Below, one piece after another: positions 1 to 64,000 of a stretch of DNA of 64,000 bases (the first letter of the stretch is position 1; every line of letters starts with the position of its first letter). Location of the stretch: assembly GCF_000827125.1 (NCBI RefSeq), contig NZ_CP010311.1, forward strand, positions 2,356,001-2,420,000, given 5' to 3'. The notes beneath the pieces are model-generated. The model made no database searches, had not been told where the DNA came from, and was given only the letters and a program-made list of their open reading frames with translations. Made by a program: the position numbers and the translations under genes. Origin of the DNA: Geoalkalibacter subterraneus. GTDB lineage: Bacteria > Desulfobacterota > Desulfuromonadia > Desulfuromonadales > Geoalkalibacteraceae.

Positions 1-675
1 CGCAATTTCAGCTTCTGACGCTCGCAGGTAAACAGGCTTCACCAGCCGGGCGCTGCCAGCTTCAGACGCTTGCGCATCAGCGGCCGCCAGTAGGGCCACC
101 ATGGAAGCACGCGGCCAGTTCAAAGGCCCTTCCACAAAACGAGCCTGGGTACCAAGCACAGACTCAATCAGCTCGCGGTACACCATGGCGCCCTCCCCGA
201 CAAACAGGGTCGGTTCGCTGATCTGCTCAACAACCGTCGCAGGAGAAGCGACCCGCTCAGGGCAGCAGGCAGAAGCGCGTCCCTGTCGCACATGATATAA
301 CCCGGCGTAGACCTCTTTTTTGCGCGCATCGAGCATGGCACAAATCTGGCCTTCACAGCCCGCCGCATTCATGGCCAGCGCCTGCAGCGAAGAGATGCCG
401 ACCAGAGGCTTGGTCAAGGCAAGGGACAGACCTTTGGCCGCTGCCATCCCGACCCGCACTCCAGTAAAAGATCCGGGACCGCGTGTAACGGCAAAAAGAT
501 CAATCTCCTCAAGGGTAACGTCCGCATCAATCAGGGCTCGGTCGATAACAGCCGTTATACGTTCGGCATGACGTGCCCCCGTGTTGAAGTAGTTTTCGCT
601 CAGCAGCTTCGTTCCGCGGCAGACTGCTGCGCTGCCCGCGGAGGTGGCCGTATCGATGGCGAGGATCGTCTTCAT
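1..675 (-). CDS. tsaB: TsaB, tRNA t6A biosynthesis partner protein (C-terminus cut by window edge)
   Basis: The reverse frame is open from an ATG at 675 to the window edge, 225 codons. The N-terminus reads MKTILAIDTATSAGSAAV, the Asp-Thr-Ala-Thr/Ser start of the ASKHA fold of TsaB. The last visible residues (KPVYLRASEAEIA) match the usual TsaB C-terminal end, so only a few codons should be missing. TsaB is the non-catalytic partner of TsaD in adding threonylcarbamoyl to A37 of ANN-decoding tRNAs. The gene starts 3 bases after the rseP stop and is the last visible gene of the uppS-cdsA-dxr-rseP unit. Confidence 0.88.
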   Translation of the reverse strand, partial: MKTILAIDTATSAGSAAVCRGTKLLSENYFNTGARHAERITAVIDRALIDADVTLEEIDLFAVTRGPGSFTGVRVGMAAAKGLSLALTKPLVGISSLQALAMNAAGCEGQICAMLDARKKEVYAGLYHVRQGRASACCPERVASPATVVEQISEPTLFVGEGAMVYRELIESVLGTQARFVEGPLNWPRASMVALLAAADAQASEAGSARLVKPVYLRASEAEIA

Positions 676-678
676 AAC

Positions 679-1998
679 CTATCCCATGAAGATGCGGACA
701 ATATCATTGTAAAACGCCACCACCATCAGCATGATCAGCAGCACCAGCCCGATCTGCTGGGCAATCTCCCGTGTGCGTACAGACAGGGGCCGCCTGAAAA
801 CCAATTCGAAAAGATTGAAAAAGATATGCCCGCCGTCAAGGATCGGGATCGGCAACAGGTTGAGGATTCCCAACTGGATACTCAAAAAGGCCAGGACGGT
901 CAGGATGCTCGAAACATCTGTCTGAGCAGCCTGCCCGGCAATCTGCACCACCGTGATCGGTCCGCCGATATTTTTCGTGGAAACGTGCCCGCTGAACAAC
1001 TTCTGGACAAAAACTACGGTGAGTTCGATAAGGTCGTAGGTCCGCTCGGCCCCTGCAGCGACAGCTTCAAGAGGGCCGAATCGCTTCATCACAACATCTT
1101 GGGCGGGGGCAATTCCAATCAGATAATCATCGCCCCGATCTCCCCTCTCGGGCGTCACTATGTATTCAAGGCGCTCACCGTTTCGCTCAACGACAACCGG
1201 GACGGCCTGCCCTCCGGTTTCCTGGATTGCGTTTTTCAGATCAAACCAGGACGAAATTTCATGGTCGCCAACGGAGATTATCAGGTCGTCCTGCTCCATC
1301 CCGGCTTGCGCAGCGGGCATGTTAGGAGCAAGGGCACCGATACGAGCCGCCTGATCGGGGAAAAGCCCCAGACTTTGGAACTCAAGGTTACTCTCTTCGA
1401 CGGGAATGGTGAGTTCGACGTTCTCCCCGCCACGTAAAACCTCAAAGCGCAGCGAATCTCCAGCAAGCGAAATGAGCTTTTTGTTAGCTTCATTCCAACT
1501 GGCAACGGGAATATCGTTCACCGCTTCTATGCAGTCGCCCTGAACAAACCCGGCATTCGCTGCAGGACTCTCGGGAGCGACAAATCCGACACAGGGTTCG
1601 CGATCCAGAAAAGCGGGAAGATTGACACCGAGCATGAAGGCCAGCGGCAGAACGACAAAGGGCAGAATCAGGTTCATGAAAGGTCCGGCAGCAACGATCG
1701 CCATGCGCTTTGCAGGAGACTTGGCCGCATAGGAACGCGCCTTTTCCTCTTGCGTCAATTCGCCCGTTTCCCCATTTTCGCCTCCGCCCTCACCAAGCAT
1801 CTGCACATACCCCCCGAGGGGAACGGCACAGATCATATACTCGGTTTCACCCCAGGTTTTCGAGAAAAGCCTGGGGCCGAAGCCGAGGGAGAACTTCAGC
1901 ACTTTGACTCCAGCCATTTTGGCGACGCAGAAATGACCGAATTCATGGATAAAAACCAGAATCCCCAGCATGATGATTCCGGCAGCAATCGTAATCAT
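679..1998 (-). CDS. rseP: RseP, site-2 intramembrane zinc metalloprotease
   Basis: 439 aa inner-membrane protease of the M50 family that cleaves anti-sigma factors and leftover signal peptides inside the membrane. The zinc site HEFGH lies at residues 18-22 in the first membrane segment, and the second conserved motif LDGGH is at about 387-391 near the C-terminus. Two PDZ domains lie between them. I chose the ATG at 1998 because GGAGGAG sits just upstream; the frame stays open a further 20 codons upstream into dxr, but that extension lacks family similarity. It lies 14 bases after dxr and 3 before tsaB. Confidence 0.96.
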   Translation of the reverse strand: MITIAAGIIMLGILVFIHEFGHFCVAKMAGVKVLKFSLGFGPRLFSKTWGETEYMICAVPLGGYVQMLGEGGGENGETGELTQEEKARSYAAKSPAKRMAIVAAGPFMNLILPFVVLPLAFMLGVNLPAFLDREPCVGFVAPESPAANAGFVQGDCIEAVNDIPVASWNEANKKLISLAGDSLRFEVLRGGENVELTIPVEESNLEFQSLGLFPDQAARIGALAPNMPAAQAGMEQDDLIISVGDHEISSWFDLKNAIQETGGQAVPVVVERNGERLEYIVTPERGDRGDDYLIGIAPAQDVVMKRFGPLEAVAAGAERTYDLIELTVVFVQKLFSGHVSTKNIGGPITVVQIAGQAAQTDVSSILTVLAFLSIQLGILNLLPIPILDGGHIFFNLFELVFRRPLSVRTREIAQQIGLVLLIMLMVVAFYNDIVRIFMG

Positions 1999-2012
1999 TG
2001 ACTCTCTCCTCC

Positions 2013-3170
2013 TCAGGAAATCTCGCTGATGACTCGACGGGCACGGGTACGAGCCCACCGATCGACCCTGAGAACATCGTCGATGTGTTCAATTTCGTCC
2101 TCTCGCGGCAGCTCAAGAACGCTCGCAATGATGCGGCTGATATTCAGAAAAGAAATTCCCCCGTTGAGAAAAGCTTCCACCGCCACCTCATTGGCGGCAT
2201 TGAGGACCGCAGGTGCGGAACCGCCCTCGCGCAAGGCATCGTAGGCAAGCTTGAGGCAGGAAAATTTCTGGGTGTCCGGTTTTTCAAAGGTCAGTGTCCC
2301 CAGCTCGCAGAGATCAAGCGCGGGAATTTTCAAAGGCAGCCGCTCCGGGTACGAGAGCGCATAGGCAATCGGTGTCCGCATATCGGGAACCCCCATCTGC
2401 GCAATCACCGAACCATCGATATACTCGACCATGGAGTGGACGATGCTCTGCGGATGGATGTGGACATCGAGCCGCTCGGCCGGCAGATCGAACAACCAAT
2501 GGGCCTCGATCACTTCAAGGCCCTTGTTCATCATGGTCGCCGAATCGATGGTGATCTTGCGCCCCATCTCCCAATTCGGGTGATTCAAGGCATCGCCCGG
2601 CGTAACATGCGAGAGTTCAGCAAGGGAGCGGTTGCAAAAAGGGCCGCCAGAGGCCGTGAGAATCAAGCGGCGCACGTCATGCTTGCGGTGCCCCTCAAGA
2701 GACTGAAAAATAGCAGAGTGTTCGCTGTCGACAGGAAAAATGCGAACCTCTTTTTCAAGGGCACGGCTCATAACCAGAGAGCCGGCGCACACCAGTGTCT
2801 CCTTGTTGGCCAACGCGATGTCCTTGCCGGCTTCAATAGCCGCCATCGTGGGCACCAATCCGGCGGCCCCTACAATAGCGGAAACCACCATGTCGGCGTT
2901 GCCATGAGTCGCGCAGGCCACCAGGCCCTGAACACCGGAAAGCACTTCCGGGCCCTGGGGGCCGAGACGACGACGCAGCTCTTTGGCCTGCGACTCTGAA
3001 AGGACCGCAACAATTTCAGGACGGAAAGCGCGGATCTGTTCATGGAGCAGGTCGATATTGTTTCCGGCGGTCAAAGCCACCACCCGGTATTTGTCGGGAT
3101 GAGCCGCTACAATATCAAGCGCGTTGACGCCAATGGACCCGGTAGATCCTAAAATCACAAGATTTTTCAT
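2013..3170 (-). CDS. dxr: 1-deoxy-D-xylulose 5-phosphate reductoisomerase
   Basis: 385 aa, the normal length for Dxr (IspC). It converts DXP to 2-C-methyl-D-erythritol 4-phosphate with NADPH, the committed step of the MEP isoprenoid pathway. The NADPH-binding GSTGSIG is at residues 8-14. The substrate and metal region includes SASGGPF-type and [19 protein letters not shown]-type motifs. It sits directly after cdsA (9-base gap) and before rseP. With uppS in the same unit it feeds isoprenoid precursors to undecaprenyl phosphate synthesis. Confidence 0.97.
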
Positions 3171-3179
3171 AACAACGGC

Positions 3180-3977
3180 CTAAAAATCCTTCAGCAGGGC
3201 AAAATAATAAACGACGGGAAAAATCAAAATCAGACTGTCGAGACGGTCAAGCAAACCACCGTGCCCGGGGATCAGCCCACCGGAATCCTTGACGCCGAAA
3301 CTGCGCTTGAGCATGGATTCTATAAGATCGCCGATCTGCGCCAAAGGTCCAAGAATCAACGCCAGAAAAAGGCCATCAAGGAAGCCGATTTCAGGCAGAA
3401 ACCACATTGTGGCGATCACGACAGCCAGTGCGGCTCCGGCCATGCCGCCGACAGCGCCTTCGATACTCTTGTTCGGGCTGATTGCCGGATAGAGCTTGTG
3501 ACGGCCCAGGGACACCCCGACAAAATAAGCGGCGGTGTCACTGGCCATAGTGAGCAGCAGGATGAAAAAAATCCAGAGCTTTCCGGAATCGAGAGTCGCC
3601 AGCGCACCAAGATGGGCCAAGGGGATGACGAGATAGAAAATACCAAGAAAAATCAGCCCGATCTGCTGCATCACCGTTTCGAGATCGTGAAAACGGAACA
3701 GAAACCAGGCCAACCAGAACACGGTGACCAGACTCAATCCGGCCAAGACCGGCACCGTATTCATGGAGGCGATCAGCAAAGACAACAAAGCGCCGAGGCC
3801 GGTCGCGAGGTGGCGCTCGACCCATCGCCCGTCAGGAAGCACGATCTGGTGAAATTCGTTTAAAGCCAGCGCCGTCACCACAAAAACAAGAAGGCTGAAG
3901 AGAAAGGGGCCGGCGAAGTAAACGTAAAGAATCAACGCGGGCAGTGCGATGATTCCAGTAATAATTCTCTCCTTAAT
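3180..3977 (-). CDS. cdsA: CdsA, phosphatidate cytidylyltransferase (probable ATT start)
   Basis: Integral membrane enzyme making CDP-diacylglycerol from phosphatidate and CTP. The C-terminal part carries the CdsA signature (DLIESMLKRSFGVKDSG, then PGHGGLLDRLDSL) with its acidic metal-binding residues, and about eight hydrophobic segments are visible. The start is unusual. An AGGAGG lies 6 bases before an ATT codon at 3977, giving IKERIITGIIALPA and 265 aa, the usual family length and N-terminus. No in-frame ATG, GTG or TTG occurs until a TTG at 3935, which has no ribosome site and would remove the conserved KERIITG segment. Lies between uppS and dxr. Confidence 0.9.
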   Translation of the reverse strand: MKERIITGIIALPALILYVYFAGPFLFSLLVFVVTALALNEFHQIVLPDGRWVERHLATGLGALLSLLIASMNTVPVLAGLSLVTVFWLAWFLFRFHDLETVMQQIGLIFLGIFYLVIPLAHLGALATLDSGKLWIFFILLLTMASDTAAYFVGVSLGRHKLYPAISPNKSIEGAVGGMAGAALAVVIATMWFLPEIGFLDGLFLALILGPLAQIGDLIESMLKRSFGVKDSGGLIPGHGGLLDRLDSLILIFPVVYYFALLKDF

Positions 3978-4135
3978 GGCGAGCCTCCTTTGTTCCGTTT
4001 CTCGAAAACGTGAATCCGAGAGGAGTGAGGTTTCGGGATCGGCAGAGAATGCCGTTTTCGCGAAATCAGGGGAAACGGGAATTTCGGCCTGAACAAGTTG
4101 TTTCGTCCTTATTGTCGCAGCGACACGAAGGCCAG

Positions 4136-4864
4136 TTATTCGTCAAAATCCCCGCTACGCTGCTCATCCGTCAGTCCGAAACGGCGGCGTCGGCGCCCGA
4201 AAGCCCTGAATGCATCATGCAGATGCTGGTGATCAAAATCAGGCCAGAGCGTATGGGTAAAATACAACTCGGTATAAGCCATCTGCCAGAGCAGAAAATT
4301 ACTGATGCGCATCTCTCCACTGGTTCGGATCAAGAGGTCAGGTTCAGGCAGCATTGCCGTATCGAGATGCTCGTCAATCATCGATTCGGTGATGGCATCC
4401 GCTGAAATTTCTCCATCGGCAACCCGCCTGGCAATTTTACGCATGGCGCGGGTGATTTCATCGCGGGATCCATAAGAGAGTGCGAGAGTCAGGGTCATTC
4501 CGGAGTTGCGTTCTGTACGTTTGATCGTATCAGTCAACATGCGCCGCACAGAAGTGGGCAGACGTTCTATATCACCGATCACATTGAAGCGAATGCTGTT
4601 GGACAGCATGGTTTCAAGTTCTTTTTTCAGATAGGCCGTCAGCAACTCCATCAACGCACTGATCTCTTCATCCGGCCGCCCCCAGTTTTCATAACTGAAC
4701 GCATAAAGAGTCAGGTACTCGACCTCGAGACGGGAACATTCCTCGACAACCCGACGCACAGTTTCAACCCCTTGCCTGTGGCCAAAAACACGAGGCTGGG
4801 ATTTTTGACGGGCCCATCGGCCGTTGCCATCCATGATAATTGCGAGATGCCGGGGAATACGCAT
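4136..4864 (-). CDS. uppS: UppS, di-trans,poly-cis-undecaprenyl-diphosphate synthase
   Basis: 242 aa cis-prenyltransferase that adds eight isopentenyl units to farnesyl diphosphate to make the C55 carrier lipid for peptidoglycan and O-antigen. Family marks are the IIMDGNGRWA block (residues 9-18) with the catalytic Asp, HRQGVE, and the late RTSGEMRISNFLLWQ block. It is the first gene of the uppS-cdsA-dxr-rseP-tsaB unit. A terminator lies between it and frr, so it probably has its own promoter at 4912-4940. Confidence 0.96.
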   Translation of the reverse strand: MRIPRHLAIIMDGNGRWARQKSQPRVFGHRQGVETVRRVVEECSRLEVEYLTLYAFSYENWGRPDEEISALMELLTAYLKKELETMLSNSIRFNVIGDIERLPTSVRRMLTDTIKRTERNSGMTLTLALSYGSRDEITRAMRKIARRVADGEISADAITESMIDEHLDTAMLPEPDLLIRTSGEMRISNFLLWQMAYTELYFTHTLWPDFDHQHLHDAFRAFGRRRRRFGLTDEQRSGDFDE

Positions 4865-4911
4865 GAAAATTCTCTGACTGGGAGATAGCGAACGAAGCCG
4901 CGAGATTTTTT

Positions 4912-4940
4912 AAGCTAGCATGAAAGCTTCGCGGGGGCAA
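4912..4940 (-). promoter_or_regulatory. Candidate sigma70 promoter for uppS operon
   Basis: On the minus strand TTGCCC and TAGCTT are separated by 17 bases, between the frr terminator and the uppS start. The -10 match is modest. Placement just after a terminator supports it. Confidence 0.35.
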
Positions 4941-4963
4941 GTTCTTGAAAAGACAGGCATGTT

Positions 4964-4990
4964 AAAAACGGGGCGCCTGAAGGCGCCCCG
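4964..4990 (-). terminator. Intrinsic terminator after frr
   Basis: On the minus strand CGGGGCGCC, loop TTCA, GGCGCCCCG form a perfect 9-bp stem followed by TTTTTAAC. It closes the rpsB-tsf-pyrH-frr unit 26 bases after the frr stop. Confidence 0.9.
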
Positions 4991-5016
4991 TGCGGAGTGT
5001 TTCAATCGAGGCAGGA

Positions 5017-5574
5017 CTAAACTTCCATGACCTCGGTCTCTTTGGAGGAGATCAGCTCATCAACCTTTTTCACATACTGGTCGGTGAGATCCTGGATGTC
5101 TTTCTCGCCACGCTTGAGATCGTCCTCGGAGATCTCTTTTTCCTTCTCCATTTTCTTGAGCGCATCGTTGCCGTCACGCCGGACGTTACGTATTGCGATC
5201 CGAGCGTCTTCGCCCATACGCTTGACCAGCTTGACCATTTCCTTGCGGCGCTCTTCGGTCAGGGGAGGGATCGCAATGCGGATCACCTGCCCATCGGAAG
5301 AGGGATTAAGCCCGAGGTCTGATTTCAGAATGGCTTTTTCAATTTCGGGAATCAGATTTTTTTCCCAGGGCTGAATTATGATCATGCGCGGCTCGGGAAC
5401 CGTCAGCGAACCCACCTGATTAAGAGGGGTCGGAGTGCCGTAGTAATCGATCCGCACCTCATCGAGCAGAGCCGTGGAAGCGCGGCCGGTGCGCACCTTG
5501 GAAAACTCCTTCTTGAGCGCATCAATTGCTTTATCCATGCCGGAGCGTGTTTTTTTCAGGATGTCATCATACAT
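5017..5574 (-). CDS. frr: Ribosome recycling factor
   Basis: 185 aa, exactly the classical RRF length. With EF-G it splits the post-termination ribosome. The KVRTGRAST block near residue 30 and the C-terminal [20 protein letters not shown]-type helix are typical. A GTG at 5583 would extend the frame by three codons. The ATG at 5574 is preferred because GGGAGGG lies about 8 bases upstream of it and almost touches the GTG. The gene begins 5 bases after the pyrH stop and ends before a strong terminator. Confidence 0.97.
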
Positions 5575-5579
5575 AGTCT

Positions 5580-7243
<1,664 letters not shown>

Positions 7244-7321
7244 AGTGCAAACCTCCAGATTTATTTATCGGCGGCGAACCGCCGGAATAGAAATTTCTGA
7301 ACAAAATCTTGGGAAAAGCTT

Positions 7322-7356
7322 AAAAAAGGCGGCTCCATGCAGGAAACCGCCCTTTT
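7322..7356 (-). terminator. Hairpin with T-run between rpsB and tsf (terminator or attenuator)
   Basis: On the minus strand AAAAGGGCGG pairs with CCGCCTTTTTT through one G-T wobble, extended by TCC/GGA inside the loop. The T-run gives it intrinsic terminator form. It begins 18 bases after the rpsB stop, so it could set the S2:EF-Ts ratio by partial readthrough (inference). Confidence 0.75.
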
Positions 7357-7374
7357 AGGTCAAACGAAAAGACT

Positions 7375-8172
7375 TCAGGCCCCGGCAGCCGGAGTCGCAG
7401 CGGATTCTTCCTTTTCGGCAGCAGCTGCCTCGGCCGCCTGCTCTTCATCCGCCTCGGCACCTTCGGCCTCGGCCCGGAGTTCCGCTTCACGATTTTTGAC
7501 GCCGTCAAGACAGGCATCTGCCATGCGTGAGGCAAACAGGCGAATGGCGCGAATCGCATCGTCATTGCCGGGGATGATGTAGTCAATATCGTCAGGGTCG
7601 CAGTTGGTGTCAACCACCGCTACGACCGGAATGCCGAGTTTGCGGGCTTCTTTGACCGCGATGTGCTCTTTTTTGGGGTCGATCACAAACAAGGCACCGG
7701 GAAGCTTGGTCATGCTTTTGATGCCGCCGAGACTTCTTTCGAGCTTTGCGCGCTCACGTTCGAGCTGCAGAACTTCCTTCTTGGTCAGCAGGTCATAAGT
7801 GCCGTCCTCGGCCATGGCCTCAATCTTCTTGAGGCGATCGATACTCCCCTTGATCGTCACGAAGTTGGTCAGCATGCCGCCGAGCCAGCGGTTGTTGACA
7901 AAATACTGGTCGCAGCGCTGCGCTTCCTCGCTGATGGAATCCTGCGCCTGTTTCTTGGTGCCGACAAAGAGGATCTTGTCGCCGTTTTTGACTGTTTCGG
8001 ACAGAAAATTGTAAGCGGTTCTGAAGTAGCGAACCGTTTTCTGCAGGTCGATAATGTAAATACCGTTGCGGGCGCCAAAAATGTAAGGCTTCATTTTCGG
8101 GTTCCAGCGACGGGTCTGGTGTCCGAAATGGACACCGGCTTCAAGCAGTTGTTTCATTGAAACGTGAGCCAT
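7375..8172 (-). CDS. rpsB: 30S ribosomal protein S2
   Basis: 265 aa. The N-terminus [20 protein letters not shown] and the [14 protein letters not shown] block identify S2. The ATG at 8172 has AGGAGA seven bases upstream; the open frame extends 31 codons further but without S2 similarity. The last about 40 residues are a low-complexity Ala/Glu tail, longer than in E. coli. First gene of its operon, with a good promoter at 8292-8321. Confidence 0.97.
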
Positions 8173-8291
8173 GGTGTTTCTCCTGTTTTGCGGGTTAATG
8201 TTCCTCCGTCCTCTTCGCAACTTTCGCGACCGGTCGCCTGCCGGCACCCCACGAAAACAATCCAAGGACGTGCGTAATGAATAACCACAAG

Positions 8292-8321
8292 TCTATATCA
8301 TGTGGAAAGCGGCTACTGCAA
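8292..8321 (-). promoter_or_regulatory. Sigma70 promoter for rpsB operon
   Basis: Minus-strand TTGCAG and TATAGA are 18 bases apart, about 120 bases upstream of the rpsB ATG. The long leader leaves room for S2 autoregulation, but I did not identify a specific leader structure. Confidence 0.6.
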
Positions 8322-8344
8322 GTAAAAAATAGGCAATTTGGCGG

Positions 8345-8373
8345 TTTACAAGGGTGAAGAACTGGACTAATAT
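8345..8373 (+). promoter_or_regulatory. Sigma70 promoter for lptFG, giving a leaderless message
   Basis: TTTACA and TAATAT are separated by exactly 17 bases. The -10 box ends 8 bases before the lptF ATG at 8382, so transcription should begin about 2 bases from the start codon. No ribosome-binding site is present. Confidence 0.65.
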
Positions 8374-8381
8374 TTCGCGCT

Positions 8382-9569
8382 ATGGGACTCTTTGCCGCGC
8401 GACACCGCTATATCCTGCGTGAAATTCTTGCTCCTTTCGCATTGGGGCTGGCGATCTTCACATTCATTCTGTTGATGGGACGCCTGCTGCGACTGGTGGA
8501 GCTTGTTCTCAACAAGGGCGTGCCGCTTATAGACATCATCAAGCTGTTTGTCTTTCTGCTGCCCTCTTTTCTGGTCCTGACCCTGCCCCTCGCATTCCTG
8601 CTGGGTGTTCTTCTCGGCTTCGGCAGGCTTTCTACCGACTCCGAGATCATCGCCCTTAAATCATCGGGCATCAGTCTTTATGACATGTCAAAGCCTGTCC
8701 TTGCGCTGAGCCTCGTTGTCAGCCTGGCCACCGGAGTGCTGTCGGTTTGGGCTCATCCGCACGGCAAACGCGCCTTCAAAGAGCAGGTGTTTCATATCGC
8801 CCACAATCGCGCGACCATTGGCATCGAACCCCGGGTATTCAACGATGAGTTTGATGGACTCGTGCTCTACGCAAATGATGTCGAGGATAATAGCGGCCTT
8901 TTGAAGGGCCTGTTCATTTCGGATCAACGTATGGCGCAGGAGCCATCAATCATCATCGCCGATCAGGGGCGGGCCATTCCTGACCCCGATAAACTGACCC
9001 TGAACCTTCGCCTGCGCGATGGCACCATACACCGGCAACTTGACCGCAAAAAAGATGAGGCCTATCAGATTATCGACTTTGACAGCTACGACGTTCAGCT
9101 CGATCTTGGCTCTCAACTGCGTGACATCAGCGAGCGTCGGGTCAAGGAAAGTGAATTGAGCTTCAGCGAACTGCAATCGCTGATTTCAGAGTCCGAAGGA
9201 ACGCAGCGCAACGCCTATCTTGTCGAGCACCATCAGCGCCTGGCTCTTGCGCCGGCGGCGACCCTGCTTGCCATCATCGGCATTCCTCTCGGGATTCAGT
9301 CGCGGCGATCGGGACGAGGCGGCGGCTTTGCCCTCGCTCTGATGGTCTTTCTTGCTTACTACCTGCTTTTTTCTTTTGCCCAGGCATTGGGAGCCGAGGG
9401 GATCATGCCGCCCTGGCTTGTCATGTGGCTGCCCAACATCGCCTTTTTGATCTCGGGGATCTGGCTGCTGCACTTTACGGCGCAGGAGAAAAAAATGACC
9501 GCCTTTGAGCGTTTCGATGAATGGAAGCGACGCCAGTTACAACGAATCAGGCGCAGGAGGCTTGATTGA
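8382..9569 (+). CDS. lptF: LptF, LPS export ABC transporter permease
   Basis: 395 aa YjgP/YjgQ-family permease. With LptG and LptB2 it extracts LPS from the inner membrane. Three hydrophobic segments at the N-terminal side and three at the C-terminal side flank a periplasmic beta-jellyroll region (about residues 120-290), the family layout. The partners lptB, lptA and lptC lie in this window at 24507-26313. It overlaps lptG by 4 bases. No Shine-Dalgarno sequence precedes the ATG; the promoter lies so close that the mRNA is probably leaderless. Confidence 0.93.
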   Translation: MGLFAARHRYILREILAPFALGLAIFTFILLMGRLLRLVELVLNKGVPLIDIIKLFVFLLPSFLVLTLPLAFLLGVLLGFGRLSTDSEIIALKSSGISLYDMSKPVLALSLVVSLATGVLSVWAHPHGKRAFKEQVFHIAHNRATIGIEPRVFNDEFDGLVLYANDVEDNSGLLKGLFISDQRMAQEPSIIIADQGRAIPDPDKLTLNLRLRDGTIHRQLDRKKDEAYQIIDFDSYDVQLDLGSQLRDISERRVKESELSFSELQSLISESEGTQRNAYLVEHHQRLALAPAATLLAIIGIPLGIQSRRSGRGGGFALALMVFLAYYLLFSFAQALGAEGIMPPWLVMWLPNIAFLISGIWLLHFTAQEKKMTAFERFDEWKRRQLQRIRRRRLD

Positions 9570-10651
9570 ACCGCATCAACCGCTATCTTCTGAAAAGTTT
9601 TTTCCATATCTTCATTCTGGCCCTGACCACTTTCATCGGGCTCTACCTGCTCATCGATTTTTTTGAAAAAGTCGACGATCTTCTTGAATACAAGGCGGGA
9701 CTGGACCTTTCTCTTTCCTATTTTGCCTTGAAAATTCCCCTGATTTTCTCCCAGGTCTGTCCGATGGCAGTCCTGATGGCGGTTTTTATGACCATTGGCG
9801 GGCTGGCCCGCACCAGCGAATTAACAGCCCTGCATGCGGGTGGCGTCAGCCTGGCACGCATAGCAGCGCCCCTGATCGCAACCGCCTGGATGATTTCTCT
9901 TCTTCTACTGCTGGTCAACGAAAACCTGGTTCATTCCAGTGTCCGCACCATGAACCACATCTGGGACGCACAAATCAAAGGGGAACAAAGCCTGTCTTTT
10001 AAAAGCGACCGGCTGTGGCTGCGCGAAGGCAACAGGATCATCAACATCCAGACAGCCGATCCTGATCGGGAACAACTCAATGGCGTGTCCCTTTTTCGCT
10101 TTAACGAAGATTTCAGACTTCTTGAACGGTTTTCAGCGGACCAGGCAACATTCAATGAAGGGGGCTGGCAGGTTGAGGGCGGTCTGCTCTACCGTTTCAA
10201 TCCGGAAAGTGGGGAAATGAGCGAGACAGTGCGCCTTGACCAGCAATTTCTGCCGCTGGATAAGTCTCCGCAGGATTTTCGGATTGTTGAACGGAAAGCA
10301 GAAGAGATGAATTTCAAGCAGCTGCGCTCTCATGCCCGAAAGCTGCGCGCTGAAGGCTACGATTCAACCCGCTTGCGAGTCGATATGCATAATCGCCTGG
10401 CTTCCCCCTTTGCCGCCCTGATCATGGCATTTATCGGCATACCCTTTGCCCTGCAGAGAAGGCGCGGCAGCAGCATCGCTCTTGGAGTGGCCATCACCAT
10501 AGCCATCGGTTTCGGCTATCATGTTCTCCAGGCCATATGCCTCGCCCTGGGCTATGCTGAACTGCTGCCCGCCATCGTCGCCGCCTGGGTGACCAACCTG
10601 ATATTTCTGCTGTTCGGACTTTGGCTGCTGATGAGAGAGACATCGGCCTGA
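9566..10651 (+). CDS. lptG: LptG, LPS export ABC transporter permease
   Basis: 361 aa, the second YjgP/YjgQ permease half. The start is TTG at 9566, inside the TTGA overlap with the lptF stop, with GGAGG five bases upstream. The LptF/LptG family layout is clear: membrane helices near the N-terminus (FIGLYLLIDFFEKVDDLL), a periplasmic domain, then three C-terminal helices (LASPFAALIMAFIGIPFAL). It works with LptF, LptB and LptC to pass LPS to LptA. Confidence 0.93.
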   Translation: MNRINRYLLKSFFHIFILALTTFIGLYLLIDFFEKVDDLLEYKAGLDLSLSYFALKIPLIFSQVCPMAVLMAVFMTIGGLARTSELTALHAGGVSLARIAAPLIATAWMISLLLLLVNENLVHSSVRTMNHIWDAQIKGEQSLSFKSDRLWLREGNRIINIQTADPDREQLNGVSLFRFNEDFRLLERFSADQATFNEGGWQVEGGLLYRFNPESGEMSETVRLDQQFLPLDKSPQDFRIVERKAEEMNFKQLRSHARKLRAEGYDSTRLRVDMHNRLASPFAALIMAFIGIPFALQRRRGSSIALGVAITIAIGFGYHVLQAICLALGYAELLPAIVAAWVTNLIFLLFGLWLLMRETSA

Positions 10652-10757
10652 CACACGTCACGCCCGGGGGCCATCGCTTGCCAAATGCTGACAATCTGCT
10701 TGACTGTCTGCCACGATCTCAGTGCGGAAGTGCCGCACCAAAAACAGGGAGGTTGCC

Positions 10758-11606
10758 ATGCACCGGATGATGTCGGCTTTGATATTATTGGTAAGTTTTC
10801 TGAGTGTTTCGAGCTTTTCAGCCGAAATTGTCTCCCTGGCACCGAACACCGGGGAACCAGGCACAAAGGTGACTTTGAAGGGGGGGCCTTTCAGCCCTGA
10901 AAGCCGGATCGAATTCGGAGGTGAGGCACTCTCCCCACGGCTCCTGTCGGAAAGTCGTGTGACCTTCCTGGTTCCGGAGGTACCGGCGGGAGATTACCGC
11001 ATCACCGTCAGGGATGGGCAAGAAAGCAACGATTCCGTTTTTTTCTTCCGCGTTACAGATCCCGCACCCTGGGTCCATGAAGTATCGCCATCGGACATCG
11101 ACATCTGCTCGCTGGACGGCGAGCGGCGCATCACCATCGAAGGCCGGAATTTCCATACCGAAGCACAGGTCCTGCTGGACGATGCCGCAATTCAACCGCA
11201 ACAGATTACTGCAGAGCAGATCGTTGTGCAGCTTCCCGAACTCGAAGGCGGGCGTCACCTTCTGCAGGTGGTCAACCCCGATGGCAGCAGAACACTGCCC
11301 CAGGCACTGCGGGTCAACAGCATACCCGAAATCCACTCCGCTTCATCCGGAGAGGATCATGTCAATTCCTACCAGGTCATTCTGACCGGTAAAAATTTCC
11401 AATACGACTCCCACCTGCGGGTTAATGGGAAGCGGGTGGAAAAGGCGGCGCAGCAACGCCCGGGCGCTGATGCCCTTGAATACGTCGACTGCACCACCTT
11501 GATCTACACCCGCTACCCGGTCTCACGGGAACTGCGCCGCATATCACTCCAGGTGGTCAACCCCGGCGGCGAACAGAGCCCGGTGTTCCATGCGACCATG
11601 CCTTGA
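10758..11606 (+). CDS. Secreted IPT/TIG-domain protein
   Basis: 282 aa. A signal peptide (MMSALILLVSFLSVSSFSA, cleavage likely after about residue 22) precedes three IPT/TIG-like immunoglobulin repeats, each with the pattern P-N/G-x-G-x-V-x-G-x-F/N and ending in a V-x-N-P-x-G turn (about 25-105, 110-190, 195-282). The ATG at 10758 is chosen because GGGAGG lies five bases before it. No enzymatic motif is visible, so an extracytoplasmic binding or adhesion role is only an inference. It follows lptG by 106 bases and may share its transcript. Confidence 0.75.
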   Translation: MHRMMSALILLVSFLSVSSFSAEIVSLAPNTGEPGTKVTLKGGPFSPESRIEFGGEALSPRLLSESRVTFLVPEVPAGDYRITVRDGQESNDSVFFFRVTDPAPWVHEVSPSDIDICSLDGERRITIEGRNFHTEAQVLLDDAAIQPQQITAEQIVVQLPELEGGRHLLQVVNPDGSRTLPQALRVNSIPEIHSASSGEDHVNSYQVILTGKNFQYDSHLRVNGKRVEKAAQQRPGADALEYVDCTTLIYTRYPVSRELRRISLQVVNPGGEQSPVFHATMP

Positions 11607-11625
11607 CTGATCACGCAGCCAGGAC

Positions 11626-13038
11626 TTAATAGCGATAATGTTCCGGCTTGTACGGGCCTTCTTTCGGGACACCGATGTAACCGGCCTGCTCGTCACTCAA
11701 CTCAGTCAGCATGGCCCCAAGTTTGGTGAGTTGCAGCCGCGCCACCTTTTCATCCAGATACTTCGGCAGAATATAGACTCCGATGGGATAGCGGTCGGGA
11801 TGGTTCCACAATTCAATCTGTGCCAGGACCTGGTTGGCGAAAGATGACGACATGACATAGGAGGGATGGCCGGTGGCGCAGCCCAGGTTGACCAGTCGCC
11901 CTTCAGCCAGGAGAATGATGCGCCGCCCGTCCGGCAGGATGATGTGATCAACCTGCGGCTTGATATTTTCCCATTCATACTGGCGCATGGCGGCCACCTC
12001 GATTTCATTGTCGAAATGACCGATATTGCACACGATGGCGTTGTTCTTCATCTGTACCATGTGGTCGTGGGTAATGACATTGATATTGCCGGTGGTGGTT
12101 ACGAAAATATCGGCTTTATCCGCCGCGTACTCCATAGTCACAACCTTGTAGCCCTCCATGGCAGCCTGCAAGGCGCAGATAGGATCGATTTCCGTCACCC
12201 AGACCTGGGCCTGCAATCCCCGCAATGCCTGGGCACAGCCCTTGCCGACTTCCCCGTAACCGCAGACGACAGCGACCTTGCCGGCAATCATCACGTCGGT
12301 GGCGCGCTTGATGCCGTCCACCAGGGACTCGCGACACCCGTAGATATTGTCGAACTTGCTTTTGGTCACCGAGTCGTTGACGTTGATGGCCGGGAAACGA
12401 AGCCGTCCCTCCTGATGCATCTGGTAGAGACGATGAACACCGGTGGTCGTCTCTTCGGTCACGCCCCGGATATTTCCTGCAACCCGTGAGTACCAATCAG
12501 GCTGAGATGCGAGCCGCTTATTGATGGCGGCAAAAAGATAACGCTCTTCCTCACAGGTCGGGTTGGATGTGACGGAGGGGTTTTTTTCCGCAGCACATCC
12601 CAGGTGCAGCAACAAGGTCGCATCACCGCCATCGTCGAGAATCATGTTGGCTTTCTCACCGTCTTCCCAGTCGAAAATGCGATGGGTGAAATCCCAATAC
12701 TCTTCCAGCGATTCCCCTTTATAGGCAAACACCGGGATGTCCTGGGCAGCAATTGCCGCCGCGGCATGGTCCTGGGTTGAAAAGATGTTGCATGAGGCCC
12801 AGCGCACCTCGGCACCAAGCGCCACCAGGGTTTCGATCAGCACCGCGGTCTGGATGGTCATGTGCAGTGAGCCGGCGATACGAGCTCCGCGCAGCGGCTT
12901 GCTTTCAGCGTATTCCTGGCGGATAGCCATCAGCCCGGGCATTTCCGTTTCGGCAATGTTCATCTCCTTGCGACCCCAGTCGGCAAGGCCGATATCATGA
13001 ACAATATATTCCGGGCTGGATGTTGAACTTTTCTGCAT
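11626..13038 (-). CDS. ahcY: Adenosylhomocysteinase (SAH hydrolase)
   Basis: 470 aa enzyme splitting S-adenosylhomocysteine into adenosine and homocysteine with bound NAD. The NAD site [16 protein letters not shown] is clear, as are the substrate regions ([15 protein letters not shown] and [11 protein letters not shown]) and the C-terminal KPEHYRY that reaches the partner subunit. AAGGAG lies upstream of the ATG. It is the downstream end of a minus-strand group with metK, completing the SAM cycle. I saw no SAH riboswitch in the 100-base leader. Confidence 0.97.
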
Positions 13039-13138
13039 GTTGTAGATCTCCTTTAGTGCTTTTAAAGTGAAATAACCGCTTGAGCGTGTCCGGCTATCGC
13101 TGGATGATTTCGAGATGAAGTCGAATACGAATCAATGT

Positions 13139-13876
13139 TTATTGCAGAGAGAAGGTTGCGGTGTGCAAACGGCCACTCTGCAACTCTTTTAACTGAAGGC
13201 GAAGCTGGGCGGGCGTATCGGCTTCAGCAGGGAAAAACAGGAAACCCCGCCCCAGAATTCCGGCATCAATCGCCTCGTTACGCAACTCTTTGTTGCCGAG
13301 ATCACGCGCAATGCGACGTCCGGCGTCATTGTCCCCCAGCTCCTGAGCGCCACCGAAAACAGCGCCTCCGGCGCCGCCGAGGGCCGCACCCTTGGCAGCG
13401 GCTGTGCCGACATTTTCACCGGTCAACACACCGATCGCGGCCCCAAGAAGAGCGCCGCCAGTTGCACCCAGCACTCCGCTGCGCCCGGCGCTGCCGGCAA
13501 TCCGGGAGTATTCGGAACTCTTTTCGACCCGTTCGTAGGCTGAACGGCTGTCAAGCACATTCCACAAAACACCCTGCGCGTCAATAAGAAAGGTCTGTTC
13601 AGGGACAATACGCAGGGAGGTCTCCCCCTGGTTGTCGATCACGACCTGAACAGGCTCAATCCCGGCATTGACAATATCAAAGCCGAACGCATCCTCAGCC
13701 GCGCTTTTGTCAGGGTAAGCCTGGGCGGCAACCTGAGCGCCCGCCATGACCTGCATGTTGGGATAGGCAGAAGGAATCTTGAACCCAACTTCCTGACTTT
13801 TATAGGTGTTACAGGAAAAAAGCAGCGTGAGAACCGCCAAAGCGAGCAACCCACCGATCTTCTTCTGAATAGTCAT
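13139..13876 (-). CDS. Glycine-zipper lipoprotein
   Basis: 245 aa. A lipoprotein signal is clear: basic start, hydrophobic stretch, then LFSC with Cys22 as the lipidation site. A glycine-rich, Ala/Gly zipper stretch (GATGGALLGAAIGVL, then GAALGGAGGAVFGG) lies at about residues 135-180 and could insert in or associate with a membrane. The segment before it (about 60-120) has no family I can name. The ATG at 13876 has GGGAGA upstream. It lies between metK and ahcY, after a terminator, so it may start its own transcript. Function unknown. Confidence 0.75.
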   Translation of the reverse strand: MTIQKKIGGLLALAVLTLLFSCNTYKSQEVGFKIPSAYPNMQVMAGAQVAAQAYPDKSAAEDAFGFDIVNAGIEPVQVVIDNQGETSLRIVPEQTFLIDAQGVLWNVLDSRSAYERVEKSSEYSRIAGSAGRSGVLGATGGALLGAAIGVLTGENVGTAAAKGAALGGAGGAVFGGAQELGDNDAGRRIARDLGNKELRNEAIDAGILGRGFLFFPAEADTPAQLRLQLKELQSGRLHTATFSLQ

Positions 13877-14002
13877 ATCCGTTTCTCCCTGGTGAAAGAC
13901 CGGATCGATCATCCGGCCATTGCGTCAGTCTTGGGCTGAAATGTTCCGCCCCCATAATGATAACGACCCTCGTTGCAATCAGCAACTTTTCTCCCGTTGC
14001 AA

Positions 14003-14034
14003 AAAAAACGGACCTCCGAAAAGGTCCGTTTTTT
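14003..14034. terminator. Bidirectional intrinsic terminator after metK
   Basis: AAAAAACGGACCT and AGGTCCGTTTTTT form a 13-bp stem with a 6-base loop, leaving U-runs on both strands. It ends metK transcription 22 bases after the stop. Confidence 0.88.
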
Positions 14035-14055
14035 ATCACTCAATTGAGGCAAGGA

Positions 14056-15225
14056 TTAAAGACCGGCGCGTTTGCGCAGCGAGTCGATCCGGTCTGTTTT
14101 TTCCCAGGTGAAGTCAGCTTCAGATCGACCGAAATGCCCATAAGCCGCAGTTTTTCGGTAAATGGGGCGCAAAAGATCCAGCGTTTCGATAATGGCGCGG
14201 GGGCGCATATCGAACTCTTCGCGCACGATACGGGCAATATCGTTGGATTCAATGCGGCCGGTGCCGAAAGTGTTGATCATGACCGAAACCGGTTCGGCGA
14301 CGCCGATGGCGTATGCCAACTGTACCTCGCACTTGTCCGCAATACCTGCAGCCACCACATTCTTGGCAACATAGCGCGCCATATAGGAGGCGCTGCGGTC
14401 GACCTTTGACGGATCCTTGCCGGAAAAAGCACCGCCACCATGGGAGCCCTGCCCGCCGTAGGTATCGACAATGATTTTACGTCCCGTCAAACCACAGTCA
14501 CCCATAGGCCCGCCGACCACGAAACGCCCCGTCGGATTGATGAAATACTTGGTGTTTTCATCCAGCAATTCCGCCGGGATGACCTTGTTGACCACCTCTT
14601 CCACAATGCCTTCGCGAAGGGTTTCGTAGGTCACGTCAGGCGCATGCTGGGAAGAGACAACCACGGCATCGACACGAATCGGCTTGCCATTGATATACTG
14701 CACAGAAACCTGCGCCTTGCCGTCGGGGCGCAGGAAGGTCAGCAGGCCGGATTTGCGTACCTCTGACAGGCGTTTGGTCAGACCGTGGGCGAAAACGATG
14801 GGCATCGGCATGAGCTGCGGTGTCTCGTTGCAGGCGTAGCCGAACATCAGCCCCTGGTCTCCAGCGCCCTGCTCTTTATACATGCCCTCGCCTTCCGTGA
14901 CCCCCTGGGAGATATCGGGAGACTGACGATCAATGCTGGTCAGCACCGCACAGGTCTCATAGTCGAACCCCATGGCGCTGTCATCGTAGCCGATCTCTTT
15001 GATTGTCTCGCGCACCACATCCGCATAATCAACGCGGGCTGTTGTGGTGATTTCACCGGCGATAACCGCCATGCCCGTGCTCACCATGGTTTCGCAGGCG
15101 ACACGTGCATTCGGATCCTGAGCCAGGATAGAGTCAAGGATTCCGTCGGAAACCTGGTCGGCAACTTTATCGGGGTGCCCCTCGGTCACGGACTCGGAAG
15201 TAAAAAGAAAATCAGTCATACCCAT
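14056..15225 (-). CDS. metK: S-adenosylmethionine synthetase
   Basis: 389 aa, normal length. It makes SAM from methionine and ATP. Key motifs are [19 protein letters not shown] at the N-terminus, [12 protein letters not shown], and the glycine-rich [17 protein letters not shown] near residue 260. The ATG at 15225 has AGGAG seven bases upstream; ATG at 15219 is a close alternative. It has its own promoter (15267-15295) just after ptsI and a terminator after it. No SAM riboswitch fits in the short leader. Confidence 0.97.
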
Positions 15226-15266
15226 GGGGTTTCTCCTTTGCTGAGCAAACGATATAAAAAATTACC

Positions 15267-15295
15267 TAACTACGCGATCGGCTTAAAAAAGTCAA
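15267..15295 (-). promoter_or_regulatory. Sigma70 promoter for metK
   Basis: Minus-strand TTGACT and TAGTTA are separated by 17 bases in the 87-base gap between ptsI and metK. The leader is about 35 bases. Confidence 0.6.
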
Positions 15296-15312
15296 GAAAT
15301 TCAGACGACCAA

Positions 15313-17100
15313 TCAGATTGCAGGCGGGCCGAATATATCGGGAAAGCGGTGCGCCATGTCCTCTTCCATGTAGCGATTCACCTCATGAGCCGTGGGCAGC
15401 TTCAGAAGCTGTTCCAGCACATCGACACCCACCTGACGGCTGATCTGGCGAATGACCCGTTTAACGCGGGGAATGCAGGCTGCGTTCATGGACAGTTCCG
15501 TAAAGCCAAATCCAAGCAGAATGGGCGCATACAGAGGCTCGGCCGCCATCTCTCCGCACATGCCGACCCGGATCCCGGCGCGACGCCCGGCATCACAGAC
15601 CAGTTTAATCGCACGCAGAATGGCCGGATGAAGGGGCTCGTACAAGTAGGCAACGTGCTCGTTGCCGCGATCGACCGCAAGGCAATACTGGATGAGATCA
15701 TTGGTGCCGATGGAAAAGAAATCGACCTCCTCCGCCAGCAGATCTGCGACCAACGCGGCGGAAGGCGTTTCGATCATGATGCCGATTTCCACATCTTCAT
15801 CAAAGGGTTGGTTTTCCTGCAGCAGTTCTGCACAGACTTCGTCAAGAAGAGCACGGCACTGTCGCATTTCAGCGACCCCACTGATCATGGGAAACATGAT
15901 GCGAGTACACCCGAAAGCCGAGGCACGCAGGATAGCGCGCAGCTGCTGCTTGAATAAACGGCGTTCTTTAAGGGAAAACCGGACGGCCCTGAGTCCCATT
16001 GCGGGGTTGGCTTCGTCGGCCAGGTTGATTTCGGGCACAAATTTGTCCCCGCCCACATCAAGGGTGCGTATCGTCACAGGTGCAGGAATCATCTTCTGCA
16101 CCATGTCGCGATAAACCTTGAACTGCTCCTCTTCCGAGGGCGGCTCCGACCGGTTGAGAAAAAGAAATTCGGTTCGAAACAAACCGATCCCTTCTCCACC
16201 ATGAGCGATTACTGCGGGGATTTCCTGGCTCAGCTCGATATTGCCGCGCAATACAACGAGATGCCCGTCCGTCGTCTCTGCCGGAAGATCGCGATAGCTT
16301 TCAAGTTCCTTTTCCAGGTATTCAAAAGCCTGCTTTTTGGCCAGATATTCTTTGAACGTTTCCGGGCTCGGATTCAGGATGACTGTGCCGGCGTTGCCGT
16401 CGATGACAATCGGTGTTCCAGGCCGCACCAGGGCGCTGACATTTTCAAGGCCGATGACTGCGGGGATTTCAAGCGAGCGGGCAAGAATTGCCGTATGCGA
16501 GGTCCGCCCACCGACATCGGTCACAAAGCCGGTCACCTTCTCCCGGTCGATCTGCATGGTGTCCGCGGGAGAAAGCTGGTGTGCGACGACAACGGCTTTG
16601 CGCTCGATTTCGCTGAGATTCTTCTCCCCTTCACCAAGAAGGTTTCGCATCAGGCGTTCGCCGATGGAATCGATGTCACTGCGGCGGTCGCGCAGATATT
16701 CATCCTCGATGGAATCGAAGAATTCGCGGAATTTATCCAGGGTACGCTTCAGGGCGCTTTCAGCATTGAGGCTGTGCTGCTCGATGTGCTCGATCGTGCC
16801 GTCCACAAGCATTTCATCTTCAAGGATGAGCAGATGAGTATCGATGATATAGACATGGTCACGCAAGCGGGCAGAGGTAACGCTGGCTTTGAGTTCAAGC
16901 AACTGACGCCGGGAATCTTCCAGCGCCCGGCGAAACCGGGCAATCTCATCCGGAACCTGCTTGGCCGGCACGCGCCGGTCGACGATCCCGCGACGCGCGC
17001 GGTTGTAGAGGAAGCTTTCACCGATGGAAATCCCGGGTGAAACACCGAGGCCCACCAGAAAAGTATCCATCGGGATGTTAGAGTTCTCCGAATCCGTCAT
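15313..17100 (-). CDS. ptsI: PTS Enzyme I (phosphoenolpyruvate-protein phosphotransferase)
   Basis: 595 aa cytoplasmic enzyme that takes phosphate from PEP and passes it to HPr. The swivel domain has GGRTSHTAI with the phospho-accepting His at about residue 202. The PEP-binding barrel shows GIGLFRTEFLF, the TLDVGGDK loop and VGMCGEMA. There is no GAF domain, so this is the general EI and not the PtsP (nitrogen) form. The frame overlaps ptsH by 23 bases from ATG 17100; an ATG at 17070 is a possible alternative, neither having a strong ribosome site. Only EI in the window. Confidence 0.95.
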   Translation of the reverse strand: MTDSENSNIPMDTFLVGLGVSPGISIGESFLYNRARRGIVDRRVPAKQVPDEIARFRRALEDSRRQLLELKASVTSARLRDHVYIIDTHLLILEDEMLVDGTIEHIEQHSLNAESALKRTLDKFREFFDSIEDEYLRDRRSDIDSIGERLMRNLLGEGEKNLSEIERKAVVVAHQLSPADTMQIDREKVTGFVTDVGGRTSHTAILARSLEIPAVIGLENVSALVRPGTPIVIDGNAGTVILNPSPETFKEYLAKKQAFEYLEKELESYRDLPAETTDGHLVVLRGNIELSQEIPAVIAHGGEGIGLFRTEFLFLNRSEPPSEEEQFKVYRDMVQKMIPAPVTIRTLDVGGDKFVPEINLADEANPAMGLRAVRFSLKERRLFKQQLRAILRASAFGCTRIMFPMISGVAEMRQCRALLDEVCAELLQENQPFDEDVEIGIMIETPSAALVADLLAEEVDFFSIGTNDLIQYCLAVDRGNEHVAYLYEPLHPAILRAIKLVCDAGRRAGIRVGMCGEMAAEPLYAPILLGFGFTELSMNAACIPRVKRVIRQISRQVGVDVLEQLLKLPTAHEVNRYMEEDMAHRFPDIFGPPAI

Positions 17101-17344
17101 TGATCAACTGTCCCAGGGTTTCCATCGCTTGCTGTTCATCGTCACCGTCGATCACCAGAGTAATGCGGCTGCCTTGAGCGGCCGCCAGCATCAGGATTCC
17201 CATGATGCTCTTGCCGTTGACCTCAACGGCATCTTTTTTGACGGTAATCTCGGAACGAAAACGATTGCAGGATTGAACCAGCTGAGCCGCAGCTCGAGCG
17301 TGTAATCCAAGTTTATTTTTTATGATAAATTCCTTGTTGATCAT
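17078..17344 (-). CDS. ptsH: HPr phosphocarrier protein
   Basis: 88 aa. The EI-phosphorylated His15 is in GLHARAAAQL and the HPr-kinase target Ser46 is in GKSIMGILML. Presence of hprK nearby fits Ser46 control. It receives phosphate from EI (overlapping downstream gene) and should serve the mannose-type IIA and perhaps the IIA-Ntr encoded upstream. Confidence 0.95.
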   Translation of the reverse strand: MINKEFIIKNKLGLHARAAAQLVQSCNRFRSEITVKKDAVEVNGKSIMGILMLAAAQGSRITLVIDGDDEQQAMETLGQLINDGFGEL

Positions 17345-17357
17345 CTAAAAATTTCCC

Positions 17358-18122
17358 TCACAAAAAAAGGCCGAGGCCGATCAAAGTCAGAGTGCTCACC
17401 AGAATCAGCACCAGATTCGAAACTCCCTTCCTCGCAAGCCAGCCCAGAAGGACAACCAGAAAGGGGAAAAGAAATCCCCATGCCGCGGAAAACTGAATCT
17501 GCCTCATATGCATGAAAGTCAGGTAAGCGCCAAGCCCCCCCAGCAAAACCACGGTGGTTTCTTTGGCGCGAATGGCCAAGTCCGGAAAGTGGCGACCCTG
17601 AACCACGTCCACCAGCCGCACACCTTTGCCATAACCATGCCGGAAACCGACGACCCGGGTCCAGAGATGGGGCAGGTTGAAACACAGCAGAAAAACAAAG
17701 GGCGCCCACAATGACCCTTTGAACGCAAAAAACAGGGCAACGACCGCCGCCAACGGCCGGATCCCTCCCCAGAACAGGGCGTCTCCCATGGCAGCGAAGG
17801 GGATCATGACCATCTCCTTGAACTCAGCCGGGCCGACCGGCGGCTGTTGTCCGGCAGCGACAGTCTCCTCCAGGGCAACCGTGGTGCCGAAAACCGCAGA
17901 CGCCATATAGGGGTGCGTGTTGAAATACGCCAGGTGGCGTGCGCAGGCCGCTGACAGATCCTCGCCACGGTAAAGGTGACGCAGGGCGGGGGCAATGACA
18001 TAGAGCGCCCCAAGGTTCTGCATGCGCTCGAAATTCCAGCTGGCCTGCAGCAAAAAGGCGCGCAGCATGACCCGCAGAAGAGTCCCGCGAGGAACCCGTT
18101 TAATGGTACAGGGTTGCGTCAT
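17358..18122 (-). CDS. PTS mannose-family IID membrane component
   Basis: 254 aa. The N-terminal LLRAFLLQASWNFERMQNLG stretch and the HPYMASAVFG-type segment with a following Glu-rich turn are typical of IID. The C-terminal half is hydrophobic. With IIC it forms the sugar channel; the substrate cannot be told from the sequence. It is part of the contiguous IIA-IIB-IIC-IID-HPr-EI run. Geobacter-type bacteria are poor sugar users, so a sensing role is possible (inference). Confidence 0.9.
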   Translation of the reverse strand: MTQPCTIKRVPRGTLLRVMLRAFLLQASWNFERMQNLGALYVIAPALRHLYRGEDLSAACARHLAYFNTHPYMASAVFGTTVALEETVAAGQQPPVGPAEFKEMVMIPFAAMGDALFWGGIRPLAAVVALFFAFKGSLWAPFVFLLCFNLPHLWTRVVGFRHGYGKGVRLVDVVQGRHFPDLAIRAKETTVVLLGGLGAYLTFMHMRQIQFSAAWGFLFPFLVVLLGWLARKGVSNLVLILVSTLTLIGLGLFL

Positions 18123-18133
18123 ACTCCCTCACT

Positions 18134-18832
18134 TCAGGGCAGAATCAACCACATCAAAAGGAAAGCCGTGACAAAGGAAGCGCTGAAGAGCGTCACAGCA
18201 CGGCTGACATTGATGGCGGCAAGAATTGTTGCCGTTCCCACCAGTGGAAATGCCAGCAGCAGCCATCCCTTCATCTGTGTCACCGTATCGAGTAGATCGA
18301 GACCGATCAGATAAATAACGATCCACCCCGGCACAACGATCCCTGCATATGCAAGAAAGCTCGCCAGGGCAAAATGGACAAGACCGAGCAAGTGCCATTT
18401 TTCAATGGCATGCGTCTGTCCGGCGGCAACCCCTTTTTCAACACGGCGCAGCAGATCGGCATTGCGCTCCCGCACATAGCGATCGAACATCTGTCCCACC
18501 TTACCGAAGGGCATCGCCGTCAACAGGCAGAAAAGCGCCCAGGCGGTGGGCGATCCATCAAACCGGGAAGCGGCGGCAACCGAGAGCACCGTCGCAGCCA
18601 CCGTCACCTGGGTGTCATCGGGCGGGATTGCGGCACCAACCGGAAGTCTCCCCAGCCATAACAGCTCGACCAGGGCGCCGATCTGCAGACCGACCCATGC
18701 ATCGCCGAGAACAAACCCGGTCAACGGGCCCGCGACGATGGGGCGGGAAATCATAAGCTGAAAAGCCGCGGTCCGATCAAGGCCGAGGACAACGGCAATC
18801 AGCGACCCAGTGAAAAATTCGCTCCAAGGCAT
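18134..18832 (-). CDS. PTS mannose-family IIC membrane component
   Basis: 232 aa polytopic membrane protein. The early LDRTAAFQLMISRPIVAGPLTG-like segment and the GALVELLWLGRLPVGAAIPPD block are characteristic of the IIC of mannose/sorbose systems. Starts one base before IIB ends and is followed by IID after an 11-base gap. Confidence 0.9.
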   Translation of the reverse strand: MPWSEFFTGSLIAVVLGLDRTAAFQLMISRPIVAGPLTGFVLGDAWVGLQIGALVELLWLGRLPVGAAIPPDDTQVTVAATVLSVAAASRFDGSPTAWALFCLLTAMPFGKVGQMFDRYVRERNADLLRRVEKGVAAGQTHAIEKWHLLGLVHFALASFLAYAGIVVPGWIVIYLIGLDLLDTVTQMKGWLLLAFPLVGTATILAAINVSRAVTLFSASFVTAFLLMWLILP

Positions 18833-18833
18833 A

Positions 18834-19325
18834 TCAATCCGGTATGTTACGGATCAGCTTTCTCCAGTTCTGTCCTCGATCCGCAGGCACGCACCGCGAG
18901 ACAATTTCCACCCCCTCGCGCTCAAGCTGGCGAAGGTTTTCAATGTCTTCACGGTCCAGATGAATGGTGCAGGAAAAAGCAACCGTCTCTTTTCCCTTGT
19001 GCATATTGCCGAGATTGAGTTGCGTAAAGGGCACCCCCTGCCGGTGAGCACGCAATGCGTCCGAGGAGGAAGCAAAAAGCAGAAGAATGCGATAAGAGGA
19101 AAACCGAGTGCTGCTGGACAGGTCCCGACTGATCTCATCCACCGTGCCGACCACCACTTTGAGGGACCGCGGCACGGAAGCCTCCACCATCATGCGCCTG
19201 ATCGCGGAAGAAGCCAGTTCATCGTTTGCCACCAGGATGCAGGTTGCGTGAGTGTGGGGCACCCAGGCTTCAAGGACCTGGCCGTGAACCAGGCGATTAT
19301 CGACACGCGCCAGAACGATGCTCAT
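18834..19325 (-). CDS. PTS mannose-family IIB component
   Basis: 163 aa. The N-terminus has VDNRLVHGQV with the phospho-accepting His14. It takes phosphate from IIA and transfers it to substrate at IIC/IID. Length and fold-marking residues fit the cytoplasmic IIB of this family. Confidence 0.92.
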   Translation of the reverse strand: MSIVLARVDNRLVHGQVLEAWVPHTHATCILVANDELASSAIRRMMVEASVPRSLKVVVGTVDEISRDLSSSTRFSSYRILLLFASSSDALRAHRQGVPFTQLNLGNMHKGKETVAFSCTIHLDREDIENLRQLEREGVEIVSRCVPADRGQNWRKLIRNIPD

Positions 19326-19337
19326 CGCGAGTGCTCC

Positions 19338-19739
19338 TCAGCGATCAAGAAAATCACTGGCCAGGGCCATGCTTTGCTGCCCATAAGCCTTGAGCATTGC
19401 TGCAAGCTGCGATACGTCCAGGTCTTCACGACTATTGAAAAATTTCAACACCATCGGGAGGTTGACCCCGGTGAGAACTTCAATCTGTCCCGGCTCCAAA
19501 AAAGAGATCGCCAGATTGGCAGGAGTCCCGCCGAACAGGTCTGTCATAATCAGAACCCCTTCGCCATCAACACGCACCGCTTCGATGGCGGCGGCAAGAG
19601 CCGACCTCGCATCCTCAACACTGTCCTCTCGCTGAATACAGACCGCTTCAGCCTCTTCGATGGGGCCGACGATCATCTCGGTCGCCCTCAGCATTTCCAG
19701 CGCTAATCCCGCATGGCTGGCGATCACCAGTCCAATCAT
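19338..19739 (-). CDS. PTS mannose-family IIA component
   Basis: 133 aa. The phospho-accepting His9 lies in VIASHAG, and LIMTDLFGGTPANLA is the second family block. Here IIA is a free protein, not fused to IIB as in E. coli ManX. It is 3 bases downstream of rapZ in an operon that also contains hprK. Confidence 0.92.
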   Translation of the reverse strand: MIGLVIASHAGLALEMLRATEMIVGPIEEAEAVCIQREDSVEDARSALAAAIEAVRVDGEGVLIMTDLFGGTPANLAISFLEPGQIEVLTGVNLPMVLKFFNSREDLDVSQLAAMLKAYGQQSMALASDFLDR

Positions 19740-19742
19740 ACT

Positions 19743-20609
19743 TCACCTCTTCTCGATGTCGCGATGGCCGACCTCAACCACAAACCCCTGCCCCGCAAGG
19801 AAAGGGCGTAACACCTCGGCAATAGAGACGCTGCGATGTCGTCCGCCAGTGCAGCCGATGGAAATGGTCAGGTAGCTTTTCCCCTCCCGGCGATAATGAG
19901 GGAGAAGAAACCCGAGCATGTCACGCAGCTTCACCAGAAATTCCGTGGCCGCCTCCTGCTGCAGGACGTAATCCCGCACGCCCGGATTCAAGCCCGTCTG
20001 CGGGCGCAGGGCTTCGATAAAATGGGGGTTGGGAAGAAACCTGACATCAAAGACAAGGTCCGATTCGACCGGAATCCCGTAACGAAAGCCGAAGGACTGA
20101 ACCTTGACCATCAGCGGTAGAGGCCCGTCAGCGCCGAGGACAGACTGTTGAACCTGGTCACGCAGTTGATGAACGGTCAAGGCGGAGGTATCGAACACCT
20201 TCGTTGCGAGACGCTTGAACCCCGCCATCAGTTCACGTTCCCGGGTTATTCCTTCGAGTACGCCTTCCTGACGGGCCAGCGGATGGCGGCGACGGGTCTC
20301 TGAGTAACGCCGGATCAAAACCGGATCGGATGCTTCAAAGAATAGAATTTCCAGCGGATGACCCGCCTGTCGGACCGCATTCAGGGTCGATTCGTAGTCC
20401 GCGAGAAAGTCCCGGTTGCGAATGTCGATCACCACCGCCACTTTCGGGGTGAACCGCACCCCCTGTTCCGTCAGCTCAAGAAAGCGGGGCAACATGGCCA
20501 ACGGTAGATTGTCGACCACGAAAAAGCCCTCATCCTCCAGCACACTGGCGGCACTGGACTTGCCGGAACCCGACAGGCCGGTGATAATCAAGACCCTTTT
20601 ATCTGTCAT
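19743..20609 (-). CDS. rapZ: RapZ, RNase adapter / nucleotide-binding protein
   Basis: 288 aa. N-terminal Walker A GLSGSGKS (11-18), VVDNLP block, and C-terminal SIGCTGGRHRSV typical of RapZ/YvcJ. In E. coli RapZ guides RNase E to GlmZ and senses glucosamine 6-phosphate. That RNA target is not visible here, so the exact role may differ. It overlaps hprK by 4 bases and precedes the PTS genes, the usual proteobacterial arrangement. Confidence 0.93.
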   Translation of the reverse strand: MTDKRVLIITGLSGSGKSSAASVLEDEGFFVVDNLPLAMLPRFLELTEQGVRFTPKVAVVIDIRNRDFLADYESTLNAVRQAGHPLEILFFEASDPVLIRRYSETRRRHPLARQEGVLEGITRERELMAGFKRLATKVFDTSALTVHQLRDQVQQSVLGADGPLPLMVKVQSFGFRYGIPVESDLVFDVRFLPNPHFIEALRPQTGLNPGVRDYVLQQEAATEFLVKLRDMLGFLLPHYRREGKSYLTISIGCTGGRHRSVSIAEVLRPFLAGQGFVVEVGHRDIEKR

Positions 20610-21580
20610 TCCAGGTTATCCCCAATGATCGTGTGGGAGTGAAGACGTGCTGTCTCGGCCATTCGCTGTTCGAGGCGATCCTGAAACTCGCGCGCGCTGT
20701 GATATCCCATCTCCTTGAGAAGCTGGTTGCGGGCCGCGACCTCGACAATCGTGGTAATGTTGCGCCCCGGTCTGACCGGAACACGCTGCAGGGGAATCGG
20801 GATATTGAGCAGAGTCAGCGTTTCTTCTTCGAGGCCGAGCCGGTCATACTCGCAATCCGCCTCCCACTCAACCAGTTCAATCACCAGATCGATCTTTTTA
20901 CGTTCGCGGATGGCGGCGACCCCGAACAGATGCTTGATGTTGATAATTCCCAGCCCCCTGATCTCCATATGATAATGGAGCAGATCGATCCCCTCGCCGA
21001 ACAGAACGGCGGGCAGTTTCGATCTGACTTTGACAACATCGTCGGCCACCAACCGGTGCCCGCGCAGAATCAGGTCAAGCGCACATTCACTTTTGCCGAT
21101 CCCACTTTTGCCCATGAGCAGAACGCCCACACCCAGCACATCAACCAGAACGCCATGCGTAATGGTGGAGGGGAGCAACCGTTCTTCCAGAAATTTTGTA
21201 ATCAGGGAGATGAAAATGGAACTTTGATGGTGAGTGCGCAGAAGCGGGATGCCACGCTGTGCCGCCTCCTTGATCAATGTTTCAGGGGGGTCCTGTCCTT
21301 TGGTAATGATGAAACAACAGACATCAAGGGCACAGATATTGGCGATGTTTCGCCCGGCTTTTTCCGGTGAAAGCTGGGCAAGGTAGGTCAATTCGGTCGA
21401 CCCCAGAACCTGGATGCGGTCAGGGTGAAGATTGGTGGTATAGCCGGCCAGAGCCAGCCCCGGTTTCTGGATCCGCGGCATACTGACGCGCTTCTCCAAA
21501 CCGACCTCTCCAGCCAGGAGTTCAAGATCAAGACCGGCTTCCTCTTCGCCGAGAAGTTCTTTAATGCTGAGTTCAGCCAT
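20606..21580 (-). CDS. hprK: HPr kinase/phosphorylase
   Basis: 324 aa. The P-loop GKSGIGKS is at about 157-164, just before the ECALDL segment, with the active-site His142 upstream. The C-terminal EIRGLGIINI block is the HprK/P signature. It phosphorylates Ser46 of HPr when ATP and phosphorylated sugars are high. HPr in this window keeps Ser46. It is coupled to rapZ by a 4-base overlap. Confidence 0.95.
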   Translation of the reverse strand: MAELSIKELLGEEEAGLDLELLAGEVGLEKRVSMPRIQKPGLALAGYTTNLHPDRIQVLGSTELTYLAQLSPEKAGRNIANICALDVCCFIITKGQDPPETLIKEAAQRGIPLLRTHHQSSIFISLITKFLEERLLPSTITHGVLVDVLGVGVLLMGKSGIGKSECALDLILRGHRLVADDVVKVRSKLPAVLFGEGIDLLHYHMEIRGLGIINIKHLFGVAAIRERKKIDLVIELVEWEADCEYDRLGLEEETLTLLNIPIPLQRVPVRPGRNITTIVEVAARNQLLKEMGYHSAREFQDRLEQRMAETARLHSHTIIGDNLE

Positions 21581-21648
21581 AACTCACTGGTCAAGAAGAG
21601 TTGAATACCATCAGTAAAGCAGTAGTCTAACAGGCTTAAGCCTCTACG

Positions 21649-22110
21649 TCACAGGTTTTGCTCTTCATCGGCAATGATACGATGAATTTCCTCAGTGCTC
21701 TCCGCCCCCATCAACTTCTCCCGGGCTGGAATATTTTTGAGCAGTTTGGAAATGCGGGCAAGTGTTTTGAGGTGAACGCCGACGGAGTCTTCAGGGGCAA
21801 TCAGCAGAAAGAAGAGATGCGCCGGACGCCCGTCCATGGAATCAAAATCCACACCGCCCCGACTGCGTCCGAAGGACAGCATGAGATGATCGATTTTCTT
21901 GAGTTTGCCATGGGGGATGGCAACGCCGTCCCCGATTCCGGTACTCCCCAACCGTTCGCGCTCTTTCAGGACGCGGATGACCTCATCGCGATCGATCCCT
22001 TTTTCAACCGACAGCAGCGCATCGGTCAAGGTTTCCAGAACTTTGGGCTTATCATCGGCCCGCAGGTCGGCAACGATCGCCCCGGGTTGCAATATATCGG
22101 AAATTTTCAT
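21649..22110 (-). CDS. ptsN: PtsN, nitrogen PTS IIA protein (EIIA-Ntr)
   Basis: 153 aa mannitol/fructose-type IIA domain. Active His67 lies in VAIPHGK. PtsN usually links PTS phosphorylation to potassium, nitrogen and sigma54 regulation rather than sugar uptake. It sits after hpf, as commonly in proteobacteria. No NPr/EI-Ntr pair is seen here, so phosphate may come from the general HPr and EI in the same operon (inference). Confidence 0.93.
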   Translation of the reverse strand: MKISDILQPGAIVADLRADDKPKVLETLTDALLSVEKGIDRDEVIRVLKERERLGSTGIGDGVAIPHGKLKKIDHLMLSFGRSRGGVDFDSMDGRPAHLFFLLIAPEDSVGVHLKTLARISKLLKNIPAREKLMGAESTEEIHRIIADEEQNL

Positions 22111-22137
22111 GATGATGTGTCGGGCTCCTGATGACCC

Positions 22138-22206
22138 GATTCGCGGGCTGTCTCGCAGCGAATCAACGCAATGGGGGAAGAGAACAGATCCCCTTCCCCC
22201 ATTGCG
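22138..22206. repeat. Two consecutive hairpins between hpf and ptsN
   Basis: A 14-bp perfect inverted repeat (22167-22180 with 22193-22206, 12-base loop) and a 7-bp repeat GATTCGC/GCGAATC (22138-22144 with 22158-22164). Neither is followed by a T-run, so they look like mRNA-processing or stabilising structures, not a terminator. Confidence 0.7.
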
Positions 22207-22224
22207 CGGGCCATGTCAAAAAAT

Positions 22225-22773
22225 TCAAGATGCCTGAGGAATAATCAGGCCGTAATTACCATCTTTGCGGCGATAGACAACATTGATGTCTTCTGATTCG
22301 TCATCGGTGAATACCAGAAAATCCTTATGCATCAGGTCCATCTGCATGACCGCCTCTTCAACGGACATAGGCTTCACCGGGAAGCTGTGGCTGCGCACGA
22401 TGACCGGCTCCTTGCCGCTCTCTTCAAAGCTTTCGGCTGCAAAAATCGATTTCCGGATCTGGCGCTCACGCCCGGAAGAAGGCTTGTGATTCTTGAGCTT
22501 TTCCTTATAACGCTTCAATTGCCGCTCGATTTTGTCTACGACCGCGTCAATGGCCGCATACATGTCATTGGTTTCTTCACTGCCCTTAATCGTCACACCT
22601 TTAGCGACCAGGGATACTTCGGCACGGTGGCGGATTTTCTTCTCGACACTCATGACAACCTGTGCATCGATGGGCTCCTCGATGTACTTCTTGACACGTT
22701 CGAGTTTTTCTTCCGCGTAATCGCGCAGAGGATCGCTGGTTTCCATGTGTCTGAACGTCACGGCAATCTGCAT
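22225..22773 (-). CDS. hpf: Long-form ribosome hibernation factor
   Basis: 182 aa. The N-terminal about 100 residues are the S30EA domain and the C-terminal tail (about 125-182, with KPMSVEEAVMQMDLMHKDFLVF) is the extension that joins two 70S ribosomes into 100S dimers in long HPF. AGGAGG seven bases before the ATG is one of the best ribosome sites here. The gene lies in the rpoN-hpf-ptsN order typical of proteobacteria. Confidence 0.95.
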   Translation of the reverse strand: MQIAVTFRHMETSDPLRDYAEEKLERVKKYIEEPIDAQVVMSVEKKIRHRAEVSLVAKGVTIKGSEETNDMYAAIDAVVDKIERQLKRYKEKLKNHKPSSGRERQIRKSIFAAESFEESGKEPVIVRSHSFPVKPMSVEEAVMQMDLMHKDFLVFTDDESEDINVVYRRKDGNYGLIIPQAS

Positions 22774-22821
22774 AAATCAACCTCCTGATGTGAAACGATC
22801 TTCGAATGAAGTCTTATTGAT

Positions 22822-22827
22822 ATTATA
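22822..22827 (-). promoter_or_regulatory. Candidate -10 box upstream of hpf
   Basis: Minus-strand TATAAT lies about 50 bases upstream of the hpf ATG in a 176-base gap. No good -35 box pairs with it. It would let hpf be expressed independently of rpoN, for example in stationary phase (inference). Confidence 0.35.
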
Positions 22828-22949
22828 ACCGCTAACGCCGGTCTCGCACGTGTATGCGGTTTTGCCACCGGTTCCAATTCGGGAACAAATCAATTCCGGA
22901 TGAGAACCGACCTTTTATTCCTCCCCCACCGGGGATGTCTGGACACCAG

Positions 22950-24413
22950 CTAAAAGAGACGTTTACGCTCGGTGGAAGAACCGATGCCGAGCATCTCGCG
23001 GTATTTGGTCACCGTTCGTCGAGCTATATTGATGTTGTCTTTTTTGAGCAGATCGACAATTTTCTGATCTGAGTAGGGCTTTTTGGGGTTTTCTCCGGCG
23101 ACGATTTCCTTGATGCGGCTCTTGACGCTTTCCGACGCAATGGAGCCGCCTCCCGTAGTATGAATCCCACTGTTGAAAAAATATTTAAGTTCAAAAAGCC
23201 CCTGCGGGGTTTGAACATACTTGTTGGTCGTCACACGGCTTATGGTCGATTCGTGCATCTCAATGTCTTCAGCGACGTCACGCAGGACCAGCGGTTTGAG
23301 ATAATCGATCCCTTTTTCAAAAAATTCACGCTGAAACTTGACAATGCTCTTGGTCACTTTGTAGATCGTCCGCTGCCGCTGGTGGATGCTTTTGATCAGC
23401 CAGACGGCGCTGCGCAACTTCTCCTGAATGTATTCGCCGGCTTTTTCATCGACCAGAGAGTCGTTGGTCATTGCATTGCGATAGAAGGAATTGATGCGCA
23501 GGTTGGGCAAGCCTTCATCGTTAAGGACGACCACGAATTCATCGCCGATTTTATATACGAAGATATCGGCAGTAATGTACTGCACATCTTCCTGGTTATA
23601 CTGTCGCCCGGGACGCGGATCGAGATTGGAGATGATCCGTGCAGCTTCAAAAACCTCATCGAGGCTGACCCCCAGAGCTTTGGCAATAGCAGGGTATTTG
23701 CGGTTCTCCAGTTCGTGGATATGATCACGCAGAATGATTCCGACGATGGAGTCCCCCATATCAAGGCTTTCGGCCTGACGCAACAGGCACTGCTGTAGAT
23801 CGGGGGTTGCGATGCCGGGAGGATCAAACTCCTGTACCAGCTCCAGGGCTTTTTGTGCGGTCTCAAGGTCGCAGTCGCACGCCTCGGCGACCTCCTCCAG
23901 GGTGGCCTTGAAAAAACCGTCCTCATCGAGATTGCCGATAACTTCCGTCGCGACTGCGCGGATCCGGTCATCAACCCGGGAGAGGTTGAGCTGCCACATC
24001 AGGTGATCGGTCAGGGTGGATTTTTTGGTCAGCAGATTCTCGTAGGAAGGGCGGTCCTCATCATCTTCATAACTATCGGCAACGGACCCACCGAGATTGT
24101 ACCCCTCAAGATATGTCTGCCAGTCAATGTCGTTGACGCCTTCACCGTCACCTTTGATTTCCGTGGCCGATTCCTGATCAGCTTCTGTGCCGGCCTCACT
24201 CGCCCCATCAACAGCTTCCTTCGCCTCTGCGGCTTCCTGCTCCGCCTCTTCCTCCTGCCCTTCATCGAGGATAGGGTTTTCCTCCAGCTCCTGCTGCACC
24301 ACGTCGAGCAACTCCATGCGTGAGAGTTGCAGAAGCTTGATGGCTTGCTGCAATTGGGGTGTCATCACCAATTGCTGGCTCAGTTTTAATTGTTGGCGTA
24401 TTTCAAGGGCCAT
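22950..24413 (-). CDS. rpoN: RNA polymerase sigma-54 factor
   Basis: 487 aa. Region I is Gln/Leu-rich (QQLKLSQQLVMTPQLQQAIK), region II is acidic (about 50-125), and the C-terminal RpoN box is ARRTVTKYRE. Sigma54 recognises -24/-12 promoters and needs activators such as the NtrC-type protein at 37172-38533. It follows lptB, the common order lptB-rpoN-hpf-ptsN. Confidence 0.97.
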   Translation of the reverse strand: MALEIRQQLKLSQQLVMTPQLQQAIKLLQLSRMELLDVVQQELEENPILDEGQEEEAEQEAAEAKEAVDGASEAGTEADQESATEIKGDGEGVNDIDWQTYLEGYNLGGSVADSYEDDEDRPSYENLLTKKSTLTDHLMWQLNLSRVDDRIRAVATEVIGNLDEDGFFKATLEEVAEACDCDLETAQKALELVQEFDPPGIATPDLQQCLLRQAESLDMGDSIVGIILRDHIHELENRKYPAIAKALGVSLDEVFEAARIISNLDPRPGRQYNQEDVQYITADIFVYKIGDEFVVVLNDEGLPNLRINSFYRNAMTNDSLVDEKAGEYIQEKLRSAVWLIKSIHQRQRTIYKVTKSIVKFQREFFEKGIDYLKPLVLRDVAEDIEMHESTISRVTTNKYVQTPQGLFELKYFFNSGIHTTGGGSIASESVKSRIKEIVAGENPKKPYSDQKIVDLLKKDNINIARRTVTKYREMLGIGSSTERKRLF

Positions 24414-24506
24414 ATCTAATTATTCCGCTAAAATTCCTTAAAGATTGATTCCATTTAAACCCTATTTGAGCCGCAAAGGCCAGAAAAAATTCAGCCATTC
24501 CGCCTT

Positions 24507-25232
24507 CTAGAGGGCGAATTTCTCACCCAGGTAAACCTGGCGCGCCAGAGGGCTGTCGGCAATCTGCTGCGGAGAACCAAACTCGAGGATGCGCCCTTCA
24601 CTCAGGATGTAGGCACAGTCACAAACTCCCAGTGTCTCTCGGACATTGTGATCGGAGATCAGAACCCCGATTTTGCGGTGCACCAGCTGGGCGATTGTTT
24701 TTTGAATGTCGAGAACCGCAATAGGGTCGATGCCGGCAAAAGGTTCATCAAGCAGGATAAAAGAGGGCTCCAGCACCAGCGCGCGGGCAATTTCAACGCG
24801 CCGCCTTTCTCCACCGGAGAGGGCATATCCATAGGAACGCGCGATGTGGGTAACGCCAAAATCCTCCAATAACTGATCGCAGCGCTGTCGCCTTTTCCGC
24901 AGAGGCAAACCGAGGGTCTCAAGAATGGCCAGCAGGTTGTCCTCCACCGTCATCTTGCGGAAAATGGAGGCTTCCTGCGGCAGGTAGGATATGCCGGCCC
25001 GGGCTCTCAGATACATGGGCCACTGCGTGATATCCTTATCGTCAAGAAAGACCTTTCCCTGATCGGGACGGGTTAACCCCACAACCATGTAAAACGAGGT
25101 GGTCTTTCCCGCGCCGTTGGGACCAAGGAGGCCCACAACCTGACCCGATTCGACAGAGAGGTCGACGCTACGCACCACCTGACGCCCACGATAGGATTTA
25201 CACAACCCCTTCGCTTCGAGCCGGTGCGCCAT
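24507..25232 (-). CDS. lptB: LptB, LPS export ABC transporter ATPase
   Basis: 241 aa. Walker A GPNGAGKT (about 37-44), Q-loop, signature [15 protein letters not shown] and Walker [13 protein letters not shown] are all intact. It drives LPS extraction through LptF/LptG. The ATG overlaps the lptA stop by one base. Confidence 0.97.
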
Positions 25233-25729
25233 TATTGCGTACCGTCCTTCTCATCCTTGGGGTGAAAGATTGCGCGAACCCGGGAAGAGCCCTCCCCCCG
25301 TACAGTACTGCGATTTTCATTGAGAAAGACCGTGATTTCATCCCCCTCGACGAAATCATCCCCTTCGGTTATGCGGGGCGATCCGGTCAACACAATAATG
25401 GCCTGCTGCTGATGCATCACACCGTGTTCACCTGTCGCAACACGATTACCCTGCTCGATCCGCACGCCGCCTTCCGCTTCGATGCGCTCAATAACCTCTG
25501 AATTCTGATCGAAAAAAATCCGCAGCTGATCAGCCTCGATGGTCAGATCTCCCTGCCGGGCGACAGCATCGCCGGTAAAGAAAATGCGCCGCGGATCGCT
25601 CAGAGCCTCCATGCTCTCGGAAGTGACTTTAACAGGCTCTTTATCGGAAAAACCGAGGGGCTCGGCTCCATGCACCCAAACAGGAGCCCCGCAAAGAGCG
25701 ACCAGAAAAACCAGACACAGACGAATCAT
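25232..25729 (-). CDS. lptA: LptA, periplasmic LPS bridge protein
   Basis: 165 aa. Signal peptide ([18 protein letters not shown]) then an OstA-type beta-jellyroll domain (about 35-140). LptA oligomers bridge LptC and LptD. It overlaps both neighbours lptC (4 bases) and lptB (1 base), so translation is likely coupled. Confidence 0.9.
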
Positions 25730-26313
25730 TCAGCTTGCCTTCCCATCAACCGTCCATCGATATGAGCTTCAACTTCCTGCGGAATCTCCAGAACGCGGTT
25801 GTCTACGTTCAGACGTAAACCACGTCCGGCCACATCAAAACCATCAAAAAGAATCCTGACCGGATCTTCAGAAGTGATAAGGCGCCGGGCGTCATCATAA
25901 AACAGACGTTCGCCTGTCAATGTATAGCCTGAGGCACTCTCCACCCGCACATCATCCCAGACTTCAAGCTCCCGTGTCTCAGTATTGACTTCACCATGAC
26001 GGGCGGACAGGAAGATATTGCCGGATTCGCCTTCCTCGTTGAAAAAGATCACGCGTGGATTGGCGATCCGTGTGCGGGCCTGATCTTTGTGGTAGCCGGC
26101 TGAATCAGCCACGATGGTCCACTGTTTTTGTCCCTTGCGGGTTTCGGTGTACTCGAACTGCCCAAGGGAAAGATCAGCAACCACTTCCTCGTCTGCATTT
26201 TCGGGAGCGGGCGTTCTGGCCTGAAAATTCAGAACAACTACGACCGCAAGAATCAAGATAACCGCAACCAGAAGAATTGCGGGCCAATGTCGACTTTGGA
26301 TTTTTTTAATCAT
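25726..26313 (-). CDS. lptC: LptC, LPS export inner-membrane anchor
   Basis: 195 aa. One N-terminal membrane helix (about 11-29) and a periplasmic OstA/LptC-like domain with the repeating D/E-x-x-G-Y-T-L-T-G-E motif (about residues 135-145). It receives LPS from LptBFG and passes it to LptA. Sequence is diverged, but position confirms it. Confidence 0.88.
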   Translation of the reverse strand: MIKKIQSRHWPAILLVAVILILAVVVVLNFQARTPAPENADEEVVADLSLGQFEYTETRKGQKQWTIVADSAGYHKDQARTRIANPRVIFFNEEGESGNIFLSARHGEVNTETRELEVWDDVRVESASGYTLTGERLFYDDARRLITSEDPVRILFDGFDVAGRGLRLNVDNRVLEIPQEVEAHIDGRLMGRQAE

Positions 26314-26394
26314 CAGGCTTTCCAGTATACCACCGACACAATCTGATGTAAAGCGGCGCAGAAGCCATTGGCACGGGTTTTGAATAGAGCGGTT

Positions 26395-26928
26395 TTATTC
26401 CTCGGCGGAATCGGTGAAATATCGCTTCGTCACATCATCCCAGCGATTTGAATTCTTCAGGATCAGGTCGCAAACCTCCCGCACGGCACCTCTTCCGCCC
26501 TCAGCGCGTGTGACATAGTGAACAAAGGGCCTGATCTCCTCCACCGCGTCACCAACGGCCACAGCAAACCCGACCCGCCGCAGAATGGGAAGATCAACCA
26601 GATCATCACCGATATAAGCCACTTCGCTGTCGTCAAGGCCCAACTGAGACAGAACCTCACGATAGGAAACGATTTTGTTTTTGGCTCCCTGGTGCACGAT
26701 CTCGATCCCAAGTTCGTCGGCACGGTGACGAACCACCTGGGACTGGCGACCGGTAATGATGCCGACCCGAACCCCTGCACGCTGCAGAAGCTTAAGACCG
26801 TGACCGTCTTTTACATTGAAGGTCTTGCTCTCAAGCCCGTTATTATCATAGATGATTCTCCCGTCGGTCATCACACCGTCGACATCGAGAAGCAGAAGTC
26901 GGATTTGACGGCAGCGCGCCTGCATCAT
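26395..26928 (-). CDS. kdsC: KdsC, Kdo-8-phosphate phosphatase
   Basis: 177 aa HAD-family phosphatase. Motif I is LLLDVDGVMTDG (about 13-24), then KVKDGHG-like and the C-terminal YIGDDLVDLP motif. It removes phosphate from KDO 8-phosphate. The ATG overlaps the kdsD stop by 4 bases. It is the bacterial short-cap type, tetrameric in known homologs. Confidence 0.93.
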   Translation of the reverse strand: MMQARCRQIRLLLLDVDGVMTDGRIIYDNNGLESKTFNVKDGHGLKLLQRAGVRVGIITGRQSQVVRHRADELGIEIVHQGAKNKIVSYREVLSQLGLDDSEVAYIGDDLVDLPILRRVGFAVAVGDAVEEIRPFVHYVTRAEGGRGAVREVCDLILKNSNRWDDVTKRYFTDSAEE

Positions 26929-27887
26929 GCCACCCCCGCCTTGAGCAGATCATGGATATGAATGATACCCACGGGAACCGGGCTCTGATCATCCTCAAAA
27001 ACAAAAAGAGAAGTAATGCTGTGCTGCTCCATGCGTTGCAGCGCTTTGGCCGCAAGGTTGCCGCGCAGGATCCGTTTGGGGTTGCGAGACATAATCGAAC
27101 TGATGGGCTGATTCAGGATGTCAAAACCGCTTTCGATGCAGCGGCGCAGATCCCCGTCGGTAAAAACACCGACAAGCCCTCCGTTTTCATCCACCACCCC
27201 GGTCACACCGAGCTTTTTACTGGTAATTTCAAACAGGGCTTCCTTGAGCAGCGTCTGTTCGCCAACCAGCGGCACATCATCGCCGGCATGCATCATGTCT
27301 TCAACGCGCAGCAGGAGCTTTTTACCCAGGGAGCCTCCAGGGTGAAATAGTGCAAAATCCTCTGCGCGAAAGCCGCGCTGCACCAGCAAAGCCACCGCCA
27401 TGGCGTCACCCAGAGCCAGAGTGGCCGTGGTGCTGGCGGTGGGGGCAAGGCCCAGAGGGCAGGCCTCTTCCTTGACCGAAATATCGAGAGTCACATCACC
27501 CGCCCGCCCCAGGGCGCTGCCCACATTACCGGTCATTGCAATCAGGGGCAGTCCCATCCGTTTGATAACGGGAAGAATCCGCGTAATTTCTTCAGTTTCA
27601 CCGGAGTTGGAAACAGCAATCACGACATCGCCCTTCATCAGCATGCCGAGATCCCCGTGAATGCCCTCTGCCGGATGTAAAAAGAGCGCAGGCGTGCCGG
27701 TGGATGCCATGGTTGCTGCCACCTTTTGACAGATCAGCCCCGATTTGCCCATGCCGGTGATGACCACCCGACCGCGGCACGCCAGAATCATCTCCACCGC
27801 CTTTTCGAAGCGGTGATCGAGACGGTCACTCAGCGCAAGAATCGCATCGGCTTCAACCTGCAGTACGTTTTTCGCTGTTTCAATCAT
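26925..27887 (-). CDS. kdsD: KdsD, arabinose-5-phosphate isomerase
   Basis: 320 aa. An N-terminal SIS domain ([17 protein letters not shown], then SNSGETEEI) is followed by two CBS domains (about 205-315). It interconverts ribulose 5-phosphate and arabinose 5-phosphate, supplying the Kdo precursor. I chose the ATG at 27887 because the longer frame upstream is the antisense-like extension of kdsA. The kdsA stop overlaps by 8 bases. Confidence 0.94.
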
Positions 27888-28719
27888 GTGAAGGAATCTC
27901 TTTTCTGACCAGTGCGTCGATCGCCAGGATCTGTTCAAGCATGGGGCGGAGATGATCCAGTGCAAGGCTGTTGGGCCCATCGCATCGCGCGGCATCCGGA
28001 TTTTCATGGACTTCCCAGAACAGTCCATCGATTCCGACAGCGGCGGCGGCTCGCGATAACGCACCGACATACTGGCGCTGGCCGGCACTGGCGGTTCCTG
28101 CCCCGCCCGGCAATTGAACGGAATGAGTCGCATCAAAAACAACCGGATGCCCCATTTCACGCATAATCACCAGTGAACGCATATCAACGACCAGGTTGTT
28201 GTAGCCGAACGACGCTCCGCGCTCAGTCAGCAGAATGCGGTCGTTGCCCGACTCTTCGATTTTTTCCACCACATTGGCCATGTCCCAGGGGGCAAGAAAC
28301 TGACCTTTCTTGACATTGACCACCCTGCCGCTGCGCGCAGCGGCCACCAGAAGATCGGTCTGCCGTGAAAGAAAGGCCGGAATCTGGAGGACATCAAGCA
28401 CTTCGGCTGCCGGGGAAATCTGGCTGATCTCATGAATATCGGACAGCAGCGGCAGGCCGACCTGCTCTTTCACGCGGGAAAGAATTCGCAGCCCCTCCTC
28501 CATCCCAGGACCCCGGAATGAGGAGATCGAGGTGCGGTTGGCCTTATCAAAGGAAGCCTTGAAGATGATTCCAATACCGAGGTCCTCGCCAAGCTTCCTC
28601 AGGAAAGAAGCAATGCGCAGGGTCGCCTCCTCATCCTCGATGACGCAGGGGCCCGCAATCAGAACCAGGGGGAAGCCCTCCCCCATGGTGATATTGCCGA
28701 TGGTAGTTTTACAGGCCAT
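27880..28719 (-). CDS. kdsA: KdsA, 3-deoxy-D-manno-octulosonate 8-phosphate synthase
   Basis: 279 aa. AGPCVIED near the N-terminus, [12 protein letters not shown], and the [11 protein letters not shown] block are characteristic. It condenses arabinose 5-phosphate with PEP. The frame is open 48 codons further upstream; the ATG at 28719 matches the family start. Four bases separate it from the pyrG stop. Confidence 0.96.
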
Positions 28720-28723
28720 AACC

Positions 28724-30337
<1,614 letters not shown>

Positions 30338-30510
30338 TCAAAAATCGGATTATTTCAAGCTCTTACATTGGCACGCAGAGCCTGTGAATCAGGATCAAAG
30401 GGCAGATTCTACACGCCCCTTCAAAAAAAGAAAACCCCCATTTGCTCCCCCCTCCATTGGCGCCGCGCTTCTTCCCGCAACTCTTTTATAAACCGATTTT
30501 GCGGGGCTTC

Positions 30511-31260
30511 CTACCCTTGCTGCAGAACGGCACGTACTTTTTCGAGATCTGCCGGCGTATCCACTCCCGTAGAAACCAACTCGGTGAAGGCCACGTGAAT
30601 GCGAATCCCATGTTCGAGGGCGCGCAGCTGCTCAAGCTTTTCCAGCGCCTCGAGAGGGGTGGGTTGCAGACGGGGAAATTCAAGGAGAAAATCGCGCCGA
30701 TACACATAAAGCCCGACATGTTTGAAGGCGACCATGCGGGAAAACTCGGCGGACAGCTCATCCGCGAAATCTCGCGGGTGGGGAATGGGTGCACGGGAAA
30801 AATAAAGGGCGAACCCCTCCTGGTCGGTGACCACCTTGACCACGTTGGGATTGAGAAACTCCTCTGCGGACCGTAGTGGGGTTTTTAGCGTCCCCATGAG
30901 AATGCTGCCGTTGTGACGCATGGGAGCCAACGCCGCTTCCACCATTCGCGGGTCGATCAGAGGTTCATCCCCCTGCACGTTGACCACCAGATCATCATCA
31001 AGATCCGCCGCCACCTCGGCCAGTCGGTCGGTGCCAGAAGGATGGTTGTCGCGCGTCATGCGGGCCTGGCCGCCGAAACCGTTCACCGCGTCATAAATAC
31101 GCTGGTCATCGGTTGCAACGATCACGCGGCTGATGCCGGGGACCTGCGCCACACGCTCATAGACCCTCTGAATCATCGGCTTGCCGAAAATATCGACCAG
31201 AGGCTTGCCGGGAAAACGGCTCGAAGCATAACGGGCCGGAATGATGGCGGCAACTTTCAT
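30511..31260 (-). CDS. kdsB: KdsB, CMP-Kdo synthetase
   Basis: 249 aa cytidylyltransferase. IIPARYASSRFPGKPL (residues 6-21) is the nucleotide-binding signature and the metal-binding VVNVQGDEPLI follows near residue 95. It activates Kdo as CMP-Kdo for lipid A-core assembly. Start ATG 31260 fits the family N-terminus. It is the first gene of the kds-lpt-rpoN run, and its promoter (31306-31335) follows the terminator of the iron locus. Confidence 0.95.
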   Translation of the reverse strand: MKVAAIIPARYASSRFPGKPLVDIFGKPMIQRVYERVAQVPGISRVIVATDDQRIYDAVNGFGGQARMTRDNHPSGTDRLAEVAADLDDDLVVNVQGDEPLIDPRMVEAALAPMRHNGSILMGTLKTPLRSAEEFLNPNVVKVVTDQEGFALYFSRAPIPHPRDFADELSAEFSRMVAFKHVGLYVYRRDFLLEFPRLQPTPLEALEKLEQLRALEHGIRIHVAFTELVSTGVDTPADLEKVRAVLQQG

Positions 31261-31305
31261 AATGACGGTTCCTTTCTGGGAGGGCAACGACAGAGCATCC
31301 GGAAA

Positions 31306-31335
31306 AGCCTACGCAATGAAACAAAAACCTGTCAA
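31306..31335 (-). promoter_or_regulatory. Sigma70 promoter for kdsB
   Basis: TTGACA and TAGGCT are 18 bases apart on the minus strand, about 45 bases upstream of kdsB. The -35 box is perfect, the -10 box weaker. Confidence 0.5.
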
Positions 31336-31341
31336 GCCAAC

Positions 31342-31366
31342 AAAAAACCCCCGCGTGCGGCAGGGG
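31342..31366 (-). terminator. Intrinsic terminator after the dtxR-feoA gene
   Basis: Minus-strand CCCCTGC, loop CGCAC, GCGGGGG, followed by TTTTTTG. It closes the fur/feo unit. Confidence 0.85.
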
Positions 31367-31406
31367 CGTCATCTTGAAAAGAGGGAGCAACGGCGCCAGA
31401 GAACTC

Positions 31407-32054
31407 TCAGGTTTTGCGTACGAAAATCTCGCGAGCCAGGTCCTGGTCAACCGCAAACTGGGAATGACCCACTTTGAAAATATAGGACGGAAAGGTCTGG
31501 TTAAGAACCAGCGCCGTCCCGGGCAGAACGCCCATACTCATCAGTTTCTGCATTTTTTTAGGCTCGTCGGTGCTCAGGTAAGCAATTTCCCCGGTCTGCC
31601 CCGGTTTGAGTTCTGTCAGCGCGACAACCCCCACCTCACCGTGACGCTTGGCATCCTCGCAGCATTTTCCGGGAGGAATCGGGTTGCCGTGCGGGCAGGT
31701 CGTCGGATGGTTCAACAGGGTGCAGATCTTGGTGCCGACCCCTTCATGAAGCAGGTGCTCCAGCTCGCAGGCTTTGGCATTGCCCGCCCCACCCTTCACG
31801 TCGAAGATGTCCATCATCAGTCGCTCGGCCAGACGGTGGCGCCGCACCGTCATGCGGGCTTCAGGGCGCCCTTCCTTGCGAAGATAAACCCGGTCCCCCC
31901 TCACTTCGACAAAGGTCCGGCGCTGCAGTTCGGCCAGGGCTTCATCGTCAGGGCCGACACCCAGCGTGCTCAGATGTGCCGCATTCTCCCCCTGCTCTTC
32001 AACGGCGATCCAGAGGGCTTCAAGGATCTCTTCAGCCTTGGCGGAAACATTCAT
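31407..32054 (-). CDS. DtxR/IdeR-type metal-dependent regulator with C-terminal FeoA domain
   Basis: 215 aa. An N-terminal winged helix (about 1-60), the DtxR-type dimerisation and metal-binding segment (about 65-135, with HRLAERLMMDIF, CELEHLLHEGV and CPHGNPIPPGKCCED), and a C-terminal FeoA-like SH3 domain (about 140-215). DtxR family proteins respond to Fe2+ or Mn2+. It lies immediately after a Cys-rich mini-gene and feoB, overlapping by 4 bases, so it should be co-expressed with the transporter and may regulate it. Most DtxR proteins also have an SH3 end; FeoA-type similarity here is strong. Confidence 0.85.
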   Translation of the reverse strand: MNVSAKAEEILEALWIAVEEQGENAAHLSTLGVGPDDEALAELQRRTFVEVRGDRVYLRKEGRPEARMTVRRHRLAERLMMDIFDVKGGAGNAKACELEHLLHEGVGTKICTLLNHPTTCPHGNPIPPGKCCEDAKRHGEVGVVALTELKPGQTGEIAYLSTDEPKKMQKLMSMGVLPGTALVLNQTFPSYIFKVGHSQFAVDQDLAREIFVRKT

Positions 32055-32245
32055 GATGACTCCTTCCCGTTCTTATCCTTCTTGTCCTTGCCGCCCTCGA
32101 GCCACTTTTTGAGCAACTTCGGCGGCAGCGGATTTTTATAGCCGCAATAAGGGCAGTGTATATTCCGGCACCCGCCGGGGCAGAGCCCGCAGGCTCGCTG
32201 TTCGATATTCTCGGGAATTTCGCGTCCACAGAAAGCACACTTCAT
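32051..32245 (-). CDS. Small Cys-rich zinc-ribbon protein of the feo operon
   Basis: 64 aa. Seven cysteines are arranged as CAFC, CGLCPGGC and CPYC, which suggests one zinc ribbon plus extra ligands (Cys 3, 6, 19, 22, 26, 31, 34). The C-terminal third is Lys/Glu-rich. It overlaps feoB and the DtxR gene by 4 bases each, so it is translated together with both. No known FeoC similarity is visible. A role in Fe2+ handling or FeoB regulation is only an inference. Confidence 0.8.
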   Translation of the reverse strand: MKCAFCGREIPENIEQRACGLCPGGCRNIHCPYCGYKNPLPPKLLKKWLEGGKDKKDKNGKESS

Positions 32246-34209
32246 GAGAGCAGCCCCGTCATCAGCAGAAAGCGGTTAAGTAAAGCACCGCTGGTAAAAG
32301 CAAGTATCGAGACAAAAACCAGTATACTCAGTGAAACGCGCCATCCCCGCTCTTTTTTCATCATCAGAAATTGAGCGATGCAGGGCACGAAAAGAGTCAG
32401 CGTCACTGCCGCAACGGTCAACTGCACCGGGGTCAGCAGGCCGCTGGTCTGCAGGTCATAAAGGCCGGCCGCCCCGAAATCACGCCGGAAGAATCCGAAG
32501 ATGAAGGCCGCCGAGGCCTGGTTCGGCAGCCCGAGCAAAGACATGACGGGATGGAGTGAAGCAACGATCTTTTCGAGCACCCCGCTCATCTTACCCGCCC
32601 ACAGCAAGACCGAAGCCAGAATAAACAGGGGGAAAATTTCGATAAAATAAGATTGCATCCGCGTCAGGGTTTTGACCATGACGTTGCGAAATTGGGGCAG
32701 ACGCAAAGGAGGTATCTCCATATAGAACATCGGCTGCTCACCCGGCATCACCCGCGCCGCCAGCCAGCCGATCAGCAGGAAGATCAGGACAATGCAGAGG
32801 GTCCAGACCAGCAGGGCACCTGGGACTCCTGAGAGCAGCCCCAATATCACCCCGAGCTGGGCACTGCACGGGATAGCCAGCGCCAGCAGAATGGTGGAAA
32901 TGACGCGTTCGCGTGTCGTCTCCAGGGTTCGGGTGACCATGGTCGCCATGGTGTCGCAACCGAAACCGAGCACAATGGGGATCACCGCACGCCCATTGAG
33001 ACCGATACGCTTGAATACCCGGTCGACCAGCATCGCCAGTCGCGGGAAATAACCGGTATCTTCGATCAGACTGAAGGCAAGGAAGAACGTCCCGACGATG
33101 GGCAGCACCAGGGCGACCGCATAGCGCACCCCCAAGGTCAGAACACCGTATTCGCCCACCAGCAGTTCGTAAAGCCATTCCCAGACGAGATAGCGCTCGC
33201 CCAGCCCCATGATCCAGGGGTTGATATGCTCCTCGAACAGGACGCCTTCAAGAAAGTCGACCACCGTGCCGGCGCCGAAGCCGCCGACGAATTTGTACAA
33301 ACCAAAATAGAGGATCAGCAGCAGGAAGGGAACCCCCGTCCAGGGGTTCATGGTAATCTGTGAAAGGCGCTCTGTCCAGGCAAGGGTACCGGATTCGCTT
33401 TGATGGATCACGCCATCCAGCAGCCCTTTGCAGACGCGTTTTCTCTCAAGGCTGATGCGTAGATGAAGGTCTGTACGACGCTCGAAAACAACCTCATTGA
33501 CGGCGGCACGCACCGCGGTGAAATTTTCTTTCTCCGTGCTCTCAACAAGGCTTTCGATCTCTTCATCGCGCTGCAGTAACAGCAGGGCCAGAGCGCGAGG
33601 GGAAAGTCGATAATCGCCCTTCAGGCAAGAGGCAACTCCCTTGATATCCTGCTCAAGATCTGCTGCATAGCCGAAAACAGCGTGCCGGGAGGCGTCGTAG
33701 TCCTTCAAAATCTCCTGGAGGCGCGCCAATCCCTGACGCCGCGCCATCACCGCCCCGACAACCGGGACCCCCAGCTTTTCCTGCAACAGGTCGATATCGA
33801 TCTTCATGCCGAGACGTTCGGCTTCATCCATGATGTTGACAACCAGCACCACGGGAAGCCCGGCCTCGATCAGCTGCACGGTCATGGGCAGCATGCGATC
33901 GAGATTGCGCGCATCGATGACATGAACCACCGCATAGGGATGCTGCTCGAGCAGGATCGTGCGGGCGACGCGCTCTTCCTCGGTAATCGGCATCAGAGAG
34001 TACATGCCGGGCGTATCGATCACCTCGAACTTGCGGCCTTCGATATCGCACTGCCCCAGGGAGATTTCAACCGAGGTTCCGGGATAATTGGAGACCGTCG
34101 TGTAAGCGCCGGTCAGAACATTGAACAGGACACTTTTACCGACATTGGGGTTGCCGACGAGGATGACTTTGGGAAGATCCTTCGCGGAAGGGGTTGACTC
34201 AGACTTCAT
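32242..34209 (-). CDS. feoB: FeoB, ferrous iron transporter
   Basis: 655 aa. N-terminal G domain: GNPNVGKS (about 19-26), DTPG (G3), NIMD (G4). The C-terminal part has two Gate-type membrane regions with conserved Cys (VLGFGCDTMATM) and EMPPL-like turns. It imports Fe2+. A Fur box lies 20-34 bases upstream of its ATG. No separate feoA gene is present; the FeoA-like domain is in the regulator. Confidence 0.95.
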   Translation of the reverse strand: MKSESTPSAKDLPKVILVGNPNVGKSVLFNVLTGAYTTVSNYPGTSVEISLGQCDIEGRKFEVIDTPGMYSLMPITEEERVARTILLEQHPYAVVHVIDARNLDRMLPMTVQLIEAGLPVVLVVNIMDEAERLGMKIDIDLLQEKLGVPVVGAVMARRQGLARLQEILKDYDASRHAVFGYAADLEQDIKGVASCLKGDYRLSPRALALLLLQRDEEIESLVESTEKENFTAVRAAVNEVVFERRTDLHLRISLERKRVCKGLLDGVIHQSESGTLAWTERLSQITMNPWTGVPFLLLILYFGLYKFVGGFGAGTVVDFLEGVLFEEHINPWIMGLGERYLVWEWLYELLVGEYGVLTLGVRYAVALVLPIVGTFFLAFSLIEDTGYFPRLAMLVDRVFKRIGLNGRAVIPIVLGFGCDTMATMVTRTLETTRERVISTILLALAIPCSAQLGVILGLLSGVPGALLVWTLCIVLIFLLIGWLAARVMPGEQPMFYMEIPPLRLPQFRNVMVKTLTRMQSYFIEIFPLFILASVLLWAGKMSGVLEKIVASLHPVMSLLGLPNQASAAFIFGFFRRDFGAAGLYDLQTSGLLTPVQLTVAAVTLTLFVPCIAQFLMMKKERGWRVSLSILVFVSILAFTSGALLNRFLLMTGLLS

Positions 34210-34228
34210 AAACGCCGACCTGTAAGAT

Positions 34229-34243
34229 TGACAATCATTTTCA
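34229..34243 (-). promoter_or_regulatory. Fur box upstream of feoB
   Basis: Minus-strand TGAAAATGATTGTCA matches the 7-1-7 Fur inverted repeat TGATAATnATTATCA at 12 of 14 positions. It lies directly between fur and feoB. Confidence 0.75.
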
Positions 34244-34264
34244 GAGGAATAATTTTAAAAGGAA

Positions 34265-34708
34265 TCAGGATGAGTGCTTTTTACGGCAATCATCGCAGAG
34301 GCCGTAAAGCTCCAGCCGATGGTTGAGAATCTTGAAACCGTGTCGCGCTGCGACCTCGTCCTGCATCTGCTCGATGCGGGGATCCTCAAATTCAATGATG
34401 CGCTTGCATTCGGTGCAGATCAGATGATCGTGATGATGGGATTCTCCCGCCACCGTTTCATAGCGGGTCTGACCATCACCGAAGTTGTGTTCTTCCGCAA
34501 TTCCGCATTCGGAAAAGAGTTTCAGGGTCCGGTAAACAGTGGCATAACCGATATGCGGATGCTTTTTGCGGATTTTCAGATAAAGCTCTTCAGTCGACAG
34601 ATGGGCGCCGGCCTTCAGAAACTCGTCAAGAATGATTTCCCGCTGTTGGGTCGATTTCAACCCCTGGTCGGAAAGGTAGGAGCGAAACCTGTCCCTGATG
34701 CGATCCAT
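34265..34708 (-). CDS. fur: Fur, ferric uptake regulator
   Basis: 147 aa. N-terminal winged helix (GLKSTQQREIILDEF), regulatory HHHDHLIC metal site and CxxC pairs (CTEC, CDDC) are present. It represses iron genes with Fe2+. It precedes feoB in the same direction, with one Fur-like box in its own upstream region and one before feoB. Confidence 0.95.
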   Translation of the reverse strand: MDRIRDRFRSYLSDQGLKSTQQREIILDEFLKAGAHLSTEELYLKIRKKHPHIGYATVYRTLKLFSECGIAEEHNFGDGQTRYETVAGESHHHDHLICTECKRIIEFEDPRIEQMQDEVAARHGFKILNHRLELYGLCDDCRKKHSS

Positions 34709-34723
34709 AAGCCCCTCTCAAAG

Positions 34724-34738
34724 TGAAAACGATAATCA
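34724..34738 (-). promoter_or_regulatory. Candidate Fur box upstream of fur
   Basis: Minus-strand TGATTATCGTTTTCA matches the 7-1-7 consensus at 11 of 14 positions. It would give autoregulation. Weaker than the feoB box. Confidence 0.5.
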
Positions 34739-34799
34739 ACTTATTGATTTTCAGCGCCAGGGTCAAGGGAAAAGACGCCTGAGATATGGCGCCTAATTT

Positions 34800-35549
34800 C
34801 TACCCTGTCACCGGCATAATGCGATAGAGATAACCGGTCAACCTGGAGAAAAGATCGAAGAACAGCATGATTCCGACCACCATCAGCAACCCGCCGGAAA
34901 CGATTTCCATGACGCGGATGTGTTTTTTGAAACGGTTGAAGAAGGAGAGAAAACTGTGAAACAGCACGCCGGCTGCAAGAAACGGGATCCCAAGCCCGGC
35001 AGAATAGGCTGAAAGCAGGTAAACCCCCTTGCTCACCCCACCGCTGGTGCCGGCGGCAAGAGCCAGTATTGCTCCGAGAATGGGGCCGATGCAGGGCGTC
35101 CAGCCTGCGGCAAAGGCCACGCCCACCAGGAGCGTGCCGATGAAGCCGGTGGGTTTGCTCGCAAGGTGAACGCGCTTTTCACCCAGGAGAACCCCGAAGT
35201 GAAACAGCCCCGAGAGATGCAGACCGAAGAGAAAGATCAGGACGCCCCCGACCTTTTGAACGATGCCGAGTCCTTCTCGCAGATGACTCTGAAAGGAGTG
35301 GGACGCCCAGCCGGCTATCGCGCCCATGGTCACGAAAACCAGGGAGAACCCGAGAATAAAGACCAGGGAGTGGAAAACCACCGACACCCGCACCTTGGTG
35401 CTGGGGTGGGCATCCTTGAGCTGACCGAAGGAAATACCGGTAATGTAGGTCAGATACGAGGGGATAAGAGGCAGAACGCAGGGGGAGAAGAATGAGAGAA
35501 TCCCTGCTGAAAAAGCGATCCAGAAAGTAATATCCGCATTGGCGCTCAT
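34800..35549 (-). CDS. ccdA: CcdA-type thiol-disulfide electron transporter
   Basis: 249 aa inner-membrane protein with about six helices. Two conserved Cys regions, FFSPCVLPLIPSY and GWTPCIGPILG, carry electrons from thioredoxin to the periplasm. GAGGAG precedes the ATG at 35549; a GTG at 35555 is less likely. It pairs with the TlpA-like protein 10 bases upstream, and both probably serve cytochrome c maturation or thiol repair. Confidence 0.93.
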   Translation of the reverse strand: MSANADITFWIAFSAGILSFFSPCVLPLIPSYLTYITGISFGQLKDAHPSTKVRVSVVFHSLVFILGFSLVFVTMGAIAGWASHSFQSHLREGLGIVQKVGGVLIFLFGLHLSGLFHFGVLLGEKRVHLASKPTGFIGTLLVGVAFAAGWTPCIGPILGAILALAAGTSGGVSKGVYLLSAYSAGLGIPFLAAGVLFHSFLSFFNRFKKHIRVMEIVSGGLLMVVGIMLFFDLFSRLTGYLYRIMPVTG

Positions 35550-35559
35550 GGACACTCCT

Positions 35560-36093
35560 CTACTGGCTCATCAGGCTGGTGAGGTAATCGATGGTGTCGG
35601 ACGTTGCCCAATCCCGCGGACCGATAATATGATTGACTACGACGCCATTGGGGTCAACGATGAAGGTTTCAGGAAACCGGTAAACCCGGTAGAGTTCCTG
35701 GGCCTGACGGTTGGTATCGAGGGGAATCGGGAAAGAGAGAGGCGTCTTCCGGAGAAAATCTCCCAGGACCTGGCGCGCATCCTCTTCTACATTGATGGCA
35801 AGCATTTCGAAGGGTTTGCCCTGCATGCGCTGATACAAACGTTCCATGGACGGCATCTCTTCCCGACACGGAGGGCACCAGGTCGCCCAGAAATTGATCA
35901 TCACCACCTTGCCGCGCAGATTGGCGAGAGTGACCTCGGCACCACTGAAGGTCTTGAGAGTGAAGTCCGGCGCGACGCTGCCGACCCGCACTGTTGGAGC
36001 AGGCGGTGCGTCCGGACGGGGCGAACCGGCCAGGGCAGCCATAGGCGCAGCTAAAAGAAAAATCCCCGCAAAAAAAGCCAATAGACGGATCAT
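35560..36093 (-). CDS. TlpA/ResA-like periplasmic thioredoxin
   Basis: 177 aa. Signal peptide (about 1-22, ending AALAG) then a thioredoxin fold with WCPPC (Cys73, Cys76) and the cis-Pro region FPETF. It reduces thiols in the periplasm, taking electrons from CcdA encoded directly after it. In cytochrome-rich bacteria such pairs help heme attachment (inference). Confidence 0.93.
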
Positions 36094-36233
36094 AATGTCA
36101 AAATCCTTTCGGTCGATTCAATGTCCCATATTGAGGCCGCTCAGGGCAGTATTTATGCAATAAAAACGGATCTGCCTAAAAGCGACACTTAAATATTCCA
36201 ATTCCCCTATGTTTATCTCTCACCCTGGGAAAG

Positions 36234-36620
36234 TCAAGACTCCTGCTCCCAAAGACGTTCGACAATGGCCATTTCGTCTTCGGAAAATCCGAAATAATGC
36301 GCCAGTTCATGCATGACGGTTTCAAGTAGAACCTTTTCCAGTGGCTGGCCGGTTTCTTCAATGTAACTCTCAACCGCACCTTGATAAATGATGATGACAT
36401 CGGGAGGGCAGCTGCCGTAGTCATGGGTCCGCTCGGGCAGGGGCCAGCCCATGTAATAGCCGAGCAGGTCCCGCGGATCGGCCAGTCCAACGCACTGCAG
36501 CGTCTCCTCGTCGGCCCAGGGATGAACCTGAAAAGAGAGGTTGTCGACCCGCTCTATAAATTGGGGCGGAATCGCGGATATGGCGCGCGCCACGTGTTTT
36601 TCAAATTCGGCAGCAGTCAT
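36234..36620 (-). CDS. Small minimal-MMP-like metallopeptidase
   Basis: 128 aa. The zinc motif HELAHYFGFSEDE (HExxH with a downstream Glu) near the C-terminus and the short length match the family of minimal metallopeptidase-like proteins (formerly DUF1025). No signal peptide. Substrate unknown. It overlaps the thioesterase stop by 4 bases. Confidence 0.85.
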   Translation of the reverse strand: MTAAEFEKHVARAISAIPPQFIERVDNLSFQVHPWADEETLQCVGLADPRDLLGYYMGWPLPERTHDYGSCPPDVIIIYQGAVESYIEETGQPLEKVLLETVMHELAHYFGFSEDEMAIVERLWEQES

Positions 36621-37081
36621 TCCTCGAGCCCCTGCCCGCGCGCCACACGGAAAACCGAGGAGAAACGCGCGATTTTCTCGCCCTTTTCATCCTCCAGAAC
36701 GGCTTCGCCATAAAAAGTACGCCCCTGCGGCCGGCTGACCGATGCTCTCGCGATCAGGACTCCTTCCTGTACGGGAGCCATGAAGCGCGTGGTCAATTCG
36801 GTAGTTGCAAAGTGGGTTCCTTCAGGCAGCACACTTTTTATGGCCATGGCCACGGCCGTGTCGGCCAGGGCGGTAATCGCCCCGCCGTGCATCAACCCTC
36901 CCCCCTGTGCCAGCTTTACCGTGAACGGCATCCGCAGGACAGCTTTCCCGCTGGCGGCTTCATCAATCACCATACCGAGCAGGTTTTCAAACGGAGCGGT
37001 GTCGATCCAGCCTCCCATCTCAAATGGCAGCGCCTCTCCAGCACGCATCATCTGTTCGCCGTCCGTCAGCAATCGGGACAT
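36617..37081 (-). CDS. PaaI-type hotdog-fold thioesterase
   Basis: 154 aa. The HGGAITALADTAVAMAI stretch (about residues 70-85) is the PaaI/YdiI family active-site helix, preceded by GGGLMHGG. Such enzymes hydrolyse acyl-CoA or aryl-CoA esters; the substrate is unknown. GGAG precedes the ATG at 37081. Confidence 0.9.
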   Translation of the reverse strand: MSRLLTDGEQMMRAGEALPFEMGGWIDTAPFENLLGMVIDEAASGKAVLRMPFTVKLAQGGGLMHGGAITALADTAVAMAIKSVLPEGTHFATTELTTRFMAPVQEGVLIARASVSRPQGRTFYGEAVLEDEKGEKIARFSSVFRVARGQGLEE

Positions 37082-37171
37082 TTTCTCTCCTTTCCGGCGA
37101 CGCTCCGCGATCATCGAAATCGAACAGAGCTTTCAGCTTTCACCACCGGAGTTAAACTCTTATCTGAAATA

Positions 37172-38533
37172 CTACCTTTTAATGCCGTATTTCTCCATCC
37201 GATAAATGAGGGTGTGACGCGGTATGCGCAAAAATGCCGCGGCCCGCGTCTGGTTGCCGCCATGACGATGAAGCGCCTCGACAATGGCCTGCTTTTCAAT
37301 CTCTTCCAGGGCAACCCCTTCTTCGGGCATGTTCAGCAAAGGCGGACTCTGCCCCCCTTCCCTGTCCAGTGACTGCGATTGCTCCAGTGGAGTAAAATCC
37401 TCAACAGTCAAACGATCTTTATTTCGAAGAATCAGCATGCGTTCAACGCAGTTTTCAAGTTCTCGCACATTTCCGGCCCAGGGCAGGTTGCTCAGTTTTT
37501 GCAGCAGCGCATCGTCAACCCTGACCCCCTGGCCTCCATGTTTGCTCACGAAATGCCGCACCAGCAGGGGGATATCGTCTCGCCGCTCGCGCAGGGCCGG
37601 AAGGGTCACAGGAATCACCGCAAGACGGTAGTAAAGATCTTCGCGGAATGATCCGTCCTCCACAGCCTGCCGCAACTGACGATTGGTGGCGGCAATCACA
37701 CGCACATCGACTTTAACGGGATCCGCGCCAACCGGCTCGATTTCACGCTCCTGCAAAGCACGCAGCAGTTTGGGCTGAAGATCAATGGGCAATTCACCCA
37801 CTTCATCGAGAAACAAGGTCCCGCCGCGGGCCTGCTCAAATTTTCCCGCCCGATCGCTCACCGCCCCGGTAAATGATCCTTTGCGATGGCCGAACAGGGT
37901 ACTTTCCAGCAGATCGTGGGGGATCGCGGCACAGTTCACCGCCACAAAAGGGCCCTGCGACCGATCGCTGCCGTGATGGATGGCCCGGGCGACCAGCTCC
38001 TTCCCCGTTCCACTTTCCCCCAGCAGCAGGACGGTGGCCTCTGTTGCCGCCACACGCCGAACCACCTCGAACACCTGCTGCATGCGCGGAGAGATTCCGA
38101 CGATATGAGAAAAGTCGACCCGGTCGTTCAACACCTCGCGCAACCGGGCATTCTCAGCCTGCAGACCGCGAAAATCAAGGGCCTTGGCCACCACCAGGCG
38201 CAGTTCGTCGCGGCCAAAAGGTTTGGTCAGGTAGTCATAAGCCCCCAGCTTCATGGCCTCTACAGCTTTTTCCACCGAACCGAAGGCCGTAATGACGATA
38301 ACAACGGTGTCGGGGCTTTCCTCCTTGACGGCTTTGAGCACCTCATAGCCGGAAATACCCGGCATGGCGATATCGGTGATCACCAGTGATGGGTCCTCAT
38401 TCCGAAACAGGTCCAGCCCTGCTTCGCCGCTTTCAGCAGTCAGCACCCGATAGCCGCTTTCTTCAAGGCTGAATTCCAGCACGCGCCGCAGGGAGGCATC
38501 GTCTTCGATGATCAGGACTGTAGGCTTCGTCAT
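37172..38533 (-). CDS. NtrC-type sigma54-dependent response regulator
   Basis: 453 aa. Receiver domain with Asp54, AAA+ domain with Walker A GESGTGKE, the sigma54 loop written GSFTGA instead of the common GAFTGA, Walker [13 protein letters not shown], and a C-terminal Fis-like HTH ([20 protein letters not shown]). It activates RpoN (in this window at 22950-24413) promoters. Overlaps the histidine kinase gene by 4 bases. Target genes cannot be told. Confidence 0.95.
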
Positions 38534-39633
38534 GAATTCTCCGTTGTCTCAGCGGGCACAAGGGTCAGAACAAAAGCCGTTCCCTTGCCGGGTTCGCTGG
38601 TCACGCTCAATTCCCCGCCGTTCTTTTTCACCAGTCGCTGCGTGATGGCCAACCCCAGACCGATGCCCTCGGTTCGTGTCGTGAAAAAAGGAGTAAAGAT
38701 CCGCTCAAGGTGCTCCGGCGCAATGCCCGGTCCCGTGTCGCTGAAAGTGATTTCAACATGCTCCGGGTCCCGCTGCAGGCCGACGTCCAGACGCCCCCCT
38801 TCCGGCATGGCCTGCACGGCATTGAGAACCAGGTTGAGAAACACCTGCTTGAGCTGTTCCCCGTCGCCCACGACCAGGCCGGCACTCCCTTGCTTTTCAA
38901 GAGCCACGCCCTGCTTGTCCGCCTGCCTTTGGACCAGCGAGAACACATCCTCAAGCACCTGCCCTGGATCAAAAAAAGATCGCTCCATCCTGGCAGGCCG
39001 GGCGAAATCAAGAAACTGCTCGACCACGCGATTGAGTCGCTCGACCTCGCGCAGCAGAATCAGGGCGAATTCGTGGCGCCGGTCGGACGGGTCGATCCCA
39101 TCCTGCAGAATTTCTGCCGTCCCACGAATAGACCCCAGAGGATTGCGGATTTCGTGAGCCAGTTCAGCGGAGAGCTCTCCCAGCGCGGACAAACGATCGG
39201 CGCGTCTAAGCTGCTCCTCCACCTCCAGGATCTGATCGGCCTGCCGACGCAGGGCAGCAAAGCTTTGTTCCAGCCGTTTTGCTGTGCGCTGATAGCGGTT
39301 TTTCTGTTTGCGCTCGGCCAGAGTCAGAAAGCCGGTCACAAAGCCGATGACGTTGTAGAGCAGAATTTCAAGATATTGTTCCGGAGCGCTGGCCGGGTGA
39401 TGCCCCCATTGAAAGATGACATGGGGCATGTAGATAATTGAAATGGCCAGGGAGGTGATCAGACCGCCGCGCAGCAGAAACCACAGCCCGCCAAGAACGA
39501 TGGGAAGGTAGTAGAGCCGGCGGTAGATATCGTGAAAATGCGCTTTTTCTGTTCCGGTCAGATAGTGCAGCGCAGTGATCGCCGCGACGAGGCCGATCAG
39601 AAAAACAAGACGGATTTTATCATTTTTTGTCAT
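38530..39633 (-). CDS. Membrane sensor histidine kinase (NtrB/ZraS-like)
   Basis: 367 aa. About three to four N-terminal membrane helices (8-110), a coiled-coil linker, the H-box [15 protein letters not shown] with His160, and the ATPase boxes [19 protein letters not shown] and GIGLGLAI. No long periplasmic domain, so the signal may be intramembrane. The ATG at 39633 has no strong ribosome site; a GTG at 39702 is an alternative. It forms a two-component pair with the following regulator. Confidence 0.93.
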
Positions 39634-39801
39634 AGGTTTTTGTACAGCGGGAGCGCAGCTCTCCGCAACCCTTTTTATGGCTGCCAACCATTCAGGCGCC
39701 ACACGGCAGGCGGCAGTTCACAGATAAATATTGGACACCTGCGACGCCACTGGGCTATTCTTCTGCGGGAAAATCCCCGAACCGCCGGGCAGGAGCGCTT
39801 C

Positions 39802-40746
39802 ATGGTACTTTTTCTGGACATTCTCACCATCGTCATTCCAGTCTTTTTGGTGATCGGGTTGGGCTTCGTTCTCAAGCGTCTCAACCTGATCGACGATCAT
39901 TTCCTCTTCCAGACAAACAGGCTTGTGTATTACGTCGCCCTGCCGCTGCTGCTTTTCTACAAGATCGGGACCGCTGATTTTTTTGCCAATTTCAACGGGT
40001 CACTGGTGGTCGGTTCATCCCTGGTGATTGCCATCGGCTTTGCTGTGAGCTATGGCTACGCCGCTCTGCGCGGATATGCACCCGCGACCCGCGGCGCCTT
40101 CAGCCAGGGTGCCTTCCGCGGAAATCTGGCCTATATCGGCCTGGCCATCGTCTTCAATGCATATGGCGAGGACGGCTTGACCCGGGCGGGAATCCTGATG
40201 GGGTTTCTGGTGCCCGTTCTCAACTTCTTCGCCATTCTTGCCCTGTTGTGGCCCCATCGCCGGGCCGGAGGGCACCAGGGACGCGCCTTCTGGGTGCGCC
40301 AGATCGCTTTCAATCCCCTGATCATCGCTTCCTTCGCTGGGATCATCTGGAGTTTTCTCCATCTGCCAATACCTGTCATTTTAGACCGCTCCCTGCATAT
40401 CGCCACCGGCATGACGCTGCCATTGGCGCTGCTGGCGATCGGCGGCTCATTCTCTCTGCAGAAGCTCAAGGGGGATCTGACCTGCGCCCTGCTTTCCACC
40501 ACCATCAAGATCATCTGGCTCCCGGTCATCGCCACCGCCCTTCTTTACACCATGGGAGTGCGGGGGCAGGATCTGGCCATCGGCGTGCTGTTTGCCGGAA
40601 CGCCCACAGCCACGGCGACCTACATTATGGCGCACCAGTTGAAAGGAGACGCCGAACTGGCCGGCAGCATCGTCATGATGTCGACACTGCTTTCGGCGCT
40701 GACTTACACCCTTGCGCTGTTTATTCTCGGGAGTCTGGGATTGTGA
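39802..40746 (+). CDS. AEC-family auxin-efflux-type permease
   Basis: 314 aa with about ten membrane segments in two 5-helix halves, GLxFVLKRL start and GNLAYIGLAIVFNAYG, ATGMTLPLALLAIGGSF and late GTPTATATYIMAHQ motifs. AEC proteins export organic acids or amphiphiles; the substrate is unknown. AGGAG precedes the ATG by six bases. Overlaps the glycosyltransferase gene by 4 bases. Confidence 0.9.
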   Translation: MVLFLDILTIVIPVFLVIGLGFVLKRLNLIDDHFLFQTNRLVYYVALPLLLFYKIGTADFFANFNGSLVVGSSLVIAIGFAVSYGYAALRGYAPATRGAFSQGAFRGNLAYIGLAIVFNAYGEDGLTRAGILMGFLVPVLNFFAILALLWPHRRAGGHQGRAFWVRQIAFNPLIIASFAGIIWSFLHLPIPVILDRSLHIATGMTLPLALLAIGGSFSLQKLKGDLTCALLSTTIKIIWLPVIATALLYTMGVRGQDLAIGVLFAGTPTATATYIMAHQLKGDAELAGSIVMMSTLLSALTYTLALFILGSLGL

Positions 40747-41750
40747 TCCGTCCGCAGGTTTCCATCCTGATGGCGGTCCGCAACGAACAGGCGCATCTGC
40801 CGGCGGCGCTGGCTTCCTTGCAGGCTCAGAGCCTGCGCGACTGGGAGCTTGTGGCCGTCGACGACGGCTCGCGCGACCGCACTCTGCATCTACTGCGGCA
40901 GGCAGCCGCTGCCGATCCTCGGGTTCGGATCATCCCACGCCCCCCACAAGGACTGGTCGCAGGACTCAACACAGGCTTGCGTCATTGCCGCGCCCCGCTG
41001 ATTGCCCGCATGGACGGCGACGATATCTGCCATCCGCGGCGCCTGGAGCTGCAGTCACTATTTCTGCGACGCCAATCCGAGATTGGCCTGGTTGCCACAC
41101 GTGTCCGACATTTTCCGCGCTGGCGATTACGAGACGGGATGCGCGCATACGAGCAGTGGCAGAACGAGGCACTGGACCATGAGAGCATCATGCGCGAACT
41201 CTATGTAGAATCACCCTTCGCTCACCCGAGCGTGATGATGCGCCGCAGCATCCTGCTTCAGGCGGGAGGGTACCGGGACATGGGCTGGGCTGAAGACTAT
41301 GATCTGTGGCTGCGGCTTGCCCGTCGAGGGGTACGCTTTGCCCGCCTGCCGCAAAGCCTGCTTTACTGGCGCGACCGACCGCAGCGATTGACCCGCACGG
41401 CGCAGAACTGCTCTGCCGAAGCGTTCCGTCTCTGCAAGCTGCATCACCTGCAGAGAAGTTTTCTTAAAGATGAAGGTGAGGTCACCCTGTGGGGTGCGGG
41501 GATGGAAGGCAAAGCGTGGCGCAGGATTCTTGCGCAGGCCGGGGTAAAGGTGACGCGCTGGGTGGAAGTCGACCGCCGCAAGATCGGGCAGAAGATTCAT
41601 GGTGCCCCGGTGGTTCCCATTGACGCCCTCAAAGCAGGAGAGGGCCCCGTCCTGGTCACTGTCGGCGCTCGGGGTGCTCGTTCACAGATTCGCACCTGGA
41701 GCCGTGAAAAAGGCTTGAAGGAAGGACGAGACCTGATCTTCGTGACCTGA
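40743..41750 (+). CDS. GT2-family glycosyltransferase with C-terminal Rossmann-like extension
   Basis: 335 aa, GTG start inside the GTGA overlap with the AEC stop. The GT-A fold shows VSILMAVRNEQ at the start, VDDGSRDRT, and DGDD metal site (about residue 90), and AEDYDLWLRL near 180. The last about 90 residues begin with GAGMEGKAWRRIL, a glycine-rich nucleotide-binding-like loop, and carry sugar-nucleotide-binding-type strands. Sugar and acceptor are unknown. Confidence 0.88.
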   Translation: MIRPQVSILMAVRNEQAHLPAALASLQAQSLRDWELVAVDDGSRDRTLHLLRQAAAADPRVRIIPRPPQGLVAGLNTGLRHCRAPLIARMDGDDICHPRRLELQSLFLRRQSEIGLVATRVRHFPRWRLRDGMRAYEQWQNEALDHESIMRELYVESPFAHPSVMMRRSILLQAGGYRDMGWAEDYDLWLRLARRGVRFARLPQSLLYWRDRPQRLTRTAQNCSAEAFRLCKLHHLQRSFLKDEGEVTLWGAGMEGKAWRRILAQAGVKVTRWVEVDRRKIGQKIHGAPVVPIDALKAGEGPVLVTVGARGARSQIRTWSREKGLKEGRDLIFVT

Positions 41751-41786
41751 ACTCTCTTGAAAACTGCAATACAGGGAGGACTTTCA

Positions 41787-42371
41787 ATGTATTCACCGTT
41801 TAATATCGGCGCTCGCTTCACTATCACTCCGCCGGGAGACGCCTCTGTCGAAGACGAACGCATCCCACTGGTTATCGCCAAAGGGGCATTCGGCTCCGGT
41901 GAACACGAAACCAGCGCCAGCTGCCTGGAAATCCTGGAAGAACTACCACAGGTGCAGGGGGCGCGTGTTCTTGATCTGGGCAGCGGAACCGGCATTCTGG
42001 CCATCGGCGCCCTGCATCTCGGCGCGGCACAGGCAGTCTGCATCGATATCAACCCCGATGCGGTGCGCACCTGCCGCCTCAACTGCGAGCACAACGGCGT
42101 GAGCGAACGGGTCACCCACATTGCCGGCAGCCTGGAGTCCGCCAAGGAGCGTGACTTCGACCTGATCCTCGCCAACATCTACGGTGACCTCCTGGTCGAT
42201 TTCGCACCCGACCTGGTCTCGCGCGCCCGTACCGGGGGACTGCTACTCTTATCAGGGATATTGTGGGAATACAACTTCGAGGTGCGACAACTTTACGAAA
42301 AGCTCGGCTGCCGGGTTGTCAAAAACCGCATGCTGAACGAATTCAGCACGGTGCTGCTGGAAAAGATCTGA
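41787..42371 (+). CDS. PrmA-like methyltransferase lacking N-terminal domain
   Basis: 194 aa. SAM-binding DLGSGTGILAIGALHLGA, then the ILANIYGDLL motif and an early FGSGEHETSASCL, which matches the PrmA AFGTGxHxTT motif but with changes. Ribosomal L11 methyltransferase normally has about 290 aa, including an L11-binding N-terminal domain, which is missing here. So it may methylate another target. GGGAGG precedes the ATG at 41787. Confidence 0.8.
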   Translation: MYSPFNIGARFTITPPGDASVEDERIPLVIAKGAFGSGEHETSASCLEILEELPQVQGARVLDLGSGTGILAIGALHLGAAQAVCIDINPDAVRTCRLNCEHNGVSERVTHIAGSLESAKERDFDLILANIYGDLLVDFAPDLVSRARTGGLLLLSGILWEYNFEVRQLYEKLGCRVVKNRMLNEFSTVLLEKI

Positions 42372-42386
42372 TCCCGAAGTCGCAGG

Positions 42387-42431
42387 AACAGAGAAGGGCA
42401 CTGACTTGAAATCAGTGCCCTTCTCTGTTTT
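42387..42431. terminator. Bidirectional intrinsic terminator between prmA-like gene and valS
   Basis: AACAGAGAAGGGCACTGA pairs perfectly with a segment at 42412-42429 (18 bp) around a 7-base loop, with T-runs on both sides. It ends both convergent genes. Confidence 0.9.
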
Positions 42432-42450
42432 CCTATTGTAGCCAATCACG

Positions 42451-45111
42451 CTATTTCCAGCCCTGAACCCGCTCCAGACTCTGCTGCAGAATCGCCAGTT
42501 TCTCCCGGGCGTCGGCCAACTTGCCGCGGTCTTTTTCGAGTACGGCCGGCGGTGCGTTGGCGACAAACTTTTCGTTGGACAATTTTTTGGTGAAGAAATC
42601 GACATCCTTCTGCACCTTGGCAATCTCCTTGGCGAGACGTTTTTCCTCCTCCTCGACATCGATCAGGCCGGCCATGGGCAGCAGAACCTCGATCTCTCCC
42701 GCAACCTGGGTCGCGGCTTTTTCCGGCCGTTCGATTCCGACGCCGAACTGAAGATCCTCCAACCCGGCGAGGCTTCGGATGTAGTCCTGTCCTTCTCTCA
42801 CAACCTGAGCGTCGCCCTCATTCCTGATATCGAGCACCGCGGTAATGCGACGGCTTGGGGCCACATCCATTTCACCGCGGATATTGCGGATCGCGCGGAT
42901 GACCTCCATCAGAAGCTCCATACGGGCCGGGCCCTCATCGCCGAAAGCGGCATAGGGAGCGCCGGTGGGGTAGTCGGCCTGCATCAGGTAAGATGTGGGC
43001 CGCTCTCCCGGCAGGCACTGCCAGATTTCTTCGGTGATAAAGGGCATGATCGGATGCAACAGCCGCAGCAGCTGCTCAAGCACCACATACAGTACGCTCT
43101 GGGCACGCCTGCGACTCTGTACATCATCCCCGTAAAGATCTCCCTTGGACAACTCAATGTACCAGTCGCAGAAGTTGTGCCAGGTGAAAGCATAAAGGAT
43201 ATTGGCCGCATCGTTGAATTTGTAGTCGGCTAATGCCGCATTGGTGTCGCGGGCCGTCTGGGCGAGACGGGCCAAAATCCACTGATCAGCCTGTGACAGC
43301 TCAAGCTGATCGAGGTTCACATCCTTCGGATCGAACCCTTCCAGATTCATCAGGGTGAACCGCGCAGCATTCCAGAGCTTGTTGGCAAAAGCCTTGTAGC
43401 CGGAAATCCGGTCAGTAGACAATTTAATGTCGCGCCCCATGGCGGCAAAAGCAGAAAGAGTGAAGCGGAACGCGTCGGCGCCGTACTCATCGATGATGGT
43501 CAGGGGATCGATGACATTGCCCTTGCTCTTGCTCATCTTCTGCCCCTGGGCGTCGCGCACCAGGGCGTGGATGTAGACCTCCTTGAAAGGGACCTGATCC
43601 ATGAACCGCAATCCCATCATCATCATGCGGGCCACCCAGAAAAAAAGGATGTCAAAGCCGGTGACCAGGCAAGAGGTGGGATAAAATTTCTTGAGGGTTT
43701 CCGTCTGCTCGGGCCAGCCCATGGTCGAGAAAGGCCACAGGGCAGAGGAAAACCAGGTATCGAGAACATCGGTTTCCTGGCTGATGTCGCTGCTGCCGCA
43801 GTGGGCACAGACAGACGCATCTTCCCGGGACACGGTGATCTCGCCGCAGGCACCGCAGAACCAGGCCGGGATGCGATGCCCCCACCAGATCTGGCGGCTG
43901 ATGCACCAGTCCTGAATGTTGAACATCCACTCGTAGTAGGTCTTCTCCCACTGCTGGGGAACAATGCGGGTTTCACCCTGCTGCACGGCACGGATCGCCT
44001 CTTCAGCCAGCGGCCCGACCTTGACATACCACTGCTTGCTCATATAGGGCTCGATGACCGTCTTGCACCGATAGCATTCACCCACGGCGAGCTTGTGGTC
44101 CTCGATCTTCTCCAGCAACCCTGCAGCTTCCAGGTCGGTCACCACAGCCTTGCGCGCTTCCATGCGGTCCTGCCCCTGGTAGGGGCCGCCGTTTTCGTTG
44201 ATGCGGCCGGATTCATCAAAAATATTGATAAATTCGAGGCCGTGGCGCTTACCGATTTCAAAGTCGTTGAAGTCGTGGGCGGGGGTGATCTTCACCGCGC
44301 CGCTGCCGAACTCGCTGTCCACATACTCATCGAAGATGATGGGGATTTCGCGATTCACCAACGGCAGCATGATGCTCTTGCCTACCAGGTCGGCGTAGCG
44401 CTCATCGTCGGGATGCACGGCCACTGCTGTATCGCCGAGCATGGTTTCGGGGCGGGTGGTGGCCACCACCAGGGTGCGGTCGCTGTCCTTGACCGGGTAA
44501 CGCAGATGCCAGAAATGCCCTTTTTTGTCAGCGTGTTCGACCTCAAGGTCGGAAAGGGCGGTGTGGCAGCGCGGGCACCAGTTGATCAGGCGGTTGTCCC
44601 GGTAAATGAGTTTATCCTCGTACAGGCGGACAAACACTTCCCGCACCGCTTTGGACAGCCCCTCATCCATGGTGAACCGTTCGCGCTCCCAGTCGCAGGA
44701 AGCTCCCAGGCGCTTGAGCTGATTGATGATCTGCCCGCCCGACTCCTCGCGCCACTGCCACACGCGGCGCACGAATTCCTCGCGGCCGAGTTCATGCCGG
44801 TCCTGCCCCTGCTGCGCCAGCTGCTTCTCCACTACGTTCTGGGTGGCGATACCGGCATGGTCGGTACCCGGCATCCATAGAACCTCGTGACCGGTCATGC
44901 GCTTCCAGCGTGCGAGAACATCCTGCAGGGTATTGTTGAGCGCATGGCCCATGTGCAGCACCCCCGTCACATTGGGCGGCGGAATCACAATTGAATAATG
45001 GGGCCTGGGGGAGTTTTCATCGGCATGGAAACAACGGTCCGACTCCCACCGTTGATACCATTTGTCCTCAACCTCGGTCGGCTCATATCCTTTGGGCAGC
45101 ATAGGTTCCAT
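42451..45111 (-). CDS. valS: Valyl-tRNA synthetase
   Basis: 886 aa. HIGH-type motif PPPNVTGVLHMGHALN, KMSKS (GQKMSKSKGNVIDPL), a zinc-like CxxC pair (CGAC / CAHC), anticodon-binding domain and a C-terminal coiled coil (about 820-886) are all present. It charges tRNA-Val. No T-box leader is present in the gap to the next gene. Confidence 0.98.
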   Translation of the reverse strand: MEPMLPKGYEPTEVEDKWYQRWESDRCFHADENSPRPHYSIVIPPPNVTGVLHMGHALNNTLQDVLARWKRMTGHEVLWMPGTDHAGIATQNVVEKQLAQQGQDRHELGREEFVRRVWQWREESGGQIINQLKRLGASCDWERERFTMDEGLSKAVREVFVRLYEDKLIYRDNRLINWCPRCHTALSDLEVEHADKKGHFWHLRYPVKDSDRTLVVATTRPETMLGDTAVAVHPDDERYADLVGKSIMLPLVNREIPIIFDEYVDSEFGSGAVKITPAHDFNDFEIGKRHGLEFINIFDESGRINENGGPYQGQDRMEARKAVVTDLEAAGLLEKIEDHKLAVGECYRCKTVIEPYMSKQWYVKVGPLAEEAIRAVQQGETRIVPQQWEKTYYEWMFNIQDWCISRQIWWGHRIPAWFCGACGEITVSREDASVCAHCGSSDISQETDVLDTWFSSALWPFSTMGWPEQTETLKKFYPTSCLVTGFDILFFWVARMMMMGLRFMDQVPFKEVYIHALVRDAQGQKMSKSKGNVIDPLTIIDEYGADAFRFTLSAFAAMGRDIKLSTDRISGYKAFANKLWNAARFTLMNLEGFDPKDVNLDQLELSQADQWILARLAQTARDTNAALADYKFNDAANILYAFTWHNFCDWYIELSKGDLYGDDVQSRRRAQSVLYVVLEQLLRLLHPIMPFITEEIWQCLPGERPTSYLMQADYPTGAPYAAFGDEGPARMELLMEVIRAIRNIRGEMDVAPSRRITAVLDIRNEGDAQVVREGQDYIRSLAGLEDLQFGVGIERPEKAATQVAGEIEVLLPMAGLIDVEEEEKRLAKEIAKVQKDVDFFTKKLSNEKFVANAPPAVLEKDRGKLADAREKLAILQQSLERVQGWK

Positions 45112-45186
45112 TACAGCGATGTTCCTTTATCAATAAATGGATGATGTAAGGTGTTGAAATCAAAGGCGCCGCAGTGGATAAAGCGG

Positions 45187-45224
45187 CAGAAAAACGAAAT
45201 GGGGATTGTAGCAATCCCCATTTC
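45187..45224 (-). terminator. Intrinsic terminator after the acidic response regulator
   Basis: Minus-strand GAAATGGGGATTG, loop CTA, CAATCCCCATTTC, then GTTTTTC. A 13-bp stem with a short T-run, 40 bases after the regulator stop. Confidence 0.85.
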
Positions 45225-45263
45225 ATCCGTCAATATTGTCAAGCGCGCTCGCCCCTGTGTTCG

Positions 45264-46547
45264 TTATTTCAAAGCGTCCTTGATCTTGCGGATTTCATCC
45301 TTGATCAGGCTCTCCGCCAGGTCGGGCACCACTTCCCAGGCGACTTTTTCCAGAATTGAACCGGCCAGGCGGTTCACCACCTCGTCGGCAACCTTCTGCA
45401 CAATGGCTTCAACCCGTTCTTCATCGAGTTGAGGCGGGGCTGCGGCAACCGTCGCACCGCTCGCTGGAGTGTCCTGTGAGACTGCAGGGAAAGCGAAGGA
45501 ATCGGCAGCGGGCTGCGATACGGCCGGGCCGGTTTCAAGCGTTTCCTCAGATACGGCCCCTGGCTCCTCGTCTTCGACGGTGAAAAACGGTTCTGGTGTT
45601 TGCTGTTGCAGGTCCTGCTCTTCAGAAAACTCATCCGACTGGTCATCTGACAAGAGAGCTGCGAAAGAATCCTCTCGCGATCCCGTTCCAATTTCTTCTT
45701 CGACATCATCGGCCGACTCTGAATTGTCCCAATCCGCGAGAGGGAAAGACTCCTCCTCTTCAGCTTCGGCCAGTCCCTCGCTGAAATCCTTCTCTTCAGG
45801 TGCAGCGGTCGAATCCATTTCTCCCGAGACCAGGCCGAAATCCTCATTCGCCTCATCCTCGACACCCTCCTGGAAAGGGAAGGGGTCGGTTTCATCCGAC
45901 GTAGGACCAGCCTCCTCTTCAAGGATATCCGCATCGTCGAGTTCGAGAATATCCTCCTCATCCTGGCCGTCTACATCCTGAAGGCCGACCGAACCGGAAT
46001 CATACACCGGGGCGGGCTCTTTCTCCGGCGCCATTTCTTCCTCGTCAAAGGAGAACTCGCCCCACACACCGGCCTCCTCGGAGGCGATCTCACTTTCCCC
46101 TTCGGCAGGGAGCTCCGCGTCAACGGGAGGTTCTTCCGCAGAGGGCTGGGCGCTCGCAGGAACGGCGAGAGATTCAGGAGCACGCTGCAGCAGCTTGTTG
46201 ACCTTATCGATCAGCGCCTGTGATTCGAACGGTTTGGCAATCCAGTCATCAGCGCCGCTTGCGCGCGCCTTGTCTTCATCAAACGGCTCGAAGGTGCCGG
46301 ACAGCAAAAGGACGGGAACCCCTTTGAATTGCGAATCCTTTTTTATGGCCTCACACAATTCATAGCCGTCTTTCCCCGGCATCAGCACATCAGCCAGGAT
46401 CAGGTCGGGCTTCTGATCCTGCGCCATCTCAAGCGCCGTATCGCCATTATCCGCGATTGCGAGGTCAACATCCTCATTGGCGAAAGTGATTCCGATCACC
46501 TTTTGAATCGTGATGCTGTCATCGGCCAGCAGCAGTTTTTTGCTCAT
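45264..46547 (-). CDS. Receiver protein with long acidic linker and C-terminal helical segment
   Basis: 427 aa. Receiver domain (1-120) with phospho-Asp53 in LADVLMPGKDGYE. Residues about 125-360 are Glu/Asp/Ser/Pro-rich and probably disordered. The last about 45 residues (VEAIVQKVADEVVNRL to KVAWEVVPDLAE) form a conserved amphipathic helix found at the end of some deltaproteobacterial receiver proteins, an arrangement like RomR. It has no output enzyme, so it may dock to a partner. It lies with two CheW-like genes. Confidence 0.85.
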   Translation of the reverse strand: MSKKLLLADDSITIQKVIGITFANEDVDLAIADNGDTALEMAQDQKPDLILADVLMPGKDGYELCEAIKKDSQFKGVPVLLLSGTFEPFDEDKARASGADDWIAKPFESQALIDKVNKLLQRAPESLAVPASAQPSAEEPPVDAELPAEGESEIASEEAGVWGEFSFDEEEMAPEKEPAPVYDSGSVGLQDVDGQDEEDILELDDADILEEEAGPTSDETDPFPFQEGVEDEANEDFGLVSGEMDSTAAPEEKDFSEGLAEAEEEESFPLADWDNSESADDVEEEIGTGSREDSFAALLSDDQSDEFSEEQDLQQQTPEPFFTVEDEEPGAVSEETLETGPAVSQPAADSFAFPAVSQDTPASGATVAAAPPQLDEERVEAIVQKVADEVVNRLAGSILEKVAWEVVPDLAESLIKDEIRKIKDALK

Positions 46548-46590
46548 TCAAGCCTCCTTGGCGCCGCACCCGGACATGGGACAGCAGTAA

Positions 46591-47016
46591 TCATGGGCAA
46601 TGGGGCAAAAGCCGGTCTATATCCAGAATGGGGTAACGTTCGTTTCGGTAGATCATTTCCTGCGAGCACCCCGGGATCAGTGGTGCTTCACAGGCAGCAA
46701 AGCAATCAACACCAGCGTTCACAATTCTGACAGCGCGATCGCAGGGTAAGCCGACATATCCAAGCTCTGTCGCACAGACAAGAACATATTTTCTTTCCGT
46801 GCAGCAAGCATCCTGCCGAAAATCGTGTTTCGGAATAATTTTTTCAAAATGCAGAACGGGAACCCATTCCTTCTCGAACCGAAAAACGCCATTCATCGAC
46901 GCCCGCATTCGAGGCAGTGGATAAATCCGCGGCCCGGGTTCCACCCTTAGAACTTTCCCGACAGGGATCGTGAGAGCAATGCCACCACAATGAAACAGAC
47001 AGAACTTCTCATTCAT
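46591..47016 (-). CDS. CheW-like protein A
   Basis: 141 aa, mostly one CheW/SH3-like domain (VGKVLRVEPGPRIYPLPRM, PILDIDRLL at the end). Diverged; several Cys residues (Cys6, 10, 72, 73, 81). Links receptors to CheA or to other signalling proteins. No CheA gene in the window. Overlaps the next CheW-like gene by 8 bases. Confidence 0.75.
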   Translation of the reverse strand: MNEKFCLFHCGGIALTIPVGKVLRVEPGPRIYPLPRMRASMNGVFRFEKEWVPVLHFEKIIPKHDFRQDACCTERKYVLVCATELGYVGLPCDRAVRIVNAGVDCFAACEAPLIPGCSQEMIYRNERYPILDIDRLLPHCP

Positions 47017-47440
47017 GACCGCTTACCGCAGACTTTAATTCTTTCGGATCACAAACCACAAGGGGCTCATTACGCCAGAACGCTAAAAGCCGGTAACGCA
47101 CCCGATCACCGTCACAGAGCAGCGGAGGCACATCGCCTATTTCAAATTCCTCTGCGGGGAAAATACCATCGACCGCATCAACCATCAATGCCAGATTTGT
47201 CTCCGCCGCGGCGACAACCAATGCGTTCGTGACTGAACTCCCGTCACTTGGCAGGCACTCAAACCAACTGCGTCCATCAACAACAGGGATTTCGCCACCA
47301 CGCAGCGAAATAGTATCAACAGGGTGACACGGCAGCAAAGAATCGTCGAGAATTTCTACTAAAGAGGAAACCGGCAGGCAAAATCCAAACACGCCTATTC
47401 GAAAGACAAGATACATATTCCTATTCTCACCGGCTGCCAT
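47009..47440 (-). CDS. CheW-like protein B
   Basis: 143 aa. CheW-fold features (FGFCLPVSSLVEILDD, GGEIPVVDGRSWF, CDPKELK). The ATG has AGGAA upstream. It is coupled to CheW-like protein A by overlap and to the acidic receiver protein by position. Two CheW-like proteins plus a receiver resemble an adapter module of a Frz/Dif-like system, but the kinase is not here. Confidence 0.72.
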   Translation of the reverse strand: MAAGENRNMYLVFRIGVFGFCLPVSSLVEILDDSLLPCHPVDTISLRGGEIPVVDGRSWFECLPSDGSSVTNALVVAAAETNLALMVDAVDGIFPAEEFEIGDVPPLLCDGDRVRYRLLAFWRNEPLVVCDPKELKSAVSGHE

Positions 47441-47507
47441 GCAAGACGTTCCTGATGAAACATGAAATAATATAATTAGCTAAAACTAACACCAAAAAGT
47501 CAGGGAG

Positions 47508-47672
47508 TCAACTTTGACGCACTCGCAAAAAACCAGAGGATGGCTAAGCAAAAATTTCGTCCTACAAGGCCTGGTGGTTTTTCAGGGGCGAAGGCATACA
47601 TCAGGTATGTCGAGGTCCTGAAAAAACGCCGTAACGCCGTAGGACGGACTTTTTGCGACGCCATCAACTTTG
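47508..47672. repeat. MITE-like hairpin element with 9-bp direct repeats
   Basis: TCAACTTTG occurs at 47508-47516 and 47664-47672. Between them are imperfect terminal inverted repeats (TCGCAAAAA at 47523-47531 with TTTTTGCGA at 47650-47658), then CGTCCTAC/GTAGGACG, TTTTTCAGG/CCTGAAAAA and CATAC/GTATG nested toward the centre. No transposase. The element lies 67 bases upstream of the cheW-like genes and 31 bases after the dNTPase stop. Confidence 0.7.
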
Positions 47673-47702
47673 TTCACCGCGAATTCAATGGGTTTGGAGA
47701 AG

Positions 47703-48743
47703 TCAGAGAATCTTCCAGGGCTGCGGCAAAAACAGTTCATGGTACAGATTCATTGCATATCGGTCAGTCATCCCCGCAAGGAAATCGGCCGTGGAGACGT
47801 CCATTGAATCACCTTCGCGCCGCCGTCCGCCATAGGCTGTCAACTGCTCCTCGTCCTGCACAAAATACTGGTAAAGTTCACGCAGGATGCGGGCGGCCTT
47901 ATTGAAGTCATCGTGGACGCTGCGGATACGGTAAACATTTTCATAAAGCCAGTCGCGTAAAGAAATAACCGCGTGCGCCATCTCCTGCGACTGACGAATC
48001 TCGCTTCCACCTGCTGCCATGCTGCATTCAATCATGTCGCGCACCATGCGGTCGATACGTCGGCCATGCGTGGCACCCAGCACAGAGACAATATCGCGCG
48101 GCACCTGCTCGAAGGCAATCACTTCTCCGCGCAGGGCATCATCAAGGTCGTGATTGACATAAGCCAGAATATCGCAGCGCCGTACCACCTGCCCCTCAAG
48201 CGTCAGAGGCAAGGCTCCGGGTTGCCCCGGATCGATGGGGCCAATTCCTTTGGAGTGTTTCAGAATGCCGTCACGCACTTCGTATGTCAGATTCAACCCG
48301 TGCCCGTCCTTTTCAAGTTTCTCTACCACACGCAGGCTCTGACGCACATGATGAAAACCATCAGGCACAAGTTCATTGAGCACACGTTCACCGGCATGAC
48401 CAAAAGGTGTATGGCCCAGGTCATGGCCCAGAGCAATCGCTTCCGTCAGATCTTCATTCAGATCGAGGGCACGCGCAACGGTACGTGCAATCTGAGAAAC
48501 CTCAAGAGTATGTGTCAAACGGGTACGATAATGATCGCCCTCAGGAGAAAGGAAAACCTGTGTTTTGTGCTTAAGCCGCCGAAAAGATTTTGAATGGAGA
48601 ATTTTGTCCCGGTCATGCTGAAAGACAGTGCGGACACTGCATTGTTCCTCAGTTTCTTCCCTGCCTCGTGAGTCAAAACTTTTCACTGCAAAAGGGGAAA
48701 GAACAGACCGCTCTCTTTCTTCTATTTTTCTTCTTATGTCCAT
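47703..48743 (-). CDS. dgt: dGTPase-like dNTP triphosphohydrolase
   Basis: 346 aa HD-domain protein. HTLEVSQIARTVARAL and the HD pair in IALGHDLGHTPFGH identify it, with the N-terminal SPFAVKSFDSRGREETEE typical of type-2 dGTPases. It cleaves dNTPs to nucleoside and triphosphate, perhaps in DNA-replication control or phage defence (inference). ATG at 48743 has GGAA upstream. Confidence 0.93.
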   Translation of the reverse strand: MDIRRKIEERERSVLSPFAVKSFDSRGREETEEQCSVRTVFQHDRDKILHSKSFRRLKHKTQVFLSPEGDHYRTRLTHTLEVSQIARTVARALDLNEDLTEAIALGHDLGHTPFGHAGERVLNELVPDGFHHVRQSLRVVEKLEKDGHGLNLTYEVRDGILKHSKGIGPIDPGQPGALPLTLEGQVVRRCDILAYVNHDLDDALRGEVIAFEQVPRDIVSVLGATHGRRIDRMVRDMIECSMAAGGSEIRQSQEMAHAVISLRDWLYENVYRIRSVHDDFNKAARILRELYQYFVQDEEQLTAYGGRRREGDSMDVSTADFLAGMTDRYAMNLYHELFLPQPWKIL

Positions 48744-48955
48744 ACAGTTTACTTTCCAGAGCAAAAGAAAGACATCAGGGTGTGGTTATTTATATTGACG
48801 TTGGCAGAACAGAAACAGATCCTGTTTACAAAATAAAAGCTACAGTTCGACATTTTTACTTGATTTTATATGCAATTTTTGTATTTTCTGAAACTATAGA
48901 AACGAAACATTAATCGAACTTTCGGCAAAACAACAACTCTGGAGGACGGAACACA

Positions 48956-49393
48956 ATGCCTACACTTCTTGAAATGGCTGCTGAAATCGTGGCGGCTCAT
49001 GCATCAACCACACAAATGACAAAAGAAGACCTGGTCGCTGAACTTGCTGAAATTCACAATGCTCTGCAGGCCATTGAAAAAGGCGAATCCATTTCGGTTG
49101 GAGAAACTGACCAGGCGCAGAGTGATGCACCGGTCATTTCACGCAAAAAGGCTTTCGGAAAAGACAAGATCACCTGCATGTTGTGTGGCAAAGAGATGAA
49201 AACCCTCTCCCGCCACCTCAAAACCGCCCATGACATGAAACCGACCGAATACCGCAAGCGCTTCGACATCCCGCGCACTCAACCGCTTGCCGCCCGCAAT
49301 TATTCTGAAAGCCGGCGGGAAATGGCCAAGGAACGCGGACTCGGAGAGAACCTGGCCAAGGCCCGCGCGGCACGCGCCAAGAAAAACGAATAG
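48956..49393 (+). CDS. MucR/Ros-family zinc-finger transcriptional regulator
   Basis: 145 aa. The zinc finger CMLCGKEMKTLSRHLKTAH (Cys-x2-Cys-x9-His-x4-His) and the following KPTEYRKRFDIP tract match MucR. MucR proteins are AT-rich-DNA binding regulators, usual in alphaproteobacteria but also found in deltaproteobacteria. A clear GGAGG precedes the ATG. Regulated genes are unknown. Confidence 0.9.
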   Translation: MPTLLEMAAEIVAAHASTTQMTKEDLVAELAEIHNALQAIEKGESISVGETDQAQSDAPVISRKKAFGKDKITCMLCGKEMKTLSRHLKTAHDMKPTEYRKRFDIPRTQPLAARNYSESRREMAKERGLGENLAKARAARAKKNE

Positions 49394-49419
49394 ATTTTAT
49401 CAGCAACCTATCCATTTCG

Positions 49420-49460
49420 CCCCGGGCGGTGACCAGAATTGATCATCGCCTGGGATTTTT
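49420..49460 (+). terminator. Intrinsic terminator after mucR
   Basis: CCCGGGCGGTGA pairs with TCATCGCCTGGG (two wobble/mismatch positions) and is followed by TTTTT. Confidence 0.7.
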
Positions 49461-49513
49461 ACATTGAGGAGCAGAAGACCGGGCCGGTCCTCACGCGACA
49501 ATCAAAAATATGA

Positions 49514-49909
49514 TCAAAACAGGTTGAAGGAGATCGACTTGATTCGAACACCATCCTCATTCAAGATCTCCACTCTCCAGTCTCCGGTCCATTCCGGCAG
49601 GATATTCTTGGATGACCAGGTGCGCCAGTAGGAAGACCGCACCGGCAGAGTGATGCGTGCCATCTCCTCATCTTCGTAATACCACACATGGCTCACCGAA
49701 GTTTCTTCAAGCGCACCCTCAATCCGTGTGAAACAGTAGATTTTCCCCACGTCCGACGAGTAGCTTTCGATGGCATCCACCGGCGAGCGATCGATTATAT
49801 CGGTGGTGATCACCGCCTCGCTGACCTCAAGTGCCCAGACATTGGTTGCCGCCATAAAAAAGAAAACAGACCACAGAATCAGAAAAACCGCCCTGTTGCG
49901 AACCGCCAT
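49514..49909 (-). CDS. DUF2914-type secreted protein
   Basis: 131 aa. A signal peptide (about 1-27, ending NVWA) precedes a compact beta-rich domain with GKIYCFTRIEG, HVWYYEDEEMARI and WRTWSSK-type segments, consistent with DUF2914. ATG at 49909 has AGGAG. Function unknown; convergent with mucR. Confidence 0.75.
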   Translation of the reverse strand: MAVRNRAVFLILWSVFFFMAATNVWALEVSEAVITTDIIDRSPVDAIESYSSDVGKIYCFTRIEGALEETSVSHVWYYEDEEMARITLPVRSSYWRTWSSKNILPEWTGDWRVEILNEDGVRIKSISFNLF

Positions 49910-50021
49910 GTGAATTTCTCCTTGCTGCATTTGAAAATCGGATTTTATCTGTCCTTATAGCATAAATTCCCTACTTTTTGGACAGCTGTTTAGCGAAAAA
50001 TCATTAAATCATACATTGCAC

Positions 50022-50050
50022 TTGACCTGCAGAAAAAAAATGATTAGAGT
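50022..50050 (+). promoter_or_regulatory. Candidate sigma70 promoter for the PilZ gene
   Basis: TTGACC and TAGAGT lie 17 bases apart in a very AT-rich stretch, 66 bases before the PilZ ATG. Confidence 0.4.
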
Positions 50051-50115
50051 TTAATAAATATACATATACTTTCAAGGTTAAGAGGTTCACTGATTTCACA
50101 CTAAGGGGCGGATCG

Positions 50116-50883
50116 ATGAAACGGGTTCTGGTTGCGTCGAAGCATCAACATCTTCTGTCAAACCTCGATATGGTCCTCAAACACTGGGGATATCGTTCGC
50201 TGACTTCGCATCATCACGACGACATTCTGGAACAGCTCGAAACGACAGAGCCGGATCTGGTGATATTTGATGCACCCTGGTTGAGAGAGAACCAGTCCCA
50301 TCTCACCCCCTTGCTCCCCCTGCTTGAACGCCGCAGCAAAACACATTATGCAATCCTGGAGGATGAAGAGACCCCTTCACCGGAACTTTCTTCTCGACTC
50401 CCGCAAAAACGGGTTGCGGCGGACATTTTTTCCATTTACAGCCTGACTCAGTCCCTGCTCCAGAACCATCCGCGCAGACGGCTCAGAACCGGGGTACATC
50501 TGCCGGGCATGTTTCGGCGCCAGGGGCGGTGCTGGAATATGGGGCAGATCATGACCCTGGGTACCGGGGGCATGTTTATCCAATCTGGCTTTCACCTTCA
50601 GCGCGATGAGGCGCTGCACCTCTGCATCCCCCTGCTTGGAATGAAACGGGAAATCGAAATAAGCGGACGTGTCCTTTACGCGATTGAACCCTGCCAGGAA
50701 AACAACTACCGCCAGGGCTACGGCATCGAATTCGAGGGGCTGGTCAATGAAACTGCACATGCCCTGCGCCGTTTCGTGGCCGGCTGTTTTCTTCACGGAA
50801 TCGAAAACGATCAAACGTCAAATCCTGAAATATTTTTCACTCCTGCAAATCCCGAATACTCTTTGCAAAAGATGGCCGTTTGA
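50116..50883 (+). CDS. Receiver-like plus PilZ-domain protein
   Basis: 255 aa. N-terminal about 110 residues have a response-regulator-like fold (VLVASKHQHLLSNLDMVLKH, DLVIFDAPW) without a clear set of acidic residues for phosphorylation. The C-terminal PilZ domain has the RRRLRTG arginine box (about 119-125), while the second box reads TLGTGG instead of D/N-x-S-x-x-G. It may bind c-di-GMP weakly or act as a protein-binding domain. Upstream region AT-rich. Confidence 0.8.
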   Translation: MKRVLVASKHQHLLSNLDMVLKHWGYRSLTSHHHDDILEQLETTEPDLVIFDAPWLRENQSHLTPLLPLLERRSKTHYAILEDEETPSPELSSRLPQKRVAADIFSIYSLTQSLLQNHPRRRLRTGVHLPGMFRRQGRCWNMGQIMTLGTGGMFIQSGFHLQRDEALHLCIPLLGMKREIEISGRVLYAIEPCQENNYRQGYGIEFEGLVNETAHALRRFVAGCFLHGIENDQTSNPEIFFTPANPEYSLQKMAV

Positions 50884-50994
50884 TCTCAGACAGCGGTTCA
50901 TATCCTCAATGGTTCGCTCTGCAGCAACACCTGCAGACCGCTGATTGATCCCCCGGCCAATCACCCCCCCTTACGTTTTACATTCATCTTCAAG

Positions 50995-51047
50995 TATAAT
51001 CGAAATTTTGAAACTGTACCGTCAGGGCTTCACTACCCCCGGGGTAG
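50995..51047 (+). promoter_or_regulatory. Candidate uvrA promoter and 7-1-7 palindrome
   Basis: A TATAAT at 50995-51000 without a good -35 box, and CTACCCC-C-GGGGTAG at 51033-51047, a perfect 7-1-7 inverted repeat. No LexA box was found in the 249-base gap. The palindrome is a possible operator. Confidence 0.35.
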
Positions 51048-51132
51048 ATTGTCGCCACCGTCCTGAACAGTCATTCCAGCTTTCAGGTTCGGATACCCCT
51101 ATTGTTTTTTTTTATACTGCAGGAACTTATTC

Positions 51133-54100
51133 ATGCACTCTGACTGCATTTTCGTTCATGGCGCGCGCCAGAACAATCTCAAGAATCTCGATCTGGAATT
51201 GCCTCTCGGTGAACTGGTCGTCGTCACCGGCGTTTCCGGTTCCGGCAAATCGTCGCTGGCCTTCGACACCATCTACGCCGAAGGGCAGCGCCGTTACGTG
51301 GAGACCTTCTCCCCCTACGCGCGACAGTTCCTCGACCGCATGGACAAGCCCCAGGTCGATCGCATCGACGGCATCCCACCGGCGATTGCCATCGATCAGA
51401 CCAACCCGGTGCGAACTTCGCGCTCCACCGTGGGGACTATGACAGAGCTGACCGACCACCTCAAGCTGCTCTTCGCACGGGGCGCCCGCCTGTATTGCCG
51501 CCGCTGCGGCAGCGAAGTACGACAGGACACCCCGGAAACCATTGCCACCAGGCTTCTCGATCAACTGGCGGGGCGCCGCGCCCTGATCACCTTCGAAGTC
51601 AGGATCCCGGAGAAATTCGGCCCGGAGGAGATCAAGGAACATCTCGCCGCGCAGGGTTACACCCGCATCCACCGCGAAAGCGGCGACACACTGGAGGTGA
51701 TTCAGGATCGAGTCGTCCTGTCCGACCTGCGCCGCGACCGCCTGGTGGAGAGCCTTGAAGCCGCCCTGCGGGTCGGGCACGGCCGCCTGAGCGTCATTCC
51801 CTTTGCTGACGACAAGACGCCTCAGCCCCCCCTGCGCTTTTCCGCCGAAAGACACTGCGCCCAATGCGATATTTCCTTTTCGGAACCGCAGTCCAATCTG
51901 TTCAGCTTCAACTCTCCCATTGGCGCCTGTGACACCTGCCGCGGTTTCGGGCGCACCATGGGGATCGATCCTAATCTGGTCATTCCGGACGAAAGCAAAT
52001 CCTTGTTTGATGGCGCGGTCAAACCCTGGCAGAGCGAGAGCTACCGCGAATGCCAGGAGGATTTGATCAAGTTCGCCGATCAACGCGGCATTCCCGTGGA
52101 CATCCCCTGGCGCGAGCTGAGCGACGCGCAGCGTGCCTGGGTGATGGAGGGAGATGGCGAATGGGAAGACGGCGTATGGTACGGGGTTAAACGCTTCTTC
52201 GACTGGCTGGAGGGCAAAAGCTACAAGATGCACATCCGGGTGCTGCTCTCCAAGTACCGCTCCTACGATCTGTGCCCGAACTGCGGCGGCGCGCGCCTCA
52301 AAAATGAAGCGCTGCTGTGGCGCATCGGCTCCAGAGAGGATGCAGACGCGGTGCTCGCTCCGCAGAAGCGCTTCCGCCCCACCCATCTCGACATGAGCGA
52401 CGCGCAGCTACAGGCTCTGCCGGGGTTGACCCTGCACGACATCATGCGTCTTCCCATCGACCGTTGTCTGCGCTTTTTTGAGAGGCTTCAGCTGCCATCC
52501 TCCATTGCGGAAGCTGTCGACCCGCTGCTGGGTGAAATCCGCACCCGACTGCGCTACCTGGTGGATGTCGGGCTGGCCTACCTGACCCTCGATCGCCAAT
52601 CGCGCACTCTTTCAGGGGGAGAAGTGCAGCGCATCAACCTGGCCACCGCTCTCGGAACTTCGCTGGTGAATACACTGTTCGTCCTCGATGAACCGTCCAT
52701 CGGCCTGCACCCCCGCGACATGAACCGGGTCATCGGTGTGCTGCACCGATTACGCGACGCCGGCAATTCACTGCTGGTGGTGGAACACGATCCCCAGGTG
52801 ATGTGGGGCGCGGACCGGATCATCGACATGGGACCGGGGCCGGGCAAAAACGGCGGGCAGATCGTATTCAACGGCTCCCCCCAGGCTCTGCTTGAATCAG
52901 GCCAATCTCTCACCGCTCAATACCTGTGCGGAGAAAAGACGGTCGCCGCCCCATCGAACAAGGTGCCGGAGGAAAATGCGCCCAGACTGATCATCGAGGG
53001 GGCCGCCGCACACAATCTCAAGGAGGTCGACGCCTGCATTCCGCTGCAATGCATGGTGGTGGTCACCGGCGTCTCCGGCTCGGGGAAGTCCACCCTGGTG
53101 CAGGATGTCCTGTACAACGCGCTGAGCAAGATCAAGGGCAGGCCGGTCGAACCGGCCGGGGCCCATCACGCCATCCGTGGCCATGAGGAAATCTCCGAGG
53201 TCGTCCTGATCGATCAGTCCCCCATCGGCCGCACCACCCGCTCCAATCCCGCCAGCTACGTCGGCGCCTTTGACGCCATCCGCGCCATTTTCGCCGATCA
53301 GCTCGTGGCGCGCGAGCGCGGCTATACCAGCGGCACCTTCAGTTTCAACACCGGCAACGGGCGCTGCCCCACCTGCGGCGGCAACGGCTTCGAGCATGTC
53401 GAGATGCAGTTTCTCAGCGACGTCTACCTGCGCTGCCCCGACTGCGACGGCCGCCGCTTTCGTCCCGAGATTCTCGAGATCAAGGTGCACGGGGCCGATG
53501 GCGGCGCCGGCAAATCCATCGCCGATGTACTGGAGATGACAGTCGCCGAAGCGCTGAGCTTTTTCGCAGACAGGCCTGAGGTTTTGCGCGGGCTGGAACC
53601 GCTGGAAGCGGTCGGGCTCGACTACCTCTCCCTCGGGCAGCCGGTCCCGACCCTCTCCGGGGGCGAAGCCCAGCGGCTTAAGCTGGCCGGGCATCTCAGC
53701 GCCACGCAGGGGCGCAAAAAGAAAAGCCGTAAAGGGATGCTGTTTCTGTTCGACGAACCGACCACCGGCCTGCATTTCGATGACATCGCCCGGCTGCTCA
53801 AAGCCCTTCGCAGATTGCAGTCTGAGGGGCACTCCCTGCTGATCATTGAGCACAATCTTGATGTCATCGCTGCTGCAGACTGGCTGATCGATCTGGGGCC
53901 GGAAGGAGGCGAAGGCGGCGGCAGGATTATCTGTACCGGCTCGCCTCTGGAGGTCATGGAGTGTACGGACAGCCACACGGGCCTCGCCCTGCGCCAATAC
54001 ATCGACCAGCAGCAGCGCAACGAAGCCTCGGCCAGGATGGGAAAGAGTGGCTCGGATCGAGGAGAAGCCGCGAGTTTTCCGTCCCCGGGGCGAAAACAAT

Positions 54101-56742
54101 CAATCGACCGGCAGATCTGTGTTCACGGCGCCCGGGAGCACAATCTCAAAGGGGTCAACGTCTGCCTGCCCCGGGATGCATTCACCGTCATCACCGGAGT
54201 CTCCGGATCGGGGAAAAGCACCCTGGCCTTCGATATTCTGTTCGCCGAGGGGCAGAGACGCTACCTCGAATCCCTCAACGCCTACGCACGGCAGTTCGTG
54301 CAGCCCTCCTCGCGTCCCGACATCGACGCGCTCACCGGAATCCCGCCGACGGTCGCCATCGAGCAGCGCACCAGCCGCGGCGGGCGCAAAAGCACCGTCG
54401 CCACGTTGACAGAGATCTACCACTTTCTGCGCCTGCTCTTCGTCAAGCTTGGCGTTCAGTACTGCCCCGAGTGCAACATCCCGATCGAGCCCCAGTCCCA
54501 TGAAGCGATCGTCGCCCGCCTGATGCGCGACTCCAAGGGACAGGAGATTTCCCTGCTCGCCCCGCTGGTGGTGGGGCGCAAAGGCTACTACACCGATCTG
54601 GCCAAATGGGCGGCCGGCAAAGGGTTCTCCCACCTGCGGGTTGACGGTGTGGATACGCCGACCGACAACTGGCCGCGGCTCGACCGCTTCCGCGAGCACA
54701 ACATCGACCTTCCGGCAGGAGATGTGAAGGTCACGGCGGAGAATGAGGAGTGTCTGCGCGAGCGCCTCCATCGCGCTCTGGATTACGGCAAGGGGGTGGT
54801 CAAGGTCGCGCTCGTCGGATCCGGTACCCAAAGCAGGGACACGATCTTTTCAACCCGGCGCGCCTGCCCCGACTGCGGGCGCGGCTTTGAGGAACCCGAT
54901 CCGCGTCTGTTCTCGTTCAACAGCAAGCACGGCTGGTGCGAAAGCTGCTACGGCACCGGTCTGCGCCTGGTCGGTTTCGATGAAGAGCAGAGCGGCGAGG
55001 AGATCTGGTGGAACGCCTGGTACGAGGGGGAAGAGCAGCCCTGCCCTGCCTGCAGGGGGACACGACTGCGCCCCGAGGCGCTGGCCGTGCTTTTTCACGG
55101 ATACAACATCGCCGAGCTGACGGCCCTCTCCATCGTCCGCGCCGAGGAATTTTTCCGCAAGCTGAGCCTCAAAGGCCGCGAAGCTGACCTGGCACGGGAC
55201 ATCGTCGCCGAACTTGAATCCCGCTTCGCCTTTCTGCGCGAGGTGGGCCTGTCCTACCTCGGTCTCGACCGTGCCGCCCCCACCCTCTCCGGCGGCGAAG
55301 CGCAGCGCATCCGTCTCGCGGCACAGCTCGGGTCAAACCTGCGGGGCGTCTGCTATATCCTCGATGAGCCCACCATCGGTCTGCATCCGCGCGATAACCG
55401 CATGCTGCTCGACACCCTGGAGAAACTGGAGCAGAAAGGCAATACCATCGTGGTGGTGGAACATGATGACGAAACCATCCGCCGCGCCGGACACCTTATC
55501 GACCTGGGCCCCGGAGCCGGCGTCAATGGCGGCCGGATCGTCGCAGAAGGCACGGTCGACGACCTGATGGCCGCGCCGGAGTCCCTCACCGGCCAGTTCC
55601 TGCGGACCCCCCTTTGCCACCCGCTGCACAAACGGCGTCGCGTCACTCAGCGCAGCGCCCACCTTGAAGTCAAGGACGCCCGCCTGCACAACCTCCAAGG
55701 CTTCGATCTGCGCCTGCCGCTGGAGCGGCTGGTATGCGTCACCGGCGTGTCAGGCTCCGGCAAGAGCACTCTGGTGCGTTCCGTACTGCACGACAATCTG
55801 CGTCGCGGCCTGGCGCAGAAGAACAAGGATGATTCCCCCCCGTGGAGCGGCTGCCGTGAAATCAAGGGATGGGCCTCAATCCATCGCATCCTCGAGGTCG
55901 ACCAGACGCCCATCGGTAAAACGCCGCGTTCCTGCCCGGCCACCTATGTCGGTTTCTGGGACGACGTTCGCAAACTTTTTGCAGGGACCGCCGAAGCGAA
56001 AATGCGCGGCTGGGGTCCAGGCCGCTTCTCCTTCAATACGCGCGACGGCCGCTGCCCGGACTGCGAAGGTCAGGGGACGCGCAAAATCGAGATGAGCTTT
56101 CTGCCCGATGTCCGCATCGTCTGCGAGACCTGCGGCGGGCAGCGCTTCACCCGGGAAACCCTGGCGGTCACCTACAAGGACAAACACATCGGCGACGTCC
56201 TTAAAATGACCATCAACCAGGCCACCGAATTTTTCAGCGCTCACAAAAAAATTCACCACGCGCTGCGGCTGCTGCAGGATGTCGGCCTGGGCTACCTCAC
56301 CCTGGGGCAGCAGAGCCCGACCCTTTCCGGCGGGGAGGCCCAGCGCATCAAACTGGTGACGGAACTGGCCAAGGCCCCGGCAAACGGTGCTCCTCAGGGC
56401 AACGCCAAGAGCGGCAGGAAAATGCGCGGCGGACCGACCCTCTACATCCTCGACGAACCGACCATCGGCCTGCACATGGCCGACGTCGAGAAGCTGATCC
56501 GGGTTCTGCATCGCCTGGTCGACGCGGGCAACACCGTGTTGCTCATCGAACACAATCTCGACATCATCGCCGAAGCCGACTGGCTGATCGACATGGGGCC
56601 GGAAGGGGGAGAGGAAGGCGGAAGCGTCGTTGCGCAGGGCACGCCCGAACAGGTCAGCCGCAAGGAGAATGGGTCACATACCGCGCGGATTCTGGCTGAG
56701 TTTCTGAAAGAACGTAAGAAGATCGTGAGGAGTGAGGAGTGA
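51133..56742 (+). CDS. uvrA: Tandem double-length UvrA
   Basis: 1869 aa, twice the normal about 940 aa UvrA. Two full UvrA units are joined by a linker at about 955-990. Each contains two ABC ATPase modules: Walker A GVSGSGKS at about 33-40, 645, 1022 and 1538, and signatures [24 protein letters not shown] and LSGGEAQR. Zinc fingers in both halves are intact ([16 protein letters not shown] with [22 protein letters not shown] with CETCGG). The halves differ strongly, so this is not an assembly copy. Damage recognition in nucleotide excision repair; the fused form is known in some groups. Confidence 0.95.
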
Positions 56743-56828
56743 GGAAATCAAGGATAATGTTTACTTTTACAACCATTCCGTCGCGCGATATGCTTCGTCC
56801 ACACTCCAGATCGTAAGGACTCTTCGAT

Positions 56829-58139
56829 ATGTCGCACTATTTCTGTCTGCCGTTTTCCACGCACCCACTGCGCGCCGCTCTTTACGACGAACTGCACGCG
56901 CGCCCGTTTCAGATGATCTCCGCGCCGCGGCAGATGACGCACCTGGCCTTTCGCGCCGAACCTGCGGAAATGACGCAGGCCTTTGAGCTGATCTGTGACC
57001 TGTGTCGCCGCTACAGCGTCAACCAGCCGACATCCGACGAGGTGTCCTATCAACAGGATTTCGGCGAATTTACGGTGCGGTGGGAGAAGCACATGGAGTT
57101 CTACTCCCTCACCTTCTCCCGCGGCGGTCCAATCCATGACCCGCCTTTCGAGCATCCGGTCATCGACCTGTTGCCGACGGACTGGCTCTCATCCCTGCCC
57201 GGCCAGGCCGTATCGGCCTTTCACATCATCGTCGACGACGGTCAGCTGAATTTCGACCACGAGAACCTGACCCGCATCTTCGAAGGGCAGCGGCTCATGA
57301 TGAGCCAGCCGAAACAGGGTAAGGCGATCATCTGCACCGCCTTTCGCCTGCACAGCGACGGCTTCGGCCGTTTCATGGTTCAGAACCGCGGCCTCTCCGA
57401 CTACCAGATGGGACGGCTGATTCAGCGCATCATCGAACTCGAAACCTACCGCCTGCTGGCGCAGCTTTCCCTGCCCCTGGCCAAGCGCATTGCGCCGCAA
57501 CTGCAGGAACTCGACCGCGAACTGGCCGAGATGCTGACCCACGCCCCCACCGAGGAGAGCGCTGAAACGGACCGCATCATCCTGGAACGACTCTCGCGCC
57601 TCTCGGGCCGGCTGGAAATGTGGCGCGCCGAAACCAACCACCGGTTTTCCGCGACCCGCGCCTATCATGATCTGGTCTTGAGCCGGTTGCAGAATATCAA
57701 GGAAGATCCGATCGAAGGCTACATGACCTTCACTGAGTTCATGACGCGAAGGCTCAACCCGGGCCTGCGTACCTGCGAGTCGGTGCAGAGCTGGATGGAG
57801 GACCTGTCGCGCCGCATCGAACGCGCCGGGGACATGATGCGCACGCGCGTCAATCTCATGCTGCAGGATCAGAACAAAGATCTGCTCGCCACCATGAACC
57901 GGCGGGGACGTCTTCAGTTTCGCCTACAGGAAACCGTGGAAGGACTCTCGGTAGCCGCCATCAGCTATTACATGGTGGGGCTTTTGAGCTATCTTCTCGA
58001 CGGCCTGCCGCTGGACCGATGGAACCTGGAGAAAAACATCCTCCTGGCGGTGCTGGTGCCGGTGGTGGTCATTGTGATCTGGGGACTGATCCGCCGGGTC
58101 AAGCACCGTCTGATCAAACAGCCGAAACACGACATCTGA
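56829..58139 (+). CDS. DUF3422 membrane-anchored protein
   Basis: 436 aa. The N-terminal HPLRAALYDELHARPF block, central Leu-rich coiled coil (about 200-340) and two C-terminal membrane helices (ISYYMVGLLSYLL and ILLAVLVPVVVIVIWGLI) fit DUF3422, a family without a firm function. Ends 22 bases before the Sec-candidate permease, so the two may be co-transcribed. Confidence 0.85.
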   Translation: MSHYFCLPFSTHPLRAALYDELHARPFQMISAPRQMTHLAFRAEPAEMTQAFELICDLCRRYSVNQPTSDEVSYQQDFGEFTVRWEKHMEFYSLTFSRGGPIHDPPFEHPVIDLLPTDWLSSLPGQAVSAFHIIVDDGQLNFDHENLTRIFEGQRLMMSQPKQGKAIICTAFRLHSDGFGRFMVQNRGLSDYQMGRLIQRIIELETYRLLAQLSLPLAKRIAPQLQELDRELAEMLTHAPTEESAETDRIILERLSRLSGRLEMWRAETNHRFSATRAYHDLVLSRLQNIKEDPIEGYMTFTEFMTRRLNPGLRTCESVQSWMEDLSRRIERAGDMMRTRVNLMLQDQNKDLLATMNRRGRLQFRLQETVEGLSVAAISYYMVGLLSYLLDGLPLDRWNLEKNILLAVLVPVVVIVIWGLIRRVKHRLIKQPKHDI

Positions 58140-58161
58140 CAACTCTGAAGGGAATCAACCG

Positions 58162-59211
58162 ATGGATATTCTGACGGGGATTTTCATCGAATGCTGGAAT
58201 ATTCTGGCCGAATCTGCGCCCTACATTCTGTTTGGCTTTTTTGCGGCGGGGGTGCTCAAGGCCTTTCTCCCCGAGGAGGCCGTGGCGCGGCATCTGGGAG
58301 AAAAAAGCCTCGGCTCCGTCATTAAAGCATCTTTGCTGGGGATTCCTCTGCCCCTGTGCAGCTGCGGCGTCATCCCCGCGGCAGTCGGCCTGCGCAAACA
58401 GGGGGCAAGCAAGGGATCGTCCGCCGCGTTCCTGGTTTCCGTCCCGGAAACCGGCGTCGATTCCATCGCCCTGACCTGGGCCCTGCTCGATCCGATTATG
58501 ACGGTGGTGCGCCCGGTGGCCGCCTTCATCACCGCCACGATCACCGGCGTGGTGATCAACCAGATTCCGGACAGTCCGTCACCCGAGGTGAAAGAGGTTG
58601 AAACGCCGGCATCCGGCTGTGGCTGACCGAGCGACCAGGGCGAAGGTTCTTCGCCCACCTCCCGCCCGTCAAAAAGCGCGCGCCTGCGCGCCGGTCTGGA
58701 CTATGCCTTTGGAGAGCTGCTGCAGGATATCGGCAAATGGCTGCTGCTCGGCATCGGCCTGGCCGGCATCATCGCCTATTTCGTCCCGGACGATTTCTTT
58801 CTGCGCTTCATGGATCAGGAGTGGCTGTCGCTGCTGGTGATGCTGGCCGTCGGCGTCCCGCTCTATATCTGCGCCAGCGCCACCACCCCCGTCGCAGCGG
58901 CGCTGGTCCTCAAAGGATTGTCCCCCGGTGCAGCGCTGGTGTTTCTACTTGCGGGTCCTGCCACCAACGCCGCGACCATCACCGTGGTCGGCCGATTCTG
59001 GGGGCGCCGCGCCACCCTCGCCTACCTGATCAGCATCGCGGTCTGCTCGGTTCTGATCGGCTGGCTCACCAACCGCCTCTATGACTGGGCGGATATTGAC
59101 ATCACCCAATGGGTCGCGCGCGTCGGAGAAACAGCCGATCACCCGGTGATGATCATTTCGGCGGTTGTGTTGCTTTTTTTGATGGGTCGGGCTTTTTTTC
59201 GGCGGGGGTGA
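58162..59211 (+). CDS. SO_0444/ArsP-family permease with in-frame UGA (candidate selenoprotein)
   Basis: Read through one TGA at 58624-58626 (codon 155), this frame has 349 residues. The N-terminal half has the permease (DUF318/ArsP_1) motif PLPLCSCGVIPAAVG (Cys66, Cys68) and SVPETGVDS; the C-terminal half has ICASATTPVAAALVLKG with Cys237 and LLAGPATNAATIT. The TGA falls in S-G-C-G-U, a Cys-rich linker that in homologs I recall carries extra Cys. The frame is not shifted after TGA and codes a normal second half to a TGA stop at 59211. A hairpin at 58638-58656 matches the bacterial SECIS model. Family members export metals or organoarsenicals. A plain nonsense mutation is the alternative. Confidence 0.8.
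58638..58656 (+). other. Candidate bacterial SECIS element
   Basis: GGGCGAA, loop GGTTC, TTCGCCC: a 7-bp perfect stem with a 5-base loop starting with G. It starts 11 bases and its loop 18 bases after the TGA, inside the distance range accepted for bacterial SECIS elements. The GGU in the loop matches the recognition feature of known elements. Confidence 0.6.
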
Positions 59212-59239
59212 GAGGGCTGGGGAGCGCTTGTTCGCGAAA

Positions 59240-59346
59240 CGGGATAGCTGGTGCTCTCTGCCAAGGGTATTTGTCGCCAGGAGGGCGACAACTAAGCGCC
59301 AGGGATGGCTTCATGCGGCCCTTGGCTGAGAGCACCAGCTATCCCG
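59240..59346. repeat. Large palindromic repeat, type 1 (shares core with 63699-63797)
   Basis: Perfect 19-bp arms CGGGATAGCTGGTGCTCTC at 59240-59258 and its complement at 59328-59346, continued by GCCAAGGG/CCCTTGGC, with an inner TTGTCGCC/GGCGACAA hairpin and the core GCGCCAGGGATGGC at 59296-59309. It lies between two convergent genes, the permease and arsJ. No T-run. Confidence 0.85.
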
Positions 59347-59372
59347 GGCACCCGACTGAAAATTTCATAAAA

Positions 59373-60608
59373 TCAGACACGCGCCTCCTGCGGCGATTCA
59401 GAATCCTTTCCCCTCGGCAGCCGCAACGAAAGTGCTCCCGCCGCCAGAAGAAACAGCATGGAAACCCACAGGCATCCCGTCAGCCCCGCCACCTGAAACA
59501 CCACGCCCGAAAGCAGGGTGCCCACCAGGCGACCTGCGGCATTGGCCATGTAGTAGAAGCCGACATTGAGGGCGACATCATCGCTTTCAGTGTAGGCCAG
59601 GATCAGGTAGCTGTGCACCGCCGAGTTCAGCGCGAACACCACTCCGAACAGAGCAAGCCCTGCCACCACCGTCACCCAGGGGGACAAGCCGGCATGGACC
59701 CCCAGCGCGATCAGCGCCGTCAGCACCGCCAGGGCAAACGCTCCCAGACTCGCGGCACCCCCCTTGGGCGTGCCGCCCGCCAATCCACGCCGCAACAGGT
59801 TGGGCGCCAATGCCTGCACGCCGCCGTAACCGATCACCCACAGGGCCAGGAAACCGCCGACCTCGGCATGCCCCCACCCCAGACCGGCGGACAGGAAAAC
59901 CGGCAGCCCCACCACGAACCAGATGTCACGGGCACCGAACAGAAACAGGCGCGCGGCGGAAAGCAGATTGATTTCACGGCTTTTCGACAAAATGCTTGAA
60001 AACGCTACTTTTTTCTTCACACGCCCCATCTCGCGGGGCAGCGACAGGACCGCAGCCGCCAGCACCACCGCCAGCCCTGCCGCCATGGCGTAGAGGGCGC
60101 CGCGAAATCCCAGCGCGGTCAACAGCACGCCGCCCAGGAAAAACCCGGCTCCCTTGAGGGCATTCTTAGAGCCGGTCAGTATCGCCACCCACTTGAACAG
60201 CGCCCCCTGGGCATCCCCAGGGATCAGCACCTTAATCGCACTTTTGGAACTCATTTTGGTGAGATCCTTGGCAATCCCCGAAAGCGCCTGCGCCGTCATC
60301 ACATAAGCGACTGAAACGACCACACTCCACCCGGGGTCGAGCAGCGCCAGCATGGACAACGCCAGGATCTGCAGCGCAAGCCCTGCAAACAGGGTGAGCT
60401 TGAGCCCGAAATGGGCACCGATCCAGCCCCCCACCAGGTTGGTGACAATGCCGAAGAATTCATAGAACAGAAAAAGGAACGCGATCTGCACCGGCGTGTA
60501 GCCCAGCGCGTGGAAATGCAGCAGCACCAGCATGCGCAGAGCGCCGTCGGTCAGGGTAAAGCCCCAGTAGGCCCCGGTCACCAGGGTGTAGTTGCGCAGA
60601 TCACTCAT
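59373..60608 (-). CDS. arsJ: ArsJ, organoarsenical (1-arseno-3-phosphoglycerate) efflux permease
   Basis: 411 aa MFS protein with about 12 helices. It begins [27 protein letters not shown], a start shared by ArsJ proteins. Its ATG overlaps the gap stop by one base (TGATG). Known ArsJ works with a partner GAPDH that converts arsenate into 1-arseno-3-phosphoglycerate. The gene order arsR-gap-arsJ here matches that pathway. The basic cytoplasmic loop (MGRVKKKVAF) is also typical. Confidence 0.88.
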   Translation of the reverse strand: MSDLRNYTLVTGAYWGFTLTDGALRMLVLLHFHALGYTPVQIAFLFLFYEFFGIVTNLVGGWIGAHFGLKLTLFAGLALQILALSMLALLDPGWSVVVSVAYVMTAQALSGIAKDLTKMSSKSAIKVLIPGDAQGALFKWVAILTGSKNALKGAGFFLGGVLLTALGFRGALYAMAAGLAVVLAAAVLSLPREMGRVKKKVAFSSILSKSREINLLSAARLFLFGARDIWFVVGLPVFLSAGLGWGHAEVGGFLALWVIGYGGVQALAPNLLRRGLAGGTPKGGAASLGAFALAVLTALIALGVHAGLSPWVTVVAGLALFGVVFALNSAVHSYLILAYTESDDVALNVGFYYMANAAGRLVGTLLSGVVFQVAGLTGCLWVSMLFLLAAGALSLRLPRGKDSESPQEARV

Positions 60609-61615
60609 CACAGACTCGAAGCTACTTTTCTGCACAGTTCCATCATGCGGTTGGCATAGCCGATCTCGTTATCGTACCAGGCGTAAACTTTGAGCTGCCG
60701 GCCGTCCACCACCATGGTGGAGAGCGCATCGATGATGGACGAACGGGGATCTCCCTTGAAATCAACGGACACCAGCGGACGGTACTCGATGCCGAGAATG
60801 TCTTTAAGGTAGGTCTCGGCGGCCTCCTGAAACAGGCCGTTGACCTCATCGACGGTCACGTCGCGTTTCATCTCGAACACCGCGTCGGTGATGGAACCGG
60901 TCAGCAGCGGCACCCGCACGGCGTGACCGTTGAGCTTGCCCTTGAGTTCGGGGTAGATCAGGGTAATGGCGGTGGCGGACCCGGTCGTCGTCGGGATCAG
61001 CGACATGCTCGCCGCCCGCGCCCGCCGCAGGTCTTTGTGCGGCGCGTCGACAATGATCTGGGTGTTGGTCATGTCATGAATGGTGGTGATCACGCCGTGG
61101 GCGATACCGATCTTTTCATGCAGCACCTTGACCACCGGCGCCAGACAGTTGGTGGTGCAGGAGGCGGCGGTAAGGATATGATCCCTGCGAGGATCGTAAA
61201 GGTGGTCATTAACCCCCATCACCACATTGAGCGCACCCTGCTTGACTGGAGCTGCGACGATGACTTTTTTTACCCCCCGGTCGAAATAGGGCTGGAGCTT
61301 CTCCGGCGTAAGGAACTTGCCCGAGGACTCAATGACGATGTCGACCCCGTATTGATCCCAGGGCACCTCCCCCGGCGCCGGGTTTTCGCTGAAACCGATC
61401 CGCTTGCCGTCCACCACCACTGCGTCCGCTTCATGTCCGATTTCGCGCGGCCAGCGGCCATGTACCGAATCGAACTCCAGCAGATGAGCGGCGCATTCAG
61501 CGCCCCCCTTGACTTCATTGATATGAACAATATCGAATTGGGGCCAGTCCCAGGCCGCGCGCAGAGCCAGTCGCCCCATGCGGCCAAATCCGTTGATACC
61601 GACGCGGATGCTCAT
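60608..61615 (-). CDS. gap: Arsenic-operon glyceraldehyde-3-phosphate dehydrogenase
   Basis: 335 aa. Rossmann motif [14 protein letters not shown], catalytic Cys153 in [11 protein letters not shown], and NEIGYANRM at the end. It can use arsenate in place of phosphate, forming 1-arseno-3-phosphoglycerate, which ArsJ exports. Placement between arsR and arsJ supports the arsenate role over glycolysis. AAGGAG precedes the ATG at 61615; the 7-codon longer frame is unlikely. Confidence 0.9.
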
Positions 61616-61705
61616 AAAAACAAATCTCCTTGCCAAGAATGATTTTTTTCGGGAACGATAGGACTATTTCTGTTAGGAAATGATGAGGGGGGTCGCAAAA
61701 ACCCA

Positions 61706-62050
61706 TCAACAAGATGGGCTGTCTTTCTGCTTTTTGACCTCGCGCAAGCGCTTTCGATCTTCAATAACCCAGGCGCGCTGCGGAAACTGCCGTTCGAGAA
61801 GACTGATCAGCTCCTGCTGCAACGGGCATAGGGAAGGCGCCAGGCGGTAGAACATCCACACTCCCCGTCGCTCATCCTCCACCAGCCCGGCATGGCGCAG
61901 ATTGGCCAAATGGCGGGAGACCGTCGATTGAGGAAGCTCAAGCACCGCCATCAGGTCGCAGACACACAGTTCTCCCTCCAGCAGCAGGGACACAATGCGC
62001 AGACGGATCGGGTCGGATAATGCCTTGAAAATTTTCGCTTCGTGTTTCAT
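61706..62050 (-). CDS. arsR: ArsR-family arsenic-responsive repressor
   Basis: 114 aa winged helix. The ELCVCDLM motif (27-34) is the arsenite-binding type-1 site, with Cys29 and Cys31; the third Cys of the E. coli protein is replaced by Met, as in several homologs. The recognition helix is STVSRHLANL. A longer TTG-started frame reaches 62086; ATG 62050 fits the family start. It controls the gap-arsJ genes downstream, and its own promoter overlaps the start closely. Confidence 0.92.
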   Translation of the reverse strand: MKHEAKIFKALSDPIRLRIVSLLLEGELCVCDLMAVLELPQSTVSRHLANLRHAGLVEDERRGVWMFYRLAPSLCPLQQELISLLERQFPQRAWVIEDRKRLREVKKQKDSPSC

Positions 62051-62057
62051 AATCGGA

Positions 62058-62086
62058 AATGTATCCGGATAAGCGGATTTATTCAA
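62058..62086 (-). promoter_or_regulatory. Promoter of arsR with overlapping ATCCGGAT palindrome
   Basis: Minus-strand TTGAAT and TACATT are 17 bases apart. The -10 box ends 7 bases before the ATG, so the transcript is probably leaderless. The palindrome ATCCGGAT (62063-62070) lies in the spacer next to the -10 box, a place for ArsR binding (inference). Confidence 0.5.
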
Positions 62087-62217
62087 CTATAATTTTTCAG
62101 TTTTTAAAAAAAGCACACCTTTGCAGCTCTCTCCAAACAAAAGACTGTCACCCAATAATCCGCAAGCCATCATCCGATCATCATGAAACATGCTTGCCAC
62201 ATTTCAGATTGTGAGCT

Positions 62218-63342
62218 ATGACTTTCGTTATGCAGAATCCGCACAACGCTTTTGATCTCTGTCCGGATGTCACAGGAGTGATTCTCGCGGGGGGGCGCAG
62301 TCGCCGCATGGGCCGCGACAAGGCGACCCTGGAGATTGGCGGTCAGACTCTTTTCGAGCGCACCCTGACAATGTTGCAGGGCATCTTCAGCCGGGTGCTG
62401 ATTGCAGGAGATCGCCCAGACCTGGCCACGGCGCAGGTTCCCTGCGTGCCGGATATCTACCCTGGCAGCGCCCTCGGCGGGCTGCACGCCGCGCTCAAGG
62501 CTGCGGCAACGCCCTGGGTGTTTGTCACCCCCTGCGATCTGCCTTATCCGGATGAACTCCTGATCCGCCTGATGCTGGACCATCGTGAAGGACATGAGGT
62601 GGTCGTACCCCGCACCCCCCAGGGTCTTGAACCGGTTTTTGCGCTCTACCACAAAAACTGCCTCCCCCTGATGGAGGAGATGCTCCGGCAGGGCGATTAT
62701 CGCATTTACGATTTTTATCCGCAGGTACGTGTCCATCACCTCGATGTTCAGATTCTTTCTGCCGACTGGCAGCGCGCCCTGCTTAATCTCAATACGCCGG
62801 AAGACCTCCGGCGCCTGAAAAAGGAGTCTCTCATGTCGCCCCCCGTTGTTTCCATCGTGGCTAAAAGCGGTACCGGAAAAACGACCCTGCTGGAAAAACT
62901 GATCACTGAGATGAAATCCCGCGGCTACCGTGTCGGTGCAGTCAAGCACGATGCTCACAGCTTCAGCATCGACCATGAGGGCAAGGACTCCTGGCGCATG
63001 ACCCAGGCCGGCGCTGACACCATGCTGATCACTTCGCCGGAAAAAATCGCCATGGTCAAGCAGAACAACCGGGCCGAAGAACCGCCGCTGACCGAAACCA
63101 TCCAGACCTATTTCAACGATGTCGACATTGTTTTGACCGAAGGGTTCAAACGCAGCGCCATGCCCAAAATCGAAGTCCATCGCAGAGAACGAAGTCCCCG
63201 CCTGCTGTGCCGCGGCGAAGAACACGATTCCACCCTCTTCGCCGTCGCCTCCGATGAACCGCTGGAACTCGACGTTCCGGTCTATGACATCAACGACGCC
63301 AAAGGGCTTTGCGATTTGATTACGGAGTGTTTTCTGTCATGA
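62218..63342 (+). CDS. mobAB: MobA-MobB fusion, molybdenum cofactor guanylyltransferase and GTPase
   Basis: 374 aa. MobA part (about 1-205) has VILAGGRSRRMGRDKATL and FVTPCDLPYP. MobB part (about 207-374) has Walker A AKSGTGKTTLLEKLI and VDIVLTEGFKRS. It attaches GMP to molybdopterin for bis-MGD enzymes such as formate dehydrogenase. The short gap from arsR holds no obvious Moco riboswitch. Overlaps the modE-like gene by 4 bases. Confidence 0.93.
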   Translation: MTFVMQNPHNAFDLCPDVTGVILAGGRSRRMGRDKATLEIGGQTLFERTLTMLQGIFSRVLIAGDRPDLATAQVPCVPDIYPGSALGGLHAALKAAATPWVFVTPCDLPYPDELLIRLMLDHREGHEVVVPRTPQGLEPVFALYHKNCLPLMEEMLRQGDYRIYDFYPQVRVHHLDVQILSADWQRALLNLNTPEDLRRLKKESLMSPPVVSIVAKSGTGKTTLLEKLITEMKSRGYRVGAVKHDAHSFSIDHEGKDSWRMTQAGADTMLITSPEKIAMVKQNNRAEEPPLTETIQTYFNDVDIVLTEGFKRSAMPKIEVHRRERSPRLLCRGEEHDSTLFAVASDEPLELDVPVYDINDAKGLCDLITECFLS

Positions 63343-63680
63343 AACCCCTGGAGGTGCGGTCCAAGATCTGGCTGGAAGTCGACGGCGCGCCTCTGCTCGG
63401 CGACGGCCGCGAGCGACTGCTGCGGCTCATCGACGAATTCGGCTCGATCAACGCCGCCGCCCGCCGGATGGACCTCAGTTACCGCCGGGCTCTGGGCTTT
63501 GTTCAGGCCATGGAGGAGAAACTTGAAATCCCGCTGGTGCTGCGGGAGAAAGGCGGGGCCGGGGGCGGCAGCTCTTCCCTGACCCCGGAAGCGCGCGTAC
63601 TGCTGGGAAAATTCGATCGTCTTCGCCAGGGAGTCAACCAGGCGATCGACGAAAAATTTTCCGCCATTTTTAACGAGTGA
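63339..63680 (+). CDS. ModE-like winged helix regulator without molbindin domains
   Basis: 113 aa. The wHTH shows INAAARRMDLSYRRALGFVQAMEE and LREKGGAGGGSSSLTPEA, the ModE DNA-binding half. The molybdate-sensing MOP domains of E. coli ModE are absent. It overlaps mobAB (ATGA) and precedes modA, so it likely controls molybdate uptake or use. The ligand-free form may sense molybdate through a partner (inference). Confidence 0.85.
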   Translation: MKPLEVRSKIWLEVDGAPLLGDGRERLLRLIDEFGSINAAARRMDLSYRRALGFVQAMEEKLEIPLVLREKGGAGGGSSSLTPEARVLLGKFDRLRQGVNQAIDEKFSAIFNE

Positions 63681-63698
63681 GCAACTCCCTACCCCTGG

Positions 63699-63797
63699 GG
63701 TCGCAGCTCCCTTGACAAGGGTGTCTGGCGCCAGGGATGGCGCCAGTCAAACGGCCATGGACGGCGAAAAGTGCCCCTTGTCAAGGGAGTTGCGACC
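63699..63797. repeat. Large palindromic repeat, type 1 (shares core with 59240-59346)
   Basis: 23-bp arms at 63699-63721 and 63775-63797 with one mismatch, enclosing CTGGCGCC-AGGGAT-GGCGCCAG. It contains the same GCGCCAGGGATGGC core as the element at 59240. It sits between modE-like and modA and so may affect modA expression. Confidence 0.85.
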
Positions 63798-63832
63798 TCA
63801 AGCTAACCGTCACACGGATGAAAGGACTGACC

Positions 63833-64000
63833 GTGCAACGCATTGTCTCCATCATCATAATCTTCTGCGCCTGCATCATGCTCACGTTTCCTGCAACTTC
63901 TGCCGCCCGGGCGCAGAGACCCGCAATCGCCGCCGCGGCAGACCTGCAGTTCGCCCTGCAGGAGATTGCCGCCCGTTTTCAGGAGGAGACGGGCCTGGAG
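63833..64000 (+). CDS. modA: ModA, molybdate-binding periplasmic protein (cut by window end)
   Basis: 56 codons visible. The signal peptide (about 1-27, IVSIIIIFCACIMLTFPATSAARA) is followed by AIAAAADLQFALQEIAARFQEETGLE, the ModA N-terminal strand and helix. The GTG at 63833 has AAAGGA six bases upstream; an ATG at 63818 is the alternative with no site. It delivers molybdate to ModBC, beyond the window. Confidence 0.85.
   Translation, partial: MQRIVSIIIIFCACIMLTFPATSAARAQRPAIAAAADLQFALQEIAARFQEETGLE

Follow-up and report, generated by a model that had tools for sequence, protein, structure and literature searches.

A permease gene at positions 58162–59211 on the forward strand of the window (the whole 64-kb stretch of DNA analysed) is interrupted in frame by a single TGA codon and, on comparison with its relatives, almost certainly encodes a selenoprotein. 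We put the probability at roughly 0.93 that the gene specifies a full-length SO_0444-type exporter, whose UGA at 58624 would be decoded as selenocysteine (Sec) by SelA, SelB, SelC and SelD under the direction of a hairpin at 58638–58656. A fuller account, in which Sec decoding is combined with a soft-metal ligand pair (Cys-153/Sec-155) at a second Sec position of the family, is likely to be the best explanation as a whole.

The permease gene

With the TGA read as U, positions 58162 to 59211 translate into 349 residues followed by a terminal TGA stop. The frame is broken only by the TGA at 58624–58626, which is residue 155 in the context S-G-C-G-U-P, and it is kept after that codon. An earlier sequence-only reading had described a complete permease frame interrupted by TGA alone, and its coordinates, frame and motif are right. 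The C153-G154-U155 codons (the CxU motif) occupy 58618–58626, on the forward strand like the other features of the gene described below. A Shine–Dalgarno-like AAGGGA, identified by eye, sits in the leader (58146–58161) ahead of the ATG at 58162. The protein matches the NF033936 model (SO_0444 Cu/Zn efflux) with 424.5 bits over residues 11–344 with the TGA read through (cut-off 300), and the Pfam model ArsP_1 (PF03773) with 170.9 bits (gathering cut-off 32.3); both scores bear out the earlier proposal of an ArsP/SO_0444-type exporter. Membership of NF033936 is also indicated by the membrane cysteines. C66 and C68 (PLCSCG, C66-S67-C68 codons at 58357–58365) and C237 (YICASA, codon at 58870–58872) are invariant in 63 sequences when U is read as C. 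In the second half, C237 occupies the position corresponding to the CSC motif.

The related permease model for the SaoE efflux transporter (NF040736) gives 181.8 bits, below its cut-off of 325, and identity with SaoE was therefore rejected. SO_0444 of Shewanella oneidensis, the name-giving member of the NCBI family, was compared by description; unlike the window permease, it has no reported Sec in the available part of PMC3219624.

The TGA column among relatives

Relatives were gathered from genomes and titled contigs. The 185 loci reduce to 171 distinct proteins including that of the window, 14 being removed as duplicates; two loci whose matches were split in two pieces (L094 and L096) were removed before alignment, and the collection leaves out some further weak matches. 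The linker TGA recurs as C-G-U-[PG] in 16 of the 171 proteins, the window's included. These 16 gene copies belong to 15 of the 136 genomes of the order (one genome, G019, has two), and a permease match at E ≤ 1e-60 is present in 68 of the 136. The column of residue 155 holds Cys in 132 of the 171 proteins, TGA in 17 (the 16 CxU copies and L112), a gap in 7 and other residues in 15, counts that are rough outside the near relatives because the linker aligns loosely. Neither TAA nor TAG occurs in this column among the 171 distinct proteins, and among 20 weaker relatives, those whose match extends over residue 155 have none of TGA, TAA and TAG there. Alignment of the TGA with cysteines of homologs had been suggested as a check, and the 132 of 171 proteins with Cys at residue 155 answer it. 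These 132 are found among the 155 proteins that lack a CxU TGA, and the comparison supports the proposal that Sec replaces Cys.

A tree was computed for 86 rows with the linker columns removed. It requires 10 changes to account for the 15 CxU rows, and well-supported branches force at least 3 of these; the tree is a quick one with long-branch warnings and SH-aLRT support only, and it leaves out L133, which is cut at a contig end. At the linker position, Sec and Cys have replaced one another repeatedly. The closest relative, at 75% identity (L002 in genome G002), has TGC at the Sec column. Of the hairpin it keeps a weak trace, with 6 of 8 pairs, and a 9.8-bit model match (E 5.5, not significant) falls exactly on the TGC codon; L002 is perhaps a recent change from Sec to Cys with a decayed SECIS element. 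We note three further observations. One genome (G037) has two copies, L144 and L145, of which one has the linker CxU and the other a linker without Cys. Another permease copy, L200 (G071:C106), one of the 20 weaker relatives, has an in-frame TAG at linker residue 138 with its CGC pair intact, and is probably decaying. The plasmid collection holds one distant relative, at 37% identity.

The SECIS-like hairpin

Starting 11 nt downstream of the TGA, the hairpin pairs GGGCGAA with TTCGCCC around GGTTC, giving seven pairs, or eight if the G–C of GGTTC is counted. The arms lie at 58638–58645 and 58649–58656 and enclose an apical GTT, or GGTTC when the last pair does not form. A 7-bp stem with loop GGTTC starting 11 bases past the TGA had been noted before, and both position and stem are as described. 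According to the available text of PMC13188914, bacterial SECIS elements have a stem of 4–16 bp, a loop of 3–9 nt located 16–37 nt after the UGA, a G in the first two loop positions and a minimum free energy of at most −7.5. The window hairpin falls within these limits, with 8 bp and GTT or 7 bp and GGTTC, its loop 18–19 nt after the TGA, and a folding energy of −17.6 kcal/mol (bases 4–48 from the TGA).

In one register common to the 16 TGA copies, at least 7 of the 8 pairs form in 10 copies and at least 6 in 14; L004 and L133 have 5. None of the 132 aligned Cys codons reaches 7 pairs, against the 10 of 16 TGA sites, and the background for this threshold is 1.5% across the 61,699 codon positions in the genes compared. 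Nine of the 132 Cys relatives have 6 pairs or more, near the background of 6.5% of positions. The hairpin alignment comprises 15 of the 16 copies (L016, near-identical to L015, was omitted). Its seven pairs are formed in 91.4% of 105 cells, compared with 47.6–61.9% in slid controls, and in five of the seven both sides have changed. The score for covariation, 0.578, is reached by none of 500 shuffles and compares with at most 0.312 when slid; two of the five covariation measures are weaker, the doubly changed pairs being reached by 30 of 500 shuffles and the pair types by 59 of 500. The apical-loop letters G and T are invariant. On folding energy alone, the advantage of the TGA hairpins over codon-shuffled sequences is only moderate (mean z −1.41 for the 16 TGA sites, −2.67 for the window and −0.29 for the Cys sites).

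A covariance model made from 14 relatives without the window places 58624–58668 first in the window with 29.2 bits, the next match having 10.9. Across the genome the same model again places the window site first (E 0.002), followed by a match of 21.6 bits, with 150 of 1482 candidates scored. The score reflects in part shared coding sequence, and it therefore tests the site as a whole and not the fold alone. The second-best match in the genome (C1:3289247-3289288) has a TAA in frame two codons after its TGA and was not called a selenoprotein; seven further matches are weaker. Rfam at gathering scores has no match across the whole 64-kb window. A model of 15 segments (R1), run over 42 loci without a CxU TGA, returns nothing below E 0.8, and is thus blind to the hairpins of L045, L112 and the relatives with a membrane-site TGA discussed below. 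A stem that covaries in the TGA copies and is missing from the Cys copies supports the SECIS-like assignment made by the sequence-only reading; judged by these comparisons, the hairpin after the TGA is more than chance.

Decoding machinery and selection

The same genome contains selA (611.2 bits), selB (403.6), tRNA-Sec (76.3) and selD (370.8), all over their cut-offs, and a search for these four genes had been proposed as a check on the selenoprotein claim. selA (C1:2752781), selB (2754192) and selD (2756239) are side by side, with tRNA-Sec at 2745074. selD has an in-frame TGA of its own, and the hairpin after it resembles that of the permease in having GGTTC at its apex. selB is over cut-off in all 15 linker-TGA genomes; this is weak evidence, because 115 of the 136 genomes of the order have selB.

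As a measure of selection, pN/pS was taken for the 105 pairs among 15 Sec copies, leaving out L133 (cut at the contig end). The mean is 0.29 before the TGA, 0.72 for residues 156–174 in the linker, 0.41 for residues 175–340 and 0.38 for residues 175–216, the last of which precede the first in-frame ATG, GTG or TTG of the window. Single pairs reach 0.59 in the second half and 0.88 in residues 175–216. The low means indicate that, on average, selection preserves the protein sequence encoded downstream of the TGA.

These data bear on the possibility that the TGA is a real stop, with the two halves made separately or the gene decaying. TGA is an ordinary stop in this organism and ends the permease gene itself, an in-frame GTG, TTG or ATG follows within 8–39 codons of the TGA in several of the Sec relatives, and broken copies do exist, as the TAG of the TGA-free copy L200 attests. 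The window, however, has no in-frame ATG, GTG or TTG for 61 codons, between the TGA at 58624 and the ATG at 58810; the residues encoded there (175–216) are on average under purifying selection, and the TGA is common to 16 copies with a covarying hairpin that Cys copies lack. We regard a real stop as very improbable. A sequencing error, by which TGC or TGT was misread as TGA, would need a change of one base, but TGA and hairpin occur together in 15 genomes, which makes this explanation more improbable still and close to negligible. The recurrent TGA, the aligned Cys and the hairpin all favour Sec at 58624, as had been proposed.

Relation to the published selenoprotein

The sequence-only reading had suggested a new selenoprotein family. 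This does not hold, since the SO_0444 family (NF033936) already appears in the selenoprotein table of a 2026 review, in the part of PMC13188914 available. Table 1 there gives it one Sec, the motif UxC and the accession WP_014809615.1, with the remark 'GenBank annotated', and different Sec positions are counted as separate subfamilies. As UxC is the sole motif listed for the family in that text, the CxU of the window would belong to an unlisted subfamily. The window protein itself has CxU at 153–155 and CSC at 66–68, and so lies outside the published UxC entry. The published protein, WP_014809615.1, is a sequence-predicted member of the same family with one Sec, and the window differs from it in having the linker CxU.

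Sec at a further position helps to place the published motif. C66 of PLCSCG is replaced by TGA (PLUSCG) in 12 of the 171 proteins (L057, L134–L143 and L112). Eleven of these are from genomes of the same phylum, all 11 with selB over cut-off; the twelfth, L057, is from a titled contig of an uncultured Desulfobulbaceae bacterium. L112 (G206; with L146) has TGA at both the membrane site and the linker, each followed by a hairpin, and selB is present. In L045 the linker has U-G-C in place of C-G-U. At the membrane site, 8 of 12 segments form 5 or more of 6 pairs, as do 23 of 158 Cys controls, the best register being chosen from many; the hairpin types look mixed, and the case for a SECIS element is weaker there than at the linker. 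On motif alone the UxC of the available table appears to fit best the membrane PLUSCG site, because U-S-C conforms to it and the C-G-U of the window does not. That match is inferred, and a linker UxC also exists, in L045.

In the literature, PMC13188914 was the only text found that pairs SO_0444 with selenoprotein; the cited work of Haft and co-authors lay outside the search, which limits the claim to newness. A word search of the available main texts of PMC12013277, PMC5029168, PMC8318568, PMC1914089 and PMC1794560 did not find such a permease, none was found pairing DUF318 with selenocysteine, and WP_014809615 was found in the available text of PMC13188914 alone. Within the table as available, the linker CxU is a second Sec position, missing from it, of a family already listed with selenoproteins. 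It is conceivable, though we think it rather less probable, that public databases already carry the CxU form, annotated under this family's name, and the position then would not be new. According to the available text of PMC13188914, GenBank annotates at least one member of NF033936 as containing Sec. That text, however, separates Sec positions and has a single row for the family, UxC, and no other text was found with both terms.

Gene neighbourhood

A DUF3422 gene (PF11902, 496.2 bits) at 56829–58139 on the forward strand ends 22 bp upstream of the permease and is possibly on the same transcript. Downstream and convergent to the permease, 59373–62086 on the reverse strand holds arsJ (an organoarsenical efflux MFS protein), the ArsJ-associated GAPDH and an ArsR/SmtB regulator. 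Among 12 relatives scanned, which were not drawn at random, ArsR-type regulators are upstream neighbours in five: L037, L042, L045, L145 and L146 (5 of 8 in one set) and none of the 4 in a second set (L039, L135, L147 and L148). L134, whose row is the permease's own first half, is left out of these counts.

Two features of the surroundings are recorded here. Between the ends of the permease and arsJ is a very strong hairpin (59240–59346) with 28-nt arms that are 96% complementary, and a folding energy of −71.5 kcal/mol for 59242–59347. Its inner part, 59259–59326, matches 21 other places in the genome, whole or in part, and so seems to be a multicopy element inside a private inverted repeat. 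A UvrA gene at 51133–56742 encodes 1869 residues, three stretches of which are matched by a UvrA model of 943 positions; by its matches it is apparently a tandem, double-length UvrA.

Structure and proposed role

In the AlphaFold2 model (mean pLDDT 88.4) two similar halves are joined by a linker of about residues 134–170 (58561–58671). C66 and C237 occupy equivalent places in the halves, each directly preceding a helix of 13 residues, and C66, C68 and C237 likely make up a metal site in the membrane. The linker is modelled with pLDDT of 55 and 51 in the blocks covering residues 141–160 and 72 for 161–170; the stretch with Cys-153 and Sec-155 is probably disordered. The PDB contains no solved homolog matched by sequence. 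Foldseek found nothing in the PDB at E ≤ 0.001; its most probable match, the dicarboxylate symporter 4f35 (probability 0.98, TM 0.43), is too weak to use.

Under stress by Zn or Cu, growth depends on SO_0444 (PMC3219624, as far as available), and Cd and Cu induce the homolog in Nitratiruptor (available part of PMC10092412). The linker is rich in Cys and His in many other relatives, for example CPIDNCCDGxDCPPEEHKxHH, which points to metal binding. Twelve of the 171 proteins have a linker without any Cys or Sec; the pair is thus not essential to the family and its role would be accessory. We propose, at about even odds, that the Cys-153/Sec-155 pair is a soft-metal ligand. Sec-155 takes the position of the second cysteine in a CxC pair on the flexible linker joining the similar halves. 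The selenolate–thiolate pair would trap a soft metal there, and the metal would be handed over to the invariant membrane cysteines C66, C68 and C237 and then exported.

In selenoproteins of known role, Sec serves mostly for redox chemistry. The main rival is a redox pair, a selenenylsulfide or selenol–thiol couple of Sec-155 and Cys-153 that would sense the redox state, gate the exporter or reduce bound metal or metalloid. CxU could plausibly serve as a redox motif, the AlphaFold2 model shows a flexible linker, and the available text of PMC13188914 takes the view that most uncharacterised selenoproteins have redox functions. The domain matches, however, are to permease models only, and the several Cys and His residues in the linkers of many relatives suit metal binding better than a single redox pair. 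We consider the redox pair less likely and favour the metal trap. There are parallels in metal handling: the available text of PMC13188914 lists a mercuric transport protein, a cation ATPase, SaoB, SaoC and UXX-star as selenoproteins and suggests that the Sec of the last three may be a metal ligand, as proposed here. All are listed under other domain models, which sets them apart from the window permease.

Metal trapping may extend beyond the linker. We tentatively suggest, as something short of an even bet, that this one exporter family places Sec at several points of a single metal path as a very soft metal ligand, with the linker as a built-in metallochaperone. On such a reading, Sec sites would lie in the linker, as CxU in the window and as UxC in L045, in the CSC motif of the membrane, as in 12 of the 171 proteins, and at both points together in L112 of G206; Sec would act as a transport ligand and not as a redox catalyst.

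Genes with the linker TGA may be cut short at that codon by automatic annotation. Sec is found at different cysteines across lineages, and with close Cys relatives as natural controls the question of whether it serves as a metal ligand in this family would be testable.
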